Shown: positions 1 to 64,000 of the stretch, in pieces
Layout of the letters: each line of letters begins with the position of its first letter
Numbering within the stretch: position 1 is the stretch's first letter
Assembly (NCBI GenBank): GCA_902561325.1
Contig: CACEOL010000002.1
Span: 1-64,000, forward strand
Origin: an uncultured SAR86 cluster bacterium
Lineage (GTDB): Bacteria; Pseudomonadota; Gammaproteobacteria; Magnimaribacterales; AG-339-G14
Length of the DNA: 64,000 nucleotides
Direction of reading: 5' to 3'
Program-made: the position numbers and the translations under genes
The notes under the pieces: model-generated
Databases searched by the model: none
What the model saw: only the letters and a program-made list of their open reading frames with translations
Told to the model about the DNA's origin: nothing

Positions 1-137
1 TTTTTTTGATTTTCAGACTCAGTAATTTCATTTTTAGAAAAACTATCATCTATTTTTGTAAAAGGATTTTTACTGGTTAAAAGAACAAGAGTTAATACAA
101 GTAAAAATATAAAAATTAGGCTTATATATATTCTCAT
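1..137 (-). CDS. Hypothetical protein N-terminus with signal peptide/TM segment (partial, runs off window)
   Basis: Reverse-strand translation MRIYISLIFIFLLVLTLVLLTSKNPFTKIDDSFSKNEITESENQK, open to the window edge. Confidence 0.5.
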   Translation of the reverse strand, partial: MRIYISLIFIFLLVLTLVLLTSKNPFTKIDDSFSKNEITESENQK

Positions 138-204
138 TTTTAAATAGTCTTAATAAACAAATTGTAAGATAAAATTAACTTAGTTATTAGAAACAAAGGA
201 CAAA

Positions 205-1275
205 ATGCATAATCTTGAAGAGGTTGAGTTGATTATAGGAAACTCTGGAAAAAATTTCTCTGGAGTTACTTCAATTACTATTCAGCTACTCAGTTATCAA
301 TATAAAGAAATAAATTTAGCAGTCTTAGGTTCTTCTTTTATCCCAGATGAATTTAATACAATAAATTTTTATCAGTTTATTAAACTCACCAAAAATAAAT
401 TATCTAACGGAAAATATAGGATTTTTTTTACTCGCAGAAATGATGAAATGATTCAAGGCTTAATAGCCAAGTATGTTTTTGGCTCTAAAATAAAGATAAT
501 TTTTTTATCGACCGCTCAGAGAAACCATACAAGATTTACCAAATGGTTAATCTCTAAGATGGATAGTGTCATCTCAACTTCAAAAAAAGCAGCAAGTTAT
601 TTAGTAAAAGAACCTGACGCAATTATTCCTCATGGAGTTGATTTGAAAAGATTTTCTGCGCCAATTAATAAAGAAGATTCATGGGATAAGTTGAATTTTC
701 CCGGGACATTAGGAATTGGTATTTTTGGAAGAGTAAGACATTCAAAAGGTATAGATATTCTTGTTGATGCTGCAATAAATATTTTGCCAAATTATCCCTC
801 CGCTACAGTAATCATCTGTGGGGAAACGCAAATAGAAGATCAGCCTTATAAGAAAAAAATAATTTCTAAAATTAAGAAAGCTAATTTAGAAGACAGAATT
901 ATTTTTTTAGGTAAAAAAACCTTTGAGGAACTGCCAAACTTATTTCAAGGAATGACAATCGTTGCAGCTTTAAGTAGAAATGAAGGTTATGGCCTTACTC
1001 CTTTTGAAGGAATGGCATCGGGTGCAGCAGTATTAACCAGTTCAGAGGGTGTTTGGGATGAAATTATTAGAGATGGAGTTGATGGTTACGTTGTAGATAC
1101 TAATGATGTTAAACAAACTTCTGAAAAATTAGATTTATTAATAAAAAATAGTTCTAAAACAAAAATCATGGGAGAAAATGCTGCAGAATATATTAAACAA
1201 AACTTTTCGATTGAAACAGAAGCAAAAAAATTAATAGGCCATATTAGACATGTACAGAATACTGAAATCATTTAA
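205..1275 (+). CDS. Glycosyltransferase family 4 / group 1
   Basis: GIFGRVRHSKGIDILVDA and EGYGLTPFEGMASGAAVL motifs typical of GT-B group 1 glycosyltransferases. Confidence 0.8.
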   Translation: MHNLEEVELIIGNSGKNFSGVTSITIQLLSYQYKEINLAVLGSSFIPDEFNTINFYQFIKLTKNKLSNGKYRIFFTRRNDEMIQGLIAKYVFGSKIKIIFLSTAQRNHTRFTKWLISKMDSVISTSKKAASYLVKEPDAIIPHGVDLKRFSAPINKEDSWDKLNFPGTLGIGIFGRVRHSKGIDILVDAAINILPNYPSATVIICGETQIEDQPYKKKIISKIKKANLEDRIIFLGKKTFEELPNLFQGMTIVAALSRNEGYGLTPFEGMASGAAVLTSSEGVWDEIIRDGVDGYVVDTNDVKQTSEKLDLLIKNSSKTKIMGENAAEYIKQNFSIETEAKKLIGHIRHVQNTEII

Positions 1276-2518
1276 ATTAGTAATAGTATTTTTAGTTTTA
1301 CAAAGCTCTTTAAGTTTTTCTTCAAATATAGAAAACTCTACCAATCACATAAAAACTATAGTTTTTGGAGCAGGTTGTTTCTGGAGTGTAGAAAAAAAGT
1401 TTCAAGAGACCTATGGCGTTATAAATGTTGAATCGGGTTATGCAGATGGAAAAAATATTAAGCCTATTTATAAAGAAATCATCAAAAGAGAAAATAGATT
1501 TAATCCAGATAATTACGTAGAGGTTGTCAAAGTAACTTACAACAGTAATAAAACAAATCTTGAAAATCTTTTAAAAACTTTTTTTGAAATGCATGACCCA
1601 ACTCAAGAAAATCGTCAAGGGAATGATATTGGTGTTCAATACCGATCAGTCGTTCTTACCTCGTCAAAAGAAGAGATTTTACTTTCAAACAAAGTAAAAA
1701 ATATATATCAAAGTCTTTTGAGTGAAAAAGGATTCGGACCTATAAAAACTAACATTAAAGAATTAACTAATTTTTACTTGGCTGAAAATTATCATCAAGA
1801 CTATCTAAGAAAAAATCCAAATGGGTATTGTCCGGATTATTCAACAGGAGTAGTTTTTACTAAAAAATCAAAGAAATCTGTTGATAACAAAAATTTACTG
1901 ACTGGAAAGAAAATTATTGTTCTCGAAGCAGACGGATGTCCTTATTGTTATAAATTGAGAAAAGATGTCCTTGATGACTATTCGGGTTCAATAGATTTAT
2001 ATTTTAGGAAATCAGATGAATTAGATGGCGTTGATTTGAAAACTCCTACTTGGGCTACACCAACAATTTATTTTTTAGAAAATGGCAAGGAGGTTTCGTC
2101 TCATCAAGGTTATTTATCTAATAAAAAGTTTTATAAGTCATTGGGAAAATTTAAACTTGGTAAATCTGAGGCTTACAATGTAGCTTTCAATCAAGGAACT
2201 GATCCTACATATTGTAAAGAGTACGAACTTTTTAAAAATACTCCAGACGGAGTTTTCATTGATAAATTAAGTGGAGCTCCACTATTTAGTACTAAATACA
2301 GATTCAACTCTAAAACAGGATGGCTTTCTTTTACTGAAGCAGTGAAAGATTCTGTAACTGAGCATATGGATTACAGTTATGGCATGGTTCGAGTTGAGAT
2401 AAGATCTAAGTCATCAGGCATTCACTTAGGACATGTATTCAATGATGGTCCAAATGGCAAACCAAGGTATTGTATTAATGCGACTGTGTTAGAATTCGTT
2501 CCGAATTTAGACACGTAG
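1250..2518 (+). CDS. msrAB: Exported MsrA - thioredoxin/glutaredoxin-like - MsrB fusion (peptide methionine sulfoxide reductase)
   Basis: N-terminal signal peptide; MsrA GAGCFWSVE; central GCPYC redox motif; C-terminal MsrB HLGHVFNDGP...RYCINATVL. Confidence 0.9.
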   Translation: MYRILKSFKLVIVFLVLQSSLSFSSNIENSTNHIKTIVFGAGCFWSVEKKFQETYGVINVESGYADGKNIKPIYKEIIKRENRFNPDNYVEVVKVTYNSNKTNLENLLKTFFEMHDPTQENRQGNDIGVQYRSVVLTSSKEEILLSNKVKNIYQSLLSEKGFGPIKTNIKELTNFYLAENYHQDYLRKNPNGYCPDYSTGVVFTKKSKKSVDNKNLLTGKKIIVLEADGCPYCYKLRKDVLDDYSGSIDLYFRKSDELDGVDLKTPTWATPTIYFLENGKEVSSHQGYLSNKKFYKSLGKFKLGKSEAYNVAFNQGTDPTYCKEYELFKNTPDGVFIDKLSGAPLFSTKYRFNSKTGWLSFTEAVKDSVTEHMDYSYGMVRVEIRSKSSGIHLGHVFNDGPNGKPRYCINATVLEFVPNLDT

Positions 2519-2585
2519 CTCAGTTGGTTAGAGTACTACCTTGACATGGTAGGGGTCCCCGGTTCGAATCCGGGCGTGTCTACCA
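2509..2585 (+). tRNA. tRNA-Val (GAC)
   Basis: Cloverleaf: acceptor AGACACG/CGTGTCT, anticodon stem CTACC/GGTAG with loop TTGACAT, T-arm GGTTCGAATCC, encoded CCA. Confidence 0.93.
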
Positions 2586-2601
2586 AACCACCGAGGTAAA
2601 A

Positions 2602-2865
2602 ATGCTTGAATTAAATATTTTCAATTCTGCACAAATTTTCGATCAAATTTTTGCATTCATCTGTGTTTATTTACTAACTAGCCTTAATGCTAAAACTCGT
2701 TTCTATGGTTTTATTGTTGGTACTATCGGGTTTATTCCTGGAGTTTATTTATTAATTGTTACTGAACTCTGGTGGCTATTAGCATGCATGCCAATATGGG
2801 CTTATATCAACTATATTGGAATAGTTAATAACTACAGAGAATATAAAAAAACTAAAGTTGCTTAA
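2602..2865 (+). CDS. Small membrane protein, hypothetical
   Basis: 87 aa with about 3 hydrophobic segments; GAGGT SD-like sequence upstream. Confidence 0.65.
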   Translation: MLELNIFNSAQIFDQIFAFICVYLLTSLNAKTRFYGFIVGTIGFIPGVYLLIVTELWWLLACMPIWAYINYIGIVNNYREYKKTKVA

Positions 2866-2907
2866 AAGATATTTTTTTATAACTAAGTTTCTGGGTACAT
2901 TTTTCTT

Positions 2908-3423
2908 ATGGATAACTTATTAAAAGCTTTCTTGAGATCAGATCATGCTGGGGAGGTAGGAGCTGTTTATATTTATAGAGGAATTCTTAAAATTGCTAAG
3001 GACCCTGATTTAGTTAATTTTTCTAAAAGGCATTTAATAACTGAAGAATCTCACCTTCAAAAAATTGAGGAAGTGCTTCCAAAAAAAGATAGAAGCAAAT
3101 TAGTTTGGTTATGGAAGGTAGCAGGCTTTTTACTCGGTTTCCTTCCTACGTTATTTGGTCCAAAAATTGTCTTCGCCACTATTGAAGCTGTTGAAGCCTT
3201 CGTAGAAGATCACTACGAAGAACAACTCAAATATCTTCGAGCTCAACCAAATCCAAACCAAGAATTAATAAATCTTCTTCAGTCATGTCAGGATGACGAA
3301 ATTGATCATAAACTTGAATCAGCTGAAAAGAAAAATTTAACACCAGGAATTTTTATCAACCTCTGGACCAAAATAGTAGGCGGCGGTTCAGCTTTCGCAG
3401 TTAAAGTAGCAAAAATCATATAA
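2908..3423 (+). CDS. coq7: 3-demethoxyubiquinol 3-hydroxylase Coq7
   Basis: LRSDHAGEVGAVYIYRG, EESHL, EDHYEEQL and DDEIDHK di-iron motifs. Confidence 0.93.
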   Translation: MDNLLKAFLRSDHAGEVGAVYIYRGILKIAKDPDLVNFSKRHLITEESHLQKIEEVLPKKDRSKLVWLWKVAGFLLGFLPTLFGPKIVFATIEAVEAFVEDHYEEQLKYLRAQPNPNQELINLLQSCQDDEIDHKLESAEKKNLTPGIFINLWTKIVGGGSAFAVKVAKII

Positions 3424-3477
3424 TTTCTTTAATTAGCTATTGATCAAAAAAATCAATAACGTATAATTAAAGAAATT
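3422..3477. repeat. Long imperfect palindrome between coq7 and the methyltransferase gene
   Basis: AATTTCTTTAATTA (3422-3435) is complementary to TAATTAAAGAAATT (3464-3477); inner arms TATTGAT (3438-3444) and ATCAATA (3452-3458). Confidence 0.85.
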
Positions 3478-3482
3478 CCCTT

Positions 3483-4766
3483 ATGAAAAACAAATCAAAG
3501 TTAAAAGTAGTTGAGCTCTTTGCAGGAGTTGGCGGATTTAGACTCGGTTTGGAAGGCTGGAAAGGTAAATCGTCATTAAGTCAATATACAAAAAGATTAA
3601 AAAAAAATTATGAAGTTGTATGGAGCAATCAATGGGAGCCTTCTACAAAAACACAGCATGCAAGCGATATCTATGTCAAAAGATTTGGAGAAGAAAATCA
3701 TAGCAATGAAGATATTCATTCGGTAGACCCAAAAAAGATCCCTAGTCATGATTTATTAGTAGGTGGTTTTCCTTGCCAAGACTATTCTGTTGCAAAGCAA
3801 ATGAGCAAATCTAAAGGTATAGAGGGTAAAAAAGGTGTTCTTTGGTGGGATATTAGAAATATTTTAGAAGTAAAAAGACCTAAATATATCTTATTAGAAA
3901 ATGTCGATCGATTGATTAAATCACCAGCGAAGCAAAGAGGTAGAGACTTTGCAATAATTTTAGCCTCTCTATCAGACTTAGGTTACATGGCAGAGTGGCG
4001 AGTAATTAATGCCGCCGACTATGGAATGCCACAAAGACGAAGGAGGGTTTTTATTTTTGCAGCCCATAAAAAAACTAACATTTATAAAAATTTAAATAAT
4101 ATTGAAGAATGGGTTTTAAAAAAAGGAATTTTTGCAAAAGCTTTCAAAGTAAAGAAAACACAAAATAAGCAACTTACTTTATTTGGCAACATAGATTTTT
4201 CAGAAGTCATGCTTGAGGGAGACTTGACCGAAATTACAAAAAAATTCAATAAAAAGAATGGAACTAAAGGAGTTTTTGAAAATACTGGAATCATGTTTGA
4301 TAGAAATATTAAAACTATCAAAACCGAACCAGATTATGAAGGAAAAACACAAACTCTTTCGGATATTTTAATTAGTCATAATGAAGTATCAGAGGATTTC
4401 TATTTAGGAGAAGACTTAGAGAAATGGAAATATTTAAAAGGCTCAAAAAATGAAAAGCGAAAAAAATCTAATGGAGAAGTTTTTTACTACAAAGAAGGTC
4501 CTTTAAGTTTCCCTGATAGTCTCGATAAACCAGCTCGAACCATAATTACAAGCGAGGGCGGAATAACCCCAAGTAGATTTAAGCATGTCGTAGAGCAGCA
4601 GGGCAGGCTTAGGAGATTGACTCCAGTTGAGTTAGAAAGAGCTAATATGTTTCCTGACAACTTCACTGAAGAGGCAAACGACACAAAGCGTTCTTTTTTT
4701 ATGGGCAATGCTCTTGTGGTGGGAATAGTTGAGAAGCTTGGCAAGGCCTTATTCAAGATGTCTTAG
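3483..4766 (+). CDS. DNA (cytosine-5-)-methyltransferase
   Basis: VELFAGVGGFRLGLE, GGFPCQDYSVA, LLENVDRL, YGMPQRRRRVFIFA and C-terminal RRLTPVELERANMFPDNF. Confidence 0.95.
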   Translation: MKNKSKLKVVELFAGVGGFRLGLEGWKGKSSLSQYTKRLKKNYEVVWSNQWEPSTKTQHASDIYVKRFGEENHSNEDIHSVDPKKIPSHDLLVGGFPCQDYSVAKQMSKSKGIEGKKGVLWWDIRNILEVKRPKYILLENVDRLIKSPAKQRGRDFAIILASLSDLGYMAEWRVINAADYGMPQRRRRVFIFAAHKKTNIYKNLNNIEEWVLKKGIFAKAFKVKKTQNKQLTLFGNIDFSEVMLEGDLTEITKKFNKKNGTKGVFENTGIMFDRNIKTIKTEPDYEGKTQTLSDILISHNEVSEDFYLGEDLEKWKYLKGSKNEKRKKSNGEVFYYKEGPLSFPDSLDKPARTIITSEGGITPSRFKHVVEQQGRLRRLTPVELERANMFPDNFTEEANDTKRSFFMGNALVVGIVEKLGKALFKMS

Positions 4767-4767
4767 A

Positions 4768-5466
4768 CTAATCTTGATTCAAAAGTTTTTTCATAAATTG
4801 AGATTTAAAAGAAAAAGCTCTTTGCATTGCAGGTTCCTTTGAAAAAGGTTGATTTCTCAAACTATTACTATCAGCTCCTTTTGTACATGCTCCCAAATAA
4901 CATGTATCGCTTTCACTTAGTTCATGAGCTTTGCCTTCTGTAATTTTCCCAATAATCTTGTTCCAGTCCTTTTTAAATTGCGAATAGTATTTACTTTTTT
5001 TTAATTCTAAAAATTCTACACTATGAAATTGATAATCAAGTTCATGCACTTCTTTATCCATTGGATCTATGTATCTTATGATTAAAGTTCTCTTATTCTT
5101 TTTCATGAAGCTAGATGTTTCAAATTTTTCCGAAACAATTTCATTGAAATTTATAATGTTACACACTAATCTTTCTTTAGGAGCCAAATTGCCATTTTTT
5201 AATTTTTTCAGCGGTGTAACTTTTAACTCGATTTCTGCATCTGTAAAATCAGGCTCTGATCTAGAATTATTTTTTATTAAAAAATAAAATTCTTCTACTT
5301 TTTGACCAAACCTTCCTTTATTCTGCTTTTCTCTATTTGGATAATATTTATCGTTGAATTCTTTTACTTGTTGTTCGCTTAAGATGTTTCTTAAAGTTGT
5401 ACCTTCTAGTCTTTTAGCAAATTTGAGTATCGACTTTTCACTAAGGCTGTCATATTCACTTTCCAT
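4768..5466 (-). CDS. Sau3AI/MutH-family type II restriction endonuclease (single domain)
   Basis: DFTDAEIELKVTPLKK catalytic D-ExK; CYLGACTKGADSNSLRNQPFSKEPAMQRAFSFKSQFM resembles the Sau3AI region. Confidence 0.88.
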   Translation of the reverse strand: MESEYDSLSEKSILKFAKRLEGTTLRNILSEQQVKEFNDKYYPNREKQNKGRFGQKVEEFYFLIKNNSRSEPDFTDAEIELKVTPLKKLKNGNLAPKERLVCNIINFNEIVSEKFETSSFMKKNKRTLIIRYIDPMDKEVHELDYQFHSVEFLELKKSKYYSQFKKDWNKIIGKITEGKAHELSESDTCYLGACTKGADSNSLRNQPFSKEPAMQRAFSFKSQFMKKLLNQD

Positions 5467-5524
5467 ATAAAAAGATTGTACTAATGTTTTTTTTACTTGC
5501 TAGTTTTGGAAGTAGTTTGTAATA

Positions 5525-5544
5525 TACTATATATATATACAGTA
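5525..5544. promoter_or_regulatory. LexA (SOS) operator
   Basis: TACTATATATATATACAGTA matches the E. coli consensus TACTGTATATATATACAGTA at 19/20 positions; directly upstream of umuDC. Confidence 0.88.
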
Positions 5545-5567
5545 TTAATTATTCAACCTTAATATTT

Positions 5568-5993
5568 ATGAATTTAAAACATTTAGGGCAGATTGCAGAC
5601 TCTGACAGAAACTCAGAAACACCTTTGTTTTCTGAATATGTTCAAGTAGGTTGGCCAAGTCCCGCAGATGACTACATAGAAAAATCAATTGATTTACACC
5701 AACTCTTAATAAAAGCTCCAGCTGCTACTTATCTTGTGAGGGCAAATGGAGATTCCATGTTAAATGCAGGAATCAATAATGGCGCAATACTTATAGTTGA
5801 TAGGAGTCTGGAGCCTAAACATGGTGACATTGTTATTGCTTCCATCGATGGCGCTTATGCTTGTAAGCGTCTTCAGTTAACACCTAAGGTAGGCTTATTG
5901 TCGGAGAACATTAAATACCCGCCAATTTTTTTAAAGAATGGAGAAGAACTAGACATAATGGGAGTTGTCACTGCAGCAATAAATCAGTTTTAA
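5568..5993 (+). CDS. umuD: UmuD-like translesion polymerase accessory protein (S24 peptidase)
   Basis: YLVRANGDSMLNAGINNGAILIVDRSLEPKHGDIVIASIDGAYACKRL (Ser/Lys dyad); followed by umuC. Confidence 0.93.
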   Translation: MNLKHLGQIADSDRNSETPLFSEYVQVGWPSPADDYIEKSIDLHQLLIKAPAATYLVRANGDSMLNAGINNGAILIVDRSLEPKHGDIVIASIDGAYACKRLQLTPKVGLLSENIKYPPIFLKNGEELDIMGVVTAAINQF

Positions 5994-5994
5994 A

Positions 5995-7257
5995 ATGTTT
6001 GCTTTAGTAGACTGCAATAGTTTTTACGCTTCATGCGAAAGAGTTTTTAGACCAGATCTTAGAACAAAACCAGTAGTTGTTTTATCAAATAATGATGGTT
6101 GTGTCGTTGCTTTAACTAAGGAAGCAAAAAATCTTGGAATCAAGATGTGCGATCCTTGGTTCAAAATCGAAAAGACATTCAAACAAAAAGGCGGAATTGC
6201 ATTCTCATCTAATTATGAGCTGTATGGCGATATTTCATCTCGAATCATGAGTATTTTAGAAGAGCTTTCTCCTAAAGTAGAAATTTATAGTATCGACGAA
6301 GCATTTCTTGATTTAACCGGTATAGCTAATTGCATGGACTTAGAAGAGTTCGGTAGAGCCTGTCAAAAACAAATCATGCAGTATACCGGGATGCCAGTTC
6401 GTGTCGGTATAGGTCCCACTAAGACCTTAGCTAAGGTTGCAAGTTATGGCGCTAAGCGTTATCCAACTACTCAAGGAGTGCTAGACATCACTGCATTACA
6501 CAAAAGAACAAAACTTATGAAGCTAATGCCAGTAAATGAAATATGGGGAGTGGGGCGGAGATTAAATAAGCGCCTTCTTTCCCAAAGAGTTTCAACCGCA
6601 TTTAATTTAAGCCAAATGGATATAGGACAAGTAAGAAAACAATTTAGTATTATGCTGGTTAATACCATTAGGGAGTTACGAGGAGAAACTTGCATTCCGT
6701 TGGACAATGCACCTGCACCAAAAAAACAAATAGTAGTTAGTCGGACTTTTAGTAAACGCGTAACAGAGTTAGATTTTTTAGAAGAAGCAGTTAGTGATTA
6801 CGCAGCCCGGGCAGCTGAAAAATTAAGAAAAGAAGGGAAGGCTTGTAAAATTATTTCTGTCTTTATTAGAACTAATCCTTTTAGAAAACAAGATATACAG
6901 CATAGAGAAATTAGATCAACTTCTCTTTTATATCCAACTAATGACACAAGAGACTTGATTAAGTCTGCAAAACTTTTACTAAAGGATTTATATCGAAAAG
7001 ACTTTAACTACAATAAAGCTGGCATTATGCTGAGTGATTTTTTTGATGAAACTGTATATCAACTAGATTTATTCAAGAAAAAGGACAGAAATATTCAAGA
7101 CTTTAAGATGATGAGCTTAGTCGACCAAATCAACCAAAGTAATTTAGGACCTGTGAGTTTTCTTGCACAAGGAATTAAAAAAGAATGGTCAATGAAAAGA
7201 GAATTACAATCTCCTCGATATACGACCAACTTACAAGATATTTTAGCGGTTAATTAA
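5995..7257 (+). CDS. umuC: DNA polymerase V catalytic subunit UmuC
   Basis: MFALVDCNSFYASCERVFRPDL, VEIYSIDEAFLDL; Y-family polymerase. Confidence 0.95.
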   Translation: MFALVDCNSFYASCERVFRPDLRTKPVVVLSNNDGCVVALTKEAKNLGIKMCDPWFKIEKTFKQKGGIAFSSNYELYGDISSRIMSILEELSPKVEIYSIDEAFLDLTGIANCMDLEEFGRACQKQIMQYTGMPVRVGIGPTKTLAKVASYGAKRYPTTQGVLDITALHKRTKLMKLMPVNEIWGVGRRLNKRLLSQRVSTAFNLSQMDIGQVRKQFSIMLVNTIRELRGETCIPLDNAPAPKKQIVVSRTFSKRVTELDFLEEAVSDYAARAAEKLRKEGKACKIISVFIRTNPFRKQDIQHREIRSTSLLYPTNDTRDLIKSAKLLLKDLYRKDFNYNKAGIMLSDFFDETVYQLDLFKKKDRNIQDFKMMSLVDQINQSNLGPVSFLAQGIKKEWSMKRELQSPRYTTNLQDILAVN

Positions 7258-7260
7258 AAC

Positions 7261-8286
7261 TTACTTATTAGAGAACCAAGCAACATTGGAAGTAGACTCT
7301 TCTATTTTATTTTGAACCCCTAAGACTAAAGAAAAGAGCGCCATTCTAATTAAAAGTCCATTATCTGTTTGTCTATAAATAGCTAAATTAGGGTTCTGAT
7401 TAAGATCAGAATCTAATTCATTTGCGTCTGGACGAGAATCTCGAGGAAGAGGATGCATAATTATGGTATTGGGTTCACAATTTTTCGTATAAATTTCTTG
7501 GTTTAAAGACATGAGTCCTTTGTACTTTCCAGATTCAGATTTACTAGAAAACCTTTCTTCTTGTATTCGCGTCATATAGATAATATCTACTTCAGAAATT
7601 CCTTTTGTAATGTCATCGGTTTCAAAAAAACTTACGGAGGACTCTTTAAAAGTTTCTTTAATAGAGGACGGAAGTTTTAATTTTTTTGGTGAAATTAAGT
7701 TGATGGTTACATTTTTATACAGACAAAGAACTTTACATAAAGAATGTACAGCTCTTCCGTATTTTAGATCACCAATCAGAGCAATTCTTAAACCATCAAT
7801 TGATTTATTCTTTGATTCTAGCTCTTTTTTAATTGTGTAAAGGTCCAACAAAGCCTGACTTGGATGTTCATTGTCACCATCGCCTCCATTTATAACAGGA
7901 ACCCTAGAAGCTTCTGCAAATTCATTTACTGACCCCGCTTCATGGTGCCGCATGACAATTATGTCGCTGTAGCCACTTAAAACTCTTGATGTGTCATAAA
8001 GGGATTCTCCTTTGGCCAATGAGGTTGCTTCAATTCCAGTTGTCTCTCTTACTTCTCCGCCTAGAATATTAAATGCACTCCCAAAGCTTATTCTAGTTCT
8101 GGTACTTGGTTCAAAAAACATATTAGAAAGTATCGCTCCTTGAAGTACACGAGTAATTCTTTCTCTTTTAGCATAAGGAACTAAAGAGTCAGAAGTGGTG
8201 AATATTTTTTCTATATCAGTTCTTTCAAACTGATCTATGGAGAGAATGTGGCTTCCTAAGAACTCCATGGCGAGCCATTCTAGCAT
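7261..8286 (-). CDS. pyrB: Aspartate carbamoyltransferase
   Basis: FFEPSTRTRISFGSA, DGDNEHPSQALLDLYT, IIMHPLPRDSRPD. Confidence 0.93.
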   Translation of the reverse strand: MLEWLAMEFLGSHILSIDQFERTDIEKIFTTSDSLVPYAKRERITRVLQGAILSNMFFEPSTRTRISFGSAFNILGGEVRETTGIEATSLAKGESLYDTSRVLSGYSDIIVMRHHEAGSVNEFAEASRVPVINGGDGDNEHPSQALLDLYTIKKELESKNKSIDGLRIALIGDLKYGRAVHSLCKVLCLYKNVTINLISPKKLKLPSSIKETFKESSVSFFETDDITKGISEVDIIYMTRIQEERFSSKSESGKYKGLMSLNQEIYTKNCEPNTIIMHPLPRDSRPDANELDSDLNQNPNLAIYRQTDNGLLIRMALFSLVLGVQNKIEESTSNVAWFSNK

Positions 8287-8327
8287 TAAATTATTTATTT
8301 TATGGAATTAATAATTGTTCTAAATTC

Positions 8328-8858
8328 TTGTATGATAAATCAATGTCTAATGATTGTTTGATACTTAACGGAAACGGAAAACCTCTAAGTTATTTTCCTT
8401 TATCTGCAGTAGATTGGAAAACTGCTGTCAAATTAGTATTTACAAGAAATGTTATTGTTATCAAAGAGCATGATGACTGGGAAGTAAGATCACCATCACA
8501 ATCTTTCAAAGTACCCAGTATTGTCATGCTAAGAAAGTATTATAAATTTTCAAAAAAAGTTAAGTTTTCAAGATCCAATGTATTTTTGAGAGACATGTTT
8601 ACTTGCCAATACTGTAAAAATGTTTTTGAAAAGAAAGATTTAACTATTGATCATATAATTCCTAAAAGTAAGGGTGGAGAAACCAATTGGTTAAATGTAA
8701 CTACTTGCTGCAAATCTTGTAATTTATCAAAGGCAGACAAAATTATTGATCCTTCCCCAGAAGTAAGAACTCCCTCTTTAAGAGATCTTATAAAAGGCCA
8801 AGAATCTTTAGAAAGAAAAAAAATAGAAACCGATTGGCAGGAATATATAGTTGCTTAA
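8328..8858 (+). CDS. HNH endonuclease family protein
   Basis: CQYC...LTIDHIIPKSKGGETNWLNVTTCCKSCN; true start likely the internal ATG at about 8343. Confidence 0.85.
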   Translation: MYDKSMSNDCLILNGNGKPLSYFPLSAVDWKTAVKLVFTRNVIVIKEHDDWEVRSPSQSFKVPSIVMLRKYYKFSKKVKFSRSNVFLRDMFTCQYCKNVFEKKDLTIDHIIPKSKGGETNWLNVTTCCKSCNLSKADKIIDPSPEVRTPSLRDLIKGQESLERKKIETDWQEYIVA

Positions 8859-8859
8859 A

Positions 8860-10872
8860 TCAATTTAAGTAATCTTGAATTACTGATTCGGTTAAGATTT
8901 CCGGCAAAATAATTGGTACGCTTTTTTTATCTGGATAGTAAACATAAAGCGGGATGCTTGATCTTCCAAAACTAGCAAGTTTTTTTGAAATTAATTCATT
9001 TTTATTTGTCCAATCTGCTTCTATATAAAAGATATTTTTTTTCTTAAAAAATTTTATAGTTTCTTCAGTCTTAAGAGCAACTCTTTCATTCACTTTACAA
9101 GTAATGCACCAATCAGCTGTAAAATTTAAAAAAACTGGACCTTCAGCCAGCCTTTTAGACAATTCTTCATCACTAAAAGCATTGCCTTCTTGCTGAATAG
9201 AAGTTCTCTGCATAGGCAAAGTAAAGAATAAGGAAATTAAGACCGCTAGGTAAATAAAGTTTCTAAATTGCAATCCTGCTTTAGAAGAGATTTTGAGTTG
9301 ATTTAACCAATAAAAAAATACAATTAAAGAAATCCCTAAAAGTACCAAAATAAGCTGAAACGAATCTATCTGACTACTCAAGACCCATACCAGCCACAAA
9401 GCAGTAAGAATCATTGGAAATGCCATAAACTGCTTAAAAGTTTCCATCCAAGTTCCAGGTTTTGGAAGTAAGGACAGCATGCTCGGAAAAATTGATAAAA
9501 GAATATAAGGCAAAGCAAATCCAATTCCCAAAGAAAGAAATATTAAAAATGATGAAAAACCTGGCTGAAGGATAGCAAAACCCAATGCAGATCCCATAAA
9601 CGGTGCAGTACAAGGGGTAGCAACAATCACTGCTAGAAAGCCAGTACCAAAAGAATTCATATAGCTAGGGGTAGTGATTCCAGAGGAACCTATACTAAGT
9701 AAAGAATTCAAGAAATTTACATTTAATAAAAAGAACCCAGCTAAGAAAATGAAAAGGAAAATTAACAAACTCACAACCAAGGGCGATTGGAGTTGATATC
9801 CCCATCCAATATCCATGCCCAATCCTTTTAAGAGAACTACGGAGAGGCCAATCAAAACAAACATTAGGATTGATCCAGATGAAAAAGCAAAACCATGCAA
9901 TGATGTTTGTGTCTTATTTTCGGAGTGATTTACAAAATTTAAAATTTTCAAAGAGATTACAGGAAAAACACAAGGCATTAAGTTCAGTAAAAGACCTCCA
10001 ATTAAAGAAAATAAAATTGCAGCTGAAAGAGATATGAATTCAGGATTTAATGTTGATTGAGTATTGATGAAATTTGAATCCAACTCAATTTCGTAATCAC
10101 CAACATTTGTTTTCAAAACTCCACCTGACACACCTGATGCTATGTTCTTATCAAGGAGATTTATATTTAGCTTTAATCCATCAAGATTTTTATCTAATTT
10201 TTGATTGGTTGAATAATCAATAACATTTTCCTTGAAAGGAAAAAAATAAGCGTCTTTTATATTAGAATCAAAATTACTTAAATTTAATGTAAGTATTCCA
10301 CCATTAACATTAGAGCTTACCTTCTGTTTTATTGCTTTCGGAATAGATGACTTAACTTCATTAAATAATATTTTATTTATTGAAAAGCCAGTATCACTTC
10401 CCTTAGAAAGAACAAAGCTTACTTTGCCTTCTTGAGGGATACAAACATCTGCACAAACTAACCATTTAGATATTACAGAAAATTTATTTATTTCATTAAG
10501 TTGTTTCGGAAGAGCAAGTTTGAAGAGAAGATTTAGTTCATCTGTATAACCAAAGGTAGTTAGTGGGGGGTAAGGTATCAGCTCAGGAGTAGGCCAAATT
10601 GGCTGAGAAACATTAAATCCTTCGGGAAGATTCCAGTTGAAAGATGCAGGCTCTCCTGAATCTCCAGGATTAATCCAATAAGTATGCCAATCCTTATCTA
10701 AATTGAATCTGACTATTAAGAAGATTTCGTTCTCATTACCAATTAAATTTTTTTCAGGTATGACTTCAAAGGAAGAGTTTGAAGCAACGTATTTGTTTTC
10801 CAAGAAAGCTTTAGAGCTCAAAAGAATTAACGTTAGAAATAGTAGGATTGGATAATTTCTACGCCTTGCCAT
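8860..10872 (-). CDS. dsbD: Protein-disulfide reductase DsbD family (N-terminal DsbD-alpha-like, TM, C-terminal thioredoxin)
   Basis: LVCADVCIPQEG; LMPCVFPVISLKIL; ATPCTAPFMGSALGFA; C-terminal NFTADWCITCKVNERVAL. Confidence 0.88.
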   Translation of the reverse strand: MARRRNYPILLFLTLILLSSKAFLENKYVASNSSFEVIPEKNLIGNENEIFLIVRFNLDKDWHTYWINPGDSGEPASFNWNLPEGFNVSQPIWPTPELIPYPPLTTFGYTDELNLLFKLALPKQLNEINKFSVISKWLVCADVCIPQEGKVSFVLSKGSDTGFSINKILFNEVKSSIPKAIKQKVSSNVNGGILTLNLSNFDSNIKDAYFFPFKENVIDYSTNQKLDKNLDGLKLNINLLDKNIASGVSGGVLKTNVGDYEIELDSNFINTQSTLNPEFISLSAAILFSLIGGLLLNLMPCVFPVISLKILNFVNHSENKTQTSLHGFAFSSGSILMFVLIGLSVVLLKGLGMDIGWGYQLQSPLVVSLLIFLFIFLAGFFLLNVNFLNSLLSIGSSGITTPSYMNSFGTGFLAVIVATPCTAPFMGSALGFAILQPGFSSFLIFLSLGIGFALPYILLSIFPSMLSLLPKPGTWMETFKQFMAFPMILTALWLVWVLSSQIDSFQLILVLLGISLIVFFYWLNQLKISSKAGLQFRNFIYLAVLISLFFTLPMQRTSIQQEGNAFSDEELSKRLAEGPVFLNFTADWCITCKVNERVALKTEETIKFFKKKNIFYIEADWTNKNELISKKLASFGRSSIPLYVYYPDKKSVPIILPEILTESVIQDYLN

Positions 10873-11455
10873 GATTACTACTTACCAAATTGAGATTAAA
10901 TCCTGCAAGTTTACTTGCTTCTTCTATCTTTTTATCGCTCTTAGTTGAAAAGATTATTTGCTCATTAGCAGGAATTATTATCCAAGAACCTTGATTTATT
11001 TCATTTTCAAGTTGGCCAGAACTCCAGCCGGTATATCCAAATGAGACTATAAATTTTTCAGGAAAATTTTTGTTTAGAATTGATTGGATTATATCTGGCT
11101 TTGATGAAACGCCAATTTCAGAGGTAATTTCATGAGTTTCATCATATTTCTTTTCTAAACTATGCAGCACAAATGGTGAAAAAGGGGTAACAGGACCTCC
11201 TAAAAATACTTTATCGTCATTGAGAATCGTTTCTAGTTCTTTGTCAGGTTTCAAGGCAAAATCTTTTAAATTTATTTTTACCTTTTTATTTATAATAATT
11301 CCAAACGAACCTTCTTTATCATTTTTACATAAGTAAATCAGAGCATTTTTAAAGTAGCTTTCTTCTTCATCCGTTTGACAAAAATATAAGAAACTATTTT
11401 CTAGTTCAGTAATCATTATTATTTCAATATATTGCTTATATTCATTAGAATTCAC
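10859..11455 (-). CDS. yqgE: YqgE/AlgH family protein (start probably internal, MITELENSF)
   Basis: GSFGIIINK, VFLGGPVTP, SFGYTGWSSGQLENEI. Confidence 0.85.
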   Translation of the reverse strand: MNSNEYKQYIEIIMITELENSFLYFCQTDEEESYFKNALIYLCKNDKEGSFGIIINKKVKINLKDFALKPDKELETILNDDKVFLGGPVTPFSPFVLHSLEKKYDETHEITSEIGVSSKPDIIQSILNKNFPEKFIVSFGYTGWSSGQLENEINQGSWIIIPANEQIIFSTKSDKKIEEASKLAGFNLNLVSSNHGKA

Positions 11456-11473
11456 AATATATTTTTAAAACTT

Positions 11474-12511
11474 ATGAAATCTTCTTCTATTGAACTAGTT
11501 CCTGAGAATTTATTAGCTTCGCATAAAAGAAAGCTTTATGCCGAAGACAAAATTACTCCAGATGAACTTGAATTAGTGGAAAAAATTAAAGATAAAGTTT
11601 TAAAGAAAAATATATCTCTTATATCTCACTATTACACAGATACAAAAATTCAAAAAATTACCGAAGAACTTAATGGATGTGTCTCTGATTCTTTACAAAT
11701 GGCTAAGTTTGGAAAAGAATCGAAATCAAATATCCTTGTTGTCTCAGGTGTGAAGTTTATGGGTGAGACTGCCAAAATTTTAAGTCCAGAAAAAAAGGTT
11801 TATATGCCTACTTTAGAGGCTACTTGTTCTTTAGATTTAGGGTGTCCCGCAAAAGAGTTCAAAAAATTTTGTGAAGACTTTCCCGATAGAGAAATAGTAG
11901 TTTATGCAAATACTTCAGCTGAAGTTAAAGCTATTTCAGATTGGGTTGTAACCTCTAGCATTGCTTTAGATGTTGTCGACTATCTGGATTCCGAAGGAAA
12001 AAAAATCATTTGGGGCCCTGATAAACATTTAGGAAGATATATTCAACAAAAAACCAAAGCCGATATGGTTTTATGGGATGGAGCTTGCGTTGTTCATGAA
12101 GAATTTAAATATGATGGTCTTAAATCTCTTATGGAATTGCATCAAGATGCAGAAGTTTTAGTACATCCAGAGTCACCACATGACGTGATAGATTTAGCAG
12201 ACTGTGTTGGCTCAACTTCACAAATAATAGAATATGCCAATACTTCTTCTTCTCAGAAATTTATAGTCGCAACGGACAAAGGAATTTTCTATCAATTAAT
12301 GAAAAATAATCCAAATAAAGAATTTTTTGAAGCTCCAACCGCAGGAAACGGCGCTACATGTAATAGTTGTTCAAGGTGTCCTTGGATGGGCATGAACTCT
12401 CTTGAAAATTTATTAGATGCAGTTTCCGACGAAGGAGACGAAATTAATGTAGATAACGAAATTGTAAAAAAAGCCCAGATTTCTCTTAATCGCATGGTCA
12501 ACTTTAAATAA
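11474..12511 (+). CDS. nadA: Quinolinate synthase
   Basis: LISHYYTD, CVSDSLQMA, VVSGVKFMGETAKIL, CSRCPWMGMNSLENL; start taken at MKSSSIELV inside the track ORF. Confidence 0.94.
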   Translation: MKSSSIELVPENLLASHKRKLYAEDKITPDELELVEKIKDKVLKKNISLISHYYTDTKIQKITEELNGCVSDSLQMAKFGKESKSNILVVSGVKFMGETAKILSPEKKVYMPTLEATCSLDLGCPAKEFKKFCEDFPDREIVVYANTSAEVKAISDWVVTSSIALDVVDYLDSEGKKIIWGPDKHLGRYIQQKTKADMVLWDGACVVHEEFKYDGLKSLMELHQDAEVLVHPESPHDVIDLADCVGSTSQIIEYANTSSSQKFIVATDKGIFYQLMKNNPNKEFFEAPTAGNGATCNSCSRCPWMGMNSLENLLDAVSDEGDEINVDNEIVKKAQISLNRMVNFK

Positions 12512-12512
12512 A

Positions 12513-13346
12513 TTGAAATTAAAAAAAAGCATAGTCAGTGATAGTGTAAAGAGAGCTTTACTTGAGGATGGCTTTAAAAGCGATCTTTCTTTAAAAGCAA
12601 AAAACATCAATCCAAAGAATATTTTAAAAGCGTCCCTCATATCTAGGGAAAATGGAATTTTAAGCGGTAGTCTATGGTTCGAAGAATCCTTCAAGCAAAT
12701 TGATAAGAAAGCAAAAATAAAATGGAGCGTAACTGAAGGAGAGACTTTTAAAAAAGATAATATAATTGCCGAAATAAATGCTAGCTCACAATCAATTCTT
12801 TCAGGAGAGAGAACAGCTTTAAATTTTTTACAAATGATGTCTGGAATATCTACCAAAACAAATAAATATTCAAAACTCCTTAAAAACAGCAATATCGAAT
12901 TATTAGACACCAGAAAAACTCTGCCCGGACTTAGATACGAACAAAAGTATTCAACCTTTGTTGGAGGAGCTAAAAATCATAGATTCGGCCTTTTTGATGC
13001 AATTATGCTTAAAGATAATCACCTAAAAGCTTTCGGCGGTATTAAAAAAATAAAAAATATTAAATTTTTAAAAAAAGGAGATTTTTTAGAGATCGAGATC
13101 GAAAAGCTCTCTCAAATCAAAGCAGCGTTGAAAAGCAAACCAGATATTTTATTGCTGGATAATTTAAATCTTAGTGAAATAAAAAAGGCAATTTCTCTAA
13201 TTGATAATAAATGTTTGATTGAAGTTTCAGGAATAAAGAAGCCTGAAGACATTAAAAAATATAAAGATCTACCTATCCATTATATTTCTCTAGGAGATCT
13301 TACAAAAAATATTGAATCTATAGATTTTTCTCTAAATATTTCATGA
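12513..13346 (+). CDS. nadC: Nicotinate-nucleotide pyrophosphorylase (TTG start)
   Basis: RTALNFLQMMSGIST, LDTRKTLPGLRYEQKYSTFVGGAKNHRFGLFDAIMLKDNH. Confidence 0.94.
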   Translation: MKLKKSIVSDSVKRALLEDGFKSDLSLKAKNINPKNILKASLISRENGILSGSLWFEESFKQIDKKAKIKWSVTEGETFKKDNIIAEINASSQSILSGERTALNFLQMMSGISTKTNKYSKLLKNSNIELLDTRKTLPGLRYEQKYSTFVGGAKNHRFGLFDAIMLKDNHLKAFGGIKKIKNIKFLKKGDFLEIEIEKLSQIKAALKSKPDILLLDNLNLSEIKKAISLIDNKCLIEVSGIKKPEDIKKYKDLPIHYISLGDLTKNIESIDFSLNIS

Positions 13347-14062
13347 AGCCGATAGTAGTTGTTTGTTTGTTTTTATTAATTCTTTTTGGCTGTTCTCAAC
13401 AAAATGAAAATACTTCTATGCAAGACAAAAAAATTTACGAATTTTCCTGGTGTAGTTATAAGGATGGTTTCAAAGCCCAAGATTTAAATAATGAATTAAT
13501 ATCTTATTTAGGATTCTTAAAAAATCTCAAGGATCAACATGGACTTTATAAGGAAACTAAATACTTAGATCCATCTTTCAAGCAAAAAAAATATGATTTT
13601 TCTTGGCTAGATATTTTTGAAAATGAATTAGAAAAGAAAGCGTTTTATGAGTTCGCAGAAAACTCTGAAATTCATAAAAATTGGTTGAGTAGCAAAGATG
13701 AAATAATTATTTGTGATACTCAAAAACAGACATTTTATGAAACTAAAATTACGAATAATTATGATTTTTTAGATGGTGATCAGACTTATGTAGGATTTTG
13801 TCAATTAAAAGATGGATTTGATTTTAATTACTTAATATCTGAAATTAGGAGCAATTCTATTTTTGTGGATAAACCCTATAATCAAGTAGTCCTTACTCCT
13901 GATTTCAACATGATAGATTTTAATTTTTTGATTTATTTAGAAACAAATTTCGTCATGAATAATCTTAATCTTGTAAAGAAGAATGGACTGGATAATGCTT
14001 GTGAAGAATATGAAAATTACTCTGCAAATAGTTTATTATTTAATACTTACACCATCGATTAA
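13343..14062 (+). CDS. Hypothetical lipoprotein with internal sequence repetition
   Basis: Lipobox LILFGC; two copies of a C-x2-KDGF motif (SWCSYKDGF, GFCQLKDGF). Confidence 0.65.
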   Translation: MKPIVVVCLFLLILFGCSQQNENTSMQDKKIYEFSWCSYKDGFKAQDLNNELISYLGFLKNLKDQHGLYKETKYLDPSFKQKKYDFSWLDIFENELEKKAFYEFAENSEIHKNWLSSKDEIIICDTQKQTFYETKITNNYDFLDGDQTYVGFCQLKDGFDFNYLISEIRSNSIFVDKPYNQVVLTPDFNMIDFNFLIYLETNFVMNNLNLVKKNGLDNACEEYENYSANSLLFNTYTID

Positions 14063-14075
14063 CTGAGGTCTAACT

Positions 14076-15359
14076 TTGAAAAAATATTTTTACTTAAGTC
14101 TTTTATCTTTCTCAATTTTTAGCTTTTCCGCAGATTACGACTTCTCCGGATACACCAAATATTTAGATAAAGAAATTAATAAGGGGAACTTTCCTGGTTT
14201 TGTAACTCTAATTTATAAAGATGGAAAGGTCATTTTTTCCGATAGTAGAGGCTTTGCAGATATAGAAGACAGCGTTGCTCTCAATGAAGATTCTCTTTTT
14301 AGAATTTATTCCATGACCAAACCAATCACTGGCGCTGCCTTGATGATTCTAGTTGAGCAGGGGAAAGTATCCCTAAATGATCCTGTAGCCAAATACATTC
14401 CAGAATTCAAAAACACAAAGGTTCTTAATAGCAAAACTAATCAGCTTGAAAAGCTTGATAGAGAAGTCACCTTAATAGATTTAGCCACACACTCTTCAGG
14501 GCTTACGTACTCATTTGTTGATAGGGGAAAAATCAAAGAAATATATGACCAAGAAAAAATTTATCCTTACTATTTCTTAGATAATGTATCTTTAGAGAGA
14601 CCAGCAAAAAAGAGCTATCCAGACATTTGCACTCTTTCTGAAAAAGTAGCAACTTTACCTTTAGTTCATCAACCTGGTGAAAAATGGACATATTCTATTG
14701 GAATGGACATTCTTGGCTGTGTTATAGAAAGGGTATCGAAATTATCTTTTGGAGAGTTTTTAAAGAAAAATATCTTTGATCCATTGGACATGGAAGATAC
14801 TTTTTTTCAAGTACCTAACTCAAAACAAAATAGGATGATTGATTTATATGCTCATAAAAAAGGATTCAAAAGGTATGGTGTTGAAGCACCCGATATCAGA
14901 AACATTAAGAATAAAAATTTATTTCTTTTAGATCCTAAAGAAGACAGTTTCTTTTTTCAAAAAGTTTCTATTGAAGATGGCGGTTCTGGTCTTGTTTCAA
15001 CAGCAAATGATTATCTTAAATTCGCTACTATGTTGCTAAATAAAGGTTCTTATAATGGGAGAAAAATTTTGAACCCAGAAACTGTTGAGGTAATGACCTC
15101 TAATCAATCAGAAAAAAAAGCCAAACCTTTCAAAGTAGATGCATTTGGTCAGGGAGTCACAATAGGAGTCGCATTGAATGCAAAAAAAATGAGAATGAAA
15201 AGAGGCGATAATTCTTTTTTTTGGGGCGGAGCTGCAAGTACAGATTTCTGGGTAGATCCTGAGAATGACCTTATTTTCGTGAGCATGTCTCAAGTTCTAG
15301 GTAGCCCAAATATAGATAGAAAATTAGAAAGATTATTATACAAAGCGCTTGGGATTTAA
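14076..15359 (+). CDS. Serine hydrolase, class C beta-lactamase-like family (TTG start)
   Basis: SMTKPITGAALMILVEQGKVSLNDPVAKYIPEF (SxxK), WTYSIGMDILG (YxxG-type). Confidence 0.87.
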   Translation: MKKYFYLSLLSFSIFSFSADYDFSGYTKYLDKEINKGNFPGFVTLIYKDGKVIFSDSRGFADIEDSVALNEDSLFRIYSMTKPITGAALMILVEQGKVSLNDPVAKYIPEFKNTKVLNSKTNQLEKLDREVTLIDLATHSSGLTYSFVDRGKIKEIYDQEKIYPYYFLDNVSLERPAKKSYPDICTLSEKVATLPLVHQPGEKWTYSIGMDILGCVIERVSKLSFGEFLKKNIFDPLDMEDTFFQVPNSKQNRMIDLYAHKKGFKRYGVEAPDIRNIKNKNLFLLDPKEDSFFFQKVSIEDGGSGLVSTANDYLKFATMLLNKGSYNGRKILNPETVEVMTSNQSEKKAKPFKVDAFGQGVTIGVALNAKKMRMKRGDNSFFWGGAASTDFWVDPENDLIFVSMSQVLGSPNIDRKLERLLYKALGI

Positions 15360-15804
15360 AAAAACATTCATCACCGAAGATAAGATTAGATTTAAAATAC
15401 TAGATCTCTTATCTAGGAGAGAACATTCCTTTAGAGAATTAATCAATAAATTAAAGGATAGGGTAGATTCAGAACAAAAGCTTTTTGAAGAGTTAATAAA
15501 GTTAAAAGAAGAAAATCTGCAGTCAGATGAGAGATTTGCTGAATCCTATACTCGATCAAGAAGCGTAAAAGGTTTTGGTCCTGAAAAAATTTCTTATGAG
15601 CTTAAATCCAAGGGAATAAGTGAAAACCTCATAAGCAAGATAGTGTATTCTGATGAAATAAACTGGATGGAAATTATTAAAAAAGAGTTTAGAAAAAAAT
15701 TTATAGTTGATAACGATTTTGATGAAGAAGATATTTCTCGTGCAAAAAAATTTCTCTTACAAAGAGGTTTTGAATTTGATCAAATAAACAAATTATTCAA
15801 ATAA
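15349..15804 (+). CDS. recX: Regulatory protein RecX
   Basis: LLSRREHSFRELINKL, LQSDERFAESYTRSRSVKGFGPEKISYELKSKGI. Confidence 0.88.
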   Translation: MGFKKTFITEDKIRFKILDLLSRREHSFRELINKLKDRVDSEQKLFEELIKLKEENLQSDERFAESYTRSRSVKGFGPEKISYELKSKGISENLISKIVYSDEINWMEIIKKEFRKKFIVDNDFDEEDISRAKKFLLQRGFEFDQINKLFK

Positions 15805-17285
15805 TGAGTTATTTAGTATTAGCAAGAAAATGGAGACCATCTAATTTTTCAGAAGTTGTTGGTCAAGATCATGCTGTTGCAGCTTTAAAAAATTCCGTTT
15901 CTTCAAAAAATATTCACCACGCATATTTATTTACAGGTACCAGAGGCATCGGAAAAACGTCTATTGCCAGAATCTTAGCAAAAGCACTGAATTGTTCTGA
16001 CTTAATCGATAACTCAGAACCTTGTAATGCTTGTGAATCATGTACATCAATAAATGAAGGAGCTGCAATTGATTTTATTGAGATTGATGCGGCATCCAGA
16101 AGAGGTATTGAAGACACTAAAAATCTTTTAGAAACTATTTCTTATTTGCCTTCATCATCAAAATATAAAATCTATTTGATTGATGAAGTTCATATGCTGA
16201 CTCCTGAAAGTTTTAATGCTTTGCTAAAAAACTTAGAAGAACCGCCTCCGCATGTCATATTTATGTTTGCAACTACAGAATATAAAAAGATTTTTCCCAC
16301 AATAATTTCTAGATGCCTGCAAGTAAACTTAAGTTCTGTCTCTATAAATGTTATTTCGAATCAATTGGGAGAAATTTTTTCAAAAGAAAAAATAAAATAT
16401 GATGAAAATTCCTTGAAGCTTATTGCCGAAGCTGCTCAAGGTAGTATTAGAGATGCTCTGTCTATTTCTGAAAAAGTTATATCCTTTTGCAATAGAGACC
16501 TTAAAGAGAAAGAAGTGAGAGATATTTTGGGAATTCCAGAGCCTGAAATTATTGCGAATCTATTGAAATCAATTTTAGATGAAGACGTAACAGAGGTCCT
16601 ATCAATTCTTGAAAATTATGGCGAATATGAAGATCATGAATATTTATTAAAGTCTTTAATGAATCTAATTCAAGACATTGCAATTAGTCAGTTTGAAAAA
16701 AAAGGAGCTAAAAATAATATCGATGATTTTTTAAAAACCGACCCTTCTAAATTGCAGTTTCTTTATCAGTTAGGACTTTCCAATTTAAAGCACTTTAGTT
16801 TGGGCTACGATTCGTTTTCAATACTGAAAATGACTTTATTAAAAATGGTTGCCTTTTCTCCTGAAAGTCAAAAAAAAAATTCTTTAAGAATTAAAAAACA
16901 AGATAACTTTGAAATTCATTGGCCAGGAATATTCTCTGATTTAAATCTAAATGGCATTTCAAAAAATCTACTCAAGCAAGCAAGTATTATTCGACAAGAA
17001 AATAACCTAAAACTATCTTTTCCAAAAAACGTTCTTTCTATACTTAATGAAGACCAAAAAAAAGATATTGAAAAAAGTTTTGAAGATTATCTAAAAATGG
17101 AACTGGTTTTCATCTATGACGATGAAGTTGATTCAAAACTTACTCCGGAATATGAGTTAAAAAATACAGATAAAGGAATAAGAAAAAATATTAAAAAAAC
17201 CATGGAAAAAGATAAAAACTTCAATGAAATTGTGGGTGGACTAAAAGTTGAATCTGTAAAATTTAATAAAAAAAATGAAACTTAG
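15804..17285 (+). CDS. dnaX: DNA polymerase III subunits gamma/tau
   Basis: YLVLARKWRPSNFSEVVGQDH, GTRGIGKTSIARILAKALNC, zinc-binding cysteines, LIDEVHMLTPESFNALLKNLEEPP. Confidence 0.96.
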   Translation: MSYLVLARKWRPSNFSEVVGQDHAVAALKNSVSSKNIHHAYLFTGTRGIGKTSIARILAKALNCSDLIDNSEPCNACESCTSINEGAAIDFIEIDAASRRGIEDTKNLLETISYLPSSSKYKIYLIDEVHMLTPESFNALLKNLEEPPPHVIFMFATTEYKKIFPTIISRCLQVNLSSVSINVISNQLGEIFSKEKIKYDENSLKLIAEAAQGSIRDALSISEKVISFCNRDLKEKEVRDILGIPEPEIIANLLKSILDEDVTEVLSILENYGEYEDHEYLLKSLMNLIQDIAISQFEKKGAKNNIDDFLKTDPSKLQFLYQLGLSNLKHFSLGYDSFSILKMTLLKMVAFSPESQKKNSLRIKKQDNFEIHWPGIFSDLNLNGISKNLLKQASIIRQENNLKLSFPKNVLSILNEDQKKDIEKSFEDYLKMELVFIYDDEVDSKLTPEYELKNTDKGIRKNIKKTMEKDKNFNEIVGGLKVESVKFNKKNET

Positions 17286-17874
17286 TCCTAAAATTTCTGA
17301 ATTAATTGATTCATTAAAATCTCTTCCTGGAATTGGTCCAAAATCTGCTAAAAGAATGGCTCTTTCATTATTGAGTTCAGATAAAGAAATTGGCTTATCG
17401 CTTTCCAAATCTATCGAAGATGCAATTTTAAATATTCAATTGTGCCAAAAATGCTATGTTTTAAATGACCAAGAGCTTTGTGAAATTTGTAATTCAACAA
17501 ATAGAAATAACAATTCAATATGTGTTGTAGAATCAACTTCAGATCTTTACTCAATTGAAGAAACATCTGAATTTGATGGCAGGTATTTTGTTCTTAATGG
17601 CCTTCTTTCTCCAATTGATAATATCGGCGCAGAAGAACTAAGAATAGAAAAATTATTAAATCTCATAGAGGAATTCAATTCAAAAGAAGTCATTCTTGCA
17701 TTGAATTCAACATTAGAAGGCGAGGCTACGGCTTATTTTTTATTAGAAAAATTAAAAAAGAAAGATGTGACTGTTACAAGAATCGCACAAGGAGTTCCAG
17801 CAGGTGGAGACTTAAACTATGTTGATAATAATACTCTTAGAAGAGCAATTTCTTTTAGAACTGAATTAAAATAA
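17275..17874 (+). CDS. recR: Recombination mediator RecR
   Basis: [15 protein letters not shown]4 zinc finger [40 protein letters not shown]. Confidence 0.95.
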
Positions 17875-17878
17875 AACC

Positions 17879-18451
17879 ATGTCTATCAAATCAGATAATT
17901 GGATAAAAAAAATGTCTCTTGAAAATGACATGATTTCTCCTTTTCAACCTAATCAAGTTAAAACTAATGAAGAAAATAATGAAAAATTAATATCCTACGG
18001 TCTTTCTAGCTATGGTTATGATGTGAGATGTGCAAATGAATTTAAAGTATTCACAAATATCCATTCAGCAACAGTTGATCCAAAAAAATTTGATAGTTCT
18101 AGTTTTATTGACGTTGTGCAAGATGAGTGCGTAATTCCACCTAATTCATTCGCTTTAGCAAGAACGATTGAGTATTTTAAAATTCCAAGAGATGTTCTTA
18201 CTATCTGTCTTGGTAAATCAACTTATGCAAGATGTGGAATTATTGTAAATGTAACTCCTCTTGAGCCTGAATGGGAAGGGCATGTTACCTTAGAATTTTC
18301 TAATACTACTAGCCTTCCAGCTAAAATTTATGCAAATGAAGGCGTAGCTCAAATGTTATTTTTTCAATCAGATGAAATTTGTGAGACCAGTTATAAAGAT
18401 AGGGGCGGGAAGTATCAAGGTCAAAAAGGAGTAACTCTTCCTAAAGCGTAA
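17879..18451 (+). CDS. dcd: dCTP deaminase
   Basis: [48 protein letters not shown]. Confidence 0.95.
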
Positions 18452-18452
18452 T

Positions 18453-19112
18453 TCAATCTAATTCCCAATCAATATTAAATCCTCTTCCGCCTTGGAAAAC
18501 TTTTATTGTTTCCTTATTAGAGTCATTTTTAATCAAAAATTTAAAGTATCTTTTATCTTCTCTTTGCTCTGTGAATTCAAATACTTCAACAGGTTCTGAT
18601 TTATAAATAATTTCATCTCTTTTGTTAAGAAAGGACTTTATTTTAATTTTTCCTTTATCAAAATAATTTATTTTAAATTGGTCATTTTTAAGAAAATTCA
18701 TTTTAATTTGAATTTGAAGAGTCAAGTTATCATAAAAATTTTCTTCAATTTCAATTGAACCTTTCGACTTTCCAAAAGAGAAGATAACAACTTTTTTATT
18801 TCCTTTTTTTTCAACTCTATAAGTTTGATGATCTTTTCTTAGGCCTCCTAAAATATCTAGTTTTCTATAACCAGATTCTAAATAAACAGTACCATTATCT
18901 ATACTAAAAATAGATTCTTGTTTCAAAGTAAAGAGGGGATGTTTACCAAAGGATGAAATTTTCCAACTATTTTCAGATATTTTTACTAAAGTTTCCTTTA
19001 CCGATGCATTTGATTTTGAAGAATAATAATTTTCATAAGGATGCAAATCAAATAAGAATATTTGATTACAAAAAAAATAAAACAAAAAATTAAATAAAAT
19101 ATTCTTTGCCAT
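18453..19112 (-). CDS. DUF3108-like exported protein
   Basis: Signal peptide; position beside purN as in related gammaproteobacteria; start set to MAKNILF. Confidence 0.55.
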   Translation of the reverse strand: MAKNILFNFLFYFFCNQIFLFDLHPYENYYSSKSNASVKETLVKISENSWKISSFGKHPLFTLKQESIFSIDNGTVYLESGYRKLDILGGLRKDHQTYRVEKKGNKKVVIFSFGKSKGSIEIEENFYDNLTLQIQIKMNFLKNDQFKINYFDKGKIKIKSFLNKRDEIIYKSEPVEVFEFTEQREDKRYFKFLIKNDSNKETIKVFQGGRGFNIDWELD

Positions 19113-19737
19113 TTTTATGAAAGACGTCATCTATTTTTATTTTATTATCAATAGTAGATATTCTACCTTCCTGAAATTCAGATAATATTTTTGGATAAAT
19201 ATAATGTTCTAATTTATGAATTCTGTTTTCAAGATTGCTTTCTTTTTCTCCATCTTCGACTTTAACTTTTATGAAGCCGATAATCGGACCACTATCTAAC
19301 CCCTCATCTACAATGTGAACCGTAACTCCATGTTCTTTATCTTTATTTTCAAGAACTTTTTTATGAGTATTTAGACCTGGATATTTTGGTAAAAGAGAAG
19401 GGTGAATATTAATGATTTTTTTTGGAAAATTTCTTATAAAATTTGGTCCTAGTATTCTCATAAAACCTGCAAGAACAATATAATCAACACTTTCTTGTTC
19501 TAATGTTTCCATAAGTCTCAGATCATAGGATTCCCTATCTTCAAAATCTCTATGATCTATACATAAATTTTTTATGTTATGTTTTTTTGCTCTCTGTAAA
19601 CCAAAAGCATCTTTGTTATTAGAAATTACAATTTTTATAGCAGCTTTTAACTGTCCTTTTTCAATGCTATCAATTATTGCTTGAAAATTTGTACCATTTC
19701 CTGACAAAAGAACTGCTAAAGATAACTTTTTACTCAT
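19090..19737 (-). CDS. purN: Phosphoribosylglycinamide formyltransferase
   Basis: VLLSGNGTNFQAIIDS, GFMRILGPNFIRNFPKKIINIHPSLLPKYPGLNTHKKVL. Confidence 0.95.
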   Translation of the reverse strand: MSKKLSLAVLLSGNGTNFQAIIDSIEKGQLKAAIKIVISNNKDAFGLQRAKKHNIKNLCIDHRDFEDRESYDLRLMETLEQESVDYIVLAGFMRILGPNFIRNFPKKIINIHPSLLPKYPGLNTHKKVLENKDKEHGVTVHIVDEGLDSGPIIGFIKVKVEDGEKESNLENRIHKLEHYIYPKILSEFQEGRISTIDNKIKIDDVFHKNGKEYFI

Positions 19738-20775
19738 TTAGAAAATGATTTTTGTATTAGATTTTTTTGGACCTATAAAACCTAATTCAAAATGAGGCAT
19801 TTTTAATTTTTTTAAATGATTCTTGCATTGTGCAAGATCACTTTTACTAATAGAAAGTATCATGCCAATGCCACAGTTAAACGTAGACAGCATCTCCATT
19901 TTAGATAGACTTGATTTTGACTCGATTAAACGAAAAAGATCATCATTAAAAGGATATTTAGATTCTAAAGAAATATATGCAGATAAATTATTTGGAATTA
20001 TCCTTTCAAGATTTCCCGTAAGTCCGCCTCCAGTAATATGACTTAAGGCATTCAATTTAATTTTTTTCTTTAAGGATAAAATTTCATTTACATAGATTTT
20101 TGTAGGGTGTAAAAGAGCTTTTCCAAGAGTCGACCTTTTAAACTTTTGATTCAATTTAATCTTCTTTTTTTCAATAAGTTTTCTAATTAAAGAAAAGCCA
20201 TTTGAATGCAATCCATTAGATTTTAAACCTATCAAAACATCTCCCTTTTTTACCTGATTACTTAGCTTCTTTGAATCTTTTTCTAGTACTCCAACACAAA
20301 AGCCCGCTAAGTCAAATTTGCCTTTAGGAAAAGCATTAGGGTGTTCTGCTGTCTCTCCGCCAATTAAAGAACAGCGAGAATCTCTACATCCTTTTGTTAT
20401 TCCTTTAATTATTTCTTTTGAAACTTTAAGATTTATTTTATCTGTAACAAGGTAATCCAGAAAAAAAAGTGGCTCAGCTTGCAAAGTAATTAAATCATTT
20501 ACACACATTGCAACTAAATCAATACCAATGGAATCATAAATTTTCAATGCGTCAGCGATTTCAATTTTTGTGCCTACTCCATCGGTACAACTTATCAAAA
20601 CAGGATTTTTATATTTTTTAGGAAGAACAGAGGCAGCAGCAAAACCTCCTATAGAGCCAATAATTTCTTTTCTAAAGGTTGTCTTAGCCAAAGGTTTGAT
20701 GATATCAACTAATTGATCACCTCTTTTTATGCTTACTCCAGAAGAAGCATAGGAAGTTTTGTTTGATTTAGACAA
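19738..20775 (-). CDS. purM: Phosphoribosylformylglycinamidine cyclo-ligase
   Basis: CTDGVGTKIEIA, IGIDLVAMCVNDL, GETAEHP, ALSHITGGGLTGNLERIIP. Confidence 0.96.
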   Translation of the reverse strand: MSKSNKTSYASSGVSIKRGDQLVDIIKPLAKTTFRKEIIGSIGGFAAASVLPKKYKNPVLISCTDGVGTKIEIADALKIYDSIGIDLVAMCVNDLITLQAEPLFFLDYLVTDKINLKVSKEIIKGITKGCRDSRCSLIGGETAEHPNAFPKGKFDLAGFCVGVLEKDSKKLSNQVKKGDVLIGLKSNGLHSNGFSLIRKLIEKKKIKLNQKFKRSTLGKALLHPTKIYVNEILSLKKKIKLNALSHITGGGLTGNLERIIPNNLSAYISLESKYPFNDDLFRLIESKSSLSKMEMLSTFNCGIGMILSISKSDLAQCKNHLKKLKMPHFELGFIGPKKSNTKIIF

Positions 20776-20825
20776 AGGACTTTGAATTTAAGTTCTATTA
20801 AAAAAACATATTATAATCATTTTTA

Positions 20826-21824
20826 ATGTTAAAAATTATTAAAGTTATTTTTTTTATCACACTTATTTTATCTGCTTTAAATTTATTAAGTGAGGATTAC
20901 TCTACAATTGTTCAGGGAAATGATGACGATGTTTCAGAATTACTTCAAAGGGCTTTAAATCAGTCAATACTAAAAGTTTTAGGCAGTCAAAGAGACTTCA
21001 ATCTTAATCAAAAAAAATTCAAAAAATTAAATCCTGACAATTTTGTTAGAGAGTATAAATTTATTAAATTTAATGATGAAGAAGCTCTTGAGGTTACGAT
21101 TGATTTAAAAGAACTTCAAGAAAAGCTTCTAGAACTTAATCTTGGAATTTCTTTTCTAAAAAATCCTAAAGTTACAGCTTGGGTTTTGTGTAAATCAGAT
21201 TTTTCATCTCTTCAAGCTGCTAAATCTTTAGAGCAGAAATGTAAGTTTGTAAAAAAAGAATTTGATAAGGTTGCTAATGAAAGGGGGATAACAATTATTT
21301 ATCCTATTTTAGACTCTAAAGATATTAGTTTATTTAGTTTTGATAATGATTCTAATTTAGAGAACTTAACTATTTTTAATGACCGTTATCCTTCCGACGG
21401 ATGGTTGTTTTGTGAGATTTCAAGTTTTAGTGAATGGTGTTTTCTTCCAGAAGAGATTGAGAAGAAATTTTCTCAATTAGATCTTGAATCTAAGTATAAG
21501 CCAACAATTGGAATAAATATTTTAATTGATAACTTGTTTAGCAACCGAAGACTTAAAGCGGCATCACAATCTAATTTTCCATACTATTTAGAAATAAGAG
21601 GGTTAAAAAAGTTTTCTGATTATGCAGACTTTGAAAGTATTTTAAAAAACATTTTATTTATTAATAATCTGAGGTTATTGTCATTAAGAAATAATTCAGC
21701 TACTTATAGTTTCAATCTACTATCAGAGGAAATGAATCTTTTGAATTACTTTGGTGAAATTGAAAAATTAATTCTAATAAACAAAGAAAAGGATAAAGTT
21801 TTCTTAGCCTTAGGTGAACAATGA
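20826..21824 (+). CDS. DUF2066-like exported protein
   Basis: Signal peptide, LQRALNQSILKVLGS; purM-DUF2066-CDP-alcohol-hda synteny. Confidence 0.6.
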   Translation: MLKIIKVIFFITLILSALNLLSEDYSTIVQGNDDDVSELLQRALNQSILKVLGSQRDFNLNQKKFKKLNPDNFVREYKFIKFNDEEALEVTIDLKELQEKLLELNLGISFLKNPKVTAWVLCKSDFSSLQAAKSLEQKCKFVKKEFDKVANERGITIIYPILDSKDISLFSFDNDSNLENLTIFNDRYPSDGWLFCEISSFSEWCFLPEEIEKKFSQLDLESKYKPTIGINILIDNLFSNRRLKAASQSNFPYYLEIRGLKKFSDYADFESILKNILFINNLRLLSLRNNSATYSFNLLSEEMNLLNYFGEIEKLILINKEKDKVFLALGEQ

Positions 21825-22372
21825 TTGTATCTTCAATACCAAATTTCTTAACCGTTTTTCGTTTTTTTTTGGTTTACCCGATTGTAATAAGTATCTTAGA
21901 AGAAAATTATCAAATTACCCTTTTTTTCTTTTTTCTGGCAGGTATATCTGATTTTTTAGATGGATATCTTGCTAGAAAGTTTTCTTGGGAAAGTAGATTT
22001 GGCAAAATATTCGATCCTATTTCAGATAAAGTCCTTGTCATTGCCACACTTATTTCTCTTTCTTTAGTAGGAGAAATAAATATTTATTTAACTATGTTTC
22101 TTCTTAGTAGAGATTTATTTATTGTTGTTGGCGTTATTTTGTCATCTCTTCTAATTGATAACTACGAAATAAAGCCCTATTTCTCTGGAAAATTTAATAG
22201 TTTTGTTTTGATGACTTACCTAGGATTCGTAATTATTGAGGTCTCATTTGGTCTTGTTCCTATAGTCTTCTTAAATTTTCTGATGGTAGCGCTCTTAATA
22301 ACTTCTCTTTATAGCGTAATTGAATACTTAAACTATCCAGGTAGAAAAGTAATTTCCCAAATATTCTTTTAA
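21821..22372 (+). CDS. CDP-alcohol phosphatidyltransferase family protein
   Basis: SDFLDGYLARKFSWESRFGKIFDPISDK = DGx2ARx8Gx3Dx3D signature. Confidence 0.9.
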   Translation: MIVSSIPNFLTVFRFFLVYPIVISILEENYQITLFFFFLAGISDFLDGYLARKFSWESRFGKIFDPISDKVLVIATLISLSLVGEINIYLTMFLLSRDLFIVVGVILSSLLIDNYEIKPYFSGKFNSFVLMTYLGFVIIEVSFGLVPIVFLNFLMVALLITSLYSVIEYLNYPGRKVISQIFF

Positions 22373-23031
22373 TGAATCAAAAAGTTTTAGATATTTTCTT
22401 GCCCAAAGAGAGATCATTGGAGCAGTTGAAAAACTTTTCATTTTTAAAAAAAATGATCTCTGAAATTGAGTTATTTTTTAATAATGACGAAAATTTTTTA
22501 TTACTAAATATTAAAGAAGATTTAATTAGAAATTATTTATTTCATGCTTCTTTAAATACCTACAAAAAACAACCCAAAATAATCGATCTAAATGAAAATA
22601 TTTTCAACCCGGAAGAATTTAAAAATCCAATGGTGTTTATAAAAAACTTATCAAGCGATACTTTAAATGAAGAATCAGAGATTTTTCTGTTTAATGGATT
22701 TAATTATTGTTTGAACAAAAATACCAAAATCTTATTTTCAAGTAATGATTTCATTAAAAATTTAGATATTAAATTGGCAGATCTTGAATCAAGATTGAAT
22801 ACCGTTTTACCTGTTGAGATTTTAAATCCTCCTGATGAAGAAAAAATGAACTTAATTAACTTTGAACTTCAGCAAAGGGGCTTAGAAATCAATGACAAAG
22901 AAATGAAATACATATTTACGCATCATTCTCGAGATTTAAATAGTTTATTAAATTTGGCAGAAAAACTTGATGAAATCTCCCATCAAGAAAAAAAATCTAT
23001 TTCAATAAATTTAATAAAGAAAATTATTTAA
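22372..23031 (+). CDS. hda: Divergent Hda-like DnaA regulatory protein lacking a recognizable P-loop
   Basis: N-terminal QKVLDIF clamp-binding-like motif; DLESRLNTVLPVEILNPPDEEKMNLINFELQQRGLEI resembles the Hda sensor/lid region; synteny. Confidence 0.65.
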   Translation: MNQKVLDIFLPKERSLEQLKNFSFLKKMISEIELFFNNDENFLLLNIKEDLIRNYLFHASLNTYKKQPKIIDLNENIFNPEEFKNPMVFIKNLSSDTLNEESEIFLFNGFNYCLNKNTKILFSSNDFIKNLDIKLADLESRLNTVLPVEILNPPDEEKMNLINFELQQRGLEINDKEMKYIFTHHSRDLNSLLNLAEKLDEISHQEKKSISINLIKKII

Positions 23032-23034
23032 AAA

Positions 23035-24762
23035 CTATCTTAATTCAGGACAAACTAAACAAATTAAGTTCGTTTCAATTTTTTTCTTACTGACAAGTCT
23101 TTGAATATCTATTGATTCTATAAAGCCAAAAAGGCTATAAGTTGAATTCAAAAAAGAATTAAAAGATGCAAATAAATCATCAACAATTCCTGGAGAAGTA
23201 GATATATATTTTATTTTGAAATCTGAAATTCCTGATTTCTCTTCAAGAATTTTAATACCATCTTGAAATACCCCAAGAGAGTCGACAAGATTATTTTGAA
23301 GAGCTGATTTGCCAGACCATATTCTTCCTTGGGCAATCTTTTCAGTATTATCGATAGTTAACTGTCGGTTCTTTGACACAAGCTTGATAAATTTATTGTA
23401 AGAACCATCAACATAACTTTGCATAAACGAAGATAAGTTATCATTAGGAGGTTCCAATAACGAAAAATTTAATTCGTTGGTAGAAACCTTATCAAAGAGT
23501 ATTCCAACATTTTCAAAGGAATCTTTAAAATTAGGTAAGGCTGCCCAGACACCAATGGACCCAGTAAGAGTAAATGGGTTTGCAATTATTGTATTTTGAT
23601 TCATAGAAATCCAATAACCTCCCGATGCAGCAATATCTCCCATTGAGATTACTATTGGAATTTTTTTATTGAGAAGTTCTAATCTTTGTCTGATTATTTC
23701 TGAGGCAAAACCACTTCCTCCTGGAGAATTTACTCTCAGAAATAAACCTTTAATTGACATATCTTTATCAATTTTATCGAGAGTTTTTGAAAAGTTTTCA
23801 CTGGAGATCGCTCCTTCTGCATATTCACCATCTATTATTTCTCCAGAGGCTACTAAGACAGCAAATTTATTATCTGAAGAATTTTCATTTTTCAAGAGCG
23901 CTAGGTTATCTTTAAAAGATATTATTTTTTCCTCAACGAGCGAAGATAGATAGTCATTTAAGTTCGTTCTTACAATTAAAGTGTCAATTAAAGCTTCGCT
24001 TTTGGCTAGCTTTGCAGTGTCACCATCAAATTTTTCCGTTAATTTTCCGAGATTATTTATGTAATTATCTATTTTTAAATCTGAAATTTTACTTCTATTT
24101 TTTGTAATTATTTCTTTCCAAGAATCCCAGACTTCAGAAAGATAAGAAGATGTTTGGAGTCTATCTTCTTCAGATAAATTATCTCGAGTAAAAGTGTCCA
24201 ATGCTGATTTATATTTTCCAGAAACAAAAGTTGATACGCCAATATTAAGTTTTTCCAATAATTGTTTAATAAAAGGTTTCTGTGAAGAAAATCCATCTAA
24301 AAGAACTAAACCATTCTGATTCAATAAAATAGAATCAGCATAAGAAGCCAAAAGATAGTTTTTCTTGTCGTAAAAATCAGAATAAGCAATTACTTTTTTG
24401 CCCTGGCTTTTGAAACTATCTATGGCTTGACCAATTTCTAAGATACCAGTGAATGAAATGTCTAAATAGGTTAAATCCATAAATAGTATCTTTACTTCTT
24501 CTTCTGTACCAGCCGTTTCAATAGCCGAAATTATTTCAAACAAATTCAATTCATAGGTTTCCCTCTCAAAAAAAGAAAGATTTGAATTCGTTGTTTCGTT
24601 TATTTTTTTTGGGGCAAAGGTTATTACAGGACTTAGGTCTTCCTTGACGTCGCTAACCAAAAAAGTGATTGCAATGAACAACAAAGCCAAAATGAAAAAT
24701 AGATTCAAAATAACTTTTCTTGTTAGGTCAATGAAGTTGAAAAATTTTCTTAAGAAGCTCAT
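23035..24762 (-). CDS. sppA: Signal peptide peptidase SppA (protease IV, 67K type)
   Basis: GLFLRVNSPGGSGFASEIIRQ, ISMGDIAASGGYWISM, GRIWSGKSALQNNLVDSLG. Confidence 0.93.
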   Translation of the reverse strand: MSFLRKFFNFIDLTRKVILNLFFILALLFIAITFLVSDVKEDLSPVITFAPKKINETTNSNLSFFERETYELNLFEIISAIETAGTEEEVKILFMDLTYLDISFTGILEIGQAIDSFKSQGKKVIAYSDFYDKKNYLLASYADSILLNQNGLVLLDGFSSQKPFIKQLLEKLNIGVSTFVSGKYKSALDTFTRDNLSEEDRLQTSSYLSEVWDSWKEIITKNRSKISDLKIDNYINNLGKLTEKFDGDTAKLAKSEALIDTLIVRTNLNDYLSSLVEEKIISFKDNLALLKNENSSDNKFAVLVASGEIIDGEYAEGAISSENFSKTLDKIDKDMSIKGLFLRVNSPGGSGFASEIIRQRLELLNKKIPIVISMGDIAASGGYWISMNQNTIIANPFTLTGSIGVWAALPNFKDSFENVGILFDKVSTNELNFSLLEPPNDNLSSFMQSYVDGSYNKFIKLVSKNRQLTIDNTEKIAQGRIWSGKSALQNNLVDSLGVFQDGIKILEEKSGISDFKIKYISTSPGIVDDLFASFNSFLNSTYSLFGFIESIDIQRLVSKKKIETNLICLVCPELR

Positions 24763-24786
24763 TTAAAGAAGTATTATATAAAGATT

Positions 24787-25227
24787 ATGAAGTCTATTTT
24801 TAATAATTTTTTGATAATTTTTCTTCTGCTCTCTTGCTCAAAACCGGATTTCAATGTTTTTGAAGGAAAAGGAGTTTTTCTTGATGATTTAAAAGGTAAA
24901 TGGATAGTTTTTAACTATTGGGCAGATTGGTGTCCTCCTTGTATAAAAGAAATTCCTGAATTAAATAATCTTCAGTCTAATTTCTCTGATGATTTAAAAG
25001 TTTTTTTAATTAACTTTGATATGTTGGAAGGAGAGGAATTAAAACAACAGTTAGAAAAATTTAATGTACAAGTAGACTCTTTATTAACAGACCCTTCTAT
25101 TATTTATGATTGGGTCATACCAGAGAACCTTCCTGTTACATTTATTGTTAATAGAAAAGGAGAATTGGAACTTACGTTAGTTGGACCGCAAACAGAAGAA
25201 GAAATTATTAAATTGTTATCTCTTTAA
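24787..25227 (+). CDS. TlpA/ResA-like thioredoxin lipoprotein
   Basis: Lipobox LLSC; FNYWADWCPPCIKEIPEL. Confidence 0.85.
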   Translation: MKSIFNNFLIIFLLLSCSKPDFNVFEGKGVFLDDLKGKWIVFNYWADWCPPCIKEIPELNNLQSNFSDDLKVFLINFDMLEGEELKQQLEKFNVQVDSLLTDPSIIYDWVIPENLPVTFIVNRKGELELTLVGPQTEEEIIKLLSL

Positions 25228-26018
25228 AGAAACAGCATTGGATTTACTTTTGTTCCTAATAAAATAATTTCAAAGTGGAGATGAGGCCCAGTGACTCTTC
25301 CAGAAGAACCAACTGTTCCAATTTTAGAATTTTTAAGAACATTATCTCCTTCAGAAACAAAAGTTTCGTTTAAATGGGAATAGGTAGAGATAATACCATT
25401 ACCATGGTCAATGATTATTAGATTGCCTCTATAAAAAAATTCACCAACAAAAATAACTTTGCCATTTTCTGGAGCGACTACTGACGTTCCAGTTTCCGCC
25501 GCTATATCTAGTCCTAAGTGGGGATTTCTAGGGGAACCATTTATAAAACGTTTCACTCCATATTCACTGGAAATTATCCCTTTAGCAGGGAAATTGAACT
25601 TAGTATCCTGATATTTTTTTACTGATTTTACAGATATCTTTCTTCCATAAATTTCTCTTTCGGTCTTAATTCTTGTTAGATTTTCATTAGAGATTTGGTT
25701 GAACTTATTATCTTTAATTGTAATTCTAGATTCTCTGAATTCTTTTTCAGAAAGAATTATGGTCTCTCCCATAATTGTGAATTTCATTTTTGAAGAATAA
25801 GAAATGGGGTATACAAGTCGATGACCAGCAATGTCGTTACAAATATATTTTTTATAAGAATTGTCTAGATTTTCTTTGCTAATAAATCTATTTAGAAGGC
25901 CTCCTTTTTCAAGTGTTTCATTTGGAAATGAACAAGGAGATACCTCAGCTAATTTGAAGTTTGTACAACTAAATAAAAAAGTCAGACAAAAAAATATTAA
26001 AAAATTATTTAATTTCAT
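25224..26018 (-). CDS. M23 family metallopeptidase (LytM/NlpD-like)
   Basis: HLGLDIAAETGTSVVAPENGKVIFVG, IIDHGNGIISTYSHL, VTGPHLHFEI. Confidence 0.92.
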   Translation of the reverse strand: MKLNNFLIFFCLTFLFSCTNFKLAEVSPCSFPNETLEKGGLLNRFISKENLDNSYKKYICNDIAGHRLVYPISYSSKMKFTIMGETIILSEKEFRESRITIKDNKFNQISNENLTRIKTEREIYGRKISVKSVKKYQDTKFNFPAKGIISSEYGVKRFINGSPRNPHLGLDIAAETGTSVVAPENGKVIFVGEFFYRGNLIIIDHGNGIISTYSHLNETFVSEGDNVLKNSKIGTVGSSGRVTGPHLHFEIILLGTKVNPMLFL

Positions 26019-27363
26019 CTATTTTAGTTATTTCTGAAGAAATGAGATTTCGTTCAGTTCTAGTGAGAATTTCATCTCCCTCAGTTAACTTCGTGTTATC
26101 TAAGAGCTCACCATCTTTGGTGGAAACGGTATAGCCCCTCGATAAAACTGACAGAGGACTAAAAGCTTGTAATTTTGATGAAGAAGTATCAAAAGAATTT
26201 TTTTTGCTGAAAAGAACTTTATTAAATACATTTTTAAAAATTAATTTTTTACTCTTTAAATCTGCTTTTTGATTTGAAAGCTTTATGAGTGGATTTCTAT
26301 CTCTTAAAGAAGTTCTTTTTTTAATGAGGTTTAACCTTTTAGATGAAAACCTATCCTTTTGTAAAAAAACAATTTTATTGAAGCTTTCATCAATTTTAAA
26401 AATCTTTTGATCTAGATTAAAATTAATTTTTTTTAGAACATTGGATGCATCACTAAAATTTTCATTTTTAGTTTCGAGATAATTTTTTATTGATATTGAG
26501 ATTGATTTTTCTAGAATCTCAATTTTATCAATAATTTGTGAGTGAGCTTGGCTTGCTATTTCAGCTGCTGCTGAAGGAGTTGGAGCCCTTAAGTCAGAAA
26601 CTAAATCGCAAATTGTAAAATCCGTTTCGTGACCAACCGCGCTTATTACAGGAATTTCAAGAGCATAAATCTCTCTTGCAATATTTTCGCTATTGAAGCA
26701 CCAAAGATCTTCTAGGGAGCCACCGCCTCTAGCAACTATTATTAGATCTAATTTTTCTGTTTTATTAAATTCTCGAAGCATGTTTAATGCATTTATTATT
26801 TCGTTCTCTGCTTTGTCTCCCTGCACCAAAGAAGGGGCTAAAATAAGTTTTGATAAGGGCGCTCTTCTTTCCAATATGTTTCTAATATCTTGAATTACGG
26901 CGCCTGATGGCGAAGTTACTACACCGATATTCATCGGTAATTCAGGAATTTCTTTTTTAAAAGATTCATCGAAGAGACCTTCTTTTAAAAGTTTATTTTT
27001 TAAATTTTCAAAAGCCTTTAACAAATCTCCTTCACCTGAATACTCTAAGCTTTCTGCTATAAATTGATATCTACCTTGCGCCTCAAATAAGGATAATTTT
27101 CCTTTTAGGACTATCTCGTCACCGATTTCAGGAATATTTTTAAGATATGAGTTTTTAAATTTAAACATCACACAACTAATGGATGAATTCTCATCCTTTA
27201 AGGTGAAGTACCAATGTCCAGATTGACGATAATTGGTAAATTCAGAAATTTCTCCTTTTACCCAAACATCATTGAATTTTTTTTCAAGAGTAAACTTAGC
27301 GTTTTTATTGAGTTGAGAGACAGAAAAAATTTCAGGAGAATTTTTTTGTTCTTTACTTAACAT
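26005..27363 (-). CDS. xseA: Exodeoxyribonuclease VII large subunit
   Basis: FSVSQLN, VWVKGEISEF, GHWYFTLKDE, VIARGGGSLEDLWCFN, RAPTPSAAAEIA. Confidence 0.95.
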   Translation of the reverse strand: MLSKEQKNSPEIFSVSQLNKNAKFTLEKKFNDVWVKGEISEFTNYRQSGHWYFTLKDENSSISCVMFKFKNSYLKNIPEIGDEIVLKGKLSLFEAQGRYQFIAESLEYSGEGDLLKAFENLKNKLLKEGLFDESFKKEIPELPMNIGVVTSPSGAVIQDIRNILERRAPLSKLILAPSLVQGDKAENEIINALNMLREFNKTEKLDLIIVARGGGSLEDLWCFNSENIAREIYALEIPVISAVGHETDFTICDLVSDLRAPTPSAAAEIASQAHSQIIDKIEILEKSISISIKNYLETKNENFSDASNVLKKINFNLDQKIFKIDESFNKIVFLQKDRFSSKRLNLIKKRTSLRDRNPLIKLSNQKADLKSKKLIFKNVFNKVLFSKKNSFDTSSSKLQAFSPLSVLSRGYTVSTKDGELLDNTKLTEGDEILTRTERNLISSEITKIDEIK

Positions 27364-27393
27364 TGTTACAGTATATCTATACTTCCCATAAAA

Positions 27394-28272
27394 ATGACAA
27401 ATCTAAATTCAAGAACAATAGGAATATTATCAACATCTATTGGAGCCATACTTATTGGCGTTGCTCCAATTTTAGTGAGAACAAGTGAAATCACTCCTTC
27501 TTTGACAGGATTTTATAGATTTCTCTGCGCGACGTTCATTTTGTTTGTTTATGGGATTGCAAAAAATAAATTTATCAATCTCAAGTACAAAGATATTCTG
27601 ATTCTTGCAATACCAGGACTATTTTTTGGAAGTGACATTACTTTATGGCATTGGTCAATAAATCAAACATCAGTTGCTAATGCCGCTCTTTTTGTTAATA
27701 CAGCTCCCATTTATGTGGCCATAATTTCTTATTTTTTATTTAAAGATAAATTAGATTTATTTTTTTATTTTGCTGGTTTTTGTTGTCTTGGAGGAGTGTT
27801 TTTAATCTTATTTGAACAAAATGAATATCAAACCTTTTCCGGAGATTTATTATCTTTAGTCGCTGCGGTCTTTTATTCAGGATATTTAATTTCAGTTAAA
27901 AAGTTTTCGGAAACTTATGAAACTTTTCATTTAATGTTTTTTTCTGCATTATTTGGATGCATTCCGCTTTATTTGGGAAGTCTTTTAGAGATTGGTCATG
28001 CCTTTCCTGAAACAGCCTTGGGGTGGTCAAATATTTTGTTCCAAGGCTTATTCATTCAAATTGCAGGACAAGGATTAATTATTTATGGGCTGTCTCTAAT
28101 AAGAGTACAATTTTCGTCATTAATACTCTTAATCCAGCCGCTCACAGCAGCTTTTCTGGCCTTTTTACTATTTCAAGAAATATTCTTAATCCAGCAGATT
28201 TTCGGTGCTATTATTCTTTTAATCGGGATTTATTTAGCAGGAATTTCCGATCAAAAAACTATAAAGAATTAA
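27394..28272 (+). CDS. EamA/DMT family transporter
   Basis: About 10 hydrophobic segments, duplicated EamA architecture. Confidence 0.85.
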   Translation: MTNLNSRTIGILSTSIGAILIGVAPILVRTSEITPSLTGFYRFLCATFILFVYGIAKNKFINLKYKDILILAIPGLFFGSDITLWHWSINQTSVANAALFVNTAPIYVAIISYFLFKDKLDLFFYFAGFCCLGGVFLILFEQNEYQTFSGDLLSLVAAVFYSGYLISVKKFSETYETFHLMFFSALFGCIPLYLGSLLEIGHAFPETALGWSNILFQGLFIQIAGQGLIIYGLSLIRVQFSSLILLIQPLTAAFLAFLLFQEIFLIQQIFGAIILLIGIYLAGISDQKTIKN

Positions 28273-30036
28273 ATGTCAGAAGTAATAAAGATAGCAAATT
28301 GCAGTGGATTTTATGGAGACAATCTATCCATAGCAAAAAAAATGGTTGAAGGTGGACCAATAGATGTTTTAACAGGAGATTATCTTGCTGAATTGACGAT
28401 GACTATTTTGTATAACCAGAAAATGAAAAGGGGAGAAAATCTAGGATATGTAGGAACCTTTCTGAAACAGTTTAGAGATGTAGCAAAACTCTGCAATGAT
28501 CAAAAAATTAAAATTGTTTCTAACGCAGGAGGCTTGAATCCTGCTTCAATGGCAGCCGAAGTTGAAAATATAATCAAAGAATTGAATCTTGATTTGAAGG
28601 TCGCTTATATTGATGGAGACGATTTGATGCCTAGACTAGATGAATTAAGTTCGTCTGGTGAAAAACTAAAAAATATTGATAAGAATAACGATCTTTTTTC
28701 TTATGAGAAAAAACCACTTACTGCAAACGCTTACTTAGGAGCTTGGGGTATTAAAGAGGCTTTAGATAACGGCGCTGATGTGGTCATTTGCCCGAGAGTA
28801 ACGGATGCTGCTGTAGTTATAGGTCCTGCAGCATGGAAATTTAATTGGTCAAGAAATGATTATGATCAGCTTGCCGGAGCCCTTGCAGCTGGCCATATAA
28901 TCGAATGCGGTGCTCAAGCCACTGGCGGTAATTATTCTTTTTTTAAAGAAGTTCCTACTTTTAAAGATATTGGTTATCCAATAGCTGAAATAAACCAAGA
29001 TGGTAGCTTTATAATTACCAAACACCCAAATACCGGAGGATTGGTTTCGGTTGGTACCGTCACAGCACAGCTTCTCTATGAGATAGGTTCTCCTGCTTAT
29101 GTAAATCCAGATGTTATTTCTCATTTTGATACTCTAAAAATTGAACAAGAGGCCGAAGATAGAGTATTTGTTTCTGGTTGCAGAGGAAGTAGTCCACCTA
29201 AAGATCATAAAGTTTGTATTAATCTTGCGGGAGGTTTCAGAAATGGGACTGAGTTACTTCTTACAGGTTTAGATATTGAAGAAAAAGCTAAATTAATTAC
29301 TGAAACTATTTTTGATTCAGTTGGCGGTAAAGAGCAGTTTGATAAGGTAGATATACAGTTACACAGAACTGATAAAGAAAATCCAGAAAGCAATGAACAG
29401 GCACAAGCCTTTCTAAGAATTGATGTGATGTCTCAAAATCCTGACTTAGTTGGGCGATTATTCAGCGCTAAAATAATTGAATTAGCCTTAGCAAACTTTC
29501 CTGGCTGGACAGGAAGAAGTGGAGTTGTCCCTAGCGGACCTTATATTGAGTATTGGCCAGCATTGGTTGATAGTAAATTTATAAAAGAAAAGGTCCATTT
29601 AGACGGTAAGATCAAGGAAGTTATTCCAACCAGCCAACTGGACTTTGAAGAAGTTTATTACCAAAAGGAACCAGCTGAAGTAAAACAAATAACTGAAAAT
29701 CCTGATACGGAAATATTTTTTGGAGATATCTTTGGCACCAGATCTGGAGATAAAGGGGGTTGCGCTAATCTTGGTGTATGGAGTAAAAATCCGGAAGCTT
29801 ATGGATTTTTATTTGATTATTTAACAGTTGATAAATTGAAAGAATTGCTCCCAGATTTAAAATCTTTTGAAATTGATAGATTTGAATTACCTAATATTTT
29901 ATCTTTAAATTTTTATATTCACGGAATTTTGCAAGATGGAGTTTCTTCGTCAACAAGAATGGACGGGCAGGCAAAATCGCTAGGGGAATATTTAAGAGCT
30001 AAAAAAATTAATGTGCCTAAAATTATTTTAAAATAA
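28273..30036 (+). CDS. DUF1446 / acyclic terpene utilization AtuA-like protein
   Basis: GDYLAELTMTIL, SNAGGLNPASMA, GADVVICPRVTDAAVVIGPAAW, FGTRSGDKGGCANLGVW. Confidence 0.85.
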   Translation: MSEVIKIANCSGFYGDNLSIAKKMVEGGPIDVLTGDYLAELTMTILYNQKMKRGENLGYVGTFLKQFRDVAKLCNDQKIKIVSNAGGLNPASMAAEVENIIKELNLDLKVAYIDGDDLMPRLDELSSSGEKLKNIDKNNDLFSYEKKPLTANAYLGAWGIKEALDNGADVVICPRVTDAAVVIGPAAWKFNWSRNDYDQLAGALAAGHIIECGAQATGGNYSFFKEVPTFKDIGYPIAEINQDGSFIITKHPNTGGLVSVGTVTAQLLYEIGSPAYVNPDVISHFDTLKIEQEAEDRVFVSGCRGSSPPKDHKVCINLAGGFRNGTELLLTGLDIEEKAKLITETIFDSVGGKEQFDKVDIQLHRTDKENPESNEQAQAFLRIDVMSQNPDLVGRLFSAKIIELALANFPGWTGRSGVVPSGPYIEYWPALVDSKFIKEKVHLDGKIKEVIPTSQLDFEEVYYQKEPAEVKQITENPDTEIFFGDIFGTRSGDKGGCANLGVWSKNPEAYGFLFDYLTVDKLKELLPDLKSFEIDRFELPNILSLNFYIHGILQDGVSSSTRMDGQAKSLGEYLRAKKINVPKIILK

Positions 30037-30042
30037 GACGAA

Positions 30043-30834
30043 ATGACAAGTAAAAAACTTTCAATAGAAAATCTAACCTTTCAAGCAACTAAAATAGATG
30101 TTTCTAACCACATTTTAACTATTACGTTGAACAGACCCGAAAAGAAAAATGCACTAAACAATGTAATGATGAATGAAATAAATTATGCTCTTGCATATGC
30201 CAAACAAGAAAGAGCTATAAGAGTTGTAATTATTGCAGCGGAAGGAGATGTTTTTTGTGCAGGAGCAGACTTAAATAGAAAACAGGAAGAATCTAACGTT
30301 CCTAGGCTAGAGGGTTCAGACGACATAAGTCTCTCAATTAGGCATTTATATAAACCTGTTATTTGTAAGATTCAAGGATCAGTTCACGCTGGCGCTTTAT
30401 TAATGGTTACAAATTGCACTCATGCAATTGCTGTTGAATCTGCAAAATTTTCAGCTCCTGAAATTCTACGCGGGGTTTGGCCTCATATGGTTATGGCTGG
30501 ATTATTTAGAGTTATGCCTAAGAGAGTTGGATTGGATTTTTGTATGCGTGGTCAGGCAATAGATGCGATAAAAGCTCAAGAGTGGGGATTAATTAATGAA
30601 TCCGTATCATCAGAAGCTTTAGATCAAACTGTCGGTAAATTAGCAAAGGATTTAGCTAGTCTTGCTCCTGGCACTATGCAATTTGGTCTTGAGGCATATG
30701 TAAATCAAGACAACATGAATTTTGATGAAGCACTACCATATTTAGGAAAAAAAAGCGCTGAAACTTTTGCTGGTCCTGATGCAAAAGAAGGAATTTCTGC
30801 TTTTTTGGAGAAAAGAGAACCTAAGTGGGATTAA
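30043..30834 (+). CDS. Enoyl-CoA hydratase/isomerase family (AtuE/LiuC-like)
   Basis: LNRPEKKNALNNVMM, GDVFCAGADL, PVICKIQGSVHAGAL. Confidence 0.88.
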   Translation: MTSKKLSIENLTFQATKIDVSNHILTITLNRPEKKNALNNVMMNEINYALAYAKQERAIRVVIIAAEGDVFCAGADLNRKQEESNVPRLEGSDDISLSIRHLYKPVICKIQGSVHAGALLMVTNCTHAIAVESAKFSAPEILRGVWPHMVMAGLFRVMPKRVGLDFCMRGQAIDAIKAQEWGLINESVSSEALDQTVGKLAKDLASLAPGTMQFGLEAYVNQDNMNFDEALPYLGKKSAETFAGPDAKEGISAFLEKREPKWD

Positions 30835-32750
30835 TCCAAAACAACCAAAGTTTGACCATTTTCCACTTGCTCACCTTTTGAAACTAAAATATTTGTAATC
30901 TTTCCAGAAGACGGAGCACTTACTTTATGTTCCATTTTCATTGCTTCTAAGATAATCAAAGTATCTCCTTTTTTAACGGAAGAACCTTTTTTAATTTGAA
31001 CTTCCACTACCTTTCCAGGCATTGGGGCATTTAGACCGCCTTCAATTGTTCCTGAATCTTTAACTTCAAATTTAGGCAAAACGTTAAAAAGTAAATCACC
31101 CTTATAGGTATGAATCAATAAAGAATTATTTTCAAAAGATATTTTTGATCTCAGTCTAGATCCTGATATTTCTACATCTATAAAATTATCTTGCCATTCG
31201 TAGACGGTTGCCAATACTGAATCAGAAAATTCAAACTTACCATCTCTAGATTTTTTATAATTAATAACGAAATTTGTATCCTTTAAAGAAAGCTTAACTT
31301 CCTGAAAAGGTAATCTTGCATTATTCCATCCTGAATCCATATTGGTTAAAACAGACGCATTTTTCCTATTTAACCCTTGAATCCATAAACTTGCTGCTTT
31401 TGCGTAATTTTTTATTTCTTCTTCGGAAAGGTCGATTTCTCCACTTAGTTTTTCTTTCTCGATGAAATCAGTTGTGGTAGCACCATTTAGAAATTTCTCA
31501 GATCTTAAAATAGCTATTAAGAATTCTCGATTTGTTTGCATCCCCCCAAAGTGACTATTTTCTAAAGCAAGAGCTAATTTTTTTGCTGCTTCTATTCTGT
31601 TTTCTCCATAAGAAATAACTTTAGCTAACATCGGATCAAAATCAGGAGTAATGATTGACCCTGATTCAATTCCTACATCCCATCTAACGAGTGGATCATC
31701 TGCCGGCACAAAAGAAATCATTTTTCCAGTTACAGGTAAAAAATCATTATTTGGATCTTCGGCATATAGTCTCACTTCTATAGAACTTCCATACCAATCT
31801 ATATCAGATTGGTCATAACCTAGAGACTCACCTTCGGCTATTCTGAGCTGTTCTTTTACAAGATCAATTCCGGTAACTTCTTCAGTAACAGGATGTTCAA
31901 CTTGAAGCCTCGTATTAACCTCGAGAAACCAAAATTCTTTCGTCTTTTCATCAACAAGAAATTCAACAGTCCCAGCTGATTCATACTTTAATTTGGAAGC
32001 CAACTTTTTGGCAGCATCTCCCATTTTTTCTCTCATAGAATCATCAACCATGGGCGAGGGCGATTCTTCAACTACCTTTTGATGTCTCCTTTGAATTGAA
32101 CATTCTCTTTCTCCTAAATGAACCAAATTACCATAGGAATCGCCTAGAATTTGTACTTCTATGTGTCTAGACTTTTCAATGTATCTCTCTAAGAAAACTC
32201 TCTTATCGCCAAAGCCACCTTCAGCTTCTCTCTCTGCAGAAGCAATAGATTCTTTTAAATCCTTTGAAGTTTTGACAATACGCATGCCTTTACCACCACC
32301 TCCTGCAGCAGCTTTTACAAGGATAGGATAACCAATTTTATTTGCATCTTTAGCTGAAGAACCCGAAGGCAGGGTGGGAACACCAGCTTTTTCTGCTAAA
32401 GTTTTTGCAGTAATTTTATCTCCCATTTTTTTTATGGCATTTGCAGAAGGACCAACCCACTTGATTCCTGCCTTTTTTACATTATTTGCAAAATTAGCAT
32501 TTTCAGATAAAAATCCATATCCAGGATGAATTGCATCTACATTATTTTTTTTAGCAATTTCTAGAATTTCTTTAGCATTTAGATATGAATCTGAAAGTTT
32601 AAAAGATTGATCAGCCTCTCTGACATAAGGAGTATTTTTATCAGCCTCTGTATAAACGGCTACACAGCTTATTCCCATGTCATGAGCGCTTTTTATAATT
32701 CTACTTGCGATTTCTCCTCTGTTTGAAATCAACAATTTTTTAATTGTCAT
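30831..32750 (-). CDS. Biotin-dependent acyl-CoA carboxylase alpha subunit (biotin carboxylase + BCCP; MCC/geranyl-CoA/propionyl-CoA type)
   Basis: KLLISNRGEIASRII, GGGGKGMRIV, VQVEHPVTE-type LQVEHPVTEEVTGIDLV, biotinyl site LEAMKMEH. Confidence 0.92.
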   Translation of the reverse strand: MTIKKLLISNRGEIASRIIKSAHDMGISCVAVYTEADKNTPYVREADQSFKLSDSYLNAKEILEIAKKNNVDAIHPGYGFLSENANFANNVKKAGIKWVGPSANAIKKMGDKITAKTLAEKAGVPTLPSGSSAKDANKIGYPILVKAAAGGGGKGMRIVKTSKDLKESIASAEREAEGGFGDKRVFLERYIEKSRHIEVQILGDSYGNLVHLGERECSIQRRHQKVVEESPSPMVDDSMREKMGDAAKKLASKLKYESAGTVEFLVDEKTKEFWFLEVNTRLQVEHPVTEEVTGIDLVKEQLRIAEGESLGYDQSDIDWYGSSIEVRLYAEDPNNDFLPVTGKMISFVPADDPLVRWDVGIESGSIITPDFDPMLAKVISYGENRIEAAKKLALALENSHFGGMQTNREFLIAILRSEKFLNGATTTDFIEKEKLSGEIDLSEEEIKNYAKAASLWIQGLNRKNASVLTNMDSGWNNARLPFQEVKLSLKDTNFVINYKKSRDGKFEFSDSVLATVYEWQDNFIDVEISGSRLRSKISFENNSLLIHTYKGDLLFNVLPKFEVKDSGTIEGGLNAPMPGKVVEVQIKKGSSVKKGDTLIILEAMKMEHKVSAPSSGKITNILVSKGEQVENGQTLVVLD

Positions 32751-34378
32751 AACCTAAATACTCCAAACCCTTCTGATCCTTTAACTTCTTTATTATTAAC
32801 AATCGATAAACACATTCCCAATACATTTCTTGTATCTCGGGGATCTATAATTCCGTCATCACTGATAACGCTTGTAGCTCTCAAAGCTTTGGAACCCTTG
32901 TCATGAGAGATTTGTTGATTTTTAACAATTTCTGCATCAGCTTTTTCATCAAATTTAAGACCTTTTCTTGCAGCTTGGCCTCTTCTTACGATAGACATCA
33001 CTCCTGCGATAACTTCTCCACCCATGACCGCAATTTTTGCAGTTGGCCATAGAAAAGTGAAAGAATTCCCAAATTCTCTTCCAGACATTGCATAAGTTCC
33101 AGCCCCATATGAATTACCTACTATCACTGTAAGATGCGGAACATTTGAGTTTGAAACAGCATTTAACATTTGAGCTCCTTTTTTAATGGAACCATCTTGC
33201 TCGTAATCTTTTCCGACCATAAATCCAGTGATATTTTGAAGAAAAACCAAAGGCAAATTTCTTTTATTACATAGTTGTATGAAGTGGGCTGCTTTTTGAG
33301 AAGCATCAGGAAAAAGCATACCGTTATTACCTAGCACACCAACTGGGTATCCATGAATGGAAATAAAACCACAAATTATAGTTGGTCCAAAAAGCGGTTT
33401 GAATTCTTCGAACTTAGATTCGTCAGCAATACGACCGATTATTTCTCTGATATCAAAAGGAGTCTTTAGACTTGGCTCTATAATTCCCAATAAGTCTTCT
33501 TGACTGTATTTTGGAGGAGTTATTTCAAATCGAGGATTATTTCCTTCTTTGTCCCAATTTAGATGGGACATTACTTCTCGAGCAATTCTTATGCCATCTA
33601 AATCATCTTCAGCCAAGTATTCAGCTAAACCTGATTTTTCGGCATGCATTTTTGCTCCTCCAATATCTTCTCTTGAAGAAATTTCACCAGTTGCCATTTG
33701 AACTAGAGGCGGACCTGCAAGCGCAACATCTGCTTGGTTTTTAACAAAAATATTATAGTCGGACATTCCAGGTTGATAAGCTCCACCGGCGGTAGCAGTT
33801 CCGAAAGCAACAGTTACAGTTGGAATGTTTAGTTTTGAAAGCTCCGTAATTTCATAAAATTGTCTACCTGATTCAGCAAAATGACCCATTCCACCAACAG
33901 CAGCTCCGGCTCTTGGACGCAAATCACCTCCTGCAGATTCAACAAATTGAATGAAAGGAATTCGACAATCTCGAGCAATTTGCATACATCTCATCCATTT
34001 TTTTACAGAGTAAAAATGCATTGCTCCTGCAAGAACAGTAGGATCATTTGCAAAAATTACACACTCGATTCCTGAGGAAACTCCAATACCAGCAAAAGCA
34101 CCGCCACCGATAGGATATTCAGATTTATAGGCCGCTAAACCACTAATTTCTAAAAAAGGACTATCTGGATCCAAGAAGTGGAAAACCCTTTCTCGAACTG
34201 GAAGTTTTCCCCTTGCTGCTAATCTTTTATGATGGTCTGGACCACCACCAGCTTCGGCTTCATCTAATAGTTCATTTAATTCAGAAATCATCTCAAGCAT
34301 GGACGACTTGTTTTTTTCAAATTCTTCAGAATTTAAATTTAGTTTTGATTGAAAGGGTTGAGATTCTAGTTGTTTCAT
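32747..34378 (-). CDS. Acyl-CoA carboxylase beta (carboxyltransferase) subunit, MCC/AtuC-like
   Basis: GGPDHHKRLAARGKLPVRERV, LVFLQNITGFMVG, GNSYGAGTYAMSGR. Confidence 0.92.
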   Translation of the reverse strand: MKQLESQPFQSKLNLNSEEFEKNKSSMLEMISELNELLDEAEAGGGPDHHKRLAARGKLPVRERVFHFLDPDSPFLEISGLAAYKSEYPIGGGAFAGIGVSSGIECVIFANDPTVLAGAMHFYSVKKWMRCMQIARDCRIPFIQFVESAGGDLRPRAGAAVGGMGHFAESGRQFYEITELSKLNIPTVTVAFGTATAGGAYQPGMSDYNIFVKNQADVALAGPPLVQMATGEISSREDIGGAKMHAEKSGLAEYLAEDDLDGIRIAREVMSHLNWDKEGNNPRFEITPPKYSQEDLLGIIEPSLKTPFDIREIIGRIADESKFEEFKPLFGPTIICGFISIHGYPVGVLGNNGMLFPDASQKAAHFIQLCNKRNLPLVFLQNITGFMVGKDYEQDGSIKKGAQMLNAVSNSNVPHLTVIVGNSYGAGTYAMSGREFGNSFTFLWPTAKIAVMGGEVIAGVMSIVRRGQAARKGLKFDEKADAEIVKNQQISHDKGSKALRATSVISDDGIIDPRDTRNVLGMCLSIVNNKEVKGSEGFGVFRL

Positions 34379-34466
34379 TACTTCTTTATAAAGAAAAAAA
34401 TATGCACTAATTTTTTCAGAATGTCCATTTGATTATATTTAATTTCGGTATAATGCTTTCTCTTTT

Positions 34467-34542
34467 GGGCGACTAACTCAATTGGTAGAGTGCCACCCTT
34501 ACAAGGTGGAAGTTACAGGTTCAAGTCCTGTGTCGCCCACCA
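34467..34542 (+). tRNA. tRNA-Val (TAC)
   Basis: Acceptor GGGCGAC/GTCGCCC, anticodon stem CCACC/GGTGG with loop CTTACAA, T-arm CAGGTTCAAGTCCTG, CCA encoded. Confidence 0.94.
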
Positions 34543-34598
34543 TCTAAAAAAATCATTTTTTAATTGGCATATTTTTTTTGAGTGTTAAATTAATCTTC

Positions 34599-36194
34599 AT
34601 GAATAAAAATAGAAGAAAATTTCTAAAAAGCTTAGCCTTACTTTTACTTTTTTTACCCATACGTATTTTTCCCTCACTAAATAAAGAATCGGTTATTTCT
34701 TTTAAGTATGGTGTGGCAAGTGGAGATCCTACAAATACTAATGTAATTTTATGGACAAAAATCTTGCCAATGGGCAATCCAGAAATTCGAGTGAGGTGGG
34801 AAGTTTCAAGTTCCAAAGATTTTTCAAATCTTATTACCTATGGGTATGTTAGGACAAATTCTAGAAAAGACTTTTCAGTTAAAGTTGATGCAAAAATTCC
34901 AAAACAGTTTAACGGTAAAAAAATTTATTACAGATTTCTAGCAGATGGCAAAACCTCTGATATTGGAATGACATCAACATTACCTTATGAAAATCCAAAT
35001 AATTTTAATATCGCTTTTTGCAGCTGCTCAAATTATCCTGCAGGATATTTTAATGCTTATAAAGAGATAGCAAAAAATAAAAAAATAGACTTGGTTTTGC
35101 ATCTTGGAGATTATCTCTATGAATATGGTCATGGCGGTTATGCGTCAAAGGATGCAGAAAGAATGGGCAGAGTTGTAAATCCGAAACACGAAATGGTTTC
35201 ATTGGATGATTATCGAAAAAGGTATGCGACATATAGGTCTGATCCTGATCTAAAATTATTACATCAAAAAAAACCTATGATTTCTGTTTGGGATGATCAT
35301 GAATTTACTAATGATAGTTGGCAAAAAGGAGCTCAAAACCATTCTAAAGATGAAGGTACTTTTGCTAATAGAAAAAAGAGTGCTCTTCAAGCTTATTACG
35401 AATGGATGCCAATCCGTGAGAAAGGCAGAAAAGATAAAATTTGGAGAAATTTCAGGGTAGGAAATCTTATAAATTTGATGATGTTGGATACCAGATCATA
35501 TGAAAGAGACAAACAATTAGATATAGAAAAATACTTCGATGGTAATTCTTTTAATAAAATTTCTTATCTAAAAGATATTAATAAACCAAGAAAACTTCTT
35601 GGTAAGGAACAGTTCAACTGGATAAGAACTAAAGTAGATAGTTCTTTTAAATGGTCCATTTTTGGACAACAAATTCTAATTGGACCAAAATATTTACCAA
35701 CAATTTTTAAGGCTGTTGACAAAGAAAACTTTCCAAAATTTCTCCATAAATATCTTTCTTTAGCTGGTACTGAGATTCCTTACAACACAGATCAGTGGGA
35801 CGGATATCCAAAGGAAAGGGAAAAGTTTTATAAAACTATAAGCAATTCTCAATCCAGCCTCATTCTTGCGGGTGATTCACACAATTCTTGGCTTTCAAAT
35901 CTATTCGATAAAAATAATAAATTTGTTGGCGTTGAGATAGGAGCTCCCTCTATCACATCTCCAAATTTTGTTGATACTTTTGGAGATTTTACAGAAGCAT
36001 TGGATAAATCATTTATTGATTCAAATAAAGATCTTATTTGGACTAATGGAAGGAGCAAGGGTTATGTAGAACTTAATGTTTTTTCAGAATATGTAGACGT
36101 AAAATTCAATTTTGTTTCCTCGGTTAAATCTAAAAATTATAAGAATTTAAAACCAATAACTTTTAAAGTTAATCATAGCGAAGCAATCACTTAG
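34599..36194 (+). CDS. phoD: PhoD-like alkaline phosphatase, Tat-type signal
   Basis: NRRKFLKSL leader; FKYGVASGDPTNTNVILWTKI, HLGDYLYEYG, SVWDDHEFTNDSW, LAGDSHNSW. Confidence 0.9.
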   Translation: MNKNRRKFLKSLALLLLFLPIRIFPSLNKESVISFKYGVASGDPTNTNVILWTKILPMGNPEIRVRWEVSSSKDFSNLITYGYVRTNSRKDFSVKVDAKIPKQFNGKKIYYRFLADGKTSDIGMTSTLPYENPNNFNIAFCSCSNYPAGYFNAYKEIAKNKKIDLVLHLGDYLYEYGHGGYASKDAERMGRVVNPKHEMVSLDDYRKRYATYRSDPDLKLLHQKKPMISVWDDHEFTNDSWQKGAQNHSKDEGTFANRKKSALQAYYEWMPIREKGRKDKIWRNFRVGNLINLMMLDTRSYERDKQLDIEKYFDGNSFNKISYLKDINKPRKLLGKEQFNWIRTKVDSSFKWSIFGQQILIGPKYLPTIFKAVDKENFPKFLHKYLSLAGTEIPYNTDQWDGYPKEREKFYKTISNSQSSLILAGDSHNSWLSNLFDKNNKFVGVEIGAPSITSPNFVDTFGDFTEALDKSFIDSNKDLIWTNGRSKGYVELNVFSEYVDVKFNFVSSVKSKNYKNLKPITFKVNHSEAIT

Positions 36195-36262
36195 ATTAGG
36201 TTTTTATATTGTTTTTGTAAGTTACTTTCGTTTCATACTATGTATAATTGTTTTCCTAAATT

Positions 36263-36341
36263 GGACCGGTAGTTCAGTTCTGGTTAGAACGCCGCCCTGT
36301 CACGGCGGAGGTCGCGGGTTCGAGCCCCGTCCGGTCCGCCA
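36263..36341 (+). tRNA. tRNA-Asp (GTC)
   Basis: Acceptor GGACCGG/CCGGTCC, anticodon stem CCGCC/GGCGG with loop CTGTCAC, CCA encoded. Confidence 0.94.
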
Positions 36342-36348
36342 TTAAAAA

Positions 36349-36678
36349 ATGTACATTACTGTTCTTAAATCTAAGTTACATAGAGTAAAGGTTACTTCTA
36401 CAAACATTGACTACGATGGATCTTGCGGAATTGACAAGGACTGGATGGATGCTCTTGATATCAAAGAATACGAACAAGTTCATATCTATAATATTTCAAA
36501 TGGAAATAGATTTGTTACCTATGCCTTTTCTGAAGATGCCGGAAGCAAAAAGATTTCTCTAAATGGTGCTGCTGCCCATAAAGCAGATACCGGAGATTTA
36601 ATAATCGTATGTACCTACATGATGGGTAGTAAAGATGATAAATTTCAAGAACCAAAAATTTTAAAAATTGAAGATTAG
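36349..36678 (+). CDS. panD: Aspartate 1-decarboxylase
   Basis: SKLHRVKVT, YDGSCGID self-cleavage Gly-Ser, ISLNGAAAHKADTGDLIIV. Confidence 0.93.
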   Translation: MYITVLKSKLHRVKVTSTNIDYDGSCGIDKDWMDALDIKEYEQVHIYNISNGNRFVTYAFSEDAGSKKISLNGAAAHKADTGDLIIVCTYMMGSKDDKFQEPKILKIED

Positions 36679-36684
36679 GAGATA

Positions 36685-37488
36685 ATGATGAAAATTGAAG
36701 ATTTGTTTTCAGTAAAAGACAAGGTTGCTGTTGTCACTGGAGGATCTCGAGGGATAGGTGAAATGATTGCATCAGCGTATTTAGCAAATGGCGCTACTGT
36801 ATATATTACGTCCAGAAAGGCCGATGTTTGTGATGCAAAGGCAATAGAACTCTCGGAAAAATATAATGCTCAATGTACATCCCTTCCATCTGACTTATCT
36901 TCTCTAGAAGGAATAGAGAAGTTTGTAAAAGAAGTAGAGGCGTTAGAATCTGGGATTGATATTTTGGTAAATAATGCTGGAGCAGCATGGGCGGAACCTA
37001 TAGATGTTTTCTCAGAAAAAGGCTGGGATAAGGTGATGGATCTGAATGTCAAAAGTGTATTCTTCTCTACGCAAAAGTTTCTTCCACTGTTGAAGAAAAA
37101 AGCTACAAGAGAAGATCCTTCTCGGGTTATCAACATAGGTTCAATTGATGGTATTGGAACTCCTGTTTTTGAAACATACCCTTACAGTGCGTCAAAAGCC
37201 TCTGTTCATCACATGACAAGAGTGCTCGCTGCAAGACTTGTTAGAGAAGACATTTTAGTGAATGCCATTGCACCAGGACCTTTTCCTAGCGATATGTTGG
37301 GTTCAGCAGTAGCCCATAACTATGATGGCATTATTTCTAGAAATCCGGTCCATAGAATGGGTAGAGCCGAAGATGTCGGCGGTTTAGCTTTATATCTTTC
37401 ATCAAAGGCTGGTTCTTACACTGTAGGAGAAACCATTACTTGCGATGGAGGAACCATCTCTGCAACTGGTCACGATTTGAGTGAATAA
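36685..37488 (+). CDS. Short-chain dehydrogenase/reductase (RhlG/FabG-like)
   Basis: TGGSRGIGEMIA, NNAGAAW, YPYSASKASVHH, ITCDGG. Confidence 0.9.
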   Translation: MMKIEDLFSVKDKVAVVTGGSRGIGEMIASAYLANGATVYITSRKADVCDAKAIELSEKYNAQCTSLPSDLSSLEGIEKFVKEVEALESGIDILVNNAGAAWAEPIDVFSEKGWDKVMDLNVKSVFFSTQKFLPLLKKKATREDPSRVINIGSIDGIGTPVFETYPYSASKASVHHMTRVLAARLVREDILVNAIAPGPFPSDMLGSAVAHNYDGIISRNPVHRMGRAEDVGGLALYLSSKAGSYTVGETITCDGGTISATGHDLSE

Positions 37489-37513
37489 AAAAACCCCGTC
37501 ATTTCTGACGGGG
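37487..37513 (-). terminator. Rho-independent terminator for the minus-strand RNA
   Basis: Minus strand CCCCGTCA-GAAA-TGACGGGG followed by TTTTTTT. Confidence 0.9.
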
Positions 37514-37715
37514 CTTAAGAATAAGTATTTCAACTTAATTCTTACCTTAAGCGGGCGAACCGGCAAAAGGTCGGAATCGGGTTAACCCGTTGTCAAGAGG
37601 CACCCCCTGAAATTCCTGCTAATTCGTTAATACTAATTTGGACCACCTCCTTCACAGGGTAAGAATAAAACGCACTTTACTAGGAACCCCTGATATTGAA
37701 CCTAAGTGCAACACT
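37487..37715 (-). ncRNA. Candidate structured non-coding RNA of unknown family ending in an intrinsic terminator
   Basis: About 240-bp non-ORF gap rich in helices (CGGG-TTAA-CCCG; ATTCTTACC/GGTAAGAAT long-range complement); ends on the minus strand in a GC hairpin plus T7; 5' end not determined. Confidence 0.55.
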
Positions 37716-37728
37716 TGTGTTTATTTTA

Positions 37729-39168
37729 CTATAAGACGAGAGGGTAATAAAAGACCGATAAAAGAAGGATATATAGAAATGAAATTAAATTAATAAAAAT
37801 TCCTGCTCTTACCATTTGCTGAATGGGAACTAAGTTTGAAGCAAAGACTATAGAGTTGGGAGGAGTTGCAACTGGCAACATGAAAGCACAGCTAGCAACA
37901 ATTGTTAGCGGCAATGTAAGCAGCAAAGGGTTTATATCTAAATTGAAACCTACGCTAGCAATTACGGGCATAAAAGTTATTGTCGTTGTTAGATTGCTCG
38001 TTAACTCTGTAAGGAATAAGACCAACAATATAATCAAAGCAACTACTATAATGGGATTGACGTCTGCAGGTATCAAATTAGCTAACCATGAAGCAAGGCC
38101 GGTGGAATTTACTTCATAGGCTAAAGCCATACCTCCACCAAATAAAAAGATAAGCCCCCATGGAAATTTTTGCTGTAAGTCATCCCAATTAAGCAAATAA
38201 TCTTCTCTATTTTTAGAACTAACAAAAAATAGTGAGATGCCTCCTATCATTGCAATAACTGCATCTTCTAAAAAACCTAATCCTGGCAAATCGTCTAATA
38301 ATTTTCTAAATACCCAACAAAAGGCAGTTATCGAGAAAATTATTGCAACCATTTTTTGCTCTGAAGTAATCTTTCCTAAATCTTCAAGCATTGTTCTTAG
38401 TTTTGAATTTGTTTCCGGAGAAGCCTTAAAATTTATTGGAAAAATTAAAGAGGTTAAAATAAACCAAACAAGAGGAACCAAAACTAGTGTCACAGGCAAC
38501 CCTATTGCAAGCCAACTTATGAAACCTATATCTTGATTAAAATTATCATTTGCATATTGAATAAGATAGCCATTTGGAGAAGTTCCAATTGGAGTAGATA
38601 TTCCTCCCAGAGAAGCTGAATATGCAATTCCAAGGAGTAGAGCAAATTGAAAATTTTTACTCTCACTTGGAAGCAAATCTTTTACTGTCTCATTTATTAC
38701 AGATATGACTGACACTCCAATTGGCAAGAGCATTATTGCTGTAGAGGTATTCATAACCCACATACTTAAAATTGCACTTGTTAGCATAAAAGCAGCCACG
38801 ATATTTTTTGCCTGCATGCCACTATATTTCAGGATATTAAGTGCAATTCTTTTGTGTAAATTCCACTTTTGCATAGCAATTCCTATCATAAATCCACCAG
38901 CAAAAAGGAACTGAACCTTATTCATGTATTCTCTACTGATTACTCCAATTGGATCTATTCCTAACAAAGGAAAGAAAATTAAAGGTAATAGAGCCGTTGC
39001 ATAAAGTGGCATTGCCTCAGTAGCCCACCAAATTCCCATCAGTAAAAAAATAGCTGCAGTAAGCTTACCTTCGTTTGATAATCCATCTGGGACAGGCATG
39101 AAATAAATACAAACAAAAATTGCAATTCCAATCCAAAAACCGATTTTTTTGGCATTAAATGAATTCAT
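37729..39168 (-). CDS. DASS/SLC13 family anion:sodium symporter
   Basis: Multi-TM; STPIGTSPNGYL; TELTSNLTTTITFMPV; CAFMLPVATPPNSIVFAS. Confidence 0.9.
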   Translation of the reverse strand: MNSFNAKKIGFWIGIAIFVCIYFMPVPDGLSNEGKLTAAIFLLMGIWWATEAMPLYATALLPLIFFPLLGIDPIGVISREYMNKVQFLFAGGFMIGIAMQKWNLHKRIALNILKYSGMQAKNIVAAFMLTSAILSMWVMNTSTAIMLLPIGVSVISVINETVKDLLPSESKNFQFALLLGIAYSASLGGISTPIGTSPNGYLIQYANDNFNQDIGFISWLAIGLPVTLVLVPLVWFILTSLIFPINFKASPETNSKLRTMLEDLGKITSEQKMVAIIFSITAFCWVFRKLLDDLPGLGFLEDAVIAMIGGISLFFVSSKNREDYLLNWDDLQQKFPWGLIFLFGGGMALAYEVNSTGLASWLANLIPADVNPIIVVALIILLVLFLTELTSNLTTTITFMPVIASVGFNLDINPLLLTLPLTIVASCAFMLPVATPPNSIVFASNLVPIQQMVRAGIFINLISFLYILLLSVFYYPLVL

Positions 39169-39224
39169 TTGAAATACTTAGTATAGTTTCTTCCATAATA
39201 TGCTGAATTTATCTAAAAATAACA

Positions 39225-40091
39225 ATGACTAAATATGTTTTATCCATTGATGGTGGTGGAGTAAGGGGTTTAGCTTCGGCAACATTTTTAAGTGAACTGG
39301 ATAAGTCAACCAATAAAAAACTCTCAGAGAGCTTTGATCTAATTGTAGGCACATCTACAGGAGGCATAATAGCCATGGCAATTTCAATTTTAGGTCTTGA
39401 AGGTGACGATCTGGTAAAAATTTATTCAAAAGAAAATCTTAAAAAAATTTTTTCCCCTTTGAGGTATAGATTTTTGGGATCGAAATATGCGGGCAAAATA
39501 AAGAGAAAAACTTTCGAAGAATATTTCAAAGCTGAAACACTGAGTTCTGCAAAAACACCATTGATTATAACTGCATTCGATCTGGAAAGAAGACGGGTAA
39601 AAATGTTCAAATCTTGGAAAGAGGGTTACTTGCCAGCTAGAAGAGTAGCTGCCGCAACCTCAGCAGCACCAACTTACTTTCCAGCCGAATCAATAGAAGG
39701 CCAATGGTATCTTGATGGCGCAGTATCAACTAATAATCCTGTTCTTATAGCTCATGCAGAATCAAAAGCTTTATGGCCAAATGAAGAAATAAAAATTCTA
39801 AGTGTTGGTACAGGCTATAATGAAAGAAGATTAGATGGAAGGAAAGCAAGAAAATGGGGTTCAATTTCCTGGCTTAATGCCGGAATAATCCAGATCTTAA
39901 TGGAATCTAATATAGAACATGTTATTGCACAATCTCTATTTAATGATAATTATTTAAGAGTAGATTCTTCACTTGTTGGCATTAGATCGTCATTTGATAA
40001 CACCTCTAAAAGAAATTTAGACTCAATAAAAAAATTGGGAGAAAGTTGGTGGGAAAGATTTGGTGAAAAATCCAAAGAATTTATTTTGTAA
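39225..40091 (+). CDS. Patatin-like phospholipase
   Basis: SIDGGGVRGLASATFL, IVGTSTGGIIAM (GxSxG), YLDGAVSTNNP (DGA). Confidence 0.92.
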   Translation: MTKYVLSIDGGGVRGLASATFLSELDKSTNKKLSESFDLIVGTSTGGIIAMAISILGLEGDDLVKIYSKENLKKIFSPLRYRFLGSKYAGKIKRKTFEEYFKAETLSSAKTPLIITAFDLERRRVKMFKSWKEGYLPARRVAAATSAAPTYFPAESIEGQWYLDGAVSTNNPVLIAHAESKALWPNEEIKILSVGTGYNERRLDGRKARKWGSISWLNAGIIQILMESNIEHVIAQSLFNDNYLRVDSSLVGIRSSFDNTSKRNLDSIKKLGESWWERFGEKSKEFIL

Positions 40092-40098
40092 CTATTTC

Positions 40099-41103
40099 AT
40101 GGATAAAATTTCAGTGCTAGGTGGGGGTTCTTGGGGAACTACGCTTGCTAATTTGTTAGCTACAAAAGACTTAAATGTTTCTATCTGGGCAAGAAATCCT
40201 AAGATCTTTATTAAAAATAAAAACACTCTTATTAATAAAAAATATCTCCCTAAATACAAACTTTCTTCAAAATTAAAAATTCAAGAAGATATCAAAGAAG
40301 CTGTTTTAAGTGCTAACTTAATTATTATTGCAATTCCTTCCAAAGATTTTAGGAAAATTTCTTCAAAAATATCTAAATACTTAAATAATCAAAAAATTTT
40401 GATAGCAACAAAAGGCATAGAAAATAAATCATTTATGACCATGAGTGAAGTATTCTTAGACGAAACAAATCATTCAAAAAAAAATATCATGGTTCTCTCA
40501 GGTCCAAATATTGCAGATGAAATTATGAGAAAAAACATATCTGCATCAGTAATTGCAGGAAGTGATAAAAAATCTTTAAAACAAGTATCAGATTTCTTTA
40601 ATAGTGATTTTTTTAAAATATTTTTATCAAACGATACTAAAGGTATAGAAATGGCCGGAGCTTTAAAAAATTTGTATGCAATATGCTCTGGCTTATCTGA
40701 TGGATTAGGTTTTGAATCAAATACAAAAGCTATGTTGCTAACAAGATCTTTATCAGAGATGTCTGAACTTTTTAAGAAAATCAATGCTAATCCTTTAACT
40801 CTTCTAGGTTTATCTGGAGTTGGAGATTTAATAGCCACAAGTAGCTCTGAAAAAAGTAGAAATTATTCTTTTGGAAAGCTTTTAGGCAAAGGAAATAGTC
40901 CTAATAAGGCTTTATCGATGGTAAAGCAGTCTGTAGAAGGGTATAGAACCTTAAAAGTACTTTATTTAGAAAAGAATAAGCTCTCTTTGAATATGCCTAT
41001 AATTGATGCTTTATACAAGATTGTTTATTTAAAAAAAGACCCTAAAAAATGTTTTTTAAAGTTTATCCACGAAAGTGGTAATATTGACACCGCATATGAC
41101 TGA
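40099..41103 (+). CDS. gpsA: Glycerol-3-phosphate dehydrogenase [NAD(P)+]
   Basis: ISVLGGGSWGTTLANLLA, LSGPNIADEI, AGALKNLYAICSGLSDGLGFESNTKAML; start set to MDKISV. Confidence 0.94.
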   Translation: MDKISVLGGGSWGTTLANLLATKDLNVSIWARNPKIFIKNKNTLINKKYLPKYKLSSKLKIQEDIKEAVLSANLIIIAIPSKDFRKISSKISKYLNNQKILIATKGIENKSFMTMSEVFLDETNHSKKNIMVLSGPNIADEIMRKNISASVIAGSDKKSLKQVSDFFNSDFFKIFLSNDTKGIEMAGALKNLYAICSGLSDGLGFESNTKAMLLTRSLSEMSELFKKINANPLTLLGLSGVGDLIATSSSEKSRNYSFGKLLGKGNSPNKALSMVKQSVEGYRTLKVLYLEKNKLSLNMPIIDALYKIVYLKKDPKKCFLKFIHESGNIDTAYD

Positions 41104-41443
41104 AAAAAACGATGATTCTTCGGAAATTGCCGAAGTTGAAACAGAAGAAAAGAAGAATTTTAAAGATGTCATACCTGAAAAGGTAAAGCATCCTTCTACG
41201 TGGATTACAGCTGGGCTAGTTGTTTTCTACCTTTTCCTATTAGGATTCTTGGACTTTGTCTTATGGATTATCGCAGGGACACAATTCTTATTTACCTTGT
41301 TTAAAAAAGAACCAAATTCGCATTTATCAAATTTTTCGATTAAATTAAGAAATTATATTGTTCAAATAGTAGATTTTGTAACATATAGTAGCCAAGAAAG
41401 ACCTTTTCCTTTTAATCCCTTACCTGAAGAAGATAATGATTAA
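41096..41443 (+). CDS. DUF4389-like membrane protein
   Basis: LLGFLDFVLWIIAGTQFLFTLF, SNFSIKLRNYIVQIVDFVTYSSQERPFPF. Confidence 0.7.
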   Translation: MTEKNDDSSEIAEVETEEKKNFKDVIPEKVKHPSTWITAGLVVFYLFLLGFLDFVLWIIAGTQFLFTLFKKEPNSHLSNFSIKLRNYIVQIVDFVTYSSQERPFPFNPLPEEDND

Positions 41444-41490
41444 AAGTTATAAAAAAGTCTGTAAAATATAACTGTTTTAAAGAATTAATA

Positions 41491-42111
41491 ATGAGTAAGA
41501 AAAATTTTGCCAAAAAAGCTATACCAATTTCTAGACCATCGCCTGAAGAAGCAATGGAAGCTGTAAAAACTCTTTTAGCTTTTGCTGGAGATGATCCTTC
41601 TAGGGAAGGATTAGTAGAGACTCCTAAGAGAGTTATCAAAGCATATGGTGAATTCTTTGCTGGCTATGATGAAGATCCTGAAGAAGTGCTATCTAAAACT
41701 TTTGAACAAGTTGAAGGTTATGATGAAATGGTCATAGTTAAGGGTATTAGAGTTGAGTCTCATTGCGAGCATCATATGGTCCCTATATTAGGCGTTGCTC
41801 ATGTCGGCTATATACCTGACCAAAGGGTAGTAGGCATAAGTAAATTAGCTAGAATAATTGATATCTTTGGTAAAAGATTACAAACCCAAGAAACTATGAC
41901 AGCCCAAGTTGCTGACACTATCAATAATGTTTTAAAACCAAAAGGAGTTGCCGTCGTAATTGATGCTGCGCACCAATGTATGACCACAAGAGGAATTCAT
42001 AAAACTGAAACCAGCACTGTAACAAGTAGAATGTTGGGTGTTTTTAAAGAAAATGCTATCACTCGTACAGAATTTATGAATCTCATACATTCTAACTCCA
42101 ACCAATCTTGA
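41491..42111 (+). CDS. folE: GTP cyclohydrolase I
   Basis: GLVETPKRVIKAYGEFFAGY, ESHCEHHMVPILGVAHVGYIP, QCMTTRGIHK. Confidence 0.95.
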   Translation: MSKKNFAKKAIPISRPSPEEAMEAVKTLLAFAGDDPSREGLVETPKRVIKAYGEFFAGYDEDPEEVLSKTFEQVEGYDEMVIVKGIRVESHCEHHMVPILGVAHVGYIPDQRVVGISKLARIIDIFGKRLQTQETMTAQVADTINNVLKPKGVAVVIDAAHQCMTTRGIHKTETSTVTSRMLGVFKENAITRTEFMNLIHSNSNQS

Positions 42112-42713
42112 GTTCAGAATCAATACCTGCACACAAAGTTATCCTTGCATCATATTCTTCTATAAGAAAAAAAATTTTAGAAGATGCTGGAATAACTTTT
42201 GAAGTTATAGCATCAGAAGTAGACGAAGAAGAGCTGAAGAAATCTTTTTCTAGTAAAAATGTCAAAGATTACTGTCTTGCTCTGGCTAGAGCTAAAGCTT
42301 TAGACGTAAGCAATAAGAAGAAAAATGCATATGTAATTGGTTCAGATCAAATATGCTGTTATGAAGACGAAATTTTTAGCAAGCCTTTAACAAAGGAAAA
42401 CTGCTTCAAAACATTATCTAAATTATCTGGAAATACTCATTACCAAAATTGCGGTATAAGTATCTGCAAGGATGGAAAAGAAATTTGGTCACATTATGCT
42501 CAAGCAGCTCTTACAATGAAGTTGTTATCAGATTTAGAAATTAAAGATTACATTGATAAGGATGAGCCTTTCATGGCTTGTGGAGCCTATAGATTTGAAT
42601 CTCTAGGAAAAAATTTATTTTCATCTACCCAGGGCGATGAAACCACTATTCAAGGATTGACTTTAAATCCAATATTAAAATTCTTAGGTTCTAAAAAGGT
42701 TATAGCCAACTAA
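42108..42713 (+). CDS. maf: Maf-family nucleotide pyrophosphatase (TTG start)
   Basis: VILASYSSIRKKILEDAGI, VIGSDQI, GAYRFESLG. Confidence 0.9.
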   Translation: MSSESIPAHKVILASYSSIRKKILEDAGITFEVIASEVDEEELKKSFSSKNVKDYCLALARAKALDVSNKKKNAYVIGSDQICCYEDEIFSKPLTKENCFKTLSKLSGNTHYQNCGISICKDGKEIWSHYAQAALTMKLLSDLEIKDYIDKDEPFMACGAYRFESLGKNLFSSTQGDETTIQGLTLNPILKFLGSKKVIAN

Positions 42714-42776
42714 AACATTTATTAAAAATTGGACAGTCCTACAGTCATAAATTATATTGATTAAGCGGAGGAAAGT

Positions 42777-43679
42777 ATGAAGAATTTTGAAGGCAAAGTT
42801 GCCGTTATTACTGGAGCAGGTTCTGGTATGGGTAGAGAACTAGCTATAGAACTAGCTAAATCTGGAGCTAATATAGCCTTAGCTGAGTGGAATGAAGATA
42901 CGCTTAATGAAACTGCTGAACTTTTAAAAAATTACAACGTAGGTGTTTCAAAACATGTAATAGATGTCAGCGACAAAGAAGCAGTTTTCGCTTTGCCACA
43001 GAAAGTGATTGATGAACATGGCGCTGTTGATATGGTTTTTAACAATGCAGGAGTGGCTTTATCACAAACTATAGAGGATTCGACTGACGAGGATTGGGAC
43101 TGGGGTTTGGGGATTCTTCTCCATGGAGTAATAAATGGTACAAGGGCTTTTTTACCTCATCTTAAAAAAAGACCCGAAGCAGCTATAATAAACACTTCTT
43201 CTATTTTTGGACTTTTATCTGTTCCTACACAATCCATTTATCATGTAGGCAAATATGGGGTAAGAGCTTTTACAGAAACTTTAGCCCTTGAAATGAAAAT
43301 GGAAAATTCTCCAGTAGAGGTGTATTCGGTTCATCCAGGTCATATCGGTACTAACATTGCTAATTATGGTGTTAAAAACAATAAGTTAGAAATAGATCTT
43401 GAAAAAGAAGATGAAAGACCTAATTTGTTTGGTCCAAAAGCCAAAACTAAAGAAGAGGTAGGAGAGATTTTTAAAAATCAAGCTCCAATTAATGCCAATA
43501 CAGCAGCAAAAATTATTTTAAAAAACATCAAGAAAAAAAATAAAAGAATACTGGTTGGGGGAGATGCTCATTGGTATGACAGAATTCAAAGATTTTTCCC
43601 AAAAAAATATATTTACTTGTTACCACTTATACCTCTAATTGGAAGACTATTTCCTAAGGACAAGCTTTTAGATAGGTAG
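42777..43679 (+). CDS. SDR family oxidoreductase
   Basis: ITGAGSGMGRELA, FNNAGVAL, STEQ-like SSIFGLLSVPTQSIYHVGKYGV. Confidence 0.9.
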   Translation: MKNFEGKVAVITGAGSGMGRELAIELAKSGANIALAEWNEDTLNETAELLKNYNVGVSKHVIDVSDKEAVFALPQKVIDEHGAVDMVFNNAGVALSQTIEDSTDEDWDWGLGILLHGVINGTRAFLPHLKKRPEAAIINTSSIFGLLSVPTQSIYHVGKYGVRAFTETLALEMKMENSPVEVYSVHPGHIGTNIANYGVKNNKLEIDLEKEDERPNLFGPKAKTKEEVGEIFKNQAPINANTAAKIILKNIKKKNKRILVGGDAHWYDRIQRFFPKKYIYLLPLIPLIGRLFPKDKLLDR

Positions 43680-43680
43680 T

Positions 43681-45333
43681 TTATAAATCTATATCTTTGT
43701 AATCAGAGATAGAAATTTTATCTTTAGTTATTTTCATATCCCCTGAAGGGTCAAGAATTTCTTCTTTGAAGCGATAAATTAAATCGTAATTTCCATTATT
43801 ACTTTCTTCTAAATAAATCTTTCTTTTCGCTTCAGTATCAGAAAGTTTTTCCTCATAATCTTTTAAATCTTTTTTATCGATTTTTGATTTGATGAAGCTT
43901 GGACTTACCACGCCGCAAGAACCATTATTGCCCCCAAAACCTTTAGCATTTAAATAGATAGCATCTACTTTTTCTGTATCTACTTCTTGAGTATTAAGAC
44001 AAAAATCTAAATTATCCGATAACACATCATCAGCTAATTTCTTAGTTGTATTTATTCCTGGAATCAAACCATGATTCCAAATTCCTAAAGCTGTTATTAA
44101 TTCATCTCCAGCAGCAGGACCCATGGTATGACCTAACATACCTTTCAAAGCAGTTACCTTCCAATTTTTTAATTTAAATCCTTCGGCGACTCTATTTAGT
44201 ACATCAGATTCGGTACTTCGATTTTGAAAGGTCCCTGTGCCATGAGCGATAACAATACTCTCTTTAATGGAACAGCCTATTTTTAAAGTATTTGAAAGAG
44301 CTTGAGCCATTGTTATGTAGTTACCAATTCCTGGAGAACTGATAGATTTTTTGAAGCCATCGGCATTTATTGCAACGTCTGTAAAACCACCAAGTATCTT
44401 TAGACCGTTTTTTATAGCAAATTCCAAAGTCGTAACAGCTACAAATTGAGCTGCTTCTCCCAAAATCATTCCAGCATTATCACCAAAGGGCCGACAAGCA
44501 TTTTTATGGTCTACTTCTTCAGAGTTATCATCGTTATTTCTAATCTGCATTTCTAGAATTTTTTTATCATCAGCAATTCCTGTAGTAGCTAAAAAGCCAT
44601 CTGTTATTTCTGGATTTATAGGTGCTTCTGCAGATCCAACGATTGAAAAGTCTAATTCATTATTTTTGATTCCTTTCAAAGCCAAATCTAAGTTGTAGAG
44701 AAAAGTTGCACAAGCTCCAGCTACAGTCCCTGTCTTTCCCAAGGATCCAAGTACATAAGCATTTATGAAATCTGCTGACATACCAATCAAAGACATTGAT
44801 AAGTGTTTGGAACTGGCTCTTTTACCAATCTTTCTTGACTGTAAAAGGCCTCCCATTCCTTCGTAGTCTAGTTGCCCTATTGCAGGACCAGAAAAAACAC
44901 CTATTTTTTTTGGATCCAATAATGGTTTTATTTCAGTATCCCAGTCCTTGCCCATATTTCTCAAGCAATCAGTAACACCAAAAATAGTCATTTGAATTCC
45001 TTTGGGATGTTGTCTGGAGTTATACATCTTTGAAAGATTTATTCCTTCAGGTAATTGTCCAGCGGCATTCACATTCATGACATCTTTCATTAATAAATCT
45101 GGATCAAAAAGATCTGAATTCACTTTTCTTACTAAGGTTTTCTCAAAAATATCTTTTTCTGATGAAATTTCAGAATTCGTTAGTGAATTTAAGTCTTTCA
45201 GTAGAGATTTTTTAGAATTTGCATCAAGATTGTCAATAACTAGTCGTTTATAAGAAAAGTCAAAAGAAGATCTTCCTGCTGAGTTTATGCCTCCAACACT
45301 ACAAATTACTGGAAATCTTTTAAAATCTTGCAT
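43681..45333 (-). CDS. Beta-ketoacyl synthase-like condensing enzyme
   Basis: VAGACATFLYNLDLA active Cys, IVIAHGTGTFQNRSTESD, LKGMLGHTMGPAAG. Confidence 0.88.
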   Translation of the reverse strand: MQDFKRFPVICSVGGINSAGRSSFDFSYKRLVIDNLDANSKKSLLKDLNSLTNSEISSEKDIFEKTLVRKVNSDLFDPDLLMKDVMNVNAAGQLPEGINLSKMYNSRQHPKGIQMTIFGVTDCLRNMGKDWDTEIKPLLDPKKIGVFSGPAIGQLDYEGMGGLLQSRKIGKRASSKHLSMSLIGMSADFINAYVLGSLGKTGTVAGACATFLYNLDLALKGIKNNELDFSIVGSAEAPINPEITDGFLATTGIADDKKILEMQIRNNDDNSEEVDHKNACRPFGDNAGMILGEAAQFVAVTTLEFAIKNGLKILGGFTDVAINADGFKKSISSPGIGNYITMAQALSNTLKIGCSIKESIVIAHGTGTFQNRSTESDVLNRVAEGFKLKNWKVTALKGMLGHTMGPAAGDELITALGIWNHGLIPGINTTKKLADDVLSDNLDFCLNTQEVDTEKVDAIYLNAKGFGGNNGSCGVVSPSFIKSKIDKKDLKDYEEKLSDTEAKRKIYLEESNNGNYDLIYRFKEEILDPSGDMKITKDKISISDYKDIDL

Positions 45334-45391
45334 GTAAATTTTATTTAAATTAACTTATAACTTTAATTTTACATTATTTATAGGAGAGGAC

Positions 45392-46933
45392 ATGCATCCA
45401 GGAATAAACGGACCTAAATTAAAAGATAAACCAGCCCTTATCATGGCGGGTAGTGGAGACGTAATTACTCATCAAGAATTAAATGAATTATCAAATCAAG
45501 GAGCCCAATTATTTAGATCTTTAGGTCTTAAACCAGGAGATAGTATGGCTTTTATGATGGAAAACCATAAGTTATTTTTTCCAATCGCTTTTGCAGCTTA
45601 TCGAAGCGGATTGAAATATACAGCTATAAGTTGGAGACTGCAGGCAAGTGAGGTTGAGTATATTGTTAAGGATTGTGGTGCGAAAGTTTTCATCACTAGT
45701 AAATTCCTTGAAGAATCTGCAAAGTCTTTAGCAAATTCTTTAGAAGGAGTTCATAAATTCATGCTTGATGGTACAACAGATGACTTCAAGTCTTATGAGG
45801 AAGAGATAAAAAATATGCCAGATACTCCTATAGAGGATGAGTGTCAGGGAGCTGCTATGTTGTATTCTTCAGGAACAACTGGAAAGCCTAAAGGTGTCAG
45901 TCGTGAAATAAATTTAAGTCCTCTTCCCTATAAAGCCGATGAAGATGACTTAGGACTTACTCGCGTTGTTCAAGGTTTATATTCTGCTGATGAAGATTCT
46001 GTTTATCTTTCTCCAGCTCCTCTTTATCACTCAGCACCAATGGGCTTCAATACAGGATTTCTTGCCTTAGGAGCAACCAGCATTATTTTAGAAAAATTTG
46101 ATCCTGAAGCTGCGTTAGCTGCTATAGAAAAATACAAAATTACTCATAGTCAATGGGTTCCAACAATGTTCATCAGATTTTTAAAAAGTGATCCGGAGAT
46201 TCTAAATAAATATGATTTGTCATCACATAGAATAGCTATTCATGCTGCAGCACCATGTCCAGTAGAAGTGAAAGAAAAAATGATAGATTGGTGGGGTCCT
46301 ATCATTCATGAATACTACGCAGGAACTGAATTCAATGGTTTCGTTGCATGCAATTCAGAACAATGGCTATCTCATAAGGGTACAGTTGGTCAATCCTTAC
46401 TTGGCCCAATACATATTTTAGATGATGATCAAAATGAAGTACCTGTTGGAGAAGAGGGCACAATTTACTTTGAAGGACCTACTGCGAATGGATTTTCATA
46501 TCACAATGACAAAGAAAAAACCAAAGGCGCTACTTCAAAACAAGGCTATACAACCTTAGGAGATATAGGCTATTTAGATGAAGAAGGTTTTCTATACTTA
46601 ACAGATAGAAAAGCTTTCATGATAATTTCTGGAGGTGTGAACATTTACCCAAAAGAGACAGAAGACACATTAATCATGCATCCTAAAGTTGCTGATGTTG
46701 CTGTTTTTGGTGTACCCAATGAAGAAATGGGTGAAGAGGTTAAAGCCGTAGTTCAACCAGAAGATATGAATCTTGCTGGAGCAGATTTAGAGGCTGAACT
46801 TATGGCGTATTGTCGGGAAAATATATCTCATGTGAAGTGTCCCAAATCAATAGATTTCAGAGAAGAGTTACCTAGACACCCAACTGGGAAACTTTATAAA
46901 AGACTTCTTAAAGACGAGTACTGGAAAAATTAA
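45392..46933 (+). CDS. AMP-dependent acyl-CoA synthetase/ligase
   Basis: [55 protein letters not shown]. Confidence 0.93.
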
Positions 46934-47775
46934 TCAAGACCTAGGTGAGCTTCACAACTTTCTAAAGTTTGCATAATTAAGGTATTAATTGTCATTGGTC
47001 CAACACCACCAGGAACAGGAGTGTAAGCAGATGATCTTGAAATGACTCCCTCAAGATCGATATCACCACATTTCTCAGGATGATATCCCGCATCAACAAC
47101 AACAGCATTATCTTTTATCCAGTCACTTTTAATGAACTTTGGAATTCCGACTGCACCCACTACTATATCTGCTGAAGATATAATTTCAGGCAAATTTTTT
47201 GTTCTAGAATGACAGATTGTTACTGTCGCATTTTCATTTAATAACATCATCGCCATAGGCTTCCCCAATATAGGACTTCTTCCAACAACAACCGCTGACC
47301 TTCCTTCAATAGGAATTTTATATTCTTTCAAGAGACGCATGATTCCATAAGGGGTACAAGAACCAAAAGCTTTTTCTTGCATAGACATTCTTCCAAATCC
47401 CAAACTAGTCACTCCATCAACATCTTTCTTTATATCTATTGCGTCAAAACAAGATCTTTCATCGATATGTTCTGGAACAGGATGCTGCAATAATATTCCA
47501 TGAACATCTTCATTAGCATTTAGCTCTTTAATTTTTTCAATTAATTCCGAGGTAGTTGTAGCTTCATCAAGTTCAATTTTCATAGAGTCCATTCCAACCC
47601 TTTTACAAGCATTCCCTTTCATTTTGACATAGGTTGCTGAAGCAGGATCGCTGCCAACTAAAATTGTTGCCAATATAGGCGTGGAATGATTTTTAGCTTT
47701 TATTTTTTCAACGCGTTTGGAAAAATCTTTTTCCGATTTCAAGGACAATTTTTTTCCGTCGAGTACTATAGCCAT
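46930..47775 (-). CDS. folD: Bifunctional methylenetetrahydrofolate dehydrogenase/cyclohydrolase
   Basis: [55 protein letters not shown]. Confidence 0.96.
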
Positions 47776-47814
47776 GGTTATTTGTTATCATACCACCCCT
47801 TATTTAAAAATTAA

Positions 47815-47891
47815 CGGGGTGTAGCGCAGTCTGGTAGCGCGCCTGCTTTGGGAGCAGGATGTCGGGGGTTCAAATCCCTCCACCCCGACCA
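47815..47891 (+). tRNA. tRNA-Pro (TGG)
   Basis: Acceptor CGGGGTG/CACCCCG, anticodon stem CCTGC/GCAGG with loop TTTGGGA, CCA encoded. Confidence 0.94.
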
Positions 47892-47898
47892 AGAAATA

Positions 47899-48705
47899 AT
47901 GACTTATTTAATAAATAAAACAGCCTTAATAACAGGCGCCTCTTCTGGTATTGGTCTTGAAATAGTGAAATATCTTTCAAGCTTTGATATGCAAATTATT
48001 GTTACAGCTAGAAGAGAAGACAAATTATTGGAACTTAAAGAAGAAGTAGAGTCTAAGTCAAACTCAAAAGTAATAGTTTTACCAAAAGACTTGGCTAAAA
48101 CTGAAAGTCCTCAGGAGATTTATGATTTCTGTCAAAAAAATAACTATAAAGTTGATTTTCTAGTAAATAATGCAGGATATGGATTTACTGAAGACTTTGA
48201 TTCATATGATCTTGAAAAACTTGATGATTTTTTAAATGTTTTATTAAACTCTTTAGTTAAATTAACGCGTCTTTTTATCAAAGATATGAAAGAAAGAAAA
48301 TCTGGAAAGATTCTTCAGGTATCTTCAATTGCAGGAATAATTCCAAGTGGAAGTGGGGCAATTGGTATTTATGGGAATATAAAGAATTTTGTTAATGAAT
48401 TCACTATCACGCTAAATAGCACTTACAACAAATACAATGTTCATGTTTGTGCTCTTTGCCCAGGTTTTACAGAAACAGGCTTCAACGAAAGAGCAGGATT
48501 TAATATGCAATATTCAGATGTTCCTTCATTATTCTTGATGTCTGCTAAACAAGTGGCAGTGCAAGGTGTAGATGCATGTTTAAAAGGAAAAGAAATTTAT
48601 GTTGTTAAAGGTGGTTTTAACAAAACGATGATTTTTATATCTAAATTCATACCAAATAAAGTTTTAAGATTTCTCTTTGGCTCATTAGTCAATTTTGGTA
48701 AATAA
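47899..48705 (+). CDS. SDR family oxidoreductase (start corrected downstream of tRNA-Pro)
   Basis: TGASSGIGLEIVKYL, NNAGYGF; the track ORF start at 47848 lies inside the tRNA. Confidence 0.88.
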   Translation: MTYLINKTALITGASSGIGLEIVKYLSSFDMQIIVTARREDKLLELKEEVESKSNSKVIVLPKDLAKTESPQEIYDFCQKNNYKVDFLVNNAGYGFTEDFDSYDLEKLDDFLNVLLNSLVKLTRLFIKDMKERKSGKILQVSSIAGIIPSGSGAIGIYGNIKNFVNEFTITLNSTYNKYNVHVCALCPGFTETGFNERAGFNMQYSDVPSLFLMSAKQVAVQGVDACLKGKEIYVVKGGFNKTMIFISKFIPNKVLRFLFGSLVNFGK

Positions 48706-48745
48706 AGACTAATCGCAAGTATTTTTATACAATAGCAAAAATTTA

Positions 48746-48822
48746 CTCCCGGTAGCTCAGCTGGATAGAGCATCTGCCTTCTAAGCAGAGGGTCGCAGGT
48801 TCGAATCCTGCCCGGGAGGCCA
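48746..48822 (+). tRNA. tRNA-Arg (TCT)
   Basis: Acceptor CTCCCGG/CCGGGAG, anticodon stem TCTGC/GCAGA with loop CTTCTAA, CCA encoded. Confidence 0.93.
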
Positions 48823-48827
48823 CTAAT

Positions 48828-48904
48828 GGTGGGCGTAGCTCAGTTGGTAGAGCACTGGTTTGTGGTACCGGTTGTCGTGGGTTCGAGCCCCATCGCCCAC
48901 CCCA
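48828..48904 (+). tRNA. tRNA-His (GTG), with encoded G-1 paired to C73
   Basis: G + GTGGGCG/CGCCCAC + C; anticodon loop TTGTGGT; CCA encoded. Confidence 0.94.
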
Positions 48905-48922
48905 ATTAAACAGAAGGATAAT

Positions 48923-50215
48923 ATGTTCGGTAAAAAAAATAATCTAGAGAAAAAAATAAAATTAAATATTCCATCTAAAGATCTTGAAAGAGACTTTAAA
49001 AAGAGGCTTTTATCTCAGCAATCTTCCTCTGACTTGAAGGGATTTAGAAAAGGTAAAGCTCCTTTGGACGTTATTGAAAAATACTATGGAGATCAAATTA
49101 AACAACGACTAATCATGGATAAAATGGGAGATATCTTTTATAAGAAGATTTCTGAAGAAAATATACCTGTAGTTGGCCAGCCTAGTTTTGCTCCAGAATC
49201 TTTTGATATAAAAAAAGATATTAAATTTGAAGTCTCATATGAAATTTATCCAGAGTTTTCTCTAACCAAAATGGGTTCTCTATCATTTAAAAAGCCAGTA
49301 TCAAAAGTTACAGATCAAGATGTTAAAAAAGCTACTGATTTGGTTTTAAAGAGATATGGAAAAGCAGAGCCAATAGATGAAAAAAGTAAGGAAGGCAATT
49401 TTGTAAAAATTGATTTTGATGGTTTTTTAGATGGTGAAAAGTTTGAAGGCGGTGAAGCCCAAGATTATTCTCTTGAACTAGGATCAAATACTATGATTCC
49501 AGGTTTTGAAGAACAAATTGTTGGTATGAAAGCCGCAGAAACTAAAGAAATTGAGGTAACTTTTCCAGAAGACTATCAAGCAGAAAATTTAAAAGGCAAA
49601 AAGGTAGTTTTTAAAATAAATATGAAAGAAGTTTCAGAGGTAAAACTTCCTAATCTTGATGAGGAATTTTTTAAATCAATTAATATGGATGTAAAAACAC
49701 AAGAAGAATTTAAGAAAAAAATAGAAGAACAACTTCAAACTGATTTAAAAGCAAATTTAAAAACAAAAACCAAACAAAGAATATTTGATGCGTTTGAAAG
49801 TTCTAATCAAATTGATATACCCCAAAGCATGATTATTTCTGAGGCAAATAATTTAAGAAACAATACAGCTCAACAAATGGGATTGGATATTAGTAAATTA
49901 GAAGACGATCAATTCCCTATTGATAATTTCAAAGATAACGCACTTAAAAGAGTTAGGTTGGGCGTCTTGATAAATAAATTAATTGAAGAAAACAATATAT
50001 CTGTTGATAAAGATACTTTGAAGAAAGAAATTGAAGACAAATCAAAGTCATTCAAAGATCCTGAACAATATGTCAATTGGATATATGGTAATGAAGAACA
50101 ACTAAAAAATATTGAGTCTCTCGTTTTAGAAGATAAAGTAGCAGAATATTTAGAAGTTAAATCTAAAGTAGAAGAGGAGTTGTTAAGTTTTGAAGAAGTA
50201 GTTTCTATGGGTTAA
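48923..50215 (+). CDS. tig: Trigger factor
   Basis: KGFRKGKAPLDVIEKYYG, FVKIDFDGFLDGEKFEGGEAQDYSLELGSNTMIPGFEEQIVGM; start corrected out of tRNA-His. Confidence 0.95.
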   Translation: MFGKKNNLEKKIKLNIPSKDLERDFKKRLLSQQSSSDLKGFRKGKAPLDVIEKYYGDQIKQRLIMDKMGDIFYKKISEENIPVVGQPSFAPESFDIKKDIKFEVSYEIYPEFSLTKMGSLSFKKPVSKVTDQDVKKATDLVLKRYGKAEPIDEKSKEGNFVKIDFDGFLDGEKFEGGEAQDYSLELGSNTMIPGFEEQIVGMKAAETKEIEVTFPEDYQAENLKGKKVVFKINMKEVSEVKLPNLDEEFFKSINMDVKTQEEFKKKIEEQLQTDLKANLKTKTKQRIFDAFESSNQIDIPQSMIISEANNLRNNTAQQMGLDISKLEDDQFPIDNFKDNALKRVRLGVLINKLIEENNISVDKDTLKKEIEDKSKSFKDPEQYVNWIYGNEEQLKNIESLVLEDKVAEYLEVKSKVEEELLSFEEVVSMG

Positions 50216-50224
50216 ATTAAGGTT

Positions 50225-50827
50225 ATGACAAATATAAAAAATCAGCTTGTTCCAATGGTTGTGGAACAAACACCAAGAGGAGAGAGGGCTTTTGACATCT
50301 ACTCTAGACTTCTCAAAGAAAGAGTTATTTTTATTACAGGTCCTATTGAAGACCATATGGCAAATTTGGTTGTGGCACAGCTACTTTTTCTCGAAGCTGA
50401 AAATCCTGAAAAAGATATTAATATTTATATAAATTCACCAGGCGGCTCAGTAACTTCAGGCATGTCAATCTACGACACAATGTCTTACATCAAGCCAGAC
50501 ATAAGTACTTTATGTATAGGTCAAGCTTCCAGTATGGGGGCAATCTTACTTACAGGCGGCACAAAAGGAAAAAGATTTGCTCTCCCTAATTCTAGAATAA
50601 TGATTCATCAACCTTTAGGAGGATTTCAAGGGCAGGCAACAGATATAGAAATTCATGCTCAAGAAATACTCAAAATTAGAACTAAATTGAATGAAATTCT
50701 GTCTCATCATAGTGGAAAAGATATTGACAAAGTAAGTCAAGATACTGAAAGAGATAATTTTATGAGCGGCGAAGAAGCTGTAAAATATGGTTTAATAGAT
50801 AAAGTTATTGATAAAAGAGATAAATAG
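50225..50827 (+). CDS. clpP: ATP-dependent Clp protease proteolytic subunit
   Basis: [38 protein letters not shown]. Confidence 0.97.
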
Positions 50828-50829
50828 AC

Positions 50830-52092
50830 ATGTCCGAAAATCAAGAAGCAGATAAAAAGTTATTTTGTTCTTTCTGTGGAAAGAATCAATCTGAGGTAAA
50901 AAAACTTATCGCTGGACCGTCTGTTTACATATGTGATGAATGTGTATCTCTTTGTAACGACATAATTAAAGAAGATTTAGCTGAAGCAAACCAAGAATCT
51001 TCTGAAGAAAAATTACCTGTTCCAGAAGAAATTAAAGCAATTCTTGATGATTATGTTATTGGTCAAGAATCTGCAAAAAAGACATTAGCAGTTGCAGTTT
51101 ATAACCATTATAAAAAACTAAAGAGTTCCCAATCTTCCAATGAAGATGTGGAATTAGGAAAAAGTAATATTCTTCTATTAGGACCTACAGGCAGTGGTAA
51201 GACTTTATTAGCACAAACTTTAGCTAGACTTTTAGATGTTCCATTTACCATTGCAGATGCAACGACTTTAACTGAAGCTGGATATGTTGGTGAAGATGTC
51301 GAAAACATTATTCAAAAACTTCTTCAAAAATGTGATTACGATGTTGAAAAGGCTCAGGTTGGAATTGTTTATATTGATGAGATAGACAAAATTGCGAGAA
51401 AATCAGATAACCCTTCAATCACTCGAGATGTTTCTGGAGAGGGAGTTCAACAAGCATTACTAAAGCTTGTAGAAGGAACTACAGCATCTGTTCCTCCTCA
51501 AGGCGGTAGAAAACATCCTCAACAAGAATTTCTTCAAGTTGATACTTCAAATATTTTATTTATTTGTGGCGGAGCTTTTTCTGGGTTAGAGGAAATAATT
51601 AAAGCAAGATCTGAAGAAAGAGGTATGGGATTTGAAGCATCTGTGAAGAAAAAATCACAAGGCTTTGACTCGAAAGTAATTAAAAATTCTCAACCAGAAG
51701 ATTTGATTAAATATGGTCTAATTCCCGAGTTTGTGGGTAGGCTACCAGTAATGGCTACTTTAGATGAACTAGATGAAGATGCTCTAGTTACAATACTTAC
51801 AGAACCAAAAAACTCTTTGACAAAACAATTCAAAAAACTTTTTGAAATGGAAGAAGTTGATCTTGATATAAGAGATGATGCTTTATTGGAAATAGCCAAA
51901 CTTGCAATAGAAATGAAAACTGGCGCTAGAGGTCTAAGGTCGATTTTAGAAAAATCTCTTCTAGATACTATGTACGAGGTTCCGTCTTTAGAAAATCTTG
52001 AAAAAGTTGTATTGGATGCTTCTTGTATCAAGGGCGATTCCAAGCCTTTATTAGTTTACGAAACTGATTTAGATTCAAAAAAATTACAATAA
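50830..52092 (+). CDS. clpX: ClpX ATPase
   Basis: [11 protein letters not shown] zinc finger, [51 protein letters not shown]. Confidence 0.97.
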
Positions 52093-52137
52093 CTTGTTTT
52101 TTTTTCTTCAGACCCTATATAAAAGTTAGAGGTTATT

Positions 52138-54522
52138 ATGAATATTCCATTGGTCCCCCTTAGAGATGTAGTAATTTTTCCAGGTGTAGTCACACCTCTT
52201 TTCGTTGGTAGAGAATCATCAATTAATTCTCTACAAAAGGCTATGTCAGATGATAAATCCGTAATGCTAATTGCTCAAAGAGAAGCAAATACAGAGAACC
52301 CCAATCAAAAAGATTTATATGAAATTGGAACGGTTTCTACCATACTGCAGTTAATTAAACTTCCTGACGGTACTTACAAAGTATTGGTTGAGGGAATAAA
52401 AAGGGCAAAATTACAAAATTTAATTTCTGGAAAAGATGTTTTAGATGCCGAGGTTGATATTCTTGAAGATTCTGAAATGGAAGAAGATCTTAAGAAAAGT
52501 TATGTAAATACTTTGCAGTCTCAATTTAGAGAGCTTTCAAAAACGTCTCAAAAAATTAGACCTGAAATTGCTAATCAAGTCAGATCGGTAGAAAGATTAG
52601 AAAAATTAATTGACACCCTAGTCGGCCATTTATCCATCTCTATAGCGGATAGACAAATCTTACTTGAGGAACTTGATTTAGAGGAAAGAGCTAAAAATTT
52701 AGTTAATCTTCTTGAAACCCAGCTTGACCTTACGCAAATGGAAAAAAAGATTCGTAATAGAGTTAAGAAACAAATGGAAAAGAGCCAAAAAGAATATTAC
52801 TTAAGCGAACAGATGAAGGCTCTAAAAAAAGAAATGGGTGAAGGTGATGACCTTGATGATGAGGTGGAGATTCTAGAAAAGAAAATCAAAGACTCTGGAA
52901 TGCCTGATGATGCTAAAGAAAAAGTTAATACAGAATTAAATAAATTTAAGCTTATGCCTCCTATGTCGGCTGAGGCTTCAGTGGTGAGAGGATATATCGA
53001 TTGGATGACAAGTATTCCTTGGAAAAAGAAATCTAAAATTCAAAAAAATATTGAAAATGCAAGTAAAGTTTTAGAAACAGATCATCATGGTCTTGAAGAA
53101 GTAAAAGAAAGAATTCTTGAATACCTTGCAGTTCAAAAAAGAGTATCAAAACTTAAAGGTCCTGTTTTATGTTTAGTTGGACCGCCAGGAGTAGGAAAAA
53201 CTTCATTAGGAGAATCCATTGCAAGGGCAACTGGGAGAAAATTCACTAGAGTTTCCCTAGGTGGAGTAAGAGATGAAGCAGAAATAAGAGGGCATAGAAG
53301 AACTTATATTGGTTCTATGCCTGGGAAAATACTTCAGAAAATGTCTAAAGTAGGCGTGAAAAACCCTTTATTTCTTCTTGATGAAATTGACAAAATTGGA
53401 ATGGATTATAGAGGCGATCCATCGTCTGCGCTTCTTGAAGTTTTAGACCCTGAGCAAAACCATACATTTAATGATCATTACCTAGAAGTTGATTATGATT
53501 TATCTGATGTTATGTTTGTTTGTACAGCAAACTCGTTGGATATTCCTGCTCCTTTATTAGATAGAATGGAGATAATTAGGCTACCTGGCTATACAGAAGA
53601 TGAAAAATTAAGTATTGCTAAAGACTATCTTGTAAAAAAACAACTCAAGAATAATGGATTGGATGAATCTGAAATTAATATTTCAGATAATTCCATATTA
53701 GATGTAATTCGATATTACACAAGAGAAGCAGGTGTTAGATCTTTAGAAAGAGAGATTGCAAAAATTTGTAGAAAAACAATTAAAAAGATAGCCGATCTCA
53801 AAGAAAAAAAATTAATAAAAGTCACTCCAAAAATACTTGAAGATATCTTAGGTGTTAAAAAATTTGATTATGGCGAAGCTAAAGATAAAGACCGAATCGG
53901 CCAAGTAACCGGATTAGCATGGACTCAAGTTGGTGGAGAACTTTTAACCATAGAAGCATCAGCATTTAAAGGTAAGGGTAAAATAATTAAAACTGGAAAA
54001 CTTGGAGATGTTATGCAGGAATCTATTCAAGCAGCAATTTCAGTGATTCGAGCTAGAGCAGAATCTTTAGGGATTAATCCAGATTTTCATGAATTAAATG
54101 ATCTTCATATTCATGTTCCTGAAGGAGCAACTCCAAAAGATGGACCTAGTGCAGGTATAGGCATGTGTACCGCTGTAGCATCAGTCTTGTCTGAAATTCC
54201 AGTTAGGGCTGACGTAGCCATGACAGGTGAAATTACCTTACGAGGCGAAGTTCTAAAAATCGGAGGCTTGAAAGAGAAGTTATTAGCCGCAAAAAGAGGC
54301 GGTATTAAGACAGTACTAATTCCTGAAGGCAACGTTGGAGACTTAAGAGAAATTCCTGACAAAATAAAAAATAAAATAGAAATCAGACCTGTCAAATGGA
54401 TTGATGAAGTTTTTGATCTAGTTTTGACTGAAAAACCTAAAATCTGGGAAGAAAAAGGCGAAAATTCCTCTAAATCTGCAAGAAGAAGAAAAACAAAAAA
54501 AGATAAGCTTGAAACCCATTAA
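52138..54522 (+). CDS. lon: Endopeptidase La (Lon)
   Basis: [50 protein letters not shown] (Ser-Lys dyad). Confidence 0.97.
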
Positions 54523-54635
54523 AAAAGGTGTTTTAAGCTTTAAATCTCGCTTGACAGAAATATATCTACATGTCTAAATCACTTTATTGACATTGTGTCT
54601 AAGGATTTTAACAACTTTATTTAGGAGAGAGACTA

Positions 54636-54905
54636 GTGAATAAAGCCGAATTAATAGAAGCAGTTGCAGACGCGACTGATACCTCAAAAGCAGAAGCCAG
54701 CAGAACTTTAGATGCTGTGCTAGATTCAATCGCAGGAGCTTTAAGTAATGGAGATTCCGTTGCGCTTGTTGGATTTGGAACTTTCAACGTAAGAGAAAGA
54801 GCAGCAAGAATGGGAAGAAACCCAGCAACTGGCGAAACTATCCAAATTGCCGCTTCTAAAGGCGTGGGCTTTAAAGCCGGTAAAAGTCTCAAAGATAGTT
54901 TATAA
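54636..54905 (+). CDS. hupB: HU-family DNA-binding protein (GTG start)
   Basis: MNKAELIEAVADATDTSKAEA, GFGTFNVRERAARMGRNPATGETIQIAASKGVGFKAGKSLKD. Confidence 0.95.
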   Translation: MNKAELIEAVADATDTSKAEASRTLDAVLDSIAGALSNGDSVALVGFGTFNVRERAARMGRNPATGETIQIAASKGVGFKAGKSLKDSL

Positions 54906-54916
54906 ACTTATTTTTT

Positions 54917-54950
54917 AAAACGCGTCCTATATTTATAGGGCGCGTTTTTA
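54917..54950 (+). terminator. Rho-independent terminator downstream of hupB
   Basis: ACGCGTCCTAT-ATTT-ATAGGGCGCGT followed by a T-rich tract. Confidence 0.88.
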
Positions 54951-54965
54951 TTTTATAATCAAAAA

Positions 54966-56765
54966 ATGTCTGCACTTCAAAACATAAGAAAAGGATTATC
55001 ATCGACTGGCTCATCTATCATTGTGGCGGTATTAATTTTTGGTTTGGTTGCAACATTTGGTGGATTTTTAACTGATCCATCTGCTCCTTCAAATACACCA
55101 TTAAAGATAAACGGCAAAAACATTTCTTTTGGAGAATATAATTTAGAATTTAGTAGGATATCCTCATTATTTTCTGAAGGTGACATATCAGAGGAATTAA
55201 TTGATGAAATAACTAGAAACTCAATAATTTCAAAAGAGTTGGTATATCAAAAAGCTTTAGATTTACAAATGAATGTTTCCGATGATTATGTAAATACCTT
55301 AATTGCAAATGACATCTCATTCCAAACTAATGATGTATTCGATACAGCCTTATTTGCAGGATATATGGCAAGACTTGGTTTAACAGTTAATGATTATAGA
55401 GAACTAGTTAAATCAAAATATTTAGCGAATGCTTTAAGCGATTTCATATCTCGTTCTGAATTTTCTTTAGATTCTTCAGCATTGAATTTTATTCAAGCTA
55501 CAAATCAACAAAGATCTTTAAGTTTTTATAAATTAGATCTTATTGAAATTTCTGAAAAAGAAATAATCCCAGATTCAGAAATCTTGAATTATTATCAACA
55601 AAATCAGTTTAAATTTATTGAACCAAAAAAAATCTCTGTTAACTATATTGTTTTGAATGAGAATCTTTATAGAGATTCTTTGGAAGTTTCTTCTCAAGAA
55701 ATATTAGATGAGAGAAATCTTAAAGAAGAGAGCGATGACAATTCTCAAACAAGAGTAAGTCATATTCAACTAAGTTTTTCTTCCGAAGAAGAAAAGGAAG
55801 AACAATTAAGTATAGCTAATATAATTCTTGAGAAACTTTCAGACTCAATTACTTTTGAGTTATTAGTTGAGGAGTATTCTGACGATTTTGGAAGTAATAA
55901 TAATGGAGGAGATTTAGGTTATACAGATGGAACAATACTTCCCGAAGAATTTGAATCGGAAATAAAGAGTTTATCTGTTAATGATATTTCTCAAATTATA
56001 GAAATGCCGAGTTCAATTCATATTTTAAAAGTTACAGAAAAGAATGAATTTCTATTTTCTGATGATGAAATTAAGGAAATGATTCTATCTAATAAATCTC
56101 AAGAAATTCTTAATAAAACTCTTTTAAATATTGAAGATAACTATTTAGGTCTTACCTTGGATGTTCTCAATTCTGATTTAGGTCTTCAAATTCAAAAATC
56201 AAAGCAATTTGATAAGGATAATTTACCTGAAGAGCTTCTCTCCTTTAATGTTTCAGATGAAATCTTCAATCAAGATGATGTAAGTACAGAATTTTTTGGT
56301 CCTTATGAAGACGAAACAGGAAATTTTCTTTTATTTGAAATTAACGATGTGAAGCAAGAAACTTTACTCTCTCAATCTGTTGCGCAGCCTGAAATTAAAA
56401 AGATACTTCAACTTGAGCAAGCACAAGACACTATTATGCAAGAGTTAGAAAAATATGAAACTAAAGCAATTGATAACAGGTTGTCAGAATTTAATTCATA
56501 TTCATTAATTAAAAGGGATAGTAGTCTTTTACCAGATAACTTACTCAGTGATTTATTTACAGTCAGTCTTGAAAATCCTGTGTTTATCTCTTCCCAAGAA
56601 AATGGGGATATCTATGTAGTCAGATTAACTAAAATTAAAAACTCTAAAAATCTTGCCAAGAAAGAAGATATAGAAGCGGCTAAGAATTCCTTGAAAGCAT
56701 TGAATTCAAGATCTTATCTCGATACTTTTTTTAAAGAATTAGAGTCAAGTTCTTATATTAATTAA
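54966..56765 (+). CDS. ppiD: SurA N-terminal/PpiD-like peptidylprolyl isomerase
   Basis: N-terminal TM anchor; rotamase region [10 protein letters not shown]...[17 protein letters not shown]; downstream of hupB. Confidence 0.87.
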
Positions 56766-57552
56766 CTTCAGATAAATCGCCCATAGCAGTGATATTAAAT
56801 CCTGCATCAACATAAAGTATTTCACCTGTTATTCCGCTTGCTAAATCTGAACAAAGAAAAGCAGCTGCATTACCTACTTCTTCAGAAGTGATGTTTCTTT
56901 TCAGCGGGGCTCTGGATTCATTATAAGAGAGCATTTTTTTGAAGCTTTTCACACCTGATGCAGCCAATGTTTTTACTGGTCCAGCAGAAATTGCATTTAC
57001 TCTAATCTGGTCAGCACCCATGCTATTTGCAAGATATCTTGTAGTAGATTCTAAAGCTGCTTTTGCAACGCCCATGACATTGTAGTTTGGTAAAGTTCTT
57101 TGCGCTCCAAGATAAGAGAGAGTCAATAATGAGGCATTTCTATTTTTCATTAAATACTTAGCTTTTTGGGCAAGAGCAGTAAAGCTAAAAACACTAATAT
57201 CGTGGGCAATCTTAAACCCTTCTCTGGTGGCAACATCCACAAAATTTCCATCTAGCTCGTTTGCTGGGGCAAATCCAACAGCATGAACAATTCCGTCTAA
57301 ATATCCCCATTTAATTTCAACTTCTTTAATTAGAGAATCTATTGAATCATCATCACTTACATCGCACTCAAAATAATTTTTACATCCTAAAGGATCTCCA
57401 ACCTGAGAGACTTTTTTTAATAATCTCTCGCTTTGATAAGATAAAAATAAATCAGCTCCTTGATCGGACATAGATTTTGCTATACCAGCTGCAATTGAAA
57501 ATTTGTTTGCTACACCAACAATTAAAAACTTTTTATCTTTAAGAAATGACAT
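56758..57552 (-). CDS. fabI: Enoyl-ACP reductase [NADH] FabI
   Basis: [44 protein letters not shown]. Confidence 0.95.
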
Positions 57553-57629
57553 AAAAATAATTTTAGCATTGCAATTAGTAAAAAAGATTTTTTATCGTAA
57601 TTTAAATCAAATATAATCGTTTTTTTCTC

Positions 57630-60416
57630 ATGAAAAATTTTTTACTATTTTTTTTAATTTTTTCTTTTTTTGGAACTTTATTTGGAGAAGTTACTGAGGA
57701 TGTTTACGTAACTGGTAGTTCAATTAAGAAATCTTCATTATTGGTTGCCAATCCTATATCTTCATTTGATTTAGATGATATTAAAAATAGAGGAACTCTT
57801 CATATTGAAAACTTTCTTAGTTTTTTACCTCAAATAAATCCAAGTAACTCATCTTTTCATTCTAATAAAGCAACTGGAACTGCATCTGTGAGTTTAAGAG
57901 GTCTAGGCGGCACTAGGACCTTAGTTCTCTTGAATGGGAAAAGACTTTCTCCTGGTACACCAATGAATGGAACAGCAGAGCAAGATTTAAGCCAAATTCC
58001 TTTCTCGCTGATTAAGAAAGTTGATGTTCTTACTGGAGGCAAGTCAACGATTTATGGTTCTGATGCAATAGGTGGAGTAATTAATTTTCAATTAGATAGA
58101 AAATTTTCAGGCATAGATATCTCTTATCAACACTCTTTTTATAACCATCAAAATGATGATAGTAATTTGAGAACTCTGCATATTTCTAACAATTATGATT
58201 TGTCTCCAAAATCTGTATCCGATGGTCATAAAAATGCTATACAAATTTCTTTGGGATATGAAATTTTTCAAGATATTCATCTTACCTCTTTCTTTAATTA
58301 TAGGTCTGTTGATGAAGTTACTTGGTCTCAAAGAGACATAAGCGTCTGTGCTTTGAGTGGAAATGATACTTGTAGGGGCTCAAGTACATCACCCGAGGGC
58401 AAATTTAGTGAAAATAGAGTTGGCGGGAAAAACTTTTACGTACAAAACGATACCTTTGTTGAAGGTACAACTCGATATAATTTTGCGTCTAAAAACCATT
58501 TACTTAGACCCGATAAAAAAAATGATATAGGAATCTTACTGACTTTTGAAAATCTTAAGAATCATATTTTCAATTTAGATTATTTTAAGACATCTCACAA
58601 AACTACTGGCCAATTAGATTATTCTGGGGTTTTTCGACTTTCTGTAGATCTTCCTTGTAACAATCCTTTCTTATCAAATCAACAATTTAATACAATTTGT
58701 ACAAATAACGGTTTGACATCATCAGATACTACTCCTCTATATATAAGCAGAAGAAACATAGAAGGCAATCCAAGAAGACAGAGCTTTAAGCATTCCACGG
58801 ATAGGGTAGTCTTCGATGTTGAAGGTAAAATTAACAATGACTGGTTTTATAATTTTAGCCTTCAAAGTTCAAGAACAAATACTGATTTTACTTACTTCAA
58901 TGATATTTCTAAATCTAGAGCAACAAATGCATTAAATGTAACAGGATCGGCATCAAATCCAGCTTGTATATTAGGAGGGAATTGTAAACCTTGGAATATT
59001 TTTAGATTAACAAATGGTAATGTACAGAATTCAGCAGCATTAGGCGTCACTCAAGAAGCTCTAGACTACATATCAACGAATTTAAATGTAGATGCCGAAT
59101 TAACTGAAAAACAGTATAGGTTTGTAACCTCAAAATCTTTTACATTAAAGAATTCAATTTTACCTTCTTTGGATTTAGCCTTAGGTATTGAATATAGAGA
59201 TTTAAATTTAAAGAAAAATGCGGAAGATTTCTCTGACGGAGCAGGTCAACAATATCCTCATTCAAGCTTGTATGGAGACTTAAAGGTCAAAGAATTCTTT
59301 TCAGAAATTTATTTTCCTTTTGTAACAGACACCAATTTAAACTTAAGTATAAGGTATTCTGATTATTCATTAGAGGAAGATGCCTTGACTTATGACTTAG
59401 GACTGGTACATCTGTTTAATGATAAACATACATTTAAATTTTCACAGCAAAAAGCTATAAGAATGCCGGATATTAATGATCTTTATAGTCCTGCAAAAGT
59501 ACAACAAACTTTTCTAGACAATGATCCTTGTTCCGGTGCAAATCCTCAAAGATCTTTTTCTGATTGCTCGAGAACTGGGGTAACTCAATCTTTATACGGA
59601 ACAATTTCAAATACTGAAGATCAAGTCAATTCTCTTGTAGGCGGCAATCTAAATTTACGTCCTGAAACTGCACATACAAACAGCTTAAGTTACCTTTTTT
59701 CTGATGAAATTGATTTGGAAATTGATTTTTATTCAATTTCTCTTAAAGATAAAATTGGGTCAGCAGATGCTTCATTTATTTTAAATAGATGTTTGGATTC
59801 TGGAGAACCTTATTTTTGCAATCTAATTGAGAGAAATTCAACAACAGGAACTTTTTATGAAGGAACAGGAAAAATTGCTTCACCTCTTTTAAATGTATCC
59901 AGTCAAAAAATTTCCGGTTTAGATATAAATATTGTTAAGAGACTTTTCATGGATTTTGGCGAATTAAGAATTAATAATTTTCTTTCTTACTTACTTAAAA
60001 ATGACATTCAGCTTAGATCATCACTTCCGATTGAAGATTGTAAAGGTAAGTATGAAAATACCTGTGGACTGCCATCACCAAAACTTCAAAATGTATTTAA
60101 CATGGAATTTATTTATAAAATTTTACAATTTGATACTTCAACAAATCTCACAATCCGCTACATTGATAGTGTTGAAGATTCAAACACGACCAACCCTATT
60201 GATTTCAGTAGTTTTTATTATTTAGATACGAATTTTTCAATAAATTTGATTGACGATTTAATTTTTTCTTTTGGTATTAATAATATTCAAGATAAGAATC
60301 CGCCTTTAAATGGTAAATCAATCAATTATGTACCCGGGAACGCAAATACTTATCCATCTTATTATGATCCACTAGGAAGATTTATTTACCTAAATATTTC
60401 AAAGAGAATTTATTGA
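57630..60416 (+). CDS. TonB-dependent receptor
   Basis: Signal peptide; plug SLRGLGGTRTLVLLNGKRL, STIYGSDAIGGVINF; C-terminal beta-barrel ending in an aromatic residue. Confidence 0.92.
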   Translation: MKNFLLFFLIFSFFGTLFGEVTEDVYVTGSSIKKSSLLVANPISSFDLDDIKNRGTLHIENFLSFLPQINPSNSSFHSNKATGTASVSLRGLGGTRTLVLLNGKRLSPGTPMNGTAEQDLSQIPFSLIKKVDVLTGGKSTIYGSDAIGGVINFQLDRKFSGIDISYQHSFYNHQNDDSNLRTLHISNNYDLSPKSVSDGHKNAIQISLGYEIFQDIHLTSFFNYRSVDEVTWSQRDISVCALSGNDTCRGSSTSPEGKFSENRVGGKNFYVQNDTFVEGTTRYNFASKNHLLRPDKKNDIGILLTFENLKNHIFNLDYFKTSHKTTGQLDYSGVFRLSVDLPCNNPFLSNQQFNTICTNNGLTSSDTTPLYISRRNIEGNPRRQSFKHSTDRVVFDVEGKINNDWFYNFSLQSSRTNTDFTYFNDISKSRATNALNVTGSASNPACILGGNCKPWNIFRLTNGNVQNSAALGVTQEALDYISTNLNVDAELTEKQYRFVTSKSFTLKNSILPSLDLALGIEYRDLNLKKNAEDFSDGAGQQYPHSSLYGDLKVKEFFSEIYFPFVTDTNLNLSIRYSDYSLEEDALTYDLGLVHLFNDKHTFKFSQQKAIRMPDINDLYSPAKVQQTFLDNDPCSGANPQRSFSDCSRTGVTQSLYGTISNTEDQVNSLVGGNLNLRPETAHTNSLSYLFSDEIDLEIDFYSISLKDKIGSADASFILNRCLDSGEPYFCNLIERNSTTGTFYEGTGKIASPLLNVSSQKISGLDINIVKRLFMDFGELRINNFLSYLLKNDIQLRSSLPIEDCKGKYENTCGLPSPKLQNVFNMEFIYKILQFDTSTNLTIRYIDSVEDSNTTNPIDFSSFYYLDTNFSINLIDDLIFSFGINNIQDKNPPLNGKSINYVPGNANTYPSYYDPLGRFIYLNISKRIY

Positions 60417-62008
60417 TGCATTGGCTAATAATATTTTTTTTATTTCTTGCTGGTTGCTCAGGAAACACTGATCAGAAATCAAAAGTTGATCTTTATACAG
60501 AGCAAGGAATTTTACTTCTTGGAAATGGTACAGAACCTTCTGGAATAGATCCTCATATTGTTACAGGAGTTCCAGAACATAAAATATTGTTAGCTCTTTT
60601 GGAAGGGCTAGTTATTTTTAATCCACAAAACAACGGGGTGCTTCCTGGAGTAGCATCAGAATGGATGATAAGTGAGGATGGCTTAACTTATACTTTTATT
60701 TTTAATCCAGAGGCGAAATGGACAAACGGCGAATCAGTGAAACCTGAACATTTTGTTTATTCTTGGAAAAGAATTCTTTCACCTGAACTAGGAGCGCAAT
60801 ATGCAGACATGCTATATGTCATCAAAAATGCTGAGAGTTTTCATAAAGGACAAATTAAAGATTTTTCCATGGTCGGGGTTTCTATCTTTGAAAATAAGCT
60901 TGTGGTTACATTGGAAAACCCAACCCCTTATTTTTTAAATATTTTAACTCATTATTCGACGTGGCCAGTTCACCCTGAAACTGTTGAAAAATTTGGTGGA
61001 ATGACTAGTAGAAATAATAAATGGACTAGGGTAAATAATTTTATCGGTAATGGTCCTTTTAAATTAGATTCATGGGAAATAAATAAATCTCTTAAGGTAT
61101 CAAGAAATGATTTTTATTGGGGTAACGATTTAAATAAAATTAATGGTATAGAATTTCTGCCTATTGATAATGAATTAACTCAAGATCGTTTATTTAGATC
61201 TGGTGGAATTCATTTAGCAAATACTGTTCCAACAGAAAAAATAATTAGATATAGAGAAGAAAGACCAAAGGAATTAGTTGAACATAATTATTTTGGAACC
61301 TATTACTACAGAATCAATACAAATAAATTTCCACTGAATGATGTAAATTTTAGAAAGGCATTATCTTTATCTATAGATCGTGACCTAATTGTAAAAAGTA
61401 TTTTAAAAGGTAATCAAAAAGTATCTTATTCTTTCACTCCTCCAGATGAAAATAGCTATAACCCAAATACCAAACTAGAATTTAATCCAGTTAAAGCAAA
61501 ACTACTTTTTAAACAATCAGGATATGACATAAATAATCAACCTCTTGAGGTGCTCTATAATACCTCCGAAGGCCATCAGAAAATTGCCCAAGCTATTCAA
61601 GAAATGTGGAAAAAATATTTAGGATTGAATGTAATTTTAACTAATGTTGATTGGAAAGTTTATTTAGCAAGAGAAACTCAAGGAGAATTTGATATATCTA
61701 GAGCTGGTTGGATTGGCGATTATCCAGACCCCTTTACTTTCCTTGATATGATGGTGACAGATAGAGGAAATAATAAAACTGGCTGGAGTAATGCTAAATA
61801 TGATGAAATTTTAAATAATGCAGCTTCAAAAATTTCAACAACAAAGAGATATGAACTGTATGAAGAAGCAGAAAAAATTCTCATAGATGAACTGCCTGTC
61901 ATTCCTTTATATACTTACACCAGAACATATCTCTTAAGTGAAAGGGTTAAAAATTGGCAAAACAATATTTTAGATACCAACCCATATCAATTTCTAAGTT
62001 TGGAATAA
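60416..62008 (+). CDS. Oligopeptide ABC transporter substrate-binding lipoprotein (OppA-like)
   Basis: Lipobox FLAGC; GTEPSGIDPHIVTGVPE, TFIFNPEAKWTNGESVKPEHFVYSWKRILSPE, WIGDYPDPFTFLDM. Confidence 0.92.
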   Translation: MHWLIIFFLFLAGCSGNTDQKSKVDLYTEQGILLLGNGTEPSGIDPHIVTGVPEHKILLALLEGLVIFNPQNNGVLPGVASEWMISEDGLTYTFIFNPEAKWTNGESVKPEHFVYSWKRILSPELGAQYADMLYVIKNAESFHKGQIKDFSMVGVSIFENKLVVTLENPTPYFLNILTHYSTWPVHPETVEKFGGMTSRNNKWTRVNNFIGNGPFKLDSWEINKSLKVSRNDFYWGNDLNKINGIEFLPIDNELTQDRLFRSGGIHLANTVPTEKIIRYREERPKELVEHNYFGTYYYRINTNKFPLNDVNFRKALSLSIDRDLIVKSILKGNQKVSYSFTPPDENSYNPNTKLEFNPVKAKLLFKQSGYDINNQPLEVLYNTSEGHQKIAQAIQEMWKKYLGLNVILTNVDWKVYLARETQGEFDISRAGWIGDYPDPFTFLDMMVTDRGNNKTGWSNAKYDEILNNAASKISTTKRYELYEEAEKILIDELPVIPLYTYTRTYLLSERVKNWQNNILDTNPYQFLSLE

Positions 62009-62012
62009 TATT

Positions 62013-62945
62013 TTGATTCAATTAATCTTAAAAAGATTATTCACTTACATCCCTGTTTTATTAGTTGTAGTCATTATTACATTCTTAATGATCCATGCTG
62101 CACCGGGAGGACCCTTTGACGCTGAAAGGGTGGCTTCACCTGAAATAATTGAGAAATTAAATGAAGCTTATAATCTAGATAAACCAATTCATGTTCAAAT
62201 TTATAATTATTTATTTAATGCTATTCAAGGAGATTTTGGACCGTCCTTTAAATATCCTGGCAGAACAGTCACAGAACTCATTATGTCAGGATTACCGACA
62301 ACTATTGAATTAGCAATTTACTCAATTCTTTTCGCAATCTTTTTAGGAGTAATTTCTGGACTTGTAGCTTCATTAAATCCAGGAAAAATTTTAGATATTG
62401 TGCCGATGTCCATCTCGTTACTAGGCATTTGTATTCCTTCAATTATTCTAGGACCAGTATTGGTTTTAATTTTTGGAATTTGGTATGAAGTTTTACCTGT
62501 TTATGGATGGGGCGATAATCCCGGCGATAAAATTCTGCCTACAATAACCCTTGGAACTGCCTATGCTGCTATTTTTGCAAGACTTACTCGAGGAGGAATG
62601 TTAGAAATTCTCGGTCAGGATTATATAAGAACTGCAAGGGCAAAGGGTCTTTCAGAGATTAGGATTGTTATTGTTCATGCTTTAAGAGGTGGAATTTTAC
62701 CGGTCATAAGTTTTTTGGGTCCTGCAATCGCCGGACTTCTTGCAGGTTCATTTGTAGTTGAAACTATATTCCAAATAAATGGAGTAGGTCGATTTTATGT
62801 TCAAGCAGCCTTTAATAGAGATTACACGATGATTTTAGGAACCTCTATTTTATTTACTTTTATGACTTTAACTTTTGTGTTGATCTCAGATATTGTAGCT
62901 TCCTTTTTAAATCCAACTTTGAGAGATTCAGGTGGTCTTGAATAG
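62013..62945 (+). CDS. Oligopeptide ABC transporter permease (OppB-like; TTG start)
   Basis: MIQLILKRLFTYIPVLLVVVIITFLMIHAAPGGPFD; RTARAKGLSEIRIVIVHALRGGILPV (EAA loop). Confidence 0.93.
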   Translation: MIQLILKRLFTYIPVLLVVVIITFLMIHAAPGGPFDAERVASPEIIEKLNEAYNLDKPIHVQIYNYLFNAIQGDFGPSFKYPGRTVTELIMSGLPTTIELAIYSILFAIFLGVISGLVASLNPGKILDIVPMSISLLGICIPSIILGPVLVLIFGIWYEVLPVYGWGDNPGDKILPTITLGTAYAAIFARLTRGGMLEILGQDYIRTARAKGLSEIRIVIVHALRGGILPVISFLGPAIAGLLAGSFVVETIFQINGVGRFYVQAAFNRDYTMILGTSILFTFMTLTFVLISDIVASFLNPTLRDSGGLE

Positions 62946-63791
62946 ATGTGGTTAGAATTATTTCAAGAGATTAAACAAAGAAAAATTCTTTTGATTTCTC
63001 TTTTGTATACCTTGTTTCTAATTTGTATTGCTCTCATCGCGCCTATAATCTCTCCTTATGAAGTATCTGAGCAGAATTTATCTCTAGGAGCTTCTGCTCC
63101 ATCTTTGCAATACATTTTAGGTACCGATGTTCTTGGTAGAGACCTTTTTTCGAGAATACTTTACGGAAGTAGAATATCTTTACTGGTTGGCTTTTTAGCT
63201 ACTTTTGTAGCAATAACTATTGGTCTTTCATATGGAGCAGTATCTGGCTATTTTGGAGGGAAAATAGACTCATTGATGATGAGGTTGGTAGATATATTGG
63301 ATGGACTGCCTTTTGTTATTTTTATAATTCTTATTCTCGTCATTTTTGGTAGAGACATTTATTTTTTATTTATTTCAATTGGAGCTTTTGGTTGGCTTTC
63401 CATGGCAAGAATTGTTCGTTTACAAGTTTTAGGATTAAGAAAAAAAGAGTTTGTAATATCTGCACAAATTATGGGCGCCAGCTCTTTCAGAATCTTGTTT
63501 AAACATATCATTCCTAATGTTTTAGGCACGGTAATAATTTATTCGACCTTGCTGGTGCCCCAATTTATGCTTTTAGAAGCTTTTTTAAGTTTTTTAGGTT
63601 TGGGGGTTCAACCACCTGATAGTTCTTGGGGAATCTTAATCAGAGAGGGAGCTAATACTATGGAGGAGTATTGGTGGTTACTTATTTTTCCAGCTTTTTT
63701 ATTTTCTTTAACCTTATTTGCGTTAAATTTCTTAGGCGATGGTTTAAGAGATATTTTAGATCCAAGGGATACTCAGAAATTAGAAAATTAA
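62946..63791 (+). CDS. Oligopeptide ABC transporter permease (OppC-like)
   Basis: LGTDVLGRDLFSRILYGSRISLLVG; SAQIMGASSFRILFKHIIPNVLG; FLGDGLRDILDPR. Confidence 0.94.
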   Translation: MWLELFQEIKQRKILLISLLYTLFLICIALIAPIISPYEVSEQNLSLGASAPSLQYILGTDVLGRDLFSRILYGSRISLLVGFLATFVAITIGLSYGAVSGYFGGKIDSLMMRLVDILDGLPFVIFIILILVIFGRDIYFLFISIGAFGWLSMARIVRLQVLGLRKKEFVISAQIMGASSFRILFKHIIPNVLGTVIIYSTLLVPQFMLLEAFLSFLGLGVQPPDSSWGILIREGANTMEEYWWLLIFPAFLFSLTLFALNFLGDGLRDILDPRDTQKLEN

Positions 63792-64000
63792 TTGATTTCA
63801 GATAGTTTCAATTCAATTATTTGACCAGGATAAATTAAGGTTTCATCTGGTATATCATTCCACTTCAAAATCCATTCTTTAGGGATGCCAAACTTATTAG
63901 ATATCTTAATAATACTATCGCCTCTTTTGACAGGATATGCGATGTCATTTTTAGGAACAGGTTTTGGCTTAATCTCTTTAAAATATTTTGGATAAATCAG
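63788..64000 (-). CDS. LysM-domain protein C-terminus (partial)
   Basis: Reverse translation ...YPVKRGDSIIKISNKFGIPKEWILKWNDIPDETLIYPGQIIELKLSEIN*. Confidence 0.85.
   Translation of the reverse strand: MIYPKYFKEIKPKPVPKNDIAYPVKRGDSIIKISNKFGIPKEWILKWNDIPDETLIYPGQIIELKLSEIN

Follow-up and report, generated by a model that had tools for sequence, protein, structure and literature searches.

A predicted single-copy, pseudoknotted RNA of SAR86 bacteria with extended complementarity to the 16S rRNA 3' end

Introduction

Several described RNAs and mRNA regions of bacteria resemble in part the RNA that is the subject of this work. 6S RNA is likewise free-standing and housekeeping-like, about 200 nt in length, equipped with its own terminator and present in one copy per genome; the RNA described here, however, has neither a long hairpin resembling an open promoter nor a match in Rfam. 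With tmRNA it shares pseudoknots, a putative short reading frame and a suspected association with the ribosome, but not the tRNA-like domain. CsrB, RsmY and RsmZ are also stand-alone RNAs with GGA motifs, whereas the GGA considered here sits in an invariant block of 10 nt. A strong Shine-Dalgarno (SD) sequence followed by AUU, a codon against which initiation factor IF3 discriminates, is furthermore present in the infC-type initiation region. In our case, by contrast, the AUU is not followed by a long gene, is located between folded domains and can be replaced by AUC. Finally, the IMES motifs (IMES-1 to IMES-4) and the marine psRNAs, reportedly presented in 2009, are said to be abundant structured RNAs of marine bacterioplankton, and in this they resemble the present RNA, which is conserved throughout its order and described by no family of Rfam 15. 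Our comparison covered Rfam; the 2009 groups may already include this RNA.

The carrier of the RNA belongs to the SAR86 bacteria, a largely uncultured group that ranks with the most abundant heterotrophs in surface seawater. The DNA analyzed, hereafter the window, is a stretch of 64,000 nucleotides (positions 1 to 64,000 of contig CACEOL010000002.1, forward strand) from an uncultured SAR86 cluster bacterium.

Results

In the window, a gap of about 240 bp separates the stop codon of a plus-strand SDR gene (37486-37488) from that of an SLC13 gene (37729). An earlier note on this DNA had described the gap, in the size given here, as free of open reading frames and as ending on the minus strand in a hairpin followed by a U-tract. 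All of this holds: no open reading frame of at least 60 amino acids lies within the gap, the hairpin CCCCGUCA-GAAA-UGACGGGG is present at 37513-37494, the 7-base U-tract (37493-37487) overlaps the SDR stop, and the self-complementary segment CGGGUUAACCCG, also listed in the note, is found in the gap. Hairpin and U-tract together form a predicted intrinsic terminator (37487-37513, minus strand), the place of which is taken by different hairpins in other genera. On the opposite side lies a putative -10 element, TAAAAT (37723-37728, minus strand), where genus g4 has TAATAT and family f2 has TATAAT. It is preceded at a distance of 17 bp by a putative -35 element, TTTATT (37746-37751, minus strand), inside the end of the SLC13 gene. 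When upstream sequences were compared, the promoter-like -10 proved to be kept, along with a -35 at 17 bp in family f1; other genera have TTGTTA or TTGTTC as -35 with the same spacing of 17 bp. Promoter and terminator delimit a conserved block that would correspond to an RNA of about 230 nt (37487-37716, minus strand), the 5' end being placed according to the position of the -10.

Homologues of this block occur order-wide. Of the 203 genomes of the order, 136 gave a match to covariance model R1, always a single one, representing 21 of 22 genera and four families, and among the good genomes of the order the RNA is present in 34 of 40. Note that a genome without a match may be incomplete, as MAGs are, or may carry an RNA that is too divergent, and that the E-values are rough. 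In the window's genus, 14 of 16 genomes matched; 13 of these matches are real, with 92-100% identity and the window's own genome among them, and the remaining one, 25 bases long with E 0.03, can be disregarded. For the window's family, blastn revealed the RNA in 27 of 40 genomes. The weakest matches in family f2 have E-values near 0.01, and the matching loci that were fetched show the same anatomy; a later match in family f3 (L140) does not have it. In closely related species the RNA is 98-100% identical as compared with 87-98% for the flanking genes, and within the genus the respective values are 90-100% for the RNA and 77-98% for its SDR and SLC13 neighbors. When genera are compared, the RNA in its full length retains 55-66% identity and diverges about like the genes, while a core of 90 nt retains 74-87%.

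Scanning 84,980 species for the motif gave 112 stretches, and the 80 scan matches listed belong to SAR86 cluster records or to Gammaproteobacteria records that carry no more precise name; by inference, this identifies the order, and with it the window, as SAR86. No credible match came from genomes sampled outside the order, 369 of the class and 399 of the phylum. Class-level matches obtained with model R2 reached at most 27 bits, and those viewed, all lacking the motif, were rejected; a single match of 25 bits in the phylum sample is not counted as credible. Phage records were without a match. A viral contig from IMG/VR (L305, positions 230-251, minus strand) shares only the short motif, which reads GGAGGTGATC-G-ATTAATATTTA there and directly precedes a terminator; we attribute this match to chance, which would produce about one such case.

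Single-sequence folding alone makes a weak case for an RNA, the fold surpassing chance by only a small margin (z of -2.0 and -2.3, with 7 and 5 of 200 shuffles as good). Across homologues, 88.8% of cells are paired in the whole structure as compared with 38-56% for slid versions, and 39 cells changed on both sides contrast with 13 in shuffles. As RNAalifold misplaced the terminator register when applied to alignment A1, the helices were checked by hand, by pair counts and by strand swapping. P0, recognized by inspection, would join UGUU (37710-37713) to GACA (37594-37591). It covaries as AGUC/GACU (L070, L073) and CGUC/GACG (L095) and is mismatched in L107 and L108; a crude window test gave it no statistical support, and our confidence in this helix is moderate at best. 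The P1 hairpin (37672-37709) pairs GCAC-UUAGG (37709-37701) with CCUA(G)-UAAA-GUGC (37684-37672). In a test anchored on the P1 loop, its own arms beat swapped arms in 17 of 17 clusters (0 of 5000 permutations). Crude fixed-window swap tests were without signal for P1, PK1 and P0 (972, 620 and 2001 of 5000, respectively). PK1 is a predicted pseudoknot between CAGGG in the P1 loop (37688-37692) and CCCUG (37655-37659) just before the SD-like motif. Its strands are complementary in all 17 clusters, e.g. CAGGG/CCCUG, GAGGG/CCCUC and GAGAA/UUCUC, in a test that is partly circular, as complementarity was the criterion by which the strands had been selected. A few automatic picks, such as those for L197 and L286, were misplaced.

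The central domain is enclosed by P2 (37573-37616), formed by GGAAU (37616-37612) and AUUCC (37577-37573). P2 is invariant in f1, its fifth pair varies elsewhere (U-A, U-G, C-G, A-U, G-C), and it prevailed over swapped strands in 12 of 17 clusters (313 of 5000 permutations). Inside P2 lie the hairpin and pseudoknot strands UCAGGGG..CCUCUUGA (37593-37610), of which GCC (37601-37599) is the 5' strand of S2. The S2 strands beat swapped partners in 16 of 17 clusters (0 of 5000), with few pairs in the window copy itself. A small hairpin, CGGG-UUAA-CCCG (37578-37589), follows; in g4 it reads AAGGG-UUUA-CCCUU, with the register shifted by one. The last two hairpins before the terminator are P4 (ACCUU..AAGGU, 37544-37571), which shows two-sided changes across genera and appears as CUAGAGG/CCUCUAG in g3 and CUAAUAA/UUAUUAG in g4, and P5 (AAGAAU..AUUCUU, 37517-37543, loop UGAAAU), with two-sided changes at 4 of 9 pairs and 97% of cells paired. 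Compensatory changes thus support P1, the central pseudoknot strand S2, P4 and P5 in the predicted structure. A 9-bp complement singled out in the earlier note (37538-37546 with 37658-37666) exists in the window but is not a conserved helix (AAUUUACCCUG as against AGUAAGAGAUU in genus g3); its bases take part in P4 and P5, both of them conserved, and in the pseudoknot strand CCCUG. Gathering homologous intergenic regions, as the same note had proposed, yielded order-wide homologues with compensatory changes, and these, together with the near-identity across closely related species, place the RNA beyond chance.

A divergent relative resides in SAR86 NORP90 (L203; NVUL01000047.1, about 5.9 kb, reverse strand; 35.7 bits with R2). 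It has the same 5' layout and a different 3' part. By eye, a promoter, a P1-like hairpin with a CAGGG loop, CCCUG, GGAGGUGAUC, AUUAAUAUU and a later terminator can be discerned. This relative came to light separately from the matches in the order, to which NORP90 may belong.

The sequence GGAGGUG[A/G]UC forms one long block almost without variation. The window copy, GGAGGUGGUC (37641-37650, minus strand), is complementary to the 3' tail of the organism's own 16S rRNA (GGAUCACCUCCUAA), and the motif occurs once in the window as compared with 0.07 expected. GGAGGUGRUC was present in 124 of 124 distinct homologues, a set collected with a search expression that contains it, and is equally invariant in the 41 sequences of alignment A5, which derives from the covariance model. 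The 16S tails read in 16 genomes from all four families contain GAUCACCUCC, complementary to GGAGGUGRUC, in every case, and the variable A/G always faces a U of the 16S rRNA. In f1 the tails read GGCUGGAUCACCUCCUAA or CCUAU, in the remaining families CUCCUUA. Among the 16S 3' ends L316-L327, those of f1 have CCUCCUAA or CCUCCUAU and not CCUCCUUA immediately behind the anti-SD core.

Continuous complementarity to the real 16S tails extends over 11-14 nt in 17 of 17 clusters, while strictly Watson-Crick partners within the RNA itself do not exceed 4-5 nt. The complementarity is conserved and located in a segment that is unpaired in the structure model. The long match suggests that the SAR86 RNA works on the ribosome. 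We consider the chances about evenly balanced that it is a standalone, single-copy, pseudoknotted RNA acting in trans on the small ribosomal subunit by docking to 30S. This assessment takes into account that GGAGG occurs frequently for unrelated reasons as well, that the block may be masked by the GU-rich UGCCUYUUG or be invariant for an internal reason, that one G-U pair is present in about half of the sequences, and that the count of 124 comes from a motif-containing search expression.

An AUU codon (37635-37637, minus strand) lies 8 nt after GGAGG, i.e., at SD spacing. In 76 distinct frames this codon is AUU 73 times and AUC three times but never AUG, and its distance from GGAGG is 7-9 nt; a few spacers of 2 nt are an artefact of the search expression. 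The AUU opens a stop-free, possibly coding frame of 14 codons that ends with UGA (ISINELAGISGGAS; 37593-37637, minus strand). None of the 76 distinct sequences has a stop in this frame before the shared UGA at codon 15, whereas the other two frames contain stops in 56 and 74 of them. The length is 13-14 codons across homologues, with a single change of -3 nt (L098), and the NORP90 relative also has 14 codons and then UGA in a local structure that looks different. If columns are treated as independent, 14 clusters would all lack a stop with a probability of about 4e-4, a rough estimate in which structure is not considered. Frame, length change and NORP90 relative would all fit a translated micro-mRNA or dual-function RNA with an SD-driven start at AUU/AUC, in which a peptide of 13-14 amino acids, or simply the passage of the ribosome along a stretch of fixed length, matters. 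However, third positions show no excess variation (mean entropy of 0.92, 1.02 and 0.92 at the three codon positions), the amino acids are poorly kept, and the gain in similarity stems largely from stop avoidance. Moreover, a normal start codon is never present, and the frame shares its sequence in part with P2, S2 and P0, so that its length may be set by the spacing of these elements. Translation of the frame is an explanation that we regard as unlikely, albeit worth keeping in mind.

The invariant block could also owe its conservation to a protein or an RNA other than 16S rRNA, or to tertiary structure. In line with this, the GGAGG strand can pair internally in f1-f3 with GU-rich partners (UGCCUYUUG, 7-10 pairs), and the adjacent AUURUAUU, which has no partner in 16S rRNA, is almost as conserved. 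On the other hand, none of the internal partners is shared by all families, and the sole change tolerated, A/G, keeps the pairing to the 16S U. We judge a constraint other than 16S rRNA to be rather improbable.

The genes next to the RNA differ between families, an argument for action in trans. Next after the RNA in f1 comes the antisense SDR gene, and f3 has neighbors other than those of f1, f2 and f4. In f2 and f4 (e.g. L085, L090), an EamA-like gene, so named from reading its sequence and not from a profile search, directly follows the terminator on the same strand. This latter arrangement would be expected for a cis-acting riboswitch or attenuator of an EamA-type transporter that was orphaned in the window's family. 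Yet the RNA is not consistently upstream of a same-strand gene, the EamA-like gene being restricted to f2 and f4, and sequence, promoter and terminator are kept in f1 and f3 despite their different neighbors, leaving a cis-acting element very unlikely. Given that gene contexts differ between families and that the layout of promoter, body and terminator is the same, the gap looks like an independently transcribed RNA of about 230 nt.

A search of the gap against Rfam 15 returned nothing at gathering score, and relaxed thresholds gave chance-level matches, mostly on the terminator hairpin. Together with the order-wide covariation, this agrees with the proposal in the earlier note of an unassigned structured RNA on the minus strand. 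Neither 6S RNA (RF00013) nor tmRNA (RF00023), two of the families it had named for comparison, matches the gap, and its suggestion of a divergent 6S RNA is disfavored: the region contains no 6S match, and the best one in the genome is found elsewhere (C1:116021-116192, L015; full length, 37.7 bits, E 2e-6). The latter is the likely 6S RNA of this genome (G000), and as it stays below the RF00013 gathering score of 46.4, standard annotation would miss it. The tmRNA of the genome also lies elsewhere (185 bits) and none is present in the region; covariance-model searches located tmRNA elsewhere above cut-off in eight of nine genomes, the window's genome included. CsrA was detected in families f1 and f3 but not in the near-complete genomes G088, G092 and G100 (f2) and G195 (f4), all four of which carry the RNA, and sponging of CsrA is disfavored on this basis. 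The distribution of CsrA itself, undetected in these genomes of two SAR86 families and present in the other two, suggests a loss. Despite its several GGA motifs, its free-standing nature and its size near that of 6S RNA, the RNA is thus most improbably a divergent 6S RNA, tmRNA or CsrA-sequestering RNA of the CsrB/RsmZ type.

Discussion

An SD sequence of the length found here binds the tail of the 30S subunit strongly, and IF3 disfavors AUU and AUC as initiation codons. If the RNA docks to 30S, its two folded domains would flank a single-stranded linker, in which the extended SD sequence GGAGGUGRUC would pair with the 16S rRNA tail over 11-14 nt without interruption and place the AUU/AUC codon approximately at the P site. 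The RNA would then occupy the anti-SD sequence and the mRNA channel of free 30S subunits. The resulting complex would be expected to initiate poorly, AUU/AUC being disfavored by IF3, and the likeliest consequence would be that translation initiation is restrained or gated. More tentatively, the RNA may stand for a class of folded, ribosome-directed RNAs that thread a single-stranded segment with extended SD and AUU through the 30S mRNA channel, thereby holding or gating small subunits and possibly sensing IF3. In that case, these abundant ocean bacteria would, as an order, control translation initiation by means of an RNA.

The alignment and the motif make the RNA directly testable in existing marine metatranscriptomes. 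Should 30S docking prove true, the RNA would be one of the rare dedicated RNAs of bacteria that use anti-SD pairing to act on the ribosome itself and not on one mRNA.
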